Of a stretch of DNA of 35,460 nt, positions 1-35,460 are shown one piece after another (position 1 is the stretch's first letter; every line of letters begins with the position of its first letter). The position numbers and the translations under genes are program-made. Origin of the DNA: Treponema sp. (GTDB lineage Bacteria; Spirochaetota; Spirochaetia; Treponematales; Breznakiellaceae); contig WQXQ01000009.1 of NCBI GenBank assembly GCA_009784775.1, forward strand, positions 1-35,460, written 5' to 3'. The notes beneath the pieces were generated by a model. It was not told where the DNA came from. It worked only from the letters and a program-made list of their open reading frames with translations, and did no database searches.

Positions 1-2
1 AA

Positions 3-887
3 AAGGCAAATATTTTTGCCTTGACCTACATATTAAGCCCTGAGTATACCGTTTACGCGGCAAAAAACGGACGCGATGCCGTTGAAATAGCGCAGGCTTA
101 TATGCCCGATGTTATTCTGCTGGATATTGTTATGCCCGAAATGGACGGATATGCAGTGATTACCGCGCTGAAAAGCTCGGAAAAAACGAAAGAGATCCCG
201 GTCATATTCATCACCGGGCTTTGCAATGCCGAAGCGGAAGAAAAAGGACTGGCGCTGGGCGCTTCGGATTATATAAGCAAACCTTTCAGTTCCGCGATTG
301 TTAAACTAAGAGTTCGGAATCAGATCCAGATACAGGATCAAATCAAAATGATAAAAGACTTTAGTATGACAGATCTGTTGACAGGTTTACCCAACAGGCG
401 CAGTTTTGATTATCGGCTGCAATTGGAATGGGAACATGCGAAAAGATATAAAACAGCGCTCAGTATTGTTATTGTTGATATAGATCGATTCAAGATGTAT
501 AACGACACATACGGACATTTGCAGGGTGATACGGCGCTCCAGTCAGTGGCAAATAATATTGAACAATCGCTTAATCGTTCAATTGATTTTGTCGCCCGTT
601 GGGGCGGCGAAGAATTTTTTATATTGCTGCCAACCACGAATTTATCCGGCGCGTTGAAGACTGCCGAAAATATTCGGCAGAATGTTGAAAATACCCCCAT
701 TCCCTATATCAACGACAAAATTACCAAAGTGACCATAAGCGCGGGTGTAAATACCATTACACCATTACGGGACGATTCTGCCCGGGATTTTATTGACAGA
801 GCCGATCAGGCAGTGTATACCGCAAAAAAAACAGGCCGAAACAGGGTCTGCGCATATGACGGTATAATCAATGGTGACGTTCCATGA
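3..887 (+). CDS. Response regulator diguanylate cyclase (REC-GGDEF), 5' truncated
   Basis: This protein makes cyclic di-GMP from two GTP under control of an N-terminal receiver domain. The reading frame is open through the left window edge, and a TTG at 21 is not a credible start because the residues before it (KANIFA) continue a receiver fold. About 10-25 N-terminal residues, with the acidic pocket, lie outside. The phospho-acceptor Asp is in the motif LLDIVMPEMDG, and the conserved Lys is in SKPF. A linker leads to a complete GGDEF domain that opens with TDLLTGLPNRR and has the active-site motif GGEEF. An RSID motif sits five residues before GGEEF, as expected for an intact product-inhibition (I) site. 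The last four bases (ATGA, 884-887) overlap the next gene, a hybrid kinase, so the two are probably co-translated partners. The REC-GGDEF order is the same as in WspR and PleD-like enzymes. Confidence 0.93.
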   Translation, partial: KANIFALTYILSPEYTVYAAKNGRDAVEIAQAYMPDVILLDIVMPEMDGYAVITALKSSEKTKEIPVIFITGLCNAEAEEKGLALGASDYISKPFSSAIVKLRVRNQIQIQDQIKMIKDFSMTDLLTGLPNRRSFDYRLQLEWEHAKRYKTALSIVIVDIDRFKMYNDTYGHLQGDTALQSVANNIEQSLNRSIDFVARWGGEEFFILLPTTNLSGALKTAENIRQNVENTPIPYINDKITKVTISAGVNTITPLRDDSARDFIDRADQAVYTAKKTGRNRVCAYDGIINGDVP

Positions 888-3493
888 GTTATTGGGTTAT
901 TGCCGCGATTATACTTGGTATTGTGGTGTTAGTAGCCTTTATATTCGCTTATGGCAGATATATACAATCCCGTCAGAAGTTATTCAAAAAAACGGCATTG
1001 TTTAACAACATGGAAAAACTGCTGCAATCCATGGATACCCTGATTGTCATAACGGAGATTGAGACCGATAATATCATTTTTGTGAATGAAAAAATGAAAA
1101 TGGATTTTGGTTTTACGGACGACGTTATCGGAGAAAAATGCTGGAAGGCCTTTGTCAAAGACGGTACAGAACGGTGCAAACACTGTCCTAAATATGATCC
1201 TGATTTTATCTCCGGCAAACCTGTTGTCTGGGAAAATCACAGTCCGATAACAAACCGGTATTACCGAATCATCAGCAGGTTTATTGACTGGCCGGACGGA
1301 ACAACCGTTTTTCTTGAACAATGCGATGACATAACCGAGCTGAAAGAATCAGCCGCCAATATGCTTGAGACGGATGAGTATACCCATCTTTTGTTTGACG
1401 CAATGCCGATGAGCTGCACGTTATGGGATAAAAATTTAAAAATCATAAATTGCAACAAGGCAGCGTTGAATCTGTTCGGGGTAAAAGACAAGGAAGAATT
1501 TAACGAACGATTTGCGGATTTATCGCCGGAGTTCCAGCCGAATGGGGAAAACAGCATTGAACTGGCTTTCACGACGATCAGGGAAACATTTGAACATAAA
1601 TATTTTTGCGTGGAGTGGATGCACCAGCTTCTTAACGGAGAGCCTTTACCCTGCGAAGTTACGCTTGTCCGTCTGAAACACAAGGGCGAATACCTTGTTG
1701 CCGGTTATACCAGAGACCTTAGAAAGCATAAAGCGTATCTTGATGAAATAAACAAGGCGCATGAGAATTTGCGTCTTGCGCGGGATGCCGCAGAAGCCGC
1801 CAATCAGGCCAAGTCTATCTTTATGGCCAATATGAGTCATGAGATCAGGACTCCCATGAACAGCATCATAGGATTTTCGGAGCTTGCGCAGGATGACGAT
1901 ATTTCTCCCAAAACCAAAAAATACCTTAGTAATATATCCGAAAGCGCGGAATGGCTGCTCCAGATTATAAACGATATTCTGGATATTTCCAAAATTGAAG
2001 CCGGTAAAATGGAATTGGAGCGTATTCCTTTTGATCTGCATGACATCTTTGCGCATTGTCAACTGGAAATTATGCCAAAAACAATGGAAAAAGGCATAAT
2101 TCTGTATTGTTATGCCGAACCGTCCATCGGGAAAAAAATGCTGGGCGATCCGCTCAGACTGCGTCAGACGCTTCTTAATCTTCTTTCCAACGCCGTAAAA
2201 TTTACCAACATTGGCGCCGTTAAACTGCTGGCATCGGTTAAAAAAACCGACAGCGGCAGTGTGACCATACATTTTGAAGTAAAAGACAGCGGCATTGGCA
2301 TGAGTCCCGATCAAATTGAAAAAATATTTGAGCCGTTTATACAGGCGGATGACAGTATTACGCGCAGATATGGCGGTACAGGGCTGGGGCTTACCATAAC
2401 CAGAAATATTATTAGTATGATGGGCGGTACGCTTCAGGTGGAAAGCGCATTTGGAGTTGGCAGCAAGTTTAGTTTTGAGCTGACCTTTGATATCATTGAT
2501 GATGATTCTGATATACCGTCTCCCAAAACCTCGTTTAAGGATATGGAACAACCTCGTTTTAAGGGCGAGGTGCTTGTTTGCGATGATAACAGTATGAATC
2601 AACAGGTAATTTGTGAACATCTTGAAAAAGTGGGTTTACAAACGGTCATAGCGGAGAATGGCAAAGTAGGCGTTGACATTGTTGCAGGGCGTATGCAAAA
2701 CGGCGAAAAACCGTTTGATTTGATTTTCATGGATATCCATATGCCGGTGATGGATGGGTTGGAGGCTGCGTCCAAAATTACCGAACTGGGATTGAAAACG
2801 CCCATTGTGGCAGTAACCGCAAATATAATGGCAAACGACCTGGAGCTTTATAGGGTAAGCGGAATAGCCGACTTTATTGGCAAACCGTTTACATCGCAGG
2901 AACTATGGAAATGCCTTGTTACGTATTTTTCGCCAGTGTCTTTTTCCATCATTGATACACACCGTCAGGCTATAGATAACGAAAACCTGCAAAAGCATCT
3001 GAAAGCGCATTTTGTCAAAAATAATCAGACTACCTATAGTCACATTACAAAGGCTATTGCCGCCGGTGATATCAGACTGGCGCACCGGTTGGCCCATACG
3101 CTAAAGACCAATGCGGGGCAAATTGATGAAAAACGGCTGCAGAAAGCCGCCGCCACCGTTGAGGGTATGCTTTCGACCGGGAAAAACCTGCTGACAGAAG
3201 CGCAAAGCAGAATCCTTGAAACCGAGCTGCAATCGGTTCTTGAGAAATTGGCAGTGTTTTCCAAAGCTAACGCGCCAGACAGCCCCAAAACCCTTGATGA
3301 CGAAAAGGCGCGCGAGCTGCTTGTACAATTGGAGCATATGCTTATAAACAGAAATCCTGAGTGCATCCATTTACTCGACGATATCCGCGCAATACCAAAA
3401 GCGGAAGAACTTGCGTGTTTAATAGAAGACTATGAATTTAAACAGGCAATTATCACGCTTTCCGGCCTTAAAGCAAGATTTGGCGTCCATTAG
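884..3493 (+). CDS. Membrane-anchored hybrid sensor histidine kinase (PAS-PAS-HisKA-HATPase-REC-HPt)
   Basis: An 869-residue phosphorelay kinase. One transmembrane helix lies at about residues 4-24. PAS-like domain 1 (about 40-155) contains a CKHC Cys pair that could bind a metal or sense redox state. PAS-like domain 2 spans about 160-280. The dimerisation/phosphotransfer domain has MSHEIRTPMN with His319. The ATPase domain shows the N box (LLNLLSNAVKFT), G1 (DSGIGM) and G2 (GGTGLGL). A receiver domain follows with Asp617 in MDIHMPVMDG, then a C-terminal HPt domain with His738 in AHTLKTNAG. This gives a full His-Asp-His relay, and the HPt could hand phosphate to the receiver of the overlapping cyclase upstream. 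The start overlaps the stop of that gene by ATGA. No large periplasmic sensor domain is present, so the signal is probably cytoplasmic or membrane-proximal. Confidence 0.93.
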   Translation: MSYWVIAAIILGIVVLVAFIFAYGRYIQSRQKLFKKTALFNNMEKLLQSMDTLIVITEIETDNIIFVNEKMKMDFGFTDDVIGEKCWKAFVKDGTERCKHCPKYDPDFISGKPVVWENHSPITNRYYRIISRFIDWPDGTTVFLEQCDDITELKESAANMLETDEYTHLLFDAMPMSCTLWDKNLKIINCNKAALNLFGVKDKEEFNERFADLSPEFQPNGENSIELAFTTIRETFEHKYFCVEWMHQLLNGEPLPCEVTLVRLKHKGEYLVAGYTRDLRKHKAYLDEINKAHENLRLARDAAEAANQAKSIFMANMSHEIRTPMNSIIGFSELAQDDDISPKTKKYLSNISESAEWLLQIINDILDISKIEAGKMELERIPFDLHDIFAHCQLEIMPKTMEKGIILYCYAEPSIGKKMLGDPLRLRQTLLNLLSNAVKFTNIGAVKLLASVKKTDSGSVTIHFEVKDSGIGMSPDQIEKIFEPFIQADDSITRRYGGTGLGLTITRNIISMMGGTLQVESAFGVGSKFSFELTFDIIDDDSDIPSPKTSFKDMEQPRFKGEVLVCDDNSMNQQVICEHLEKVGLQTVIAENGKVGVDIVAGRMQNGEKPFDLIFMDIHMPVMDGLEAASKITELGLKTPIVAVTANIMANDLELYRVSGIADFIGKPFTSQELWKCLVTYFSPVSFSIIDTHRQAIDNENLQKHLKAHFVKNNQTTYSHITKAIAAGDIRLAHRLAHTLKTNAGQIDEKRLQKAAATVEGMLSTGKNLLTEAQSRILETELQSVLEKLAVFSKANAPDSPKTLDDEKARELLVQLEHMLINRNPECIHLLDDIRAIPKAEELACLIEDYEFKQAIITLSGLKARFGVH

Positions 3494-3508
3494 GGTAAAC
3501 CGCATAGC

Positions 3509-3537
3509 TTGACGGTATTCACTGTCTATTGTATAAT
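3509..3537 (+). promoter_or_regulatory. Sigma-70-type promoter for the TIGR03546/TIGR03545 pair
   Basis: A -35 box TTGACG (3509-3514) and a perfect -10 box TATAAT (3532-3537) are 17 bp apart. Transcription would start near 3544, leaving a leader of about 20 nt that carries the AGGAGG at 3548-3553. It lies in the 70-bp gap after the hybrid kinase, so the following two genes are a separate transcription unit. Confidence 0.75.
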
Positions 3538-3563
3538 TACCGCACACAGGAGGTACTCCTTTA

Positions 3564-4082
3564 ATGATTAAAGTTGTTGCAAAACTTGTTGTCGCACTGA
3601 ATGGCAATATCAAAAAGACCCAGATTGCGGCAGGCATAGCCTGGGGGCTATTGCTCGGCTTGATTCCGGTAGGCAATTTTTTCTGGATTGTTCTTTTACT
3701 GGTTTCATTCTTTTTTAACCATCATCATGGGCTCATGATCGGGTTCATGCTTTTGTTCAAGCTGCTTTCGCCGCTGTTTGCGCCTGCGTTGGACTTGCTG
3801 GGCTGGGAAATTCTGCATATTGAAGCGTTGCAGCCCCTGTTTACCAGTATGTACAATATGCCCTTTGTGCCGTTTACCAAGTTCAATAATACGCTGGTTA
3901 CCGGCGGCCTGATTGCGGGTATTGTGTTGTTTGTTCCCACTTATTTTGTGCTTTTACCGATTATCAATGTGTATCGGAATACACTGGCGCCAAAAATTCG
4001 GAACCTGAAAATTGTCAAGACTATTACCAAATTTCCGCTTTTCTCGGTAATAGACAAGGCAATAACCAGCATGGGCGAGTAG
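3564..4082 (+). CDS. TIGR03546 family membrane protein
   Basis: A 172-residue integral membrane protein of unknown function. It has a basic N-terminal segment, then hydrophobic stretches at about residues 20-60 (two helices around FFWIVLLLVSFFF and a following segment), about 60-80, and about 110-140. Size and composition resemble DUF2062-like proteins, and its partner downstream matches TIGR03545. These two families are recorded as a two-gene pair found only in bacteria with an outer membrane. The start ATG at 3564 is preceded by a perfect AGGAGG at 3548-3553. The stop lies 12 bp before the next start. A role in the cell envelope is inferred from topology and pairing; no activity can be read from the sequence. 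Confidence 0.82.
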   Translation: MIKVVAKLVVALNGNIKKTQIAAGIAWGLLLGLIPVGNFFWIVLLLVSFFFNHHHGLMIGFMLLFKLLSPLFAPALDLLGWEILHIEALQPLFTSMYNMPFVPFTKFNNTLVTGGLIAGIVLFVPTYFVLLPIINVYRNTLAPKIRNLKIVKTITKFPLFSVIDKAITSMGE

Positions 4083-4094
4083 GAGGAGGACAGC

Positions 4095-6380
4095 ATGAAC
4101 GATCAACAGCCAAAAATTGAAAAACCGGCAAAGGTGCCGGGAAAATTCAGAAAGCCCATTAAGGAAAAAGTTTTTCAAAAGCGGTATCTGAAATTACTTG
4201 AGCAGCGTGATGACAGGGAATGGTTTGAATCACAATTTGAACTGCAGGAAGGTAAATATTGTATACGCGCAGGGGTAGATAAAAACGGCGCAAAACGGCT
4301 TAAGAAATTGTATGGTGTCATACAAAAGAACCGCAAAGGTTCGATTCGAATGGCTCCGCTTGTCCTGACCGGTATTGTTATCGGCGGCATTGTTCTTTTC
4401 TTTGCGGTGTTTGCCAATCCCCTGCTGACCTTTGCCCTGGAAAAGGGTCTTGAAGCAGCCTTTGAAGCAAAGGCGGATGTAAACCGCTTGCGCCTGAGCG
4501 CCATTAAATTTGAGATAGCCATTGAAAGTATTACGGTGGCAAACCGCGACAAACCCATGACGAATTTGTTTGAGATGGGAAAAACCCGCATCAAACTGAA
4601 ACCGGAAGCGGTGTTGATGGGGAAAGTCTACATAGAAGAAATCCGGGCGGATTCTTTGCGCTTTGGCACACCCAGAACCGTTTCGGGAGCCATACCGCGG
4701 CGTCCTCCCAAACCGCCAAAGGAAAAACCGCCCAAGAGCGATTCGCCGCCCTTTATTGACTTGCAGAATTTTGACGCAATGGCCCTGTTGAATCAGGAAT
4801 TTGAAAAACTCAATACGCCCAAGCTGTACGATAACGCCATTAATGCGTATAACGAAACTGCGGAAAAATGGAAGGGACAGGTTGATTCGGCGATGGGAAA
4901 AGCTGATGAACTTAAAGCTACGGCGCAGCCCCTTTTGGGTTTCAATGTTAATAGTATTAATGTTAATGTCCGCGATCCCGCTTCCATTCAGGCAACGGTT
5001 AGTGAAATTCAAACAATGGTTAATGATGTGAACGCAATGGTAAGCACCGTACAGACTGCCGCCGATGAAGCGGCCGGTATGGTAAAAGGCATTGAAGCTG
5101 ATATTAATATGGCGCGGAGTCTGGAACAGAATGCCCGGAATGCCATTACCGGTGATGTTAATTACCTGAAATCCCTTATCGATCTTGACGGCGGCGCGGC
5201 ATTTGCAATCCTTGAACCGATCATTCGGGATATGCTTTCCGATACCGCTGAAATGTACCTTGATTACGGTCTTATGGCCCTTGAGGTTTTTGAAAAACTC
5301 AGGGCAGAAGCGGCCGCCAAGCCAAAGACGGAAAAACCGGTAAAAGAACCTAAAGTGGTATTTAAGGGCAGGGATGTTGTTTTCCCGACAAAGGCATATC
5401 CTGCATTCTATCTTGGCAGGTTGGAATCTGATTTTACCATCCAGGACTGGAACTGGGATTTTAATCTGGAGAACATAAGCTCCAATCCGGATTATGTAAA
5501 TCATAGACCGTTGGTCAGCAATACGAACAAGCAGCCTGTTAATCCCAATAATCCTATTCTGTTTACGCTTGGCGTTACCGAAGAAACCGGTCTGCAACGG
5601 CAGATTGCCTTTAACGGAAATGCCGATTTCAAAACAGCCGCTGCTGACCGGTTTAACGCGAGAGTGGATGGCAGTGGATTCCCGCTCAGTTTGGGCGATG
5701 CCCTTTCATCAATAGGGATCGGCGGTCTGTATGGCGAAACAGCGTTTGATGTGAACTTTATCGGGAAAACCGATGGCGGTATTTCTGGCGGCGGCAGTAT
5801 GAAAATACTGGAGGCAACATTAGCCAATCCGCAGGGAACCGTCGCCGAAGCGCTTGATATCGCGGTTCGGGAAGCGGGAAATGTCAATCTGGGTGTACAA
5901 TACACCCACCATCCTGACGCAAGAGATGAGTTTAAAATAACCAGTAATATTGCCGAGTTAATGGCTCAGGCGCTTAAACGCCTTGCCGGAGTCTATGCGG
6001 AAAAGGCAATGGACGAGATCGAACGGGCGCTGCGGGAGCGGATAAGCCAGTACATTGATGGCAAGTTTGTTGCTCAGGAAGATTTGGACAACTTGCTGAA
6101 ACTGGCGCGGGGTGATTTGGCTGCTCTGGATGATCTAAAGGGTACTCTCAACAACAAGCGATCCGAACTGGAAGGAAAGGCGAGGGGAGTTACCGATCAG
6201 GCAAAAGCAATTGCGGAACAGGCGGCACAGCAAGCGAAGGATGAATTAGCGCGGCAAGGCCAACAGGCGGCTCAAGACCTCATGCAGGGACAAACGCCCT
6301 CACTGCAGGCTCCTACTCCCAATATACCTACACCAAGCGCACCACCCACACCAAGTGTACCAAGAATACCAGGCCGCTAA
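4095..6380 (+). CDS. TIGR03545 family envelope protein with one membrane anchor
   Basis: A 761-residue protein with a lysine-rich cytoplasmic N-terminus, one transmembrane helix at about residues 87-110, and a long periplasmic part. After the helix the sequence has an AsmA-like look (short alternating strands around residues 120-200), then a proline/lysine-rich hinge at about 200-216. An alpha-helical, probably coiled-coil region runs over about 230-400 with many Ala, Met, Glu and Gln. A beta-rich region follows at about 420-630, then another Ala/Gln/Glu-rich helix at about 640-735 and a Pro/Thr/Ser tail. The ATG at 4095 follows AGGAGGAGGA. It is translated with the TIGR03546 gene. Resemblance to AsmA-like inter-membrane proteins suggests envelope maintenance, which is an inference. 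The family is uncharacterised. Confidence 0.82.
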   Translation: MNDQQPKIEKPAKVPGKFRKPIKEKVFQKRYLKLLEQRDDREWFESQFELQEGKYCIRAGVDKNGAKRLKKLYGVIQKNRKGSIRMAPLVLTGIVIGGIVLFFAVFANPLLTFALEKGLEAAFEAKADVNRLRLSAIKFEIAIESITVANRDKPMTNLFEMGKTRIKLKPEAVLMGKVYIEEIRADSLRFGTPRTVSGAIPRRPPKPPKEKPPKSDSPPFIDLQNFDAMALLNQEFEKLNTPKLYDNAINAYNETAEKWKGQVDSAMGKADELKATAQPLLGFNVNSINVNVRDPASIQATVSEIQTMVNDVNAMVSTVQTAADEAAGMVKGIEADINMARSLEQNARNAITGDVNYLKSLIDLDGGAAFAILEPIIRDMLSDTAEMYLDYGLMALEVFEKLRAEAAAKPKTEKPVKEPKVVFKGRDVVFPTKAYPAFYLGRLESDFTIQDWNWDFNLENISSNPDYVNHRPLVSNTNKQPVNPNNPILFTLGVTEETGLQRQIAFNGNADFKTAAADRFNARVDGSGFPLSLGDALSSIGIGGLYGETAFDVNFIGKTDGGISGGGSMKILEATLANPQGTVAEALDIAVREAGNVNLGVQYTHHPDARDEFKITSNIAELMAQALKRLAGVYAEKAMDEIERALRERISQYIDGKFVAQEDLDNLLKLARGDLAALDDLKGTLNNKRSELEGKARGVTDQAKAIAEQAAQQAKDELARQGQQAAQDLMQGQTPSLQAPTPNIPTPSAPPTPSVPRIPGR

Positions 6381-6396
6381 CAAAAAGGGCCAAAGC

Positions 6397-6436
6397 AAAA
6401 AAAAGGGCAGCGTTTTTATCCGCTGCCCTTTTTTTA
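6397..6436. terminator. Bidirectional rho-independent terminator
   Basis: A run of A (6397-6404) leads into GGGCAGCG (6405-6412), an 8-nt loop, CGCTGCCC (6421-6428) and a run of T (6429-6435). The 8-bp stem is perfect and has U-tracts for both strands. It lies between the convergent TIGR03545 gene and the GH3 gene and can serve both. Confidence 0.92.
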
Positions 6437-6461
6437 TCTTTGTGAAAATTCTCCAGAAACC

Positions 6462-8225
6462 CTAAAGCCCAAAGCCGAATGGATACAAAACGTCACCGTT
6501 TATGGTTTTGCGCCAGGTATACGGTGTCCGGCCAATAAAATCACGCTTGCCGAATAATACATCCGCAATGCCGCCGCCTTCGGTGCCGGGGAGCCATGCG
6601 GCAATAAAAGCATCCCATTTTTCATATTCATCGCCAATAGTCATGGGCCGGCCTGATACCATAATAACAATTACCGGGCAGCCATAAGAGTAGGCGTGCT
6701 GCAGCATTTTCATGTCTACGTCACGAATATTAATATTGTCGGAACGGTCACCATCTGTTTCTGCATAAGGGTCTTCTCCAATCACGGCGATGATCGCATC
6801 AAAGGTTCCTTCTGCCTTTCCGCCTGAGGCATAGGTAACATTCGCCTTGCCTTTGGTCGCTGCCTGTATGCCTTCCAGAATGGTAGTGCCTTTGGTGATG
6901 GGGCCGTGGCTGCCTTGCCAGGTGATAGTCCAGCCGCCGCATTGCATACCTATATTGTGAGCGCCTTGTCCGGTTACCAGAATACGCTTATATGACGGCA
7001 ATTTTGAGATAACATCGTTTTCATTCCGCAGCAATGTCAGCGAGTCCGCAGCCATTTCGCGCGCCGCATTTCGATTTGCTTTTGAACCAACGGCACCCGC
7101 TTTTTTGGTCAGCTGTGTATCAAACAGGCCGATACTTTGCTTGAACCGGAGTATGCGCAGCACCGCATCGTCAATGCGTTCCATCGAAACGATTCCTTCT
7201 TCAACCAGTTCCTGTAAATACTGCACATACTGCAGCCAGTTTTCGCGCTTTCCGGTGGCCATGACCATGTCAACGCCGGCATTAATTGCCTGCCCAATTT
7301 GTTCCTTATAACTGCCGCCGGATAATTGCTGAATTGCGTCCCAGTCGGAAATAATAAATCCTTCAAAACCCATTTCGTCTTTAAGCAGATCAGTCAGCAG
7401 TTCTTTGTGCTCGTGCATTTTAATCCCGTTGACACTGGAGAATGAAGGCATGAGCGACATTGCCCCTGCGTCAATGGCTGCCCGGTACGGCGGCAGAATA
7501 CGCTCAATGCCGTCCCTGTCCAGTACCGCGTCGCCCTTGTTAAGACCGTCTGTTGTCTGTCCCTCGCCCAGAAAATGTTTCATACACGCGCCAACTCCGC
7601 CGTCTTGCAAACCTTTGACGGCGCTTACGCCCATCGCGGTAACAATAGCAATGTCCTCGCTGAAACATTCATACGTCCGGCCCCAGCGCACATCTTCCGC
7701 ATTGCCCAATACCGGCGCAAATGTCCAGCGTATACCGGTTGCCAGCATTTCCTGCGCAGTAAGACGACCCGCCGTGTACGCCGCTTCCGTACCTCGCTCC
7801 ATATTACCCGCCGCTATTGCGCCCAACCCCACATTATGCGGGAAAATAGTCGCGTCTAACACATTGGAATTTCCATGTACGGCGTCAATCCCATACAGTA
7901 ACGGAATGCCCAAACGTGTTTGCAGGGATTCTTTCATAAACCCGTTAGTCATGGCAACCCAGCCCTTTGGCGTATTTACTTCCGGGGTTGAACCGCCGCC
8001 GCTTAAAATCGAACCCAATGCGTATTGTTCGATCTCGGTCTTGAATACGTCCTTTCGTTCAGCCTGTGTCATCTGGCCAACTTTTTCGGCCAGAGTCATT
8101 GATGCTACCAGCTCTTCCAGCGTATTCCAGTCGTAGGTTTTTTTTGCCGAAGCGCCGCTGGTACATGTTGTGTGCGTGAACAACAGCAGACTTATCAAGA
8201 CCAATGCTGCAAAATGTTTCCTCAT
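6462..8225 (-). CDS. Exported glycoside hydrolase family 3 beta-glucosidase
   Basis: An exo-acting beta-glucosidase/glucan beta-glucosidase of about 587 residues that would release glucose from beta-glucans outside the cytoplasm. A basic N-terminus (MRKH) and a hydrophobic core form a signal peptide. A Cys after THTT could be a relaxed spirochaetal lipobox, but this is uncertain. The TIM-barrel domain shows MKHFLGEG and the nucleophile Asp294 in ISDWDA. The C-terminal sandwich carries the likely acid/base Glu484 in VIGEDPYAETDGD, the arrangement of the barley ExoI-like subgroup. The length fits two-domain GH3 enzymes without the FnIII domain. An ATG four codons upstream (8237) is rejected because the Shine-Dalgarno GGAGG overlaps it; from GGAGG the ATG at 8225 is 5 nt away. 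It stands alone, divergent from a small ORF. Confidence 0.92.
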   Translation of the reverse strand: MRKHFAALVLISLLLFTHTTCTSGASAKKTYDWNTLEELVASMTLAEKVGQMTQAERKDVFKTEIEQYALGSILSGGGSTPEVNTPKGWVAMTNGFMKESLQTRLGIPLLYGIDAVHGNSNVLDATIFPHNVGLGAIAAGNMERGTEAAYTAGRLTAQEMLATGIRWTFAPVLGNAEDVRWGRTYECFSEDIAIVTAMGVSAVKGLQDGGVGACMKHFLGEGQTTDGLNKGDAVLDRDGIERILPPYRAAIDAGAMSLMPSFSSVNGIKMHEHKELLTDLLKDEMGFEGFIISDWDAIQQLSGGSYKEQIGQAINAGVDMVMATGKRENWLQYVQYLQELVEEGIVSMERIDDAVLRILRFKQSIGLFDTQLTKKAGAVGSKANRNAAREMAADSLTLLRNENDVISKLPSYKRILVTGQGAHNIGMQCGGWTITWQGSHGPITKGTTILEGIQAATKGKANVTYASGGKAEGTFDAIIAVIGEDPYAETDGDRSDNINIRDVDMKMLQHAYSYGCPVIVIMVSGRPMTIGDEYEKWDAFIAAWLPGTEGGGIADVLFGKRDFIGRTPYTWRKTINGDVLYPFGFGL

Positions 8226-8252
8226 ATATTCCTCCATAAAATAATAGAAAAT

Positions 8253-8258
8253 ATTATA
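8253..8258 (-). promoter_or_regulatory. Minus-strand -10 box for the GH3 gene
   Basis: A perfect TATAAT reads on the minus strand at 8258-8253, about 28 bp upstream of the GH3 start. No good -35 match was found at 16-18 bp. The region is shared with the divergent plus-strand promoter at 8272-8300. Confidence 0.5.
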
Positions 8259-8271
8259 CTATAATATGCCG

Positions 8272-8300
8272 TTGATTCATAGCCATTGTTTTGGTATGAT
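8272..8300 (+). promoter_or_regulatory. Extended -10 promoter, divergent from GH3
   Basis: A TTGATT -35 (8272-8277), 17-bp spacer and extended -10 TGGTATGAT (TATGAT at 8295-8300). Bases 8282-8297 are identical to 14731-14746, which forms the promoter of mnmA, so the block looks like a real promoter module. It overlaps the 5' end of the small ORF below, so either that ORF starts downstream or the block is not its promoter. Confidence 0.5.
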
Positions 8301-8657
8301 GAAGTGAATGATGAGCTTTTTGGAGTTACCGCTACTTATGCTGATCAGCTTCCATTTAACTCAAATGGAAAGAAAACTGAAAGGACTCTTCACCGGAATT
8401 GGTGGAGGAAGCAGCAGGAAAGGGCCAAGGCAAAAAAACAAGGTGTCGGCATATTTGCAAAAGACTATACCAATGTACCAAGAGGAAGAATATTTCAAAG
8501 CCAGGACGGAACATTTGAATTGATGTGCGGCAGTTGGATTAACGAACATATAGTCGAACTTGTCAAAGACGAATTCAATCTTCAGAATGTTCCGCTGGAA
8601 GTGAGGGTAGACACCCATTGGGAACTTGGCCACGGTTGGAGTGAGGAATTTGTTTGA
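8286..8657 (+). CDS. Small hypothetical protein, uncertain start
   Basis: I do not recognise this protein of up to 123 residues. It is soluble, with a basic Arg/Lys/Gln-rich central segment (RTLHRNWWRKQQERAKAKKQ), a following SWINEH motif and an acidic aromatic C-terminus (THWELGHGWSEEF). Composition is protein-like and the frame is open from a stop at 8280, but the only in-frame starts are TTG at 8286, inside the putative promoter, and GTG at 8304. Neither has a Shine-Dalgarno sequence. An ATG at 8308 is in another frame and gives a 71-residue product with no protein character. It may be a real gene with a leaderless GTG start or a 5'-truncated remnant. No domain could be assigned. Confidence 0.5.
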   Translation: MFWYDEVNDELFGVTATYADQLPFNSNGKKTERTLHRNWWRKQQERAKAKKQGVGIFAKDYTNVPRGRIFQSQDGTFELMCGSWINEHIVELVKDEFNLQNVPLEVRVDTHWELGHGWSEEFV

Positions 8658-8661
8658 GGGC

Positions 8662-8690
8662 TTGTCTAACAGGCAAAAATGGGGTATTCT
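8662..8690 (+). promoter_or_regulatory. Candidate promoter for the phase-variable surface locus
   Basis: TTGTCT (8662-8667) and TATTCT (8685-8690) are 17 bp apart, each four of six consensus bases. Transcription would start near 8697, just ahead of AAGGAG (8704-8709) and a GTG at 8715. The element therefore lies upstream of the poly-C tract, which would be transcribed and translated. Confidence 0.45.
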
Positions 8691-8714
8691 ACCAAGCAGG
8701 ATGAAGGAGTTTTT

Positions 8715-8786
8715 GTGTTAAAACCGCGTATTTTTGACCCCATTTTACCCCCCCCCCCCCCATATATAGCGTACTTTTTAGCATAA
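8715..8786 (+). other. Leader reading frame leading into the poly-C tract
   Basis: AAGGAG at 8704-8709 is followed after 5 nt by GTG. The frame encodes MLKPRIFDPIL and a run of five Pro, then with 14 C it ends at TAA 8784-8786. With 15 C (or 12 C) it would instead join without a stop to the outer-membrane protein frame and supply its missing start. This is the likely true 5' end of the gene that continues at 8813. Confidence 0.6.
8748..8761 (+). repeat. Homopolymeric tract of 14 C
   Basis: An uninterrupted run of 14 C between a good translation start and a signal-peptide-coding stretch. Such tracts change length by slipped-strand mispairing and act as on/off switches for surface proteins. 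A sequencing or assembly error in length is possible and would have the same effect on the reading frame. Confidence 0.95.
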
Positions 8787-8797
8787 TAGCGAAAACC

Positions 8798-8813
8798 ACG
8801 CTATATATAGCGT
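8798..8813. promoter_or_regulatory. 16-bp perfect palindrome
   Basis: ACGCTATATATAGCGT is its own reverse complement. A partial copy (ATATATAGCGT) lies at 8762-8772, directly after the poly-C tract. The palindrome could be an operator, or simply a coding stretch for the signal peptide (residues TLYIA in the outer-membrane protein frame). Confidence 0.3.
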
Positions 8814-9730
8814 TGGTCGGTTTTGCTCATAGTCTGCTTTTTGCGGAAGAACCGGAAGGTTTTGCCCTGGATATTGACCGCTACTATATGTCTGTCACCC
8901 CTAAAATCCTGGAGGATGGGGTACAGACCGACCTTTTGTTTGGCATGTTCTATACAGATGCCATGAAAATGGCATGGGAAATAAGGCTCCGTTCTGTGAA
9001 TGGAGCGGCAAACGATACCATAAACGATATTGAGGATTCTCTTCTTGCCCGTGAGCGGCAGGTGTATGAAGTGTTTTTTCTGCCGTTAGATTATCACTTT
9101 TTAAGAAAATCAGGTTTTACCCTTCGGGCAGGAGCAGGGGGGTATTATAACTATAATAAACTGTACGAGAATGGATTTTTTAACGACCGCGATTTATATT
9201 ACCCTGCCTATACTGAGGATCATTACAGCGCTTATACCAATGATTTTACCGGCCATGCGGCAGGCCCTTTGCTGGATATTGGCCTTGCCTACAGCGGTAA
9301 ATATATCAGCAGTTCCTTCTCTTTTGGCTGCGTGCCGTTTTATTATTTGAAACGAGACCAGTTATTGAAAATCACGCCATATATGAATCCCACTCCTGTA
9401 TATACTGTTTCAAGCGAGAGTACCAGCAGTCCCTATCTGTACCAGATTTTGGATGTGGCGGTTAATCTAAAATATGTCTCTTTGTTTTTTTCCTTGATCA
9501 ATGAATACAGCAGGCTGCAATATACGGCTGCGGAGATATCCGGCGCAACCGGAGAATGGACAAATCTTGAGGTGGAAAAAATTAATAAAACTTTTGCCCT
9601 GGAAATATCATTGCTTGTTAATTTGGGGAAAAGCGGTTTTATGCCGCAACTTGGTTATGGAAGGATATTTGACGAAGTAAGCGGCGGCGGCAATTATATG
9701 TTGTTTGGTGTGAAAAAATTATTATTTTAG
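8813..9730 (+). CDS. Outer-membrane beta-barrel protein, 5' end separated by a poly-C frame switch
   Basis: The mature part is about 290 residues, rich in alternating aromatic/hydrophobic strands and Gly/Tyr turns, and ends in ...FGVKKLLF. The terminal Phe is the usual signal for outer-membrane barrel insertion. No specific family was recognised. The frame is open upstream to a stop at 8735. The bases just before 8813 encode AKTTLYIALVGFAHSLLFA followed by EEPEG, which is a convincing signal peptide and cleavage site, yet no ATG, GTG or TTG lies in this frame between 8738 and the TTG at 8813. TTG 8813 falls inside the signal peptide and has no ribosome-binding site. The missing start is most likely the GTG at 8715, out of frame by one base across the 14-C tract. 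The next gene starts 9 bp after the stop. Confidence 0.75.
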   Translation: MVGFAHSLLFAEEPEGFALDIDRYYMSVTPKILEDGVQTDLLFGMFYTDAMKMAWEIRLRSVNGAANDTINDIEDSLLARERQVYEVFFLPLDYHFLRKSGFTLRAGAGGYYNYNKLYENGFFNDRDLYYPAYTEDHYSAYTNDFTGHAAGPLLDIGLAYSGKYISSSFSFGCVPFYYLKRDQLLKITPYMNPTPVYTVSSESTSSPYLYQILDVAVNLKYVSLFFSLINEYSRLQYTAAEISGATGEWTNLEVEKINKTFALEISLLVNLGKSGFMPQLGYGRIFDEVSGGGNYMLFGVKKLLF

Positions 9731-9739
9731 GAGTACAAA

Positions 9740-12700
9740 ATGAAAAACAAAGTGTTAATTGTTTGTAGTGTATTGGCAGCACTGAGTGTGGGCGCTTGTA
9801 TTATGTCTGTGGATGATACAAAACCCGCTGCCGGCGAAACAATACGATATGCCGCTGAATTCCGCGGTGAATGGATACGCATGGATACCGGCGACCGCTG
9901 GTACATCAGCGGGAGTTCGATAAACGTAAACGGCGCAGCTTTATCTCTGGATGTAACGCTGCAAAGAACATCCGAGAATGTAGTAACAGCGCAGGCGGGC
10001 TCCAATAAATATACTCTTTTTGCGGCACGAGTTGCCAATGCCAGTTTCAATGCAAAGATAGAATATATTGACGGAAACGGCGCCGCTCAAAACAGGGTAA
10101 GCCGCGATTTAATTGGTACTGACGGGCAGCGGTTTATAGTAAAGCCTCGAAACCAACCGGATTTGGAGCAAATCGTGGAACCCGATCCTGTTACCGGTGA
10201 AATAAAAGTTGAAGGCATAATCCCCTGTGATACGGTAGATATAATTCCGGTTGATCCTGACTGGAACGATGTAACTGTAGGGCTTACTCCCGGTTTTGGC
10301 GAAGATCAAAATATGGGCGTTATTCCGCTTACGCATGGGGATAATTTCAAAGTATCGCTTATTGCGGATTATGCTGTTTCTGATATCTATGCGGATGGTA
10401 CTTCCCGTACCTATACATTTGAACTTGAAAATATCGGGACAACTGTTTGCGGAGAAACACGTCTGGAAGTATCCTGGGACAGTGATGATTTTTCTTTTAT
10501 TGGCGGTTCGGTCAGAGAAGATTATACCAATATCATTCCCGGAGAAAAAAAACAACTTACTTTAACCCTTGCTTCATTACCGATTGAAACTGAAACAAAA
10601 AACAAGGAATTTGAAATTAAAATCAGAAATTATGATTCCGTATCAATGAACATTAGAGAATGGGATGATGTGGTTTCGGTCAATTTTTATAATGCTTCGG
10701 TACCATTCCATTTTAGATCAGAAAAACAGGTTCAGGGCGTTATTAAAGCAAAGAATGGCAGGAGTTATTATTTTAAGACACAGGGTTCGGCAGGTAATTA
10801 TACTGCTATAATAAATGTACCCTGGTCAAAAGACGAATATACCATAGCATTTTTGGGTGCAACAATAGAATCTGGTTCCGCTACCAAGTATTCATTTGCA
10901 GTAGATGATCTGCCGCCATCGGATTGGAGTATGGTGGATATGTGGGAATTTTTAGGTGCCTATAAACCTGCTAATGCGTATGAATATTCAGCGCCTGTTC
11001 TGAACCTTGTTTCAGGCGAACGATCATTTATGGGTTATCTTGCCGGTGACAGTATTGATTATTACAAGGTTAAACTGGGTACACTGTCTGAAATGCGGCA
11101 GCGTACGGTTACTTTTCACGCCAATGGCGCTGACGGAGCAGCTCCGGCGGCTGTTACCAGGGAATATGGCACTGATATACAGCTTCCCGGTCAGGGTGTT
11201 ATGGCAAAAAGCGGATATCTTTTTGCCGGTTGGAATAGCAGTAGTTCCGGCGCCGGTATACACTATGATGCTGATTCTTTTTACACCATTAGCGGCGACG
11301 TTATCCTGTATGCGCAATGGGGTATTTCCTGCACGGTAATGTTTGACGCCGATGGGGGAATCGGCATAGTCCCGATGCCCATAACTGTTGTTTCAGGTAC
11401 CGGCATACAACTGCCCGATCAAGGTGAGCTGACAAAAGATGGGTATGTTTTTACCGGCTGGAGTTCCGGTACCCATCACAACGCCGGTTCCATTTACATA
11501 ATTACCGGTAACGTTACTCTCTATGCGGTATGGTTACCTGTTTACGCTGTTGTGTACGATGCCAATGGCGGTAGCGGGACAATGGCAAATACCCATTTTA
11601 TTGCCGGCGAATCGCAAAACCTGCGGGAAAACGCCTTTACCCGCACTGGTTATACCTTTATGGGCTGGGCTGTTTCTGATTCCGGTCTGGTTACATACAC
11701 AAACGGACAGAGTGTCAGTAATCTGACCACTACGGCGGGAGCTGCAATAACGCTGTATGCAGTGTGGAACGCCAATATTTACATGGTGGTCTACCATGCC
11801 AATGGCGGCAGCGGGTCTATGGGAAATTCCAGCTTTATCTACGATATATCGCAAAACCTGCGACCCAATACTTTTACCAATGCCGATTATATATTTGTGG
11901 GTTGGGCGGATTCCTCTGCCGGAATGGTGGTATACTCAGACGAAGAGAGCGTCAACAATCTGACCGCTGCGGCGGGAGGTACGGTAACACTGTACGCGGT
12001 ATGGACTGTCAGAACATTCTTGGTAGCTTACGATCCCAATGGCGGTAGCGGCAGCATGGAAAATTCCAGCTTTACCTACGGCACGCCGCAAAACCTTCAG
12101 GCAAACACCTTTACCCGTATCGGTTATTTTTTCGCCGGTTGGGCGACATCCGCAGCCGGACCAATGGTATATACAAATGAGCAGAGTGTGAGTAATCTGA
12201 CAGCGGCCGCAGGAGGCACTGTAACACTGTATGCAGTATGGACCGGCAATGCCTATATGGTTGCCTACAATGCCAATGGTGGCACAGGAAATATGGAAAA
12301 CTCCAATTTAACTTACGGCACACCGCAAAATCTGCGCATGAACACCTTAACCTGTACGAATTTTGTTTTTGCCGGCTGGGCAACTGATCCTGCCGGAACA
12401 GTAGTATACGTAAACGGAGAAAGTGTCAGCAATCTCACAACTACGGCAGGAGCGACAATTGCGTTGTATGCAATATGGACTCCTGTCTACACCGTGGCTT
12501 ACAATGCCAATGGCGGCACCGGGAGTATGAGCAATTCCAATTTTACCTATGGCGTACCGCAAAATCTTAGGACAAACACCTTTACCCGAACTAATTACAT
12601 CTTCATGGGCTGGGCAGAATCCGCTTTTGGTCAGGTGGTATATACAGATGGAGAAAGTGTCAGCAACTTGACGGCGGCGGCAGGAGTAACGGTAACATTG

Positions 12701-14701
12701 TTTGCAGTGTGGGTGCAAAGCTACACAGTAGTTTACCATGCTAACGGCGGAAGCGGTTCTATGGGAAATTCTATTTTTCCTTACGGCATATCCCGGAATC
12801 TGCGTGCAAACACCTTTACGTACCCCGGTTACTCATTCGCAGGTTGGACAACATCTGAATCCGGTACTGTGGTATATACAGATGCAGAGAGTGTCAGCGA
12901 TCTGACAGCTATGGCAGGAGGCATTGTAACATTGTATGCGGTTTGGACTGGTAATCCCTATACTGTTACTTACAATGCCAACGGCGGAAATGGTTCTATG
13001 GAAACTTCCGGTTTTACCTATGGCGTATTACAAAATCTGCCGGAAAATACTTTTTCACTTACCAACTATAGGTTCATTGGCTGGGCTGTTTCTCCTTCCG
13101 GCACTGTCGTATACACAGACGGACAGAATGTCAGCAATCTGACTACAGAGGCCGCAGTAACGCTGTACGCGGTTTGGGCTCCTGTCTACATAGTGGCGTA
13201 TGATGCCAATGGCGGCAGCGGTTCTATGGAAAATTCCAGCTTTGCATACGGAGTACCGGGAAATTTGCGGGCAAACACCTTTACGCTTACAAACTATGCC
13301 CTGGTGGGCTGGGCTGCTTCTGCTGCCGGTCCGGTTGTATATACGGATATGCAAAGCATAAGCAACCTGACTGCTGTACCGGGGGCTGTGATAACTATAT
13401 ATGCAGTATGGTCTCCTGCTTACACAGTCGTATACAATGCTAACGGCGGAATTGGTTTTATGGAAGATTCCAGCTTTACCTACGGTGTCCCAGGAAATCT
13501 GCAGGTTAATACTTATACCCGCACAGACTTTGCCTTCAGGGGTTGGGCTGTTTCCGATTCTGATCCGGTTGTGTACACAGACGCGCAAAGTATTATGAAC
13601 CTGACAGATACACCGGGGGATGTGATAACGTTATACGCGGTATGGCTTCCGATTGTTCCCGGCAGCACTCTTGCCGAAAAATTGGCCTGGTTACAAACAA
13701 ATGCCGAAAGTAATGTTGATTATCTCATTGAAGTAACCGCTAACGAAAGCATTACTTCCCATACCCTTTTCTACAGCGGAAGAACCAATATAGGAATTAT
13801 TCTGAGAAGTGCTGCGGCGCGTACCATTAGTTTGTCATCCAATGGATCATTGTTTACCATAAGTAGCGGAGCAACGCTTACTTTGGAAGATAATATTACT
13901 TTTAATGGAAGAAGCAATAATAATGATTCATTAATTCGTATAAGTGGAGGCGGAAGATTCATCATGAACGGAGGCAATATCTCCGGAAATACAAACTATC
14001 ACAATGCCAACTCAGCTGTCTCCGTTAACGCCCACGGCAGTGGAGTGTATGTAAACACCGGCGGAACCTTCATCATGAATGGCGGAAATATTTCCAATAA
14101 TGTGGCTTCCACCCGCTCTATCTACAGCAATAGCTATGCTACCTCTTATGGTGGCGGGGTGTATGTAAACACCAACGGAACCTTTATAATGAACAGCGGC
14201 GAAATCTCCGGCAATAATAGAGCTACTTCCGAAGTTACAGCCTTCAGCTATGCTACCTCTTATGGCGGCGGTGTATATGTAACTGGCGGAACCTTCATCA
14301 TGAACGGTGGGAGAATCTCTGGTAATAGAGTTGCTTCCAACGCTACCTCCTCAACACAGGCAGGCCGTTCTATTGCCTACGGCGGCGGAGTATATGCAAC
14401 CGGTGGAACCTTCACTATGAATGGCGGGACCATCTCCGGTACGGCATCCTCCGATAATGCTAATACCAATAGATGGGATTACCATGCTTCCTATGGCGGC
14501 GGCGTGTATACCAGTGGCGGAACTTTCAGAATAACCAACGGAACAATCTCAGGATCATCCATCGGAGCCGGCTCTAATTATGGCGCAGCACTGTATGGCA
14601 GTGCTCAATACGGCACATTTAACGGCGACACATGGCGCAGTAATGGCGGTCTGAACACAACCAACAACACCATCCGGGTGGTGAATGGGGTGTTGCAGTA
14701 A
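9740..14701 (+). CDS. Giant surface lipoprotein with InlB-type repeats and beta-helix C-terminus
   Basis: A 1653-residue lipoprotein. The signal peptide ends in the lipobox SVGAC (Cys20). Residues about 210-310 look like a CARDB/Ig-like beta-sandwich (FELENIG, PGEKKQLTLTL). From about 455 to 1300 there are 11 repeats of the Listeria-Bacteroides (InlB B / Flg_new) type: two divergent copies, then nine of about 78 residues with YxANGGxGxM ... FxGWA ... VYT ... SVSNLT ... VTLYAVW. The C-terminal third (about 1330-1630) has six short repeats of the form GGTFIMNGGxISGN separated by GGGVYV, the pattern of a right-handed parallel beta-helix. No catalytic motif or barrel anchor is seen. An adhesin or surface polymer-binding role is inferred. 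The ATG follows TAGGAG, which overlaps the stop of the outer-membrane protein gene, so expression may depend on the upstream switch. Confidence 0.88.
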   Translation: MKNKVLIVCSVLAALSVGACIMSVDDTKPAAGETIRYAAEFRGEWIRMDTGDRWYISGSSINVNGAALSLDVTLQRTSENVVTAQAGSNKYTLFAARVANASFNAKIEYIDGNGAAQNRVSRDLIGTDGQRFIVKPRNQPDLEQIVEPDPVTGEIKVEGIIPCDTVDIIPVDPDWNDVTVGLTPGFGEDQNMGVIPLTHGDNFKVSLIADYAVSDIYADGTSRTYTFELENIGTTVCGETRLEVSWDSDDFSFIGGSVREDYTNIIPGEKKQLTLTLASLPIETETKNKEFEIKIRNYDSVSMNIREWDDVVSVNFYNASVPFHFRSEKQVQGVIKAKNGRSYYFKTQGSAGNYTAIINVPWSKDEYTIAFLGATIESGSATKYSFAVDDLPPSDWSMVDMWEFLGAYKPANAYEYSAPVLNLVSGERSFMGYLAGDSIDYYKVKLGTLSEMRQRTVTFHANGADGAAPAAVTREYGTDIQLPGQGVMAKSGYLFAGWNSSSSGAGIHYDADSFYTISGDVILYAQWGISCTVMFDADGGIGIVPMPITVVSGTGIQLPDQGELTKDGYVFTGWSSGTHHNAGSIYIITGNVTLYAVWLPVYAVVYDANGGSGTMANTHFIAGESQNLRENAFTRTGYTFMGWAVSDSGLVTYTNGQSVSNLTTTAGAAITLYAVWNANIYMVVYHANGGSGSMGNSSFIYDISQNLRPNTFTNADYIFVGWADSSAGMVVYSDEESVNNLTAAAGGTVTLYAVWTVRTFLVAYDPNGGSGSMENSSFTYGTPQNLQANTFTRIGYFFAGWATSAAGPMVYTNEQSVSNLTAAAGGTVTLYAVWTGNAYMVAYNANGGTGNMENSNLTYGTPQNLRMNTLTCTNFVFAGWATDPAGTVVYVNGESVSNLTTTAGATIALYAIWTPVYTVAYNANGGTGSMSNSNFTYGVPQNLRTNTFTRTNYIFMGWAESAFGQVVYTDGESVSNLTAAAGVTVTLFAVWVQSYTVVYHANGGSGSMGNSIFPYGISRNLRANTFTYPGYSFAGWTTSESGTVVYTDAESVSDLTAMAGGIVTLYAVWTGNPYTVTYNANGGNGSMETSGFTYGVLQNLPENTFSLTNYRFIGWAVSPSGTVVYTDGQNVSNLTTEAAVTLYAVWAPVYIVAYDANGGSGSMENSSFAYGVPGNLRANTFTLTNYALVGWAASAAGPVVYTDMQSISNLTAVPGAVITIYAVWSPAYTVVYNANGGIGFMEDSSFTYGVPGNLQVNTYTRTDFAFRGWAVSDSDPVVYTDAQSIMNLTDTPGDVITLYAVWLPIVPGSTLAEKLAWLQTNAESNVDYLIEVTANESITSHTLFYSGRTNIGIILRSAAARTISLSSNGSLFTISSGATLTLEDNITFNGRSNNNDSLIRISGGGRFIMNGGNISGNTNYHNANSAVSVNAHGSGVYVNTGGTFIMNGGNISNNVASTRSIYSNSYATSYGGGVYVNTNGTFIMNSGEISGNNRATSEVTAFSYATSYGGGVYVTGGTFIMNGGRISGNRVASNATSSTQAGRSIAYGGGVYATGGTFTMNGGTISGTASSDNANTNRWDYHASYGGGVYTSGGTFRITNGTISGSSIGAGSNYGAALYGSAQYGTFNGDTWRSNGGLNTTNNTIRVVNGVLQ
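11541..13650 (+). repeat. Nine tandem approximately 235-bp intragenic repeats
   Basis: The nine full-length InlB-type units are recognisable at DNA level, each with a GCCAATGGCGG-like core (for example near 11561, 11799, 12031, 12267, 12505, 12739, 12976, 13204 and 13440). Spacing is about 230-240 bp. Copies are diverged enough that recent expansion is not obvious, but recombination between them could change copy number. Confidence 0.85.
13930..14600 (+). repeat. Six beta-helix repeats in the lipoprotein tail
   Basis: Related coding units with the core ACCTTCATCATGAACGG occur six times with variable Ser/Thr/Asn/Ala-rich spacers. They encode GG-x-F-x-M-N-G-G-x-I-S-G-N coils. Unit spacing is irregular (about 80-130 bp). 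Confidence 0.8.
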
Positions 14702-14740
14702 AAAAGTGACGGTTGCCATCTATATCTGCGGCCATTGTTT

Positions 14741-14749
14741 TGGTATACT
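14741..14749 (+). promoter_or_regulatory. Extended -10 promoter of mnmA
   Basis: TGGTATACT (TG at 14741-14742, TATACT at 14744-14749). The expected start of transcription is about 14756, only a few bases before the mnmA ATG pair at 14759/14762. The upstream 16 bp are shared with 8282-8297. Confidence 0.6.
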
Positions 14750-14761
14750 GACAGGCAGATG

Positions 14762-15799
14762 ATGCATACGCAAGCCCTTATTGCCATGTCTGGCGGGGTG
14801 GACAGTTCTGTTGCCGCTGCGCTCATGCTTGCACAAGGCTATGAGTGTATCGGCATAACGCTCAAGCTGCAGCCGTTTGCGGCCGGAGACGCAGATGATG
14901 CACAGTCGGTTGCGTCCGATTTGGGTATACCGCATCACATAGTTGATTTTTCCGCTGATTTTGACCGGCAGGTAATGCAATATTTTATCAAAACCTATGA
15001 ACAGGGAGAAACACCCAATCCCTGTATCGTCTGTAACCGTTACATTAAATTCGGCGCGCTTATGACACAGGCGCAGCAGCTTAACTGTGACTGCCTTGCG
15101 ACCGGCCACTATGCCCGCATTGCACATGACCCCGTCAGTAAACGGTTTTTGCTGCAGAAATCCGTTGATGCCAAAAAAGATCAAAGTTATGTATTGTACT
15201 GCCTGAGTCAGGAGCAGCTTGGGCGTGCCCGGTTTCCTCTGGGGGAACTTTCCAAACAGCAGGTGCGTGCCATTGCCGAGCAAAAACAGTTCGTCAATAA
15301 CGCAAAGGCGGAAAGCCAGGACATCTGTTTTGTTCCCGATGGCGACTATGCCGGTTTTATTGAATCGTATACCGGCAAAACCTGGCCGCCGGGAGATATT
15401 ATCGATCTTGAAGGAAAAACGCTGGGCAGGCATAAAGGTATAATCCGCTACACCATCGGCCAGCGCCGGGGACTGGGAGTTGCGGTTAATACGCCGCTGT
15501 ATGTTGCCGCAAAATCAGTTGCGAATAACACCGTTACCCTTGGCCCGGATTCAAGCCTGTACCGCAAAAGCCTCATTGCCAGAGACATTAACCTGATTGC
15601 CTGTGCCCGCATTGACAAGCAATTGCGCATAACGGTTAAAACCCGCTACCTTCAGGCAGAACAACCGGCCATTGCCGAACAAACCGGCGAAGATGAGTTG
15701 TGTATCACTTTTGATTCTCCCCAGCGGGCCATTACGCCGGGACAGGCTGCGGTAATGTACGACGGAGACATTGTCATAGGCGGCGGAACCATTATGTAG
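14762..15799 (+). CDS. mnmA: tRNA-specific 2-thiouridylase MnmA
   Basis: Installs sulfur at C2 of the wobble uridine (U34) in tRNA-Lys, tRNA-Glu and tRNA-Gln using ATP and a sulfur relay. The 345-residue protein has the PP-loop SGGVDSS near the N-terminus, the first catalytic Cys (Cys88) in NPCIVCNR, the tRNA-binding HYAR motif, and the second catalytic Cys (Cys189) in SQDICFV. YTIGQRRGLGV and a C-terminal barrel follow. The size is typical. The frame extends to a TTG at 14735, but that lies inside the promoter. The family usually starts a few residues before AMSGGVDSS, which favours ATG 14762 (or 14759). Either start gives an almost leaderless mRNA. It stands as a single gene between the lipoprotein and the chemosensory operon. 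Confidence 0.95.
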   Translation: MHTQALIAMSGGVDSSVAAALMLAQGYECIGITLKLQPFAAGDADDAQSVASDLGIPHHIVDFSADFDRQVMQYFIKTYEQGETPNPCIVCNRYIKFGALMTQAQQLNCDCLATGHYARIAHDPVSKRFLLQKSVDAKKDQSYVLYCLSQEQLGRARFPLGELSKQQVRAIAEQKQFVNNAKAESQDICFVPDGDYAGFIESYTGKTWPPGDIIDLEGKTLGRHKGIIRYTIGQRRGLGVAVNTPLYVAAKSVANNTVTLGPDSSLYRKSLIARDINLIACARIDKQLRITVKTRYLQAEQPAIAEQTGEDELCITFDSPQRAITPGQAAVMYDGDIVIGGGTIM

Positions 15800-15830
15800 C
15801 ACAGGGGCCTTCCTTTTTGCTTGATTAAAG

Positions 15831-15838
15831 TGTATAAT
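15831..15838 (+). promoter_or_regulatory. -10 element for the chemosensory operon
   Basis: TGTATAAT with a perfect TATAAT at 15833-15838. No clear -35 was found at 16-18 bp. Transcription would start near 15845, giving an 18-nt leader before the cheW ATG at 15863. It is the only promoter-like sequence seen before the run of overlapping genes that ends at 25655. Confidence 0.5.
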
Positions 15839-15862
15839 GGCCTGATAATGATGGAAGCCGCA

Positions 15863-16282
15863 ATGTATGAAAAATACCTCATTTTTTCCATTTTGGGCCG
15901 GCAATATACCTTTCCATCACGGTTTATCGGCGAAATTGCCCTGTTCGATGCCGTATATCCCTTGCCGCTCGTACCCGCTTATGTACTGGGAGTTATCAAC
16001 CGGTATTCAATTCCGTATGCGTTGTTTGATATGAGCCTGATGCTGTTCAATACCCCAGGCCCGCGTAACAAGGTATTGGTTCTAAAAGATGATATTGATA
16101 GGATTGCATTTCTGATTGACGATGTCAGCGATATTGCTGATGTGCCGCAGGAGGAATTGTTTGCGGTAGAACAAAACGCGGAAATGGTTTCAGCCGCATT
16201 TAGCTGGAACGGTGATGATGTGTTTGTTCTTGATATCCAGCGTATTTTGAGCCAGATTACTGTGGAGGAGGAAATATTATGA
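15863..16282 (+). CDS. CheW-like chemosensory coupling protein
   Basis: A 139-residue single CheW domain that would link receptors to the CheA kinase of the same operon. It begins MYEKYLIFSILGRQYTFPS and has the typical core GVINRYSIPYALFD and a regulation segment DRIAFLIDDVSDI. Upstream in-frame starts (TTG 15821, ATG 15848, ATG 15851) lie in or next to the promoter; ATG 15863 gives the usual N-terminus and has a weak GGAAG ahead. It overlaps cheB by ATGA (16279-16282). Resemblance to WspB/WspD or FrzA/B-type couplers is inferred from the operon. Confidence 0.88.
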   Translation: MYEKYLIFSILGRQYTFPSRFIGEIALFDAVYPLPLVPAYVLGVINRYSIPYALFDMSLMLFNTPGPRNKVLVLKDDIDRIAFLIDDVSDIADVPQEELFAVEQNAEMVSAAFSWNGDDVFVLDIQRILSQITVEEEIL

Positions 16283-17292
16283 TAAAAACATTGATAGTCG
16301 ATGATAGTCCGCTGGTACGGACGATCATCAGGGATTTTCTTGAAAGTGACGGTTCCTTTCACATTGTTGGCGAGGCGGAAAACGGTCTGGATGGCGTAAA
16401 CAAGGCGCAGCAGCTTAATCCCGATCTGATTACCATGGATATTGAAATGCCGGTAATGAATGGATTGGAAGCTATCGAAAATATTAAAAAAAGTATGTCT
16501 GCCGCCATTGTTGTTATTACTACCGTTGATACGGCAAAGATGGCCTACGAGGCTACAGTGAAGGGCGCTCTTGAATTTTATCCCAAAGATTTATTTACCT
16601 CGCAGATGAGTGAACAGAAACAGCAGGAAATACTTGATACCCTCAAGCATATAGCAAGTATCAAGGGAAAAGATTCTGCGCAGCAGGATTCCGAATCGGA
16701 AGTGCGTATCGCATCGCGCCAGATCAATTGCGTTGTTATTGCCTCATCAACAGGAGGGCCGCAGGCGATAAGCCAGTTGTGTACGTTCCTTCCACGGGAA
16801 TTTCCCGTTCCTGTTGTGCTGGTACAGCACAATACATCAGGGTTCGACCGTGGTTTTGTGCAATGGCTTGACGGGTGTACCAATTTTCGGGTGCATCTTG
16901 TAGAAGAACATATGGTTCCTGTTAAAGGGATGTTGTATGTTGCGCCTACTGACAAACATCTTCTGATGAGTGCAACAGGTTTTTTGTTTGACAACGGAGA
17001 GCCGGTTCATAACCAAAAGCCCGCGGCGGATGTGTTGTTCAAAAGCGCGGCTGACTTGTACGGAGAATCGCTGGTGTCGGTGGTTCTTACCGGTATGGGA
17101 TGCGATGGCGCGGAAGGAACGCAGTATGTCAGGCAGGCCGGCGGTATAACCATCGCTCAGGACGAAGCTACGTCAATGATTTACGGTATGCCTCAGGCTG
17201 CCGCCGAAACCGGCTGTGTTGATATGGTGCTGTCACTGGAAGACATTGCAAATCAGTTGATATCGCTGACTAAAGGAAATAATGAAATATGA
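16279..17292 (+). CDS. cheB: Chemoreceptor methylesterase CheB
   Basis: Removes methyl groups from receptor glutamates. The receiver domain occupies residues 1-120 with the acidic pair in VDDSP, Asp54 in TMDIEMPVMNG, and TTVDT. A linker leads to the methylesterase domain (about 150-335). Its catalytic triad is visible as Ser157 (ASSTGGPQA), His184 (LVQHNT) and Asp276 (TGMGCDGAEG). The length is normal (337 residues). It overlaps cheW and cheR by ATGA, so stoichiometric translation is likely. Confidence 0.95.
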   Translation: MIKTLIVDDSPLVRTIIRDFLESDGSFHIVGEAENGLDGVNKAQQLNPDLITMDIEMPVMNGLEAIENIKKSMSAAIVVITTVDTAKMAYEATVKGALEFYPKDLFTSQMSEQKQQEILDTLKHIASIKGKDSAQQDSESEVRIASRQINCVVIASSTGGPQAISQLCTFLPREFPVPVVLVQHNTSGFDRGFVQWLDGCTNFRVHLVEEHMVPVKGMLYVAPTDKHLLMSATGFLFDNGEPVHNQKPAADVLFKSAADLYGESLVSVVLTGMGCDGAEGTQYVRQAGGITIAQDEATSMIYGMPQAAAETGCVDMVLSLEDIANQLISLTKGNNEI

Positions 17293-18695
17293 GGATGCGG
17301 AACATAATTCCCGCTGAAATAATCGCAAGCCCTGTATTGATATTTCTCTATCACCGGATTGAACAAATACTTGGCATAAAGGCGACAGGCGAATCTCTGG
17401 TCAAACTGAATGAATATCTTGAAAGAAACAGCGAGTACTCCTTTGTCGAAAATCCCGCAGCTTATACCCATGCGCTTAATTCCCGGGAGCATGTTTTTGA
17501 AATTTCAAAATTTTTTACCGTCAATGAAACGTACTTTTTCAGGGAAGAATCGCATTTTGATGTACTGGCGCGTCACTTTTTACCTCAATTGGTTAAGCTG
17601 AACCGTCCCATACAAATTTGTTCCGCCGCGACTTCAATCGGCTGTGAAGCGTACAGTATCGCCATGCTGTTGGATTATCACGCAAAAAACGGATGCCGCT
17701 TTGATTTTGAGATAGATGCGTTTGACATTAATGTCGATGCAATCAAAATGGCAAAAGATGGGCGTTATACCGCAAATACGCTGCGCGCCGATGGAGCCAG
17801 CTGGAAATATATTCTGGATTCATACCTTGTTTCTAACGGTGCTGAATATATTGTTTCGCCGGATATCCGCAGAAAAGTGCATTTTTATCCCCACAATATT
17901 ATGCGCGGTCTTGATAAACAGTATGATGTTATTTTCTTCAGAAATGCGCTGATTTATTTTTCATACAAAAACAGGCGCGTCATCATAAACGATATTGCCG
18001 AATCTCTTGCTGATAATGGAGTGCTTTTTCTGGGAATTTCAGAAACATCATCGGTAAGCCATCCATCGCTTGTCAGTCATCATTTGTCCGATGTTTTTTT
18101 CTTTCAAAAAATGCTGGACGGCGAAAAGCAGCGCGGCGAATCTGTGCGTATGGAAATCCCGCAGCCTGTTAAAAAAACTGAACCTCAGAAACGGATGGAT
18201 TTACCGATACACTGCGGGGAAGTAACGGCAATACTTGAAACGGAAGAAGGACAGCCAAACGCGAAAAAAATTCTGGAAACTCTGACTCAGGGAAAAAATC
18301 CGGCCGGCAGCGAACTTGCTGCCGCGGTGATGTACTTTTTGGGCATCCAGGATTTTAATTCCGCCGATATGGTGTTGTCGTATCTGGAACAATACAACAG
18401 CGGAGCGGTTACCCTGTTTTTGCGGGGCGAGTATTATTTGCTGCGGGGTGAAACCAAAAACGCTGAGCAATGTTTTGTGTCAGCGGCGGGTAAAGACCGG
18501 GCATTTTGGCCTGCGTTTTATCGCATAGCTTCGCTTGCTGCCGAAGGAAATACAACCAGATATAAATACAAAATAAAAAAAGCCATTGAAAGCATTGAGC
18601 TTTCACAGGATTATGAATGTTTTATGGGTGGATTTTCTCCCGATTATTTTAAGCGGGTTCTCACTAAGGAACGTGTATGCCAGGCAAAAACCTGA
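17289..18695 (+). CDS. cheR: CheR methyltransferase with TPR-like C-terminal extension
   Basis: Methylates receptor glutamates with S-adenosylmethionine. The N-terminal all-helical domain and the motif FTVNETYFFRE (about residues 77-87) are classical. The SAM-binding segment reads CSAATSIGCEAYSIAM (about 111-126), where the usual GEEPYS is GCEAYS. The catalytic domain ends near residue 275. The remaining approximately 190 residues are not in enterobacterial CheR: a linker, then helical repeats of TPR type (about 335-430) and a C-terminal ECFMGGFSPDYFKRVL block. This CheR-TPR form is typical of WspC/FrzF-like methyltransferases in alternative chemosensory systems. It overlaps cheB by 4 bp and the first receptor gene by 19 bp. 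Protein length is 468 residues. Confidence 0.93.
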   Translation: MRMRNIIPAEIIASPVLIFLYHRIEQILGIKATGESLVKLNEYLERNSEYSFVENPAAYTHALNSREHVFEISKFFTVNETYFFREESHFDVLARHFLPQLVKLNRPIQICSAATSIGCEAYSIAMLLDYHAKNGCRFDFEIDAFDINVDAIKMAKDGRYTANTLRADGASWKYILDSYLVSNGAEYIVSPDIRRKVHFYPHNIMRGLDKQYDVIFFRNALIYFSYKNRRVIINDIAESLADNGVLFLGISETSSVSHPSLVSHHLSDVFFFQKMLDGEKQRGESVRMEIPQPVKKTEPQKRMDLPIHCGEVTAILETEEGQPNAKKILETLTQGKNPAGSELAAAVMYFLGIQDFNSADMVLSYLEQYNSGAVTLFLRGEYYLLRGETKNAEQCFVSAAGKDRAFWPAFYRIASLAAEGNTTRYKYKIKKAIESIELSQDYECFMGGFSPDYFKRVLTKERVCQAKT

Positions 18696-20668
18696 AGATA
18701 ACGACAAAATTAACTATCTGTGCCGCGGTCTTTCTGCTGCCGTTGGGAATAATGCTTTTTTCGATAATTTCGGTTTCTCTTGCCTCAATACAGAAAGGAC
18801 GGGAAGAATTAAAGGGGATGGCTGTTTTGCAGCCTGCGGTATTGCTTATGCAGATCGTTCCGCAGTACATCAGATTTTATTTTGATAATGTGTCCGGCGA
18901 TAAAGAGCATACCGATCAATATATTGAGAATTTAATTGTTGAACTTGAAGACAGATATTGGGCGCATTTTGGCAGGGAGAATGCTGTTGCTGTGCCCCAA
19001 TTTTTCAGCGAAACGAATCAGACGCTGGAGGTGTACACGCAATTTGTCACCGATCTGTGTCAATTGATAGCGTACATTGGAGATATTTCCGGTCTTGTTA
19101 CCGATAGCGAATTGAGGAATGCGTATCTGGTTGCGGCTGTTATTCATGATATGCCCCAGACGCAGGAAAGAATGGTTATAATCAGTAATTTATTGAGGTC
19201 CATAGGAAACAGCGCGTTGAATAGAGAGCAAAGAGACGAGCTTGAACGGCATCTTGGTATTCTGGTTTATTCCGATAATGTGCGAATACAAAACAGGTTT
19301 AATTCCCTGGAAGCGCTCAATAAACGGGATGCTCATTCAGAAACACCGGCAATATTTTCCTATCTTTTGAAAAATTGCTATAATGCCGTTGCGTTTTTTG
19401 GGAATGCCGTGGAATATGTTCTTAATGAGCCGGTTGTGGAAATGCAGGAGGTAGTAGCGCTTGGTGAACTTGCCGGCCGCGCAAATGACGCCGCATACCG
19501 GCTGCAGGAAGCTGCGCTTGAACACCTGAAAATGCTGATAAACAGCAAAATTCGGTCAAATCAGCAGCGCTTTACGCTGTCGCTTGTGTTTGCCCTTGGC
19601 GCGGCTTTGGCGGCCTTTGCGATTACCATTGTTACCATAATACATATTCGCAGTTCTACGCAGGCAATCAATCGTGTTTTCAGCAGTCTGGAAAAAAACG
19701 ATTTATCGATACAAATTGAAGTTTTGTCCCGGGATGAGCTTGGTGAACTGATAATGGATCTGGGCGACTTTCTTGCAAAGCTGCAATCGGCTTTTAACCT
19801 GTTCAGGCAGAATGCTTCCATAGTTTCAACCGCCGTACACGACCTTTCCGCATCGGCAAAGGAAATTACCGCCACCGCCAACGAGCAATCATCCAGCGTG
19901 GCAAAAATTGTCAGTACCATGGAAAACAATAAAACCCTTTCCGGGCAGGTTGCGGCAAAAACCCTTGAAGTGGCGGAATTGGCGGCGCAAACCGAAAACT
20001 TGAGTCAGCATGGCGCCAGTTTGCATAATGCCAATGAAGACATGATGGCGGATATACGGGATCAAAATGCCAAAATTATTGATGAAATCAGGAATTTGAC
20101 CGATGTGCTTTCCCGTATTGACGAATCGGTGCAGCTTATTGATACTTTTGCCGACCGGACAAAGCTCATTGCGTTTAACGCGGCTCTTGAGGCGTCATCG
20201 TCAGGCGAAGCTGGCTTGCGCTTTGCGGTGGTAGCCGCCGAGATACGGCGTTTTGCGGATAACGTGGTGGAATCGGTGACTGAAATAAAGGAACGAATTG
20301 TAGAGCTGCAGAATGTTTCCGGAGCGCTTATATCCGAAGCAAATATTGGCACGCGGGCAATTGATTCGGGTTATAACAGAATGGTTGAGCAGAAAAAGGT
20401 GTTTAGTAACATTGTAAATGTTTCCCAAAATGTGGCAGTCCGTTCACAGCAAATATCCGGTTTAAGCAAACAGCAGGAACTTGCTGTTGCGCAGGTTTTT
20501 CTCGCATTAAAGGAAATTTCCACAGGGGTCAAACAGTTTGTTATCGCCACGGCTTCGACATCGGCAACGGCGGATAATCTTAATAAAATATCAGGTGAGT
20601 TAAAGAATACTCTTGAAAAATATCGAACCGCAAAACACGGGGGATCACATGACAATGAGCGAAATTAA
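18677..20668 (+). CDS. Methyl-accepting chemotaxis protein with periplasmic sensor and HAMP
   Basis: A 663-residue receptor. A transmembrane helix at about residues 12-34 is followed by an approximately 260-residue helical periplasmic domain, a second helix at about 299-322, a HAMP domain (about 325-375, with SRDELGEL), and a cytoplasmic coiled coil. The signalling tip is ADRTKLIAFNAALEAS (about 488-505), then RFAVVAAEIRRFAD. The tip differs from the enterobacterial TNLLALNAAIEAARAGE. The same TKxIAFNAxLEA signature appears in the next receptor, which suggests both serve the same kinase. Ligand unknown. The ATG at 18677 follows AAGGA and lies inside the cheR 3' end. Confidence 0.93.
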   Translation: MPGKNLKITTKLTICAAVFLLPLGIMLFSIISVSLASIQKGREELKGMAVLQPAVLLMQIVPQYIRFYFDNVSGDKEHTDQYIENLIVELEDRYWAHFGRENAVAVPQFFSETNQTLEVYTQFVTDLCQLIAYIGDISGLVTDSELRNAYLVAAVIHDMPQTQERMVIISNLLRSIGNSALNREQRDELERHLGILVYSDNVRIQNRFNSLEALNKRDAHSETPAIFSYLLKNCYNAVAFFGNAVEYVLNEPVVEMQEVVALGELAGRANDAAYRLQEAALEHLKMLINSKIRSNQQRFTLSLVFALGAALAAFAITIVTIIHIRSSTQAINRVFSSLEKNDLSIQIEVLSRDELGELIMDLGDFLAKLQSAFNLFRQNASIVSTAVHDLSASAKEITATANEQSSSVAKIVSTMENNKTLSGQVAAKTLEVAELAAQTENLSQHGASLHNANEDMMADIRDQNAKIIDEIRNLTDVLSRIDESVQLIDTFADRTKLIAFNAALEASSSGEAGLRFAVVAAEIRRFADNVVESVTEIKERIVELQNVSGALISEANIGTRAIDSGYNRMVEQKKVFSNIVNVSQNVAVRSQQISGLSKQQELAVAQVFLALKEISTGVKQFVIATASTSATADNLNKISGELKNTLEKYRTAKHGGSHDNERN

Positions 20669-22181
20669 TGATCGGCTGAGAATAGACGAACACGGGGGAG
20701 AAAAGATCATAAGCAATATAAGGCTTGTGCTTTCTCTTATTTTTGTTATCGCCGTACCGGTTGTTTCTATACTCAGATATGTTGAAGGCGATGGTTTTTT
20801 TCCGGGACGTTCCAATATTGGGCCTGTTACCTTTTTCCTGTATTCTGTTTTTTTGTTTTTTTATATACGTAAAACGAAAACGCTCCACCAGTTCTTCAAA
20901 TATATCTGTGTTTTTTTTGATATGCTCATTCTGAGCGCGACTATCTGGATTGGGTGTACATATGTAGAGATATCCCCGCCGCTTCCTTTTCTTTCCGTTC
21001 AATCAATGTTCTTCAGTCTTTTAATTCTTGCAGGTTCTTTCAGATATAGCGTCCGTTGCGCGTATTTTTCCGGTATTTTCGCAGGTATTACGTACATGAT
21101 AATCGTTCTTGTAAACAAAAATGTACTGGATTTACCGTACAGTTTTATTTTTGAAAACAAAGCCATAAGCGTGAGTTTTCCAATATATAATGAATTATTT
21201 CGCGTTATGGGAATGATAGTAACCGGATGGATTACCGGCATATCCTGCAAGCGCCGCCTTGTGCTTTTTGACAGCATGATCGCATCCGAAAGCACCGCTG
21301 CCAAAGCCGCTTCAAAAACCGTGGAACAAACCCGCAGTATGGCAAAGACAATCCGAAAATCAACCGATGAAATATTTCTGTCATCAAAAGATATTTTTTC
21401 CACCGCGAACAGTCAGGCTGCGAGCGTTCAGGAAATCGAGAGTACCATAAATGAAAATGCGAAAATAGCCGGCGAAATTGCCGAAAAAACCGGCAATGTT
21501 GCCAATATTGCTTCGAAAATGGAAAATGATGTTAACAACGGGTTTTCTGTTCTTGAACGGAATGTCGGCCAGATGGAAGCCATCAAGGAAAAAAATGACA
21601 GGGTTATTTCCGGTATTATTGCGCTGGGAAACAAAATCACCCGTATTCGTGAAATAATCAGGACGATTAATACGATTACCGATCAGACAAAAGTTATTGC
21701 GTTTAACGCCGAGCTTGAGGCGGCGAGCGCCGGCGATCAGGGAAAACGGTTTTCGGTGGTGGCAAACGAAGTGAATCGTCTTGCCGACGACATTGCGGCG
21801 CTGACCAGGCAAATACGGGAGCAGGTGGAGGAAATACAGAATTCATCGTCATCGCTGATTGTTTCCAGCGAGGAAAGCGCTGACAAGATAACCGAAGGGA
21901 ACAATCTTATCAGGGAGCTTGAGGATATATTCGGCGATATTCGTTCTGGGGCGGAAATAACGGCGAATCAGGCGCAGACGATAACGGTTTCAACCCAAAA
22001 ACAGCGAAAATCCATTGAGCAAATCAATATTGCCATTACCGATATATCCGGAGGATTAAGTCATTTTCTGCTGTCAACTCAAATTGCGACATCTTCTGCT
22101 GAAGAACTTACGCAGATGATTGAGGAACTGGGCGATTTGTTGAATATAAAAAATAACTCCGAAGGTGAATCCAGAGAATAA
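20649..22181 (+). CDS. Methyl-accepting chemotaxis protein with multi-helix membrane sensor
   Basis: A 510-residue receptor without a large periplasmic domain. The first approximately 200 residues form about six hydrophobic helices (for example LVLSLIFVIAVPVVSIL and MLILSATIWIG), resembling membrane-integral sensor modules. No HAMP is evident. The signalling domain has TDQTKVIAFNAELEAASAGD (about 343-362) and RFSVVANEVNRLAD. ATG 20649 is preferred over TTG 20613 because it follows GGGGGA and needs no rare start; it overlaps the preceding receptor by 20 bp. Pairing a periplasmic-type and a membrane-integral receptor in one operon suggests two inputs to one kinase. Confidence 0.92.
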   Translation: MTMSEINDRLRIDEHGGEKIISNIRLVLSLIFVIAVPVVSILRYVEGDGFFPGRSNIGPVTFFLYSVFLFFYIRKTKTLHQFFKYICVFFDMLILSATIWIGCTYVEISPPLPFLSVQSMFFSLLILAGSFRYSVRCAYFSGIFAGITYMIIVLVNKNVLDLPYSFIFENKAISVSFPIYNELFRVMGMIVTGWITGISCKRRLVLFDSMIASESTAAKAASKTVEQTRSMAKTIRKSTDEIFLSSKDIFSTANSQAASVQEIESTINENAKIAGEIAEKTGNVANIASKMENDVNNGFSVLERNVGQMEAIKEKNDRVISGIIALGNKITRIREIIRTINTITDQTKVIAFNAELEAASAGDQGKRFSVVANEVNRLADDIAALTRQIREQVEEIQNSSSSLIVSSEESADKITEGNNLIRELEDIFGDIRSGAEITANQAQTITVSTQKQRKSIEQINIAITDISGGLSHFLLSTQIATSSAEELTQMIEELGDLLNIKNNSEGESRE

Positions 22182-22186
22182 ATTGT

Positions 22187-24295
22187 ATGCCAATAGACAG
22201 GGAAAAGTACATCGTAAAATATATTGACGAAGGACTTGAAAACATCACTCTGGTTGAAGGTCTTGTCTTTGCTGTTAAGGATGGCGCCTCGGTTGAAGGC
22301 GACCTGGCAACTTTGCTGCGCGCGCTGCATACCCTGAAAGGTTTGTCGCGTATGCTGGAGTTTAAGCGTATCGAAGCATTGACCCACGCTCTGGAAAGTG
22401 TTTTTATCGCCCTTAGGGAACAGCGCATTAGCCTGACTGAAAACGCGGTAAAACTTATCCTTGCCGTGCTGGCCCTGATCAAGCTGGGGATTGGTCTTGT
22501 ACAGCGCACCAAAGACGATGCGATTGAAGTTCAGGAATATGTTGCGCAATTAAACGCTTTGGCGGCAAACGAGGTGTTTACGGAAAAAATCGCTGAAAAG
22601 ACAACCGTAAAGATAACCGTAAAACAGCATAAAGAAGCAAAATCGGAAAGCATACGTCTGTCTCTTGAAAAAATTGATAACATCATTAAAAGTATTGCTT
22701 CTTTGCAGTCTCTTGAAATTGCCGCAAAGGCCATTTCTCTGGAAAGTGATGCGCTGAACAGTCTTATTAAAGAAAAAAGCCATAGTTTCAAAGGGGACAA
22801 CAAAATGGAACGGCTGAGCGCAAGGATTAATTCAGCGCTGAAAAATTATGCGGTGGATGCGGGTAATCACATTCGGAGCGCGTATGATACTGTAATCTCG
22901 CTGCGCACCCTGCCGATTTCTACCATTCTTGACAACTATCCGCGTTATGTGTTTCAGCTTGCAGACGAAATGGAAAAAAAGGTGCAGGTTACCATCGAAG
23001 GAAAAGAAAATGAGATAGATAAAAATATTATTGAGTCCCTTTCAGACGTATTGATGCACATGGTCCGTAACGCAATAGACCATGGAATAGAAACACCGGA
23101 AGAACGGATTGCTGCGGGGAAAAGCGAAACCGGAAAAATTGCGATTGTCTGTTCCCGGGAAAGCGGCAATATGAAAATTATTATTGCCGATGATGGAAAG
23201 GGCATTGATCATGAAAAGATCAGGCAAAAAGCGCTGCAGGAAGGTTTGGTGACTGAATCCGCCGCCGCATCGCTTTCAAACGATGCATTGACCAGATTTA
23301 TTTTTCAAAGCGGATTTTCTACATCCGGCAAAGTGAGTAATGTTTCCGGCAGGGGCGTGGGAATGGATGTCGTGCGTGAAAGTATTGAAAGCCTGAAAGG
23401 AAGCATTATTGTGGATAGTGTTTCGGGAAATGGCACCGTCTTTACCATTATTGTTCCCCTTTCAATCGCCGCGCTGATGGGATTCCCGGTAGTTTCAGGC
23501 GGGATGAAATTTATTATTCCCGCGAATTTTGTAGATACCATACTGTTGCTTAACAGTGATGACATTATTGCCATGGCCGACCAGCCGGAAATACAATACA
23601 ATGACCGGATCATAAAACTGTATTATCTTAGCCAGGTTTTGCAGATAAAAACCGGTTCTGCCGCTCCTTCCGATGTTGTCTTTGTAATTATTATCCGCGC
23701 TTACGATGATATAGCCGCTCTGGCGGTGGACAATATCAACAGTATGCGATCGGTTATTCTTAAAACCATGCCGGCTTTTATAAAAAATATGCCGGTATTT
23801 TCCGGTATTGTGCTTAACGAAGATTATGAAATGGTAAGTGTTCTGCACATACCCACCATAATAAAAATGGCAAAGCGCGTTAAAACAATAGACCTGAAAA
23901 AACGGAATGCGGAATTTGAACAACTTCGCAAGTCCATTCTGGTTGTTGATGATTCACGCCCAACCCGTGAGATCGAAAAGGACATTCTTTCCGCAGAAGG
24001 ATATCTTGTGGATATGGCAGCGGATGGGGCAGAAGCGTTGAAAGCCGCAAACGCCAAACGCTATGATCTGATCTGCACCGATATTAATATGCCGGTTATG
24101 GACGGTTTTATGCTTACCGAAAACCTGAAAAAAAATGAGGCGCTTTCACACATACCCATTATTGTTATTTCATCAATGGCAAGCGAAGAGCATCAACAAC
24201 GCGCCGCAATGCTTGGCGCGTCACGGTATATTGTAAAAAATTCGTTTAATAATCATAATCTGCTTGAGGCGGTAAAAGACCTCATTGGAGAATAA
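22187..24295 (+). CDS. cheA: Hybrid chemosensory kinase CheA with C-terminal receiver (WspE/FrzE-like)
   Basis: A 702-residue kinase. The HPt (P1) domain has His48 in ALHTLKGLSR. A short linker replaces the usual CheY-binding P2 domain. P3 dimerisation (about 155-250) is followed by the ATPase domain with HMVRNAIDHGIE, DDGKGID and GRGVGMDVV. A CheW-like P5 domain spans about 420-560. A receiver follows from about residue 580 with VVDDS and Asp632 in TDINMPVMDGF. A CheA-receiver fusion with no separate cheY is typical of FrzE, WspE and PilL-like kinases, where the output is often not the flagellar motor. It starts 5 bp after the second receptor and ends 10 bp before the GH1 gene. Confidence 0.94.
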   Translation: MPIDREKYIVKYIDEGLENITLVEGLVFAVKDGASVEGDLATLLRALHTLKGLSRMLEFKRIEALTHALESVFIALREQRISLTENAVKLILAVLALIKLGIGLVQRTKDDAIEVQEYVAQLNALAANEVFTEKIAEKTTVKITVKQHKEAKSESIRLSLEKIDNIIKSIASLQSLEIAAKAISLESDALNSLIKEKSHSFKGDNKMERLSARINSALKNYAVDAGNHIRSAYDTVISLRTLPISTILDNYPRYVFQLADEMEKKVQVTIEGKENEIDKNIIESLSDVLMHMVRNAIDHGIETPEERIAAGKSETGKIAIVCSRESGNMKIIIADDGKGIDHEKIRQKALQEGLVTESAAASLSNDALTRFIFQSGFSTSGKVSNVSGRGVGMDVVRESIESLKGSIIVDSVSGNGTVFTIIVPLSIAALMGFPVVSGGMKFIIPANFVDTILLLNSDDIIAMADQPEIQYNDRIIKLYYLSQVLQIKTGSAAPSDVVFVIIIRAYDDIAALAVDNINSMRSVILKTMPAFIKNMPVFSGIVLNEDYEMVSVLHIPTIIKMAKRVKTIDLKKRNAEFEQLRKSILVVDDSRPTREIEKDILSAEGYLVDMAADGAEALKAANAKRYDLICTDINMPVMDGFMLTENLKKNEALSHIPIIVISSMASEEHQQRAAMLGASRYIVKNSFNNHNLLEAVKDLIGE

Positions 24296-24305
24296 GGAGA
24301 CATTT

Positions 24306-25655
24306 ATGGAAAAATATACTTTTCCCGGCGATTTTGTGTGGGGATCAGCAACGGCAAGTTATCAGGTAGAAGGCGCCATTCGTGAAGGCGGCCGGGGTGA
24401 AAGTATCTGGGATACCTTTGCCCGTAAACCGGGGGCGGTATATGCCGGAGAAAACGGAGATGTTGCCTGCGACCATTATCACCGGTATGCGGAAGATATT
24501 GCATTGATGGCGGAAATAGGTTTAAAAAGTTATCGTTTTTCCATTGCCTGGCCCAGAATTATACCGGATGGAACCGGCAAGGTGAACCCGGAAGGCATTG
24601 CTTTTTACCGCAAGCTCTGCGAAGAACTGCGAAAGTACAATATTGCAGCCTGCGCTACTTTGTACCATTGGGATTTGCCCCAGCCATTGGAAGATGCAGG
24701 CGGCTGGGCGGACCGGTCCATATTGAGCGCGTTTGAAACATACGCAAAAGTGTGTTTTCAGGAGTTAGGCGACATGGTTGATACATGGATTACGATCAAC
24801 GAGCCGTACTGTATCGCCTATCATGGCTACCTCCGCGGCTTTCATGCGCCTGGCCACCGTGATACGAACAAGGCGCTGGCTGCGGTGCATCATTTAAATA
24901 TGGCGCATGGCATCGCGGTCAGGGAATACCGCAAGCTGGGATTACAAGCCCCTATTGGAATCACCTGGAATCTTGTAACGCCGCGGCCGGCTACGGCAAG
25001 TGCAGCGGACGCAAAGGCCGTAACGTATGCAATGGCATTTGACACCGATGTGTTTACTTTACCCTGTCTGGGCAGGGGATACCCGGAATTGGTTACCAAA
25101 GATTTACAATATTCATTCCCTGTTAAAGACGGCGATTTTGAGGCCATTGCCCAGCCCATTGATTTTATCGGCATTAATTACTACGCCGAATCGCCGGTTG
25201 CCGCCGATGACAGCGCACCGCACAAATTTACCTACAAACCGTCCTGGCATGAAGTTACCGCAATGGGCTGGCCCATTGTTCCCGGCGGCCTTGAACGCCA
25301 GCTTATCTGGCTGGCCGATCTTACCAAAGGCGCTTTTGGCAAAGCTGAAATTCCAATCTATATTACCGAAAACGGCTGCGCCTACAACGACGAAGTCAGC
25401 GCCGACGGCAAAGTCCATGACCGAAAACGGATTGAATACCTGCAGCAGCATCTTGCAGTCTGCGCCAACGTGATACAGAAGGGAATTCCGCTGAAAGGAT
25501 ATTATGTCTGGTCATTGCTTGATAATTTTGAATGGTCATACGGTTACACCAAACGCTTCGGCATTATTCATGTCGATTACAAAACCCAAAAGCGCACTCC
25601 CAAAGACAGCGCCTACTTCCTGCGTGACGTCATCGCCGGCTTTGCCGAGTGGTGA
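24306..25655 (+). CDS. Glycoside hydrolase family 1 beta-glucosidase
   Basis: A cytoplasmic beta-glucosidase of 449 residues. It has no signal peptide and begins with FPGDFVWGSATASYQVEGA, the family N-terminal signature. The acid/base Glu166 is in TINEP and the nucleophile Glu355 is in ITENG. Subsite residues are seen in YHWDLPQPLE and at WSLLDNFEW. AAGGAG at 24294-24299 overlaps the cheA stop and places ATG 24306 six bases away, so an earlier in-frame TTG at 24285 is rejected. The gene is thus coupled to the chemosensory operon. It could hydrolyse cellobiose or other beta-glucosides taken up after action of exported enzymes such as the GH3 protein at 6462-8225. Exact substrate not readable. 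Confidence 0.95.
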   Translation: MEKYTFPGDFVWGSATASYQVEGAIREGGRGESIWDTFARKPGAVYAGENGDVACDHYHRYAEDIALMAEIGLKSYRFSIAWPRIIPDGTGKVNPEGIAFYRKLCEELRKYNIAACATLYHWDLPQPLEDAGGWADRSILSAFETYAKVCFQELGDMVDTWITINEPYCIAYHGYLRGFHAPGHRDTNKALAAVHHLNMAHGIAVREYRKLGLQAPIGITWNLVTPRPATASAADAKAVTYAMAFDTDVFTLPCLGRGYPELVTKDLQYSFPVKDGDFEAIAQPIDFIGINYYAESPVAADDSAPHKFTYKPSWHEVTAMGWPIVPGGLERQLIWLADLTKGAFGKAEIPIYITENGCAYNDEVSADGKVHDRKRIEYLQQHLAVCANVIQKGIPLKGYYVWSLLDNFEWSYGYTKRFGIIHVDYKTQKRTPKDSAYFLRDVIAGFAEW

Positions 25656-25679
25656 GGGTGGTCTTTCCCCAAACTACCC
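25656..25679. terminator. Short hairpin between convergent genes
   Basis: GGGTGGT (25656-25662) can pair with ACTACCC (25673-25679) with one G-U wobble and a 10-nt loop. There is no T-run on either side, and the second arm covers the ilvB stop. It is a weak candidate for termination between the GH1 gene and ilvB. Confidence 0.25.
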
Positions 25680-27386
25680 TTCCCGCCGGCCGCCCGAACC
25701 AGGCGCCATGGGCAGTACCTGTTCATCCTTGTCGATGAGTACCTCAATGACGGCGGGTTTGCCGGCGGCGTTATGTACTATGCTTTTTTTCAGTGCGTCA
25801 AGGAATGATGGTTCGTCAATGGCGCGGAAGGCGTTGACGTTATAGGCGTCGGCGAGTTTTATAAAATCGGGGCCGCGGCCGTCCAGATCGGTTTCGGAAT
25901 AACGGCCGTCGTAAAAAAAGCGCTGCCACTGCCGTACCATTCCCAGACTGCGGTTATTGAAAATAATGATCAGCGCGGGAATGTTGTACTGTACCAGCGT
26001 TGCCATTTCGGTACAGCTCATTCTGAAACAGCCGTCGCCGGAAAAAAGCGCCACGGGGCGGTTGGGGTTTGCCATTTTTGCGCCCAGCGCTGCGCCCATG
26101 CCAAAGCCCATGGTGCCCATGCCGCCGGAACTGATAAAAGAACGGGGGCGGTTAAACGGAAAAAATTGCGCGGTCCAAATTTGATGCTGTCCCACATCGG
26201 TAACGGCTATCGCCTCTTTGCCCAGCGCTTTTGCGGTTTCCTGAATCACAAAACAGGGGTGCAGCGCCGTTTCACGGCGGCGCGCTGTTGGCGCTGCTGC
26301 TTTCCATGTTTCAATGATATCATCCCATTCGCTTGCCACTTTTTGAGGGAGCGCTTTGATAAGGCGGGTGAGCGCTTCTTTGAGATCGCCCACGATAAAA
26401 GCGTCGGCTTTCATATTTTTGTTTATCTCCGCCGGATCAATATCAATGTGCAGAATTTGTGCGCCGCGGGCAAGTGTTACATGGCTGGTCACGCGGTCGG
26501 AGAATCGCGCCCCCAGTGCGATTAACAGGTCTGCTTTTTGCACTGCCTTGTTTGAAGCGGCGGTGCCGTGCATTCCAATCAATCCGGTGCAGAGCCGGTG
26601 ATCGTGGGGGAAGGCCCCCATGCCCATCAGGCTTAACACCACCGGGGCGTTCAGCCGCTCGGCAATGGTTCGCAGTTCAGCCGCTGCGCCGGAATGGATG
26701 ACCCCGCCGCCGGCATACAACACCGGCCGTTTTGCCGATGCAAGCAGGGCAGCGGCATTTGCAATGGCGGCATCGGTAACCGTTTCCCGCCTGCCTCTAT
26801 TGGCAAGCCGTTCCGCGCGGCCTTCTGCCACCGAAGCGGAATCCGGCGATTGTTTCCAGCTGCAAAGCGCAGTCGTAACATCTCTGGGAATGTCGATTAA
26901 CACCGGACCGGGTCTGCCGGAAGCAGCGACAATGAATGCCTCGCGGATTACTTCGGCAAGGTCTTTCACGTCTTTGACAATCCAGTTGTGCTTGACTATG
27001 GGCATGGTGACTCCGGCAATGTCCACTTCCTGAAAGCTGTCCTTGCCAAGCAGGGGAACGCTTATGTTGCCGGTAATGGCAATAATGGGAATCGAATCGA
27101 TGGCAGCAGTGGCAATGCCGGTTACCAGGTTCGTTGCTCCCGGACCGGATGTCGCAAGACAAACTCCCACCTTGCCGCTTGAACGGGCATAACCGTCAGC
27201 CGCATGGGCGGCATATTGTTCATGGCTTACCAGAATATGCCGAATCCGTTCACTTTGTTGGTATAGCTCATCATATATATGCAGAACCGCCGCCCCCGGA
27301 TACCCAAAGACCGTATCCACCCCCTGTTCGATAAGAGACTCAATGAGTATCCTCGCCCCGGTATATTGCATTGTTTCTTTCGTCAT
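25674..27386 (-). CDS. ilvB: Acetolactate synthase, large catalytic subunit
   Basis: Thiamine-diphosphate enzyme that condenses two pyruvates, or pyruvate and 2-oxobutyrate, in the first common step of branched-chain amino-acid synthesis. The 570-residue protein has FGYPGAAVLHIYDE, the catalytic Glu56 in SHEQ, ATSGPGATN, the central FAD-binding-type domain, and the ThDP motif GDGCFRM ... FNNRSLGM near residue 440-470. Starts are ambiguous: GTG 27401 overlaps the end of cimA, ATG 27386 leaves 4 bp, and ATG 27371 is also possible. None has a strong Shine-Dalgarno sequence, so translational coupling to cimA is likely. No regulatory subunit ilvN is adjacent. With cimA next door, the 2-oxobutyrate would come from citramalate. 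Confidence 0.95.
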   Translation of the reverse strand: MTKETMQYTGARILIESLIEQGVDTVFGYPGAAVLHIYDELYQQSERIRHILVSHEQYAAHAADGYARSSGKVGVCLATSGPGATNLVTGIATAAIDSIPIIAITGNISVPLLGKDSFQEVDIAGVTMPIVKHNWIVKDVKDLAEVIREAFIVAASGRPGPVLIDIPRDVTTALCSWKQSPDSASVAEGRAERLANRGRRETVTDAAIANAAALLASAKRPVLYAGGGVIHSGAAAELRTIAERLNAPVVLSLMGMGAFPHDHRLCTGLIGMHGTAASNKAVQKADLLIALGARFSDRVTSHVTLARGAQILHIDIDPAEINKNMKADAFIVGDLKEALTRLIKALPQKVASEWDDIIETWKAAAPTARRRETALHPCFVIQETAKALGKEAIAVTDVGQHQIWTAQFFPFNRPRSFISSGGMGTMGFGMGAALGAKMANPNRPVALFSGDGCFRMSCTEMATLVQYNIPALIIIFNNRSLGMVRQWQRFFYDGRYSETDLDGRGPDFIKLADAYNVNAFRAIDEPSFLDALKKSIVHNAAGKPAVIEVLIDKDEQVLPMAPGSGGRREG

Positions 27387-27390
27387 TTTT

Positions 27391-28986
27391 TCACTTTTCA
27401 CTTTTCTTTTCCGTTAATAGCATATATTCAATTGAATCCACCAGGGCGGCGCGGCTTGCGTCGATGATGTCCGTCGAAACCCCCACAGTATTCCAGCTTT
27501 GCTGGCCGTCAGTCGATTCAATTAACACCCGCACTTGTGCGGCAGTTGCATCTTTGCCGTCAATGACCCGTACCTTGTAATCTTCCAGCCTGATCTTTGC
27601 CAGGCTTGGAAAAAAGCGAGTCAATGCCAGCCGGAGCGCGCTGTCCAGCGCATTTACCGGCCCATCCCCCTCGGCGGCGGCGATCTCATGCTGGCCGTCA
27701 ACCAGTACCTTTACCCAGGCCTGGGAACAGGCAATGGCAGCGCCGGCAGGGTGTTCGCTCATCACGCGATACGCCTCAATGGTGAACAGCGGCTTGTATA
27801 AACCCAGTTCCTGCCGTACCAGAATTTCAAAGCTGGCGTCTGCGCCCTCAAATGCCCAGCCTTTTGCCTCAAGCAGCTTTAGTTTTTCAGCTAACGCAAT
27901 GGTTACCGGATGATCTTTGGTAATTGCCGGATCAACCTTTTTTGCCCGCTCGGCAATGGCCGAACGCCCGCCAACCTCGCTTACCAAAAAATGCCGTTCG
28001 TTGCCCACTGCCGCAGGATCAATATGCTCGAATGATTGTTTTATTTTGATAATACCATCGGCGTGCATTCCGGCCTTGTGCGAAAATGCATGCCCCCCCA
28101 CATACGGCATATCATCGCTTATGCCCACATTGGCAATTTCCGCTATGCGGCGCGTTAGCTCGCTGATTCGGGCAAGGTTTCCTTCCGGCAGACAGCGCAG
28201 TTTCATTTTGAGTTCCAGGTTGGGAATCAACGCCGCCAGCGCCGTATTGCCGCAGCGTTCCCCAAAACCAACCAGCGTTCCCTGCACATGGGTACAGCCC
28301 GCCTGCACGGCGCCAATGGTGTTTGCCAGCGCAAGGCCGGTGTCGTTATGTGCATGGATTCCAAGCGGCACATGGGGAATATTGTTTTTTACCGCCTGCA
28401 CTCCGGCAATAACGGCATCGGGAAAGGTTCCGCCATTGGTGTCGCATAACACAATGCGATCAGCGCCTGCGTCCATTGCCGCCTGTACCGTGGCAAGAGC
28501 GTAAGCGGGATTTGCTGCCCAGCCGTCAAAAAAATGTTCGGCATCGTACATGACCATGCGGCCTTTGGCTTTCAAAAAGGCAATGGTTTCGGCAATCATG
28601 GCAATATTTTCTTCGGGACTGACTCGCAGCACCTCGTGTACATGGAGGTCCCAGCTTTTGCCAAAGATCACCACCGCTTTGGTTTCTGCATCAAGTAGCG
28701 AGCGCAGTTGCTCATCATCCGCCGCCTTTATACCTTTTTTGCGGGTTGAACCAAAAGCGCATATCTGTGCGTTTTTCAAATTAAGGGAAGAAACAGTTCT
28801 GAAAAATTCCAAGTCCTTGGGATTACTCCCCGGATTCCCCGCCTCAATCCATTCCACCCCCAGTTCATCAAGCGCCTCCGTTACCGCAAGTTTATCACGC
28901 AAAGAAAACACAATCCCCTCACCCTGCGCCCCATCCCGCAACGTCGTATCAAGAATCTCTATATCAAACCTAAACTCATTCCTCAT
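27391..28986 (-). CDS. cimA: (R)-citramalate synthase
   Basis: Condenses pyruvate and acetyl-CoA to citramalate, the threonine-independent route to 2-oxobutyrate and isoleucine. The 531-residue protein begins with the LeuA-like catalytic TIM barrel: LDTTLRDGAQGEGI, EAGNPGSNPKD, DTNGGTFP and the metal motif GIHAHND. A LeuA-type regulatory dimer domain fills the C-terminal approximately 150 residues (from about 380). The sequence resembles the long CimA (TIGR00977) type rather than isopropylmalate synthase, for example in WIEAGNPGSNP and MYDAEHFFDG. It ends 4 bp before the ilvB ATG. Its ATG at 28986 is one of four ATG triplets spaced 7 bp apart in a heptanucleotide repeat; only this one opens the cimA frame. 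GAGGGA lies about 8 nt upstream. Confidence 0.93.
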   Translation of the reverse strand: MRNEFRFDIEILDTTLRDGAQGEGIVFSLRDKLAVTEALDELGVEWIEAGNPGSNPKDLEFFRTVSSLNLKNAQICAFGSTRKKGIKAADDEQLRSLLDAETKAVVIFGKSWDLHVHEVLRVSPEENIAMIAETIAFLKAKGRMVMYDAEHFFDGWAANPAYALATVQAAMDAGADRIVLCDTNGGTFPDAVIAGVQAVKNNIPHVPLGIHAHNDTGLALANTIGAVQAGCTHVQGTLVGFGERCGNTALAALIPNLELKMKLRCLPEGNLARISELTRRIAEIANVGISDDMPYVGGHAFSHKAGMHADGIIKIKQSFEHIDPAAVGNERHFLVSEVGGRSAIAERAKKVDPAITKDHPVTIALAEKLKLLEAKGWAFEGADASFEILVRQELGLYKPLFTIEAYRVMSEHPAGAAIACSQAWVKVLVDGQHEIAAAEGDGPVNALDSALRLALTRFFPSLAKIRLEDYKVRVIDGKDATAAQVRVLIESTDGQQSWNTVGVSTDIIDASRAALVDSIEYMLLTEKKSEK

Positions 28987-29008
28987 TTCTCATCCCTCAT
29001 TCCCCCCC
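28975..29008. repeat. Heptanucleotide repeat at the cimA start
   Basis: On the minus strand the units read ATGAGGG, ATGAGAA, ATGAGGA and ATGAGTT, period 7, preceded by GGGGGGGA. The array contains both the putative Shine-Dalgarno sequence and the start codon of cimA and touches the stop of the membrane-protein gene. A related array lies at 30919-30953. Confidence 0.7.
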
Positions 29009-29790
29009 TAGTCTTTCCACGGGAAAATAAAATTGCGGAATGTTCTGGTTCCGGTTTTATCCCGTTCTTCAATCAATAACACATCCCAGGGGATAACCGG
29101 TCGTTTGGAAGCAGCCACCGCTTCCGGGTTTGCTTCCAGCCAGTCGTATTTTAAAAGGCGCAAGCGCATCGCTTCGTCAAGGAAAAGGAGCATCCCTGCC
29201 GGACCTGGAAGGAGCAATGCAAGCATTATTGACAGTATCAATGTTGCAATGGTATACAAAAAAGAAAAAAAGGAAAATCCCGCATTGTCAAAAAAAATGA
29301 TAAAACATTTCTTTATTATTTTGAACGATTTGGTATCCAGACGGGCGCGAATTGCAAAGAAGAATTGAAAGGAAATCAGGGACAGTATCAATGTCCAGAA
29401 TATTACCCCGCCCAGTATCAATCCGATAATGGAATTCATGCTCAGATAAAAAGGTATGGCGAACCGGGCCATGATAAAAAGCGCGCACGCTATCAGACTC
29501 ATGATAATACCTGCCGGCAGGCCTGCCTTAATGTTTCTGAAAAAATCGGCAAAACCAAACATCCCATAGTCTGACAGAGCCTTTACCGAAAGGGCTGTAG
29601 CGGCAAGATATACAAAACACCACACAACCCCCATTACGGCAACCGCAATGGAAAGGGCGGGAACGGGAATAATACCGGGAATCAGTACCGGAATGGTCAG
29701 CGATACAATAAATCCCAGGTTAACCAGGACAATACGGAGCATATTATCCCACAGATCAAAAAATGTCTTCTTAATAAGAAACCCAATCAT
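29008..29790 (-). CDS. Polytopic membrane protein of unknown function (DUF624/YesL-like)
   Basis: A 260-residue protein with about five or six hydrophobic helices (for example IVLVNLGFIVSLTIPVLIPGI, SLIACALFIMARFAI and YTIATLILSIMLALLLPG). The helices are separated by short basic loops. A cytoplasmic C-terminal tail ends in FIFPWKD. The LWDNMLRIVLVNLGF start and the SDYGMFGFADFFRNIK loop recall DUF624 (YesL) proteins, but the match is only a resemblance. ATG 29790 is preferred to 29808 because the GGAGG/GAGG motifs overlap the upstream ATG. It probably heads the cimA-ilvB transcript, whose start it precedes by about 20 bp. Confidence 0.75.
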   Translation of the reverse strand: MIGFLIKKTFFDLWDNMLRIVLVNLGFIVSLTIPVLIPGIIPVPALSIAVAVMGVVWCFVYLAATALSVKALSDYGMFGFADFFRNIKAGLPAGIIMSLIACALFIMARFAIPFYLSMNSIIGLILGGVIFWTLILSLISFQFFFAIRARLDTKSFKIIKKCFIIFFDNAGFSFFSFLYTIATLILSIMLALLLPGPAGMLLFLDEAMRLRLLKYDWLEANPEAVAASKRPVIPWDVLLIEERDKTGTRTFRNFIFPWKD

Positions 29791-29855
29791 GCGTGCCTCT
29801 TCCTCCATAATAGGAAAAAATCGGTATATCGTCTATTGCTTTTTAGGAAGCATTG

Positions 29856-29864
29856 TGCTATACT
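29856..29864 (+). promoter_or_regulatory. Extended -10 promoter of the DUF4062 gene
   Basis: TGCTATACT (TATACT at 29859-29864) ends six bases before the ATG at 29871. If transcription starts at the usual distance, the mRNA begins at or next to the start codon. Confidence 0.55.
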
Positions 29865-29870
29865 GCCAGC

Positions 29871-30890
29871 ATGAAGTATCACATTTTTATCGGCTCAACG
29901 CTGGATGATTTGAAAAATGAACGCAGGGAGCTCCCCCGTATCGTGATGGAGCTCGGTCATATTCCGGTTATGGCAGACTATCTTGACGAAACAGTCAGGA
30001 ACACCCCCAAGCTGCTGCAAAAGGCCATAGAGGACTGTGATTACTTTATTGCCCTGGTGGCCCACAAATATTCCACCGGAGGCACAGACGGGACAGTGTT
30101 GCCGCTGATTGCGGAATATACAATCGCCGCAAAAAAGGGTATACCGGTGCTTTCTTTGATTATTGATGATAAAGCCCGCAGTAAACCGGCAAAAAAGGAA
30201 AAAAGCACCATATTTGTCTCAAAATTGAACAATTTTAAGGAAAAACTCCGGGCCGGCCCCTGTGAAACCTGGGTAAATGTCCCCGATTTGTGCCTTAAAG
30301 CGCAGACCCTGTTATTGCAGGAACTGAATATCAATGCCAGACCTGGCTGGGTACGGGCGGACAAGCTCATCGATCCAACCGTTGCCAATGAACTTTCCCG
30401 GCTGAGCAGTGAAAATGACGCGCTTCGCCGCCAAATTCGCCTTGAGGATAGCGCGGCAATTGCCAAGCTGCAAGACAAGCAAAAGCATGACCTCAAGGTG
30501 CTTGCCCTGAATAAAGTGCCATTAAGTTTCTATTATACCTCCGGCGATAATTGGGAAAACAGCCGCCAGTTCCGGTATATTCGTATTTTCAAGATATTGG
30601 TCCCCGAATTGGCCATTGGAAAAACCACCGCCGAAATTGCCCGGTTCCTGGGCACGGTGCTTAACCCCGATCTGGACAAAACGGTTCGTAAAGACTATCC
30701 CACACCGTCCAATACCATCAGAAAAATTATGGCGGATCTGTCCATGTTCAAGCTGGTTAAATGTGTCAATGAAGGGGAAGTAAAAGTAGGCGATGAGATA
30801 TGGGAAATTTCCGAGTACGGAAAAGAACTCTTTTCGGCATATCGTATGCGCCAGCTTGAAAAGGCCATCGTTAAAAAATCCGAAGAATAG
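29871..30890 (+). CDS. DUF4062 domain protein
   Basis: A 339-residue soluble protein. The N-terminus (MKYHIFIGSTLDDLKNERREL, about residues 1-90) matches DUF4062, a TIR-like flavodoxin-fold domain. The core is seen in DYFIALVAHKYST and EYTIAAKKGIPVL. A short helical coiled-coil segment (about 170-205) follows. The C-terminal part (about 230-335) with IRKIMADLSMFKLVKCV and WEISEYGKELFSAYR looks like a winged-helix domain, but this is only a visual impression. DUF4062 occurs in bacterial conflict and NTPase-linked signalling proteins. No partner NTPase or effector is adjacent, so its function is open. The ORF 29853 start (TTG) lies in the promoter and is rejected. There is no Shine-Dalgarno sequence before ATG 29871. 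Confidence 0.82.
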   Translation: MKYHIFIGSTLDDLKNERRELPRIVMELGHIPVMADYLDETVRNTPKLLQKAIEDCDYFIALVAHKYSTGGTDGTVLPLIAEYTIAAKKGIPVLSLIIDDKARSKPAKKEKSTIFVSKLNNFKEKLRAGPCETWVNVPDLCLKAQTLLLQELNINARPGWVRADKLIDPTVANELSRLSSENDALRRQIRLEDSAAIAKLQDKQKHDLKVLALNKVPLSFYYTSGDNWENSRQFRYIRIFKILVPELAIGKTTAEIARFLGTVLNPDLDKTVRKDYPTPSNTIRKIMADLSMFKLVKCVNEGEVKVGDEIWEISEYGKELFSAYRMRQLEKAIVKKSEE

Positions 30891-30900
30891 TGTTCAGGCA

Positions 30901-31806
30901 TTGATTTCTAGCTCCGACTCCTCATTCTTCATTCCTCATTCCTCATTCTCCTCGCTGCATACCCATACCGTTTTTTGTGATGGTAAAGATGATGTAGAAA
31001 CCATGTGCCGCATAGCCTTTGACAAAGGCCTTGCTGCCATCGGATTCAGCGCCCATGCCCCGCTCGAAAAAGCCGGGCTGGAAACATTCTGGAACATGAA
31101 AAATGAACGAATGGGAGACTATATCAACGAGGTCAACGCTGCCCGCCGCCGCTGGGAGGGAAAACTTGCCGTGTATCTGGGACTGGAACTTGATTACATC
31201 AAAGGCTTGCGCTCGGCATGGGACAGCGACATTCGGGAATGTAATTTTGACTATATCATCGGCTCGGTGCATTTTGTGGTACCGCCGGAAGGCGCGCCCA
31301 ATGGCGCGCCGTTTACCATTGACGGTTCGGCAGCGGAGCTGGAAAAAGGAATCGCAGAAGGCTTTGCCGGCGATGGTGCGGCAATGATGCAGGCGTACTG
31401 GGATGCAATGGCAGAAATGATAGCCCTTGGCGGCATTGACATTGTTGGCCATTTGGATCTGGTCAAGAAAAACCATGCCGCCCGGCCCTGGCTCGCCATG
31501 GATCGTATCGATGGCATTGCCCGCGCCATTGCGGCCGCCGGCCTGGTCGTCGAAGTGAACACCGGCATCATTAACCGCGGCTACCTGAGCGAACCCTGCC
31601 CTTCGCCGGCAATCCTGCGCCTGTTACGGCAGCACAATGTCCCCGTCACCATCACCGCCGACGCCCACCGCGCCGAGCATCTTGACGGCAATTACCCCAT
31701 CGCCTGCCAAACCCTGCTCGACGCCGGCTACACCAGCCACGTTACCTTCGCCGGCAGAAAAAACAACAAACCCACCTGGTATGAACAGAAATTATTCCCA
31801 TTTTAA
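30901..31806 (+). CDS. hisK: PHP-family histidinol-phosphatase
   Basis: Dephosphorylates L-histidinol phosphate in histidine biosynthesis. The PHP metal-binding motifs are visible: LHTHTVFCDG, FSAHAPL, LGLELDY, GSVHF, GHLD and ITADAHR. The conserved domain begins at LHTHT (30955). Upstream the frame runs through a heptanucleotide repeat encoding HSSFSS and reaches a TTG at 30901 without a Shine-Dalgarno sequence. No ATG is available downstream of the DUF4062 stop, so the start is uncertain and could be TTG 30901 or CTG 30955. The length (about 284-301 residues) is typical. No other his genes are in the window. It is 10 bp from the DUF4062 gene and may be co-transcribed. Confidence 0.88.
   Translation: MISSSDSSFFIPHSSFSSLHTHTVFCDGKDDVETMCRIAFDKGLAAIGFSAHAPLEKAGLETFWNMKNERMGDYINEVNAARRRWEGKLAVYLGLELDYIKGLRSAWDSDIRECNFDYIIGSVHFVVPPEGAPNGAPFTIDGSAAELEKGIAEGFAGDGAAMMQAYWDAMAEMIALGGIDIVGHLDLVKKNHAARPWLAMDRIDGIARAIAAAGLVVEVNTGIINRGYLSEPCPSPAILRLLRQHNVPVTITADAHRAEHLDGNYPIACQTLLDAGYTSHVTFAGRKNNKPTWYEQKLFPF
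30919..30953. repeat. Heptanucleotide repeat at the 5' end of the histidinol phosphatase gene
   Basis: The plus strand has four units of the form CCTCATT (CCTCATT, CTTCATT, CCTCATT, CCTCATT), period 7. It is the reverse complement of the AATGAGG-type array at cimA. Because 7 is not a multiple of 3, a change in copy number would shift any reading frame that starts upstream (for example TTG 30901). Confidence 0.75.
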
Positions 31807-31936
31807 CACGCCAAGGCGCAAAGGCGCAAAGCTCGCCAAGATTAAGAAAGGTGGGTTACGGCGTATTAAGCAATAACGCGGCTCTCCACTTTTTTTCTTC
31901 ACTTGGCGTCCTTTGTGATCTTTGCGCCTTGGCGTG
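31807..31936. repeat. 130-bp palindromic intergenic repeat element
   Basis: The outer arms CACGCCAAGGCGCAAAG (31807-31823) and CTTTGCGCCTTGGCGTG (31920-31936) are perfect 17-bp inverted repeats. Inside them the complementarity continues imperfectly, for example CAAAGCTCGCCAAG against the complement of CTTGGCGTCCTTTG. The core of about 35 bp is unrelated. It fills the gap between two convergent genes and can fold into a long hairpin, so it may also terminate both transcripts. Similar CGCCAAGGCGCAAAG repeats are known as dispersed intergenic elements in diverse bacteria. Confidence 0.85.
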
Positions 31937-31954
31937 AAAAAATTTGGAAAAAAA

Positions 31955-33400
31955 TCAATCAACCTTCAGCTGCATTGCCTGGGCCATTTTGAAAAACAAC
32001 TCGGTGTTGTCGTAATAGCCGCCAAAAAGCGCCTGCTGTGCGCCGCTGGCAAAAACGGGAAGCGGAACGCCGGTATGGGAATAACTGGTCCAGCCAATGC
32101 CCGCAGTCTGATTCAAAATTTGGGTAAGCGTTACCGTGAGCGGCTCATACCAGCCGTACAGCAAATACCGGTCTTCGGCAAAAGGACGTGTGTGTGTTAT
32201 GCCCATTGATCGCTGAAATGCCCATTCAATTGCCTGTTTTTGGACATCGCTCAGCGAGTTAAAATCAATGCCAAATGATTCATTTATGGCGGGCAGCAGA
32301 TCGGCAAGGCGTGCGTTATTCGCGGCGGTATGTGCCTTGTAGGGATTCAGCACCTCATCATTAAAGGCAACGAATGATCGTGTTTGCAGGGCAATTTTGT
32401 CAAAAGCAGTGTCAGTGTGTGTGCCGGCAAACCCAATGGACATTCCGCCAGTCTCATGATCGCCGGTTACCACGATAAGGGTTTCTTTGGGATATTTTTT
32501 GGCGAATTCAATCGCCACGCGAACCGCCGCATCCAGAGCAAGTACATCATGAATCACCGCGCCCGCATCATTGGCATGGCTTGCCCAGTCAATCTTTCCG
32601 CCTTCAACCATCATAAAAAAGCCCTTGGGGTTTTCCAAAAGCTCAATGCCTTTTCTGGTAAAATCGGCAAGAGACAACTCACCCGGCTTGCGATCAATGT
32701 CGTATTTCATCGCGCCCCCATCCTGCAGCACAGGGTTTATCGCAATAACCTTCCCGGCGCCGCGCTTAAGCGCATTAAAACCTTCGATAGTATCAATGTA
32801 GGTAAAGCCGTTTGCCGTTGCAATTTCTGCCGCATCCAACTGGTCATTATTTCTGCCGCGCCGCTGGTCAATGGAACCACCGCCAAAATAATCAAAAGGA
32901 CTGGTGGCAAGCTGAACGGCAATATCGTAATAATCATTCCGCGACGGGCTTTGCGCGTAGAAACAGGCTGGCGTTGCATGATTCAAAGTTACCGTGGACA
33001 CAATGCCCACTTTCATTCCCGCTTCATGGGCATATTCGGCAATACTTTTAAATTTTTCGGTTTTGCCAACATCCATGTTAATAACGCCGTTCAGCGTTTT
33101 TCTGCCTGTCGCAATAGCCGTTCCCGCCGAAGCCGAATCGGTAATAAATGAACCCGCATCATGCGTGGTGGTCAGCCCCGTTACCGGAAACGCACTAAAG
33201 TCCAGGTGCGTCACCGTAATCTCCGATGAACTGCGGGCAGTGGCAAACACTTCCGCGGCGTTAATCTGGGCCATTCCCATACCATCACCGATAAAAAGAA
33301 ACAGATATTTTACCTGCCCATCCCGGTTGCTATTGCAGCAGCCTGCAAACAAAAACAGAAACCCAATAACGCACACCAAAACAATAAAACGATTTTTCAT
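31955..33400 (-). CDS. phoA: Alkaline phosphatase, lipoprotein
   Basis: A phosphomonoesterase of 481 residues that would release phosphate from organic esters at the cell surface or in the periplasm. The N-terminus MKNRFIVLVCVIGFLFLFAGC has a lipobox (FAGC, Cys21). The alkaline phosphatase core is clear: FIGDGMG for the first metal ligand, catalytic Ser89 in TDSASAGTA, HATPA, EGGKIDWASHAND and GDHETGG. The frame extends upstream to 33556, but ATG 33400 has AAGGAG seven bases ahead and gives the signal peptide at the right place. A TATAAT lies 20 bp upstream. Stops 18 bp from the palindromic element at 31807-31936. The name phoA is by fold; substrate and phosphate control are not readable. Confidence 0.93.
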   Translation of the reverse strand: MKNRFIVLVCVIGFLFLFAGCCNSNRDGQVKYLFLFIGDGMGMAQINAAEVFATARSSSEITVTHLDFSAFPVTGLTTTHDAGSFITDSASAGTAIATGRKTLNGVINMDVGKTEKFKSIAEYAHEAGMKVGIVSTVTLNHATPACFYAQSPSRNDYYDIAVQLATSPFDYFGGGSIDQRRGRNNDQLDAAEIATANGFTYIDTIEGFNALKRGAGKVIAINPVLQDGGAMKYDIDRKPGELSLADFTRKGIELLENPKGFFMMVEGGKIDWASHANDAGAVIHDVLALDAAVRVAIEFAKKYPKETLIVVTGDHETGGMSIGFAGTHTDTAFDKIALQTRSFVAFNDEVLNPYKAHTAANNARLADLLPAINESFGIDFNSLSDVQKQAIEWAFQRSMGITHTRPFAEDRYLLYGWYEPLTVTLTQILNQTAGIGWTSYSHTGVPLPVFASGAQQALFGGYYDNTELFFKMAQAMQLKVD

Positions 33401-33419
33401 GGCAATACTCCTTTGCACC

Positions 33420-33425
33420 ATTATA
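33420..33425 (-). promoter_or_regulatory. Minus-strand -10 box of the phosphatase gene
   Basis: A perfect TATAAT reads on the minus strand, 20 bp from the ATG at 33400, with AAGGAG between them. No consensus -35 is present at 16-18 bp, where a degenerate intergenic repeat (33436-33461) begins. Confidence 0.55.
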
Positions 33426-33435
33426 CTATACTTTC

Positions 33436-33461
33436 CCTTTGCGATCTTTACGCCTTTGCCT
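33436..33461. repeat. Degenerate copy of the palindromic element's right arm
   Basis: CCTTTGCGATCTTTACGCCT here aligns with CCTTTGTGATCTTTGCGCCT at 31911-31930, and the bases after it also match with few changes. The next 50 bp contain TCCGTGCCTTAGTGTG, another motif common in such dispersed repeats. No left arm was found, so this looks like a decayed fragment. Confidence 0.5.
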
Positions 33462-33540
33462 TTAAAAAACAGTGATTGACACCTTTTCCAGCGAGTTCCC
33501 CTCCGTGCCTTAGTGTGATACCCCTCGGGTAAAATTCGTA

Positions 33541-33589
33541 TCAAAATGACCCACAATATACCCCCAAAAGACCGACTGAGTCATTTTGA
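33541..33589. promoter_or_regulatory. Candidate enhancer site: inverted repeat upstream of a sigma-54 promoter
   Basis: TCAAAATGAC (33541-33550) and GTCATTTTGA (33580-33589) are perfect 10-bp inverted repeats. A further half-site AAAAATGAC lies at 33623-33631. Relative to the expected transcription start near 33759 they sit at about -218 to -128, the range where sigma-54 activators usually bind. The assignment is inferred from position and symmetry. Confidence 0.4.
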
Positions 33590-33731
33590 CCCATTTTTAG
33601 CATCATTGAGCCGCTTTTACCCAAAAATGACCTGTTTTCTAATGAAACCTCCCCTATATTCACCCGTAAATTACCCCCTTCTTCGCTTTTTTGCATATAA
33701 TCATTACTAATTTTGTCAGGAAATGCCTTGC

Positions 33732-33748
33732 TTGGCACGGTTCTTGCT
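33732..33748 (+). promoter_or_regulatory. Sigma-54 (-24/-12) promoter
   Basis: TTGGCACGGTTCTTGCT agrees with the sigma-54 consensus TTGGCACGNNNNTTGCW at every specified base, with the invariant GG (33734-33735) and GC (33746-33747) exactly 10 nt apart. Transcription would start near 33759, leaving a 21-nt leader with AAGGAGG. No sigma-70 promoter is as good in this gap. Confidence 0.88.
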
Positions 33749-33779
33749 GCATTGTAGGTGAAACAACAAGGAGGCATTT

Positions 33780-34658
33780 ATGACAGCGACCAAAGGAAGA
33801 AAGAGAACAAGGACAACAAAAGCCAATGCGGATGAAAATGTATTGAGGATATACCTCAAGGAAATCAACCGTATTGCCCTGTTAACCAGGGAAGAGGAAG
33901 CGCAGATTGCCAGAATAGCCGCACGAGGTGATACTGCCGCCCGTAACAGACTGGTAAGCGCAAACCTGCGTTTTGTGGTCAGCGTGGCAAAAAAGTATCA
34001 GGGACATGGAATATCCCTGGCCGATCTCATCAGCGAAGGCAACATAGGCCTCATCCTTGCGATAGAACGATTTAACGCTGATCGGGGTTATCGCTTCATA
34101 TCGTATGCAGTATGGTGGATACGCCAGTCCATCATCAAAGCCCTGTACGAAAAGTCCAGACTTATCCGTTTACCCGCTAACCGGGCAAGTGACCTTGTCC
34201 AGATGGAAAAAGCCCGAAAAATGCTTTCCGGTAATGGCAACGCCGAAAGCGAAATACGTGAAATTGCCCAAATGCTTGATGTAGGCGAGAATTACGTCGC
34301 AGATACAATGGCTATTTCCCGGGAAGTATTGTCACTGGAAAAGCTGCTCGATTCCGAAAAAGGAGCCGCATCGTTAGGGAACTGCGTGGTGGACAATCGC
34401 TATGATGCCCCCGAACAGGCAGCAATGCAAAAATTCCTTGAGAATGATATCGAAGAGATACTGGGCACCCTTAATTTCAAGGAAGCGGAAATAATCCGCC
34501 TGCGTTTTGGCCTGGGAAAACGAGAACCCCTGTCTCTCCAGGAAATAGGCGATCGTTTCAACCTGACCAAAGAACGCATCCGTCAAATAGAAGAAAAAGC
34601 GCTGCTCCGCCTGCAGCACCGCAGCCGCAGCATCAAGCTGGAAGATTATGTTGCATAA
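33780..34658 (+). CDS. Sigma-70 family (group 2, RpoD/RpoS-like) RNA polymerase sigma factor
   Basis: A 292-residue sigma factor without region 1.1. Region 1.2 (about residues 20-50, IYLKEINRIALLTREEE) is followed by region 2 (about 55-125) with the -10 recognition helix around YRFISYAVWWIRQSIIKAL. Region 3 spans about 130-200 and region 4 about 225-285, with LRFGLG and the helix-turn-helix SLQEIGDRFNLTKERIRQIE for -35 recognition. The domain set and length fit a non-essential group 2 factor similar to RpoS or SigB/C of other phyla, and it would direct RNA polymerase to a subset of promoters. AAGGAGG at 33768-33774, five bases before ATG 33780, fixes the start. A strong sigma-54 promoter lies directly upstream, so its own transcription likely depends on RpoN and an activator. 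Confidence 0.95.
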   Translation: MTATKGRKRTRTTKANADENVLRIYLKEINRIALLTREEEAQIARIAARGDTAARNRLVSANLRFVVSVAKKYQGHGISLADLISEGNIGLILAIERFNADRGYRFISYAVWWIRQSIIKALYEKSRLIRLPANRASDLVQMEKARKMLSGNGNAESEIREIAQMLDVGENYVADTMAISREVLSLEKLLDSEKGAASLGNCVVDNRYDAPEQAAMQKFLENDIEEILGTLNFKEAEIIRLRFGLGKREPLSLQEIGDRFNLTKERIRQIEEKALLRLQHRSRSIKLEDYVA

Positions 34659-34710
34659 ATGTATGTATGGGAAAAAGGGGACAAATTCTTGTTTTTTTTG
34701 ATGTGCAGTA

Positions 34711-34739
34711 TTGACACTGTTTGAAAAAAAAGCTACAGT
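34711..34739 (+). promoter_or_regulatory. Promoter of the tRNA pair
   Basis: TTGACA (34711-34716), a 17-bp spacer, and TACAGT (34734-34739). Transcription would start about six bases before the mature tRNA-Asp. An alternative -10, TATAAG (34739-34744), has too long a spacer. Confidence 0.55.
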
Positions 34740-34751
34740 ATAAGAACCCTT

Positions 34752-34825
34752 GGGGGTGTAGTGAAGTTGGTTATCACGCTGGCCTGTCAAGCCGGAAATC
34801 GCGGGTTCAAGTCCCGTCACTCCCG
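34752..34825 (+). tRNA. tRNA-Asp (anticodon GTC)
   Basis: A 74-nt cloverleaf. The acceptor stem GGGGGTG pairs with CACTCCC (one G-U), followed by discriminator G. The anticodon arm is CTGGC-CTGTCAA-GCCGG, so the anticodon is GTC. The T arm carries GGTTCAAGTC. The CCA end is not encoded, so it must be added by the nucleotidyltransferase. Confidence 0.95.
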
Positions 34826-34867
34826 TTATAAAACAAATGCCCTTGGCTAACCACTTGGGTTTTTTCA

Positions 34868-34940
34868 CGGGCAGTAGCGCAGATGGTAGCGCGCTTGGTT
34901 CGGGACCAAGAGGTCGCCGGTTCAACTCCGGCCTGCCCGA
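34868..34940 (+). tRNA. tRNA-Pro (anticodon CGG)
   Basis: A 73-nt cloverleaf. The acceptor stem CGGGCAG pairs perfectly with CTGCCCG, followed by discriminator A. The anticodon arm CTTGG-TTCGGGA-CCAAG gives CGG, reading the CCG codon. The T arm has GGTTCAACTCC. The CCA end is not encoded. It follows tRNA-Asp by 42 bp and is probably co-transcribed with it. Confidence 0.95.
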
Positions 34941-35298
34941 TTGTCCACCTGTACAGGTGCCGCCCAGACGAGGTGGTTGTGCTATTTTTGAAAAAAATAC
35001 ACTTTTTTTCAAAAAACACTTGACAAAAAAGAAGTAATTCAGTAACTTTTAATAGATACTGTTAAAGTAGTATTGATATTGGATAGAGGGGCTTTGCGGG
35101 TAAATCCTTGCAAAGCATAACATAGCGTAGTTTTTGGGACATTTTTACCAAAAATCTCAAGCATAATCAGCGTAGACCGATAATTGATAAGCAATTTCGG
35201 CTATAGCCTGTATATGCGAATTTTACAATTTTTGCGTCCAGGCACTTGACAAAGTGAGGACAAAAAAGATAATTTTGTAAAATCGGGCTTTAATGTCC
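34941..35298. other. Gene-free region with inverted repeats and promoter-like boxes
   Basis: No coding frame with protein character was found. Visible elements are a perfect 14-bp palindrome CACCTGTACAGGTG (34946-34959), an A/T inverted repeat (TGAAAAAAA at 34989-34997, TTTTTTTCA at 35003-35011), a TTGACA at 35020-35025 without a good -10, a GCTTTGC/GCAAAGC inverted repeat around 35090-35117, and a strong promoter at 35246-35273. Confidence 0.6.
35246..35273 (+). promoter_or_regulatory. Strong sigma-70 promoter before the structured RNA
   Basis: A perfect TTGACA (35246-35251), a 16-bp spacer, and GATAAT (35268-35273, five of six consensus bases). Transcription would start near 35280, about 20 bp before the structured segment. 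Confidence 0.6.
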
Positions 35299-35460
35299 GT
35301 GCGGCGTACAGCCGTGTGCGATGAATAATCGCGCTTGATAATTGGCAAAAAGCCGGTACCGCAAGGTGCTGGCGAAAGGGAAGGGGAGAGAGAATTAGGA
35401 AGGAGCCACCGGCCTCTGAGAAGGGGCCGGCTGCGAAGTTTTGAGGGGGCTGACTGGGGA
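35299..35460 (+). ncRNA. Structured RNA truncated by the window edge; group II intron 5' part or tmRNA candidate
   Basis: The segment begins GTGCGGC, like the 5' end of group II introns. Hairpins are readable: GCGAT/ATCGC (35318-35332) with a 5-nt loop, GCCGGTACC-GCAA-GGTGCTGGC (35352-35373) with a GNRA tetraloop, and CCGGCC/GGCCGG (35409-35430). Purine-rich joints such as GAAAGGGAAGGGG lie between them, as in intron domain I. The last bases GGGGGCTGACTGGGGA also resemble the 5' end of tmRNA (spirochaetal tmRNAs start GGGGATGACT), so a tmRNA gene starting near 35444 is an alternative. There is no coding frame. The choice between the two cannot be made without the sequence to the right. Confidence 0.42.

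Follow-up and report, generated by a model that had tools for sequence, protein, structure and literature searches.

A run of 14 cytosines at the beginning of an outer-membrane beta-barrel gene of Treponema sp. very probably makes this gene a translational simple-sequence contingency locus. The gene belongs to the window, by which we mean the whole analyzed stretch of 35,460 nucleotides, contig 9 (WQXQ01000009.1) of a 2.4 Mb genome in 153 contigs. At the sequence level, the tract stands between a start codon and a signal peptide, its length decides the reading frame, the same architecture recurs in homologues with tracts of differing lengths and phases, and the leader in front of the tract is kept in tract-free paralogues. 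We also infer that the tract slips in living cells and that the product is exposed at the surface. According to the mechanism that we propose, ribosomes would start at the GTG at 8715, or possibly at an ATG at 8679, and read the leader and then the tract, which encodes a run of prolines; only with a tract length that is a multiple of 3 would they continue into the signal peptide and the barrel. Long simple repeats are hypermutable, and slipped-strand mispairing in replication would add or remove Cs, switching the gene ON or OFF between daughter cells. In the OFF state, the large surface lipoprotein encoded downstream would probably be lowered as well, via lost translational coupling or polarity.

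All the features of the locus lie on the forward strand. The Shine-Dalgarno (SD) sequence AAGGAG (8704-8709) is found 5 nt upstream of the GTG start, which opens the leader VLKPRIFDPIL (8715-8747), homologous in the related loci L055, L060, L065, L285, and L059. The 14 Cs follow at 8748-8761 and, at this length, the leader frame translates as VLKPRIFDPILPPPPPYIAYFLA and ends at a TAA (8784-8786); SD, start, tract, and stop are where an earlier note on this DNA had placed them. The barrel frame is open from the tract to 9730, with the C-terminal end ...KKLLF, and its first part is the signal peptide region IYSVLFSIIAKTTLYIALVGFAHSLLFA (8762-8845), called by hydropathy and alignment with homologues only. 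We translated the leader with tracts of 8 to 20 C. Results showed that 9, 12, 15, and 18 C, all multiples of 3, give a product of 336 to 339 residues and that all other lengths give products of 16 to 25 residues. A change in the number of Cs therefore toggles the reading frame, the assembled C14 being OFF, and the earlier proposal that one more C or two fewer would join leader and barrel is borne out, as 15 and 12 C are both ON. The same note had seen no usable start in the barrel frame and, indeed, the sole start codon of this frame upstream of the mature protein is a TTG at 8813, which has no SD and falls within the signal peptide, 11 residues short of the cleavage site. With an SD and a start upstream and no usable start downstream, the repeat sits inside the translated region, 3' of the start codon.

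The earlier note had described the locus as a combination of promoter, start, tract, and orphan signal peptide. The last three stand, but the promoter is only weak: the possible elements TTGTCT (8663-8668) and TATTCT (8685-8690), 16 nt apart, share 8 of 12 bases with the consensus and are below the threshold of our promoter scan of the window, which for this reason did not report them. The alternative in-frame ATG upstream of the GTG (8679-8681) is without a clear SD. The weakness of the promoter before GTG 8715 is a point against the proposed switch, and so is the unusually long n-region that the leader gives before the signal peptide. Two other candidates were rejected in the same region, namely an RNA structure at the inverted repeat 8762-8808, which was no better than shuffles, and the C tract as a dispersed repeat element, the genome holding just one other 22-nt match.

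The tract could instead act on transcription, as a spacer between -35 and -10 elements like those of T. pallidum tp0126 and tprL, the leader being accidental. Promoter poly-G tracts are in fact used by T. pallidum (PMC7864442), the window's genome has some other C tracts with TATATAG after them, and the tract of the window is flanked by TTGACC (8734-8739) as -35 and TATATA (8763-8768) as -10, with 9 of 12 consensus bases. On the contrary, the spacer between these elements is 23 nt at 14 C, the leader appears to be translated in tract-free paralogues, and at the other five tract loci no pair that straddles the tract exceeds 8 of 12 matches at a workable spacing. The T. pallidum arrangement, a tract between -35 and -10 with a start downstream, is thus not what the window contains, where the only downstream start is the TTG inside the signal peptide. 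As there is no downstream start codon, and as the arrangement is absent at the other five loci, the promoter model of T. pallidum fails here, and we consider transcriptional phase variation very unlikely.

Returning to a switch of the reading frame, we looked at the distribution of the barrel. Homologues were found in 12 of 149 genomes of relatives and, in a subsequent search of the family, in 23 of 200; viral contigs yielded no relatives. The named carriers are Treponema and Spirochaetaceae MAGs, such as Emb289P3bin141 and Co191P3bin12, and sample codes of this type correspond to the guts of Embiratermes neotenicus and Cornitermes sp. (PMC7024585). Judging from these barrel-bearing relatives, the organism of the window would be a termite-gut Treponema.

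Including the window, six loci have a tract of 12 to 19 Cs that follows an upstream start and precedes the signal peptide. At their assembled lengths, L055 (C18), L060 (C16), and L285 (C12) are ON and the window (C14), L065 (C12), and L075 (C19) are OFF, considering that an assembly may miscount a homopolymer by one base, an error that would alter single-locus ON/OFF calls but not the architecture. No ATG or GTG is present in the barrel frame between the tract and the mature protein in any of the six. The order of start, tract, and signal peptide in five further homologues, in both phases, makes translational phase variation, as read by the earlier note, the best-supported explanation. By hand arithmetic from tract counts, about 24 homologous loci would together be expected to have about 0.02 C-runs of at least 11 within the 150 nt that precede the mature protein, and six were observed (five without the window); the whole 2.4 Mb genome of the window has 13 such runs.

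Across species and paralogues, with one genome per species, the tract has 12, 14, 16, 18, or 19 Cs or is missing. The earlier note had set against its own reading a fixed tract length, or homologues that start at an ATG downstream of the tract; the lengths differ, and homologues whose start is right at the signal peptide, for example L054, are without a tract. In L267 and L269, a C tract is found further upstream of a gene that has its own SD and ATG, and the remaining barrel loci have no tract near the start. That most homologues lack the tract, among them the nearest one (L054, 70% identical), is a further point against the switch.

The variation in length also bears on the idea that the tract is in reality fixed, OFF being a one-base assembly error in a gene that stays on at all times and has a poly-proline leader. 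Short-read assembly is prone to errors in homopolymer length, and many of the C tracts in these MAGs are at contig ends. We nevertheless find this explanation distinctly unlikely, considering the 12 to 19 Cs, in both phases, of relatives and paralogues from separate assemblies and the hypermutability of long G/C runs in other bacteria, as in fetA and pilC1 (PMC5231331). Another way to read through a single reading-frame step, which is what the break at the tract amounts to, would be transcriptional slippage or ribosomal frameshifting on the 14-C run, giving a low constant level of product and not a heritable switch. RNA polymerase can slip on long homopolymers. However, three loci are in frame and three are out, as free length drift predicts, and lengths and phases are unconserved, unlike those of programmed frameshift sites, making this alternative highly improbable.

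Where translation begins could be judged from the copies without a tract. G062, a Treponema MAG of another genus, has three paralogues: L059 with no tract, L065 with C12 out of frame, and L285 with C12 in frame. In the aligned start regions, the SD and ATTATGAA(C/T)A are common to tract and tract-free copies, and in the latter the SD-ATG leader stays in frame across a short segment rich in C and on into the signal peptide. Because the tract-free copies keep this leader, read into the signal peptide, the alignment indicates that translation starts before the tract. L055 also has a good promoter, the end of which is 7 nt upstream of the leader ATG.

We mapped the tract-in-leader label on a maximum-likelihood tree of 26 barrels, in which fine placements are unsure (the distant L063 is on a long branch and L285 covers 31% of columns). 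The label takes 6 changes for 6 rows; well-supported branches force at least 5 of these changes, and the label shows no more clustering than when it is shuffled. The tract is scattered on the family tree and has therefore been acquired or lost at this one position several times, at least five.

We can be confident that the predicted product is an outer-membrane beta-barrel protein with a signal peptide, the latter by hydropathy. AlphaFold, structural matches, and homologues agree on a mature barrel at 8846-9730 that ends in Phe, modeled with 14 strands (pLDDT 87.8, pTM 0.81). Structural matches reach a Z of up to 18.2, Foldseek also gave outer-membrane barrels and, as regards a named family, the matches are spread over several: NanC/KdgM-type porins, autotransporter barrels, OpcA, and OmpT. 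No Pfam or NCBIfam model matched the barrel, and a PDB sequence search with it gave nothing significant. The frame break at C14 and the weak promoter might also be those of a decaying pseudogene with a chance C run. This is extremely unlikely for a barrel frame that has 322 codons without a break, shares 70% identity with an intact relative, folds confidently, and is followed by a conserved lipoprotein gene.

This neighbor encodes a lipoprotein of 1653 residues with Listeria-Bacteroides repeats (9740-14701, forward strand), likely co-expressed with the barrel. It begins 9 nt 3' of the barrel stop, and its SD AGGAG (9729-9733), by direct reading, overlaps the barrel's TAG (9728-9730). From this overlap of SD and stop codon, it is plausible that the state of the tract affects the lipoprotein too. 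A lipoprotein-like gene lies 9 to 21 nt 3' of the barrel in L068, L069, L072, L075, L060, and L058, with a TAG-GAG overlap similar to that of the window in L068 and L069; L070, L071, L074, and L076 have no close barrel-lipoprotein pair at this distance. A GEWIRMDTG-like N-terminal motif is common to the window, L068, L069, and L072 (GEWVRMDTG), and L073 has GEWVRIDTG further downstream of its barrel. We also observed that this N-terminal region is common to downstream partners that otherwise differ among relatives, and that the lipoprotein of the window has 11 stretches matched to the Listeria-Bacteroides repeat (Pfam PF09479).

As a type, the locus has well-known counterparts. The run of Neisseria pilC lies near the signal-peptide region. 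In pilC1, a coding-region poly-G going from G10 to G9 turns the gene from on to off (PMC5231331), and the window resembles it in having a G/C homopolymer in the coding region, where a one-base change gives a frameshift and a truncated product. Protein and phylum are unrelated, however, and in the window, unlike pilC1, a separate leader ahead of the signal peptide holds the tract, and a lipoprotein gene follows the barrel at close distance. Poly-G phase variation is also known for tp0126, tprL, and tprE/G/J of T. pallidum (PMC7864442), a member of the same family in the broad sense; these share with the window the presence of homopolymers at outer-membrane protein genes, and the likeness that we can point to is one of tract and gene type. 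Their tract is in the promoter and alters the transcript level, whereas that of the window is between start and signal peptide and alters the frame. In Neisseria opc and fetA, a poly-C tract controls an outer-membrane protein gene as in the window (PMC7864442, PMC5231331), but from the promoter, again altering the transcript level. A literature search combining termite, Treponema, and phase variation gave no report of such a switch, the lone joint mention being unrelated, and one on spirochaetes and contingency loci gave T. pallidum-type work only. The locus thus looks like a well-known type for which no earlier report in termite-gut Treponema was found in the literature searched.

We also looked at long homopolymers in general. 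Leaving the window aside, the full design is present at 5 of 97 C tracts and at 3 of 90 G tracts, compared to 2.4% of random positions, and one of the 5 C-tract cases (L240) resembles an ordinary transporter; the general enrichment is modest and only suggestive, a lead and not a result. The idea that C tracts in general mark such loci genus-wide was rejected, since most are found at the ends of contigs, between genes, or in some other context. Unrelated lipoprotein genes of the genus with the same design are L106 (genome G011, C19), L196 (G005, C16), and L247 (G005, C18), all out of frame from their ATGs at the assembled lengths. Each has an upstream ATG, C16 to C19, and a lipobox signal peptide without its own start, and L247 encodes Ig-like Big_3 repeats. 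In the window's genome (G000), contig 105 carries C20 at 35-54 (L173), followed by the lipoprotein signal FPLRLTSKFFLLTTLTLFFLLSC and a lipoprotein frame of 1194 codons (55-3639) that encodes GLUG and FGE-sulfatase domains and lacks an ATG for 187 codons; any leader is cut off by the contig start. A mirror image of the poly-C design was seen in L149 and L249 (minus strand), each with G13 near 1999 directly before a lipobox signal peptide without its own start.

Long poly-C runs are far commoner within about 100 bases of contig ends than inside contigs, as on contigs 51, 66, 68, 78, 83, 92, 105, 110, and 131 of G000 and on many contigs of G031, G008, and G020. Long C tracts probably break short-read assemblies, and those at contig ends may hide further cases or may in part be assembly artefacts. 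G062 (e.g., L205-L242) has 75 C-runs of at least 11, most of them inside contigs; in one (L232), the run is directly 3' of the lipobox of a solute-binding-like protein. In G000, TATATAG follows the C run after one or two bases in L002/L040 (contig 68), L017 (contig 51), and L038 (contig 55). These might be -10 elements of promoter-type switches, and a repeat-rich lipoprotein-like gene lies downstream of the contig 68 tract.

Phase variation is best documented in pathogens, where the usual explanation is immune escape. A recurrent frame switch, gained or lost many times over, on an outer-membrane protein and the adjacent lipoprotein of spirochaetes with termite-gut symbionts as named relatives would suggest a different pressure, for instance one from phages, predators, or competitors, or one linked to attachment. 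It also brings translational frame switching to a bacterial group in which the literature cases that we found are transcriptional. More tentatively, and with more doubt than confidence, we suggest that termite-gut treponemes may have a switchable repertoire, made up of large surface lipoproteins and of pairs of barrel and lipoprotein, that uses this same design of leader, poly-C, and signal peptide; much of the repertoire would be hidden at contig ends where tracts break short-read assemblies.
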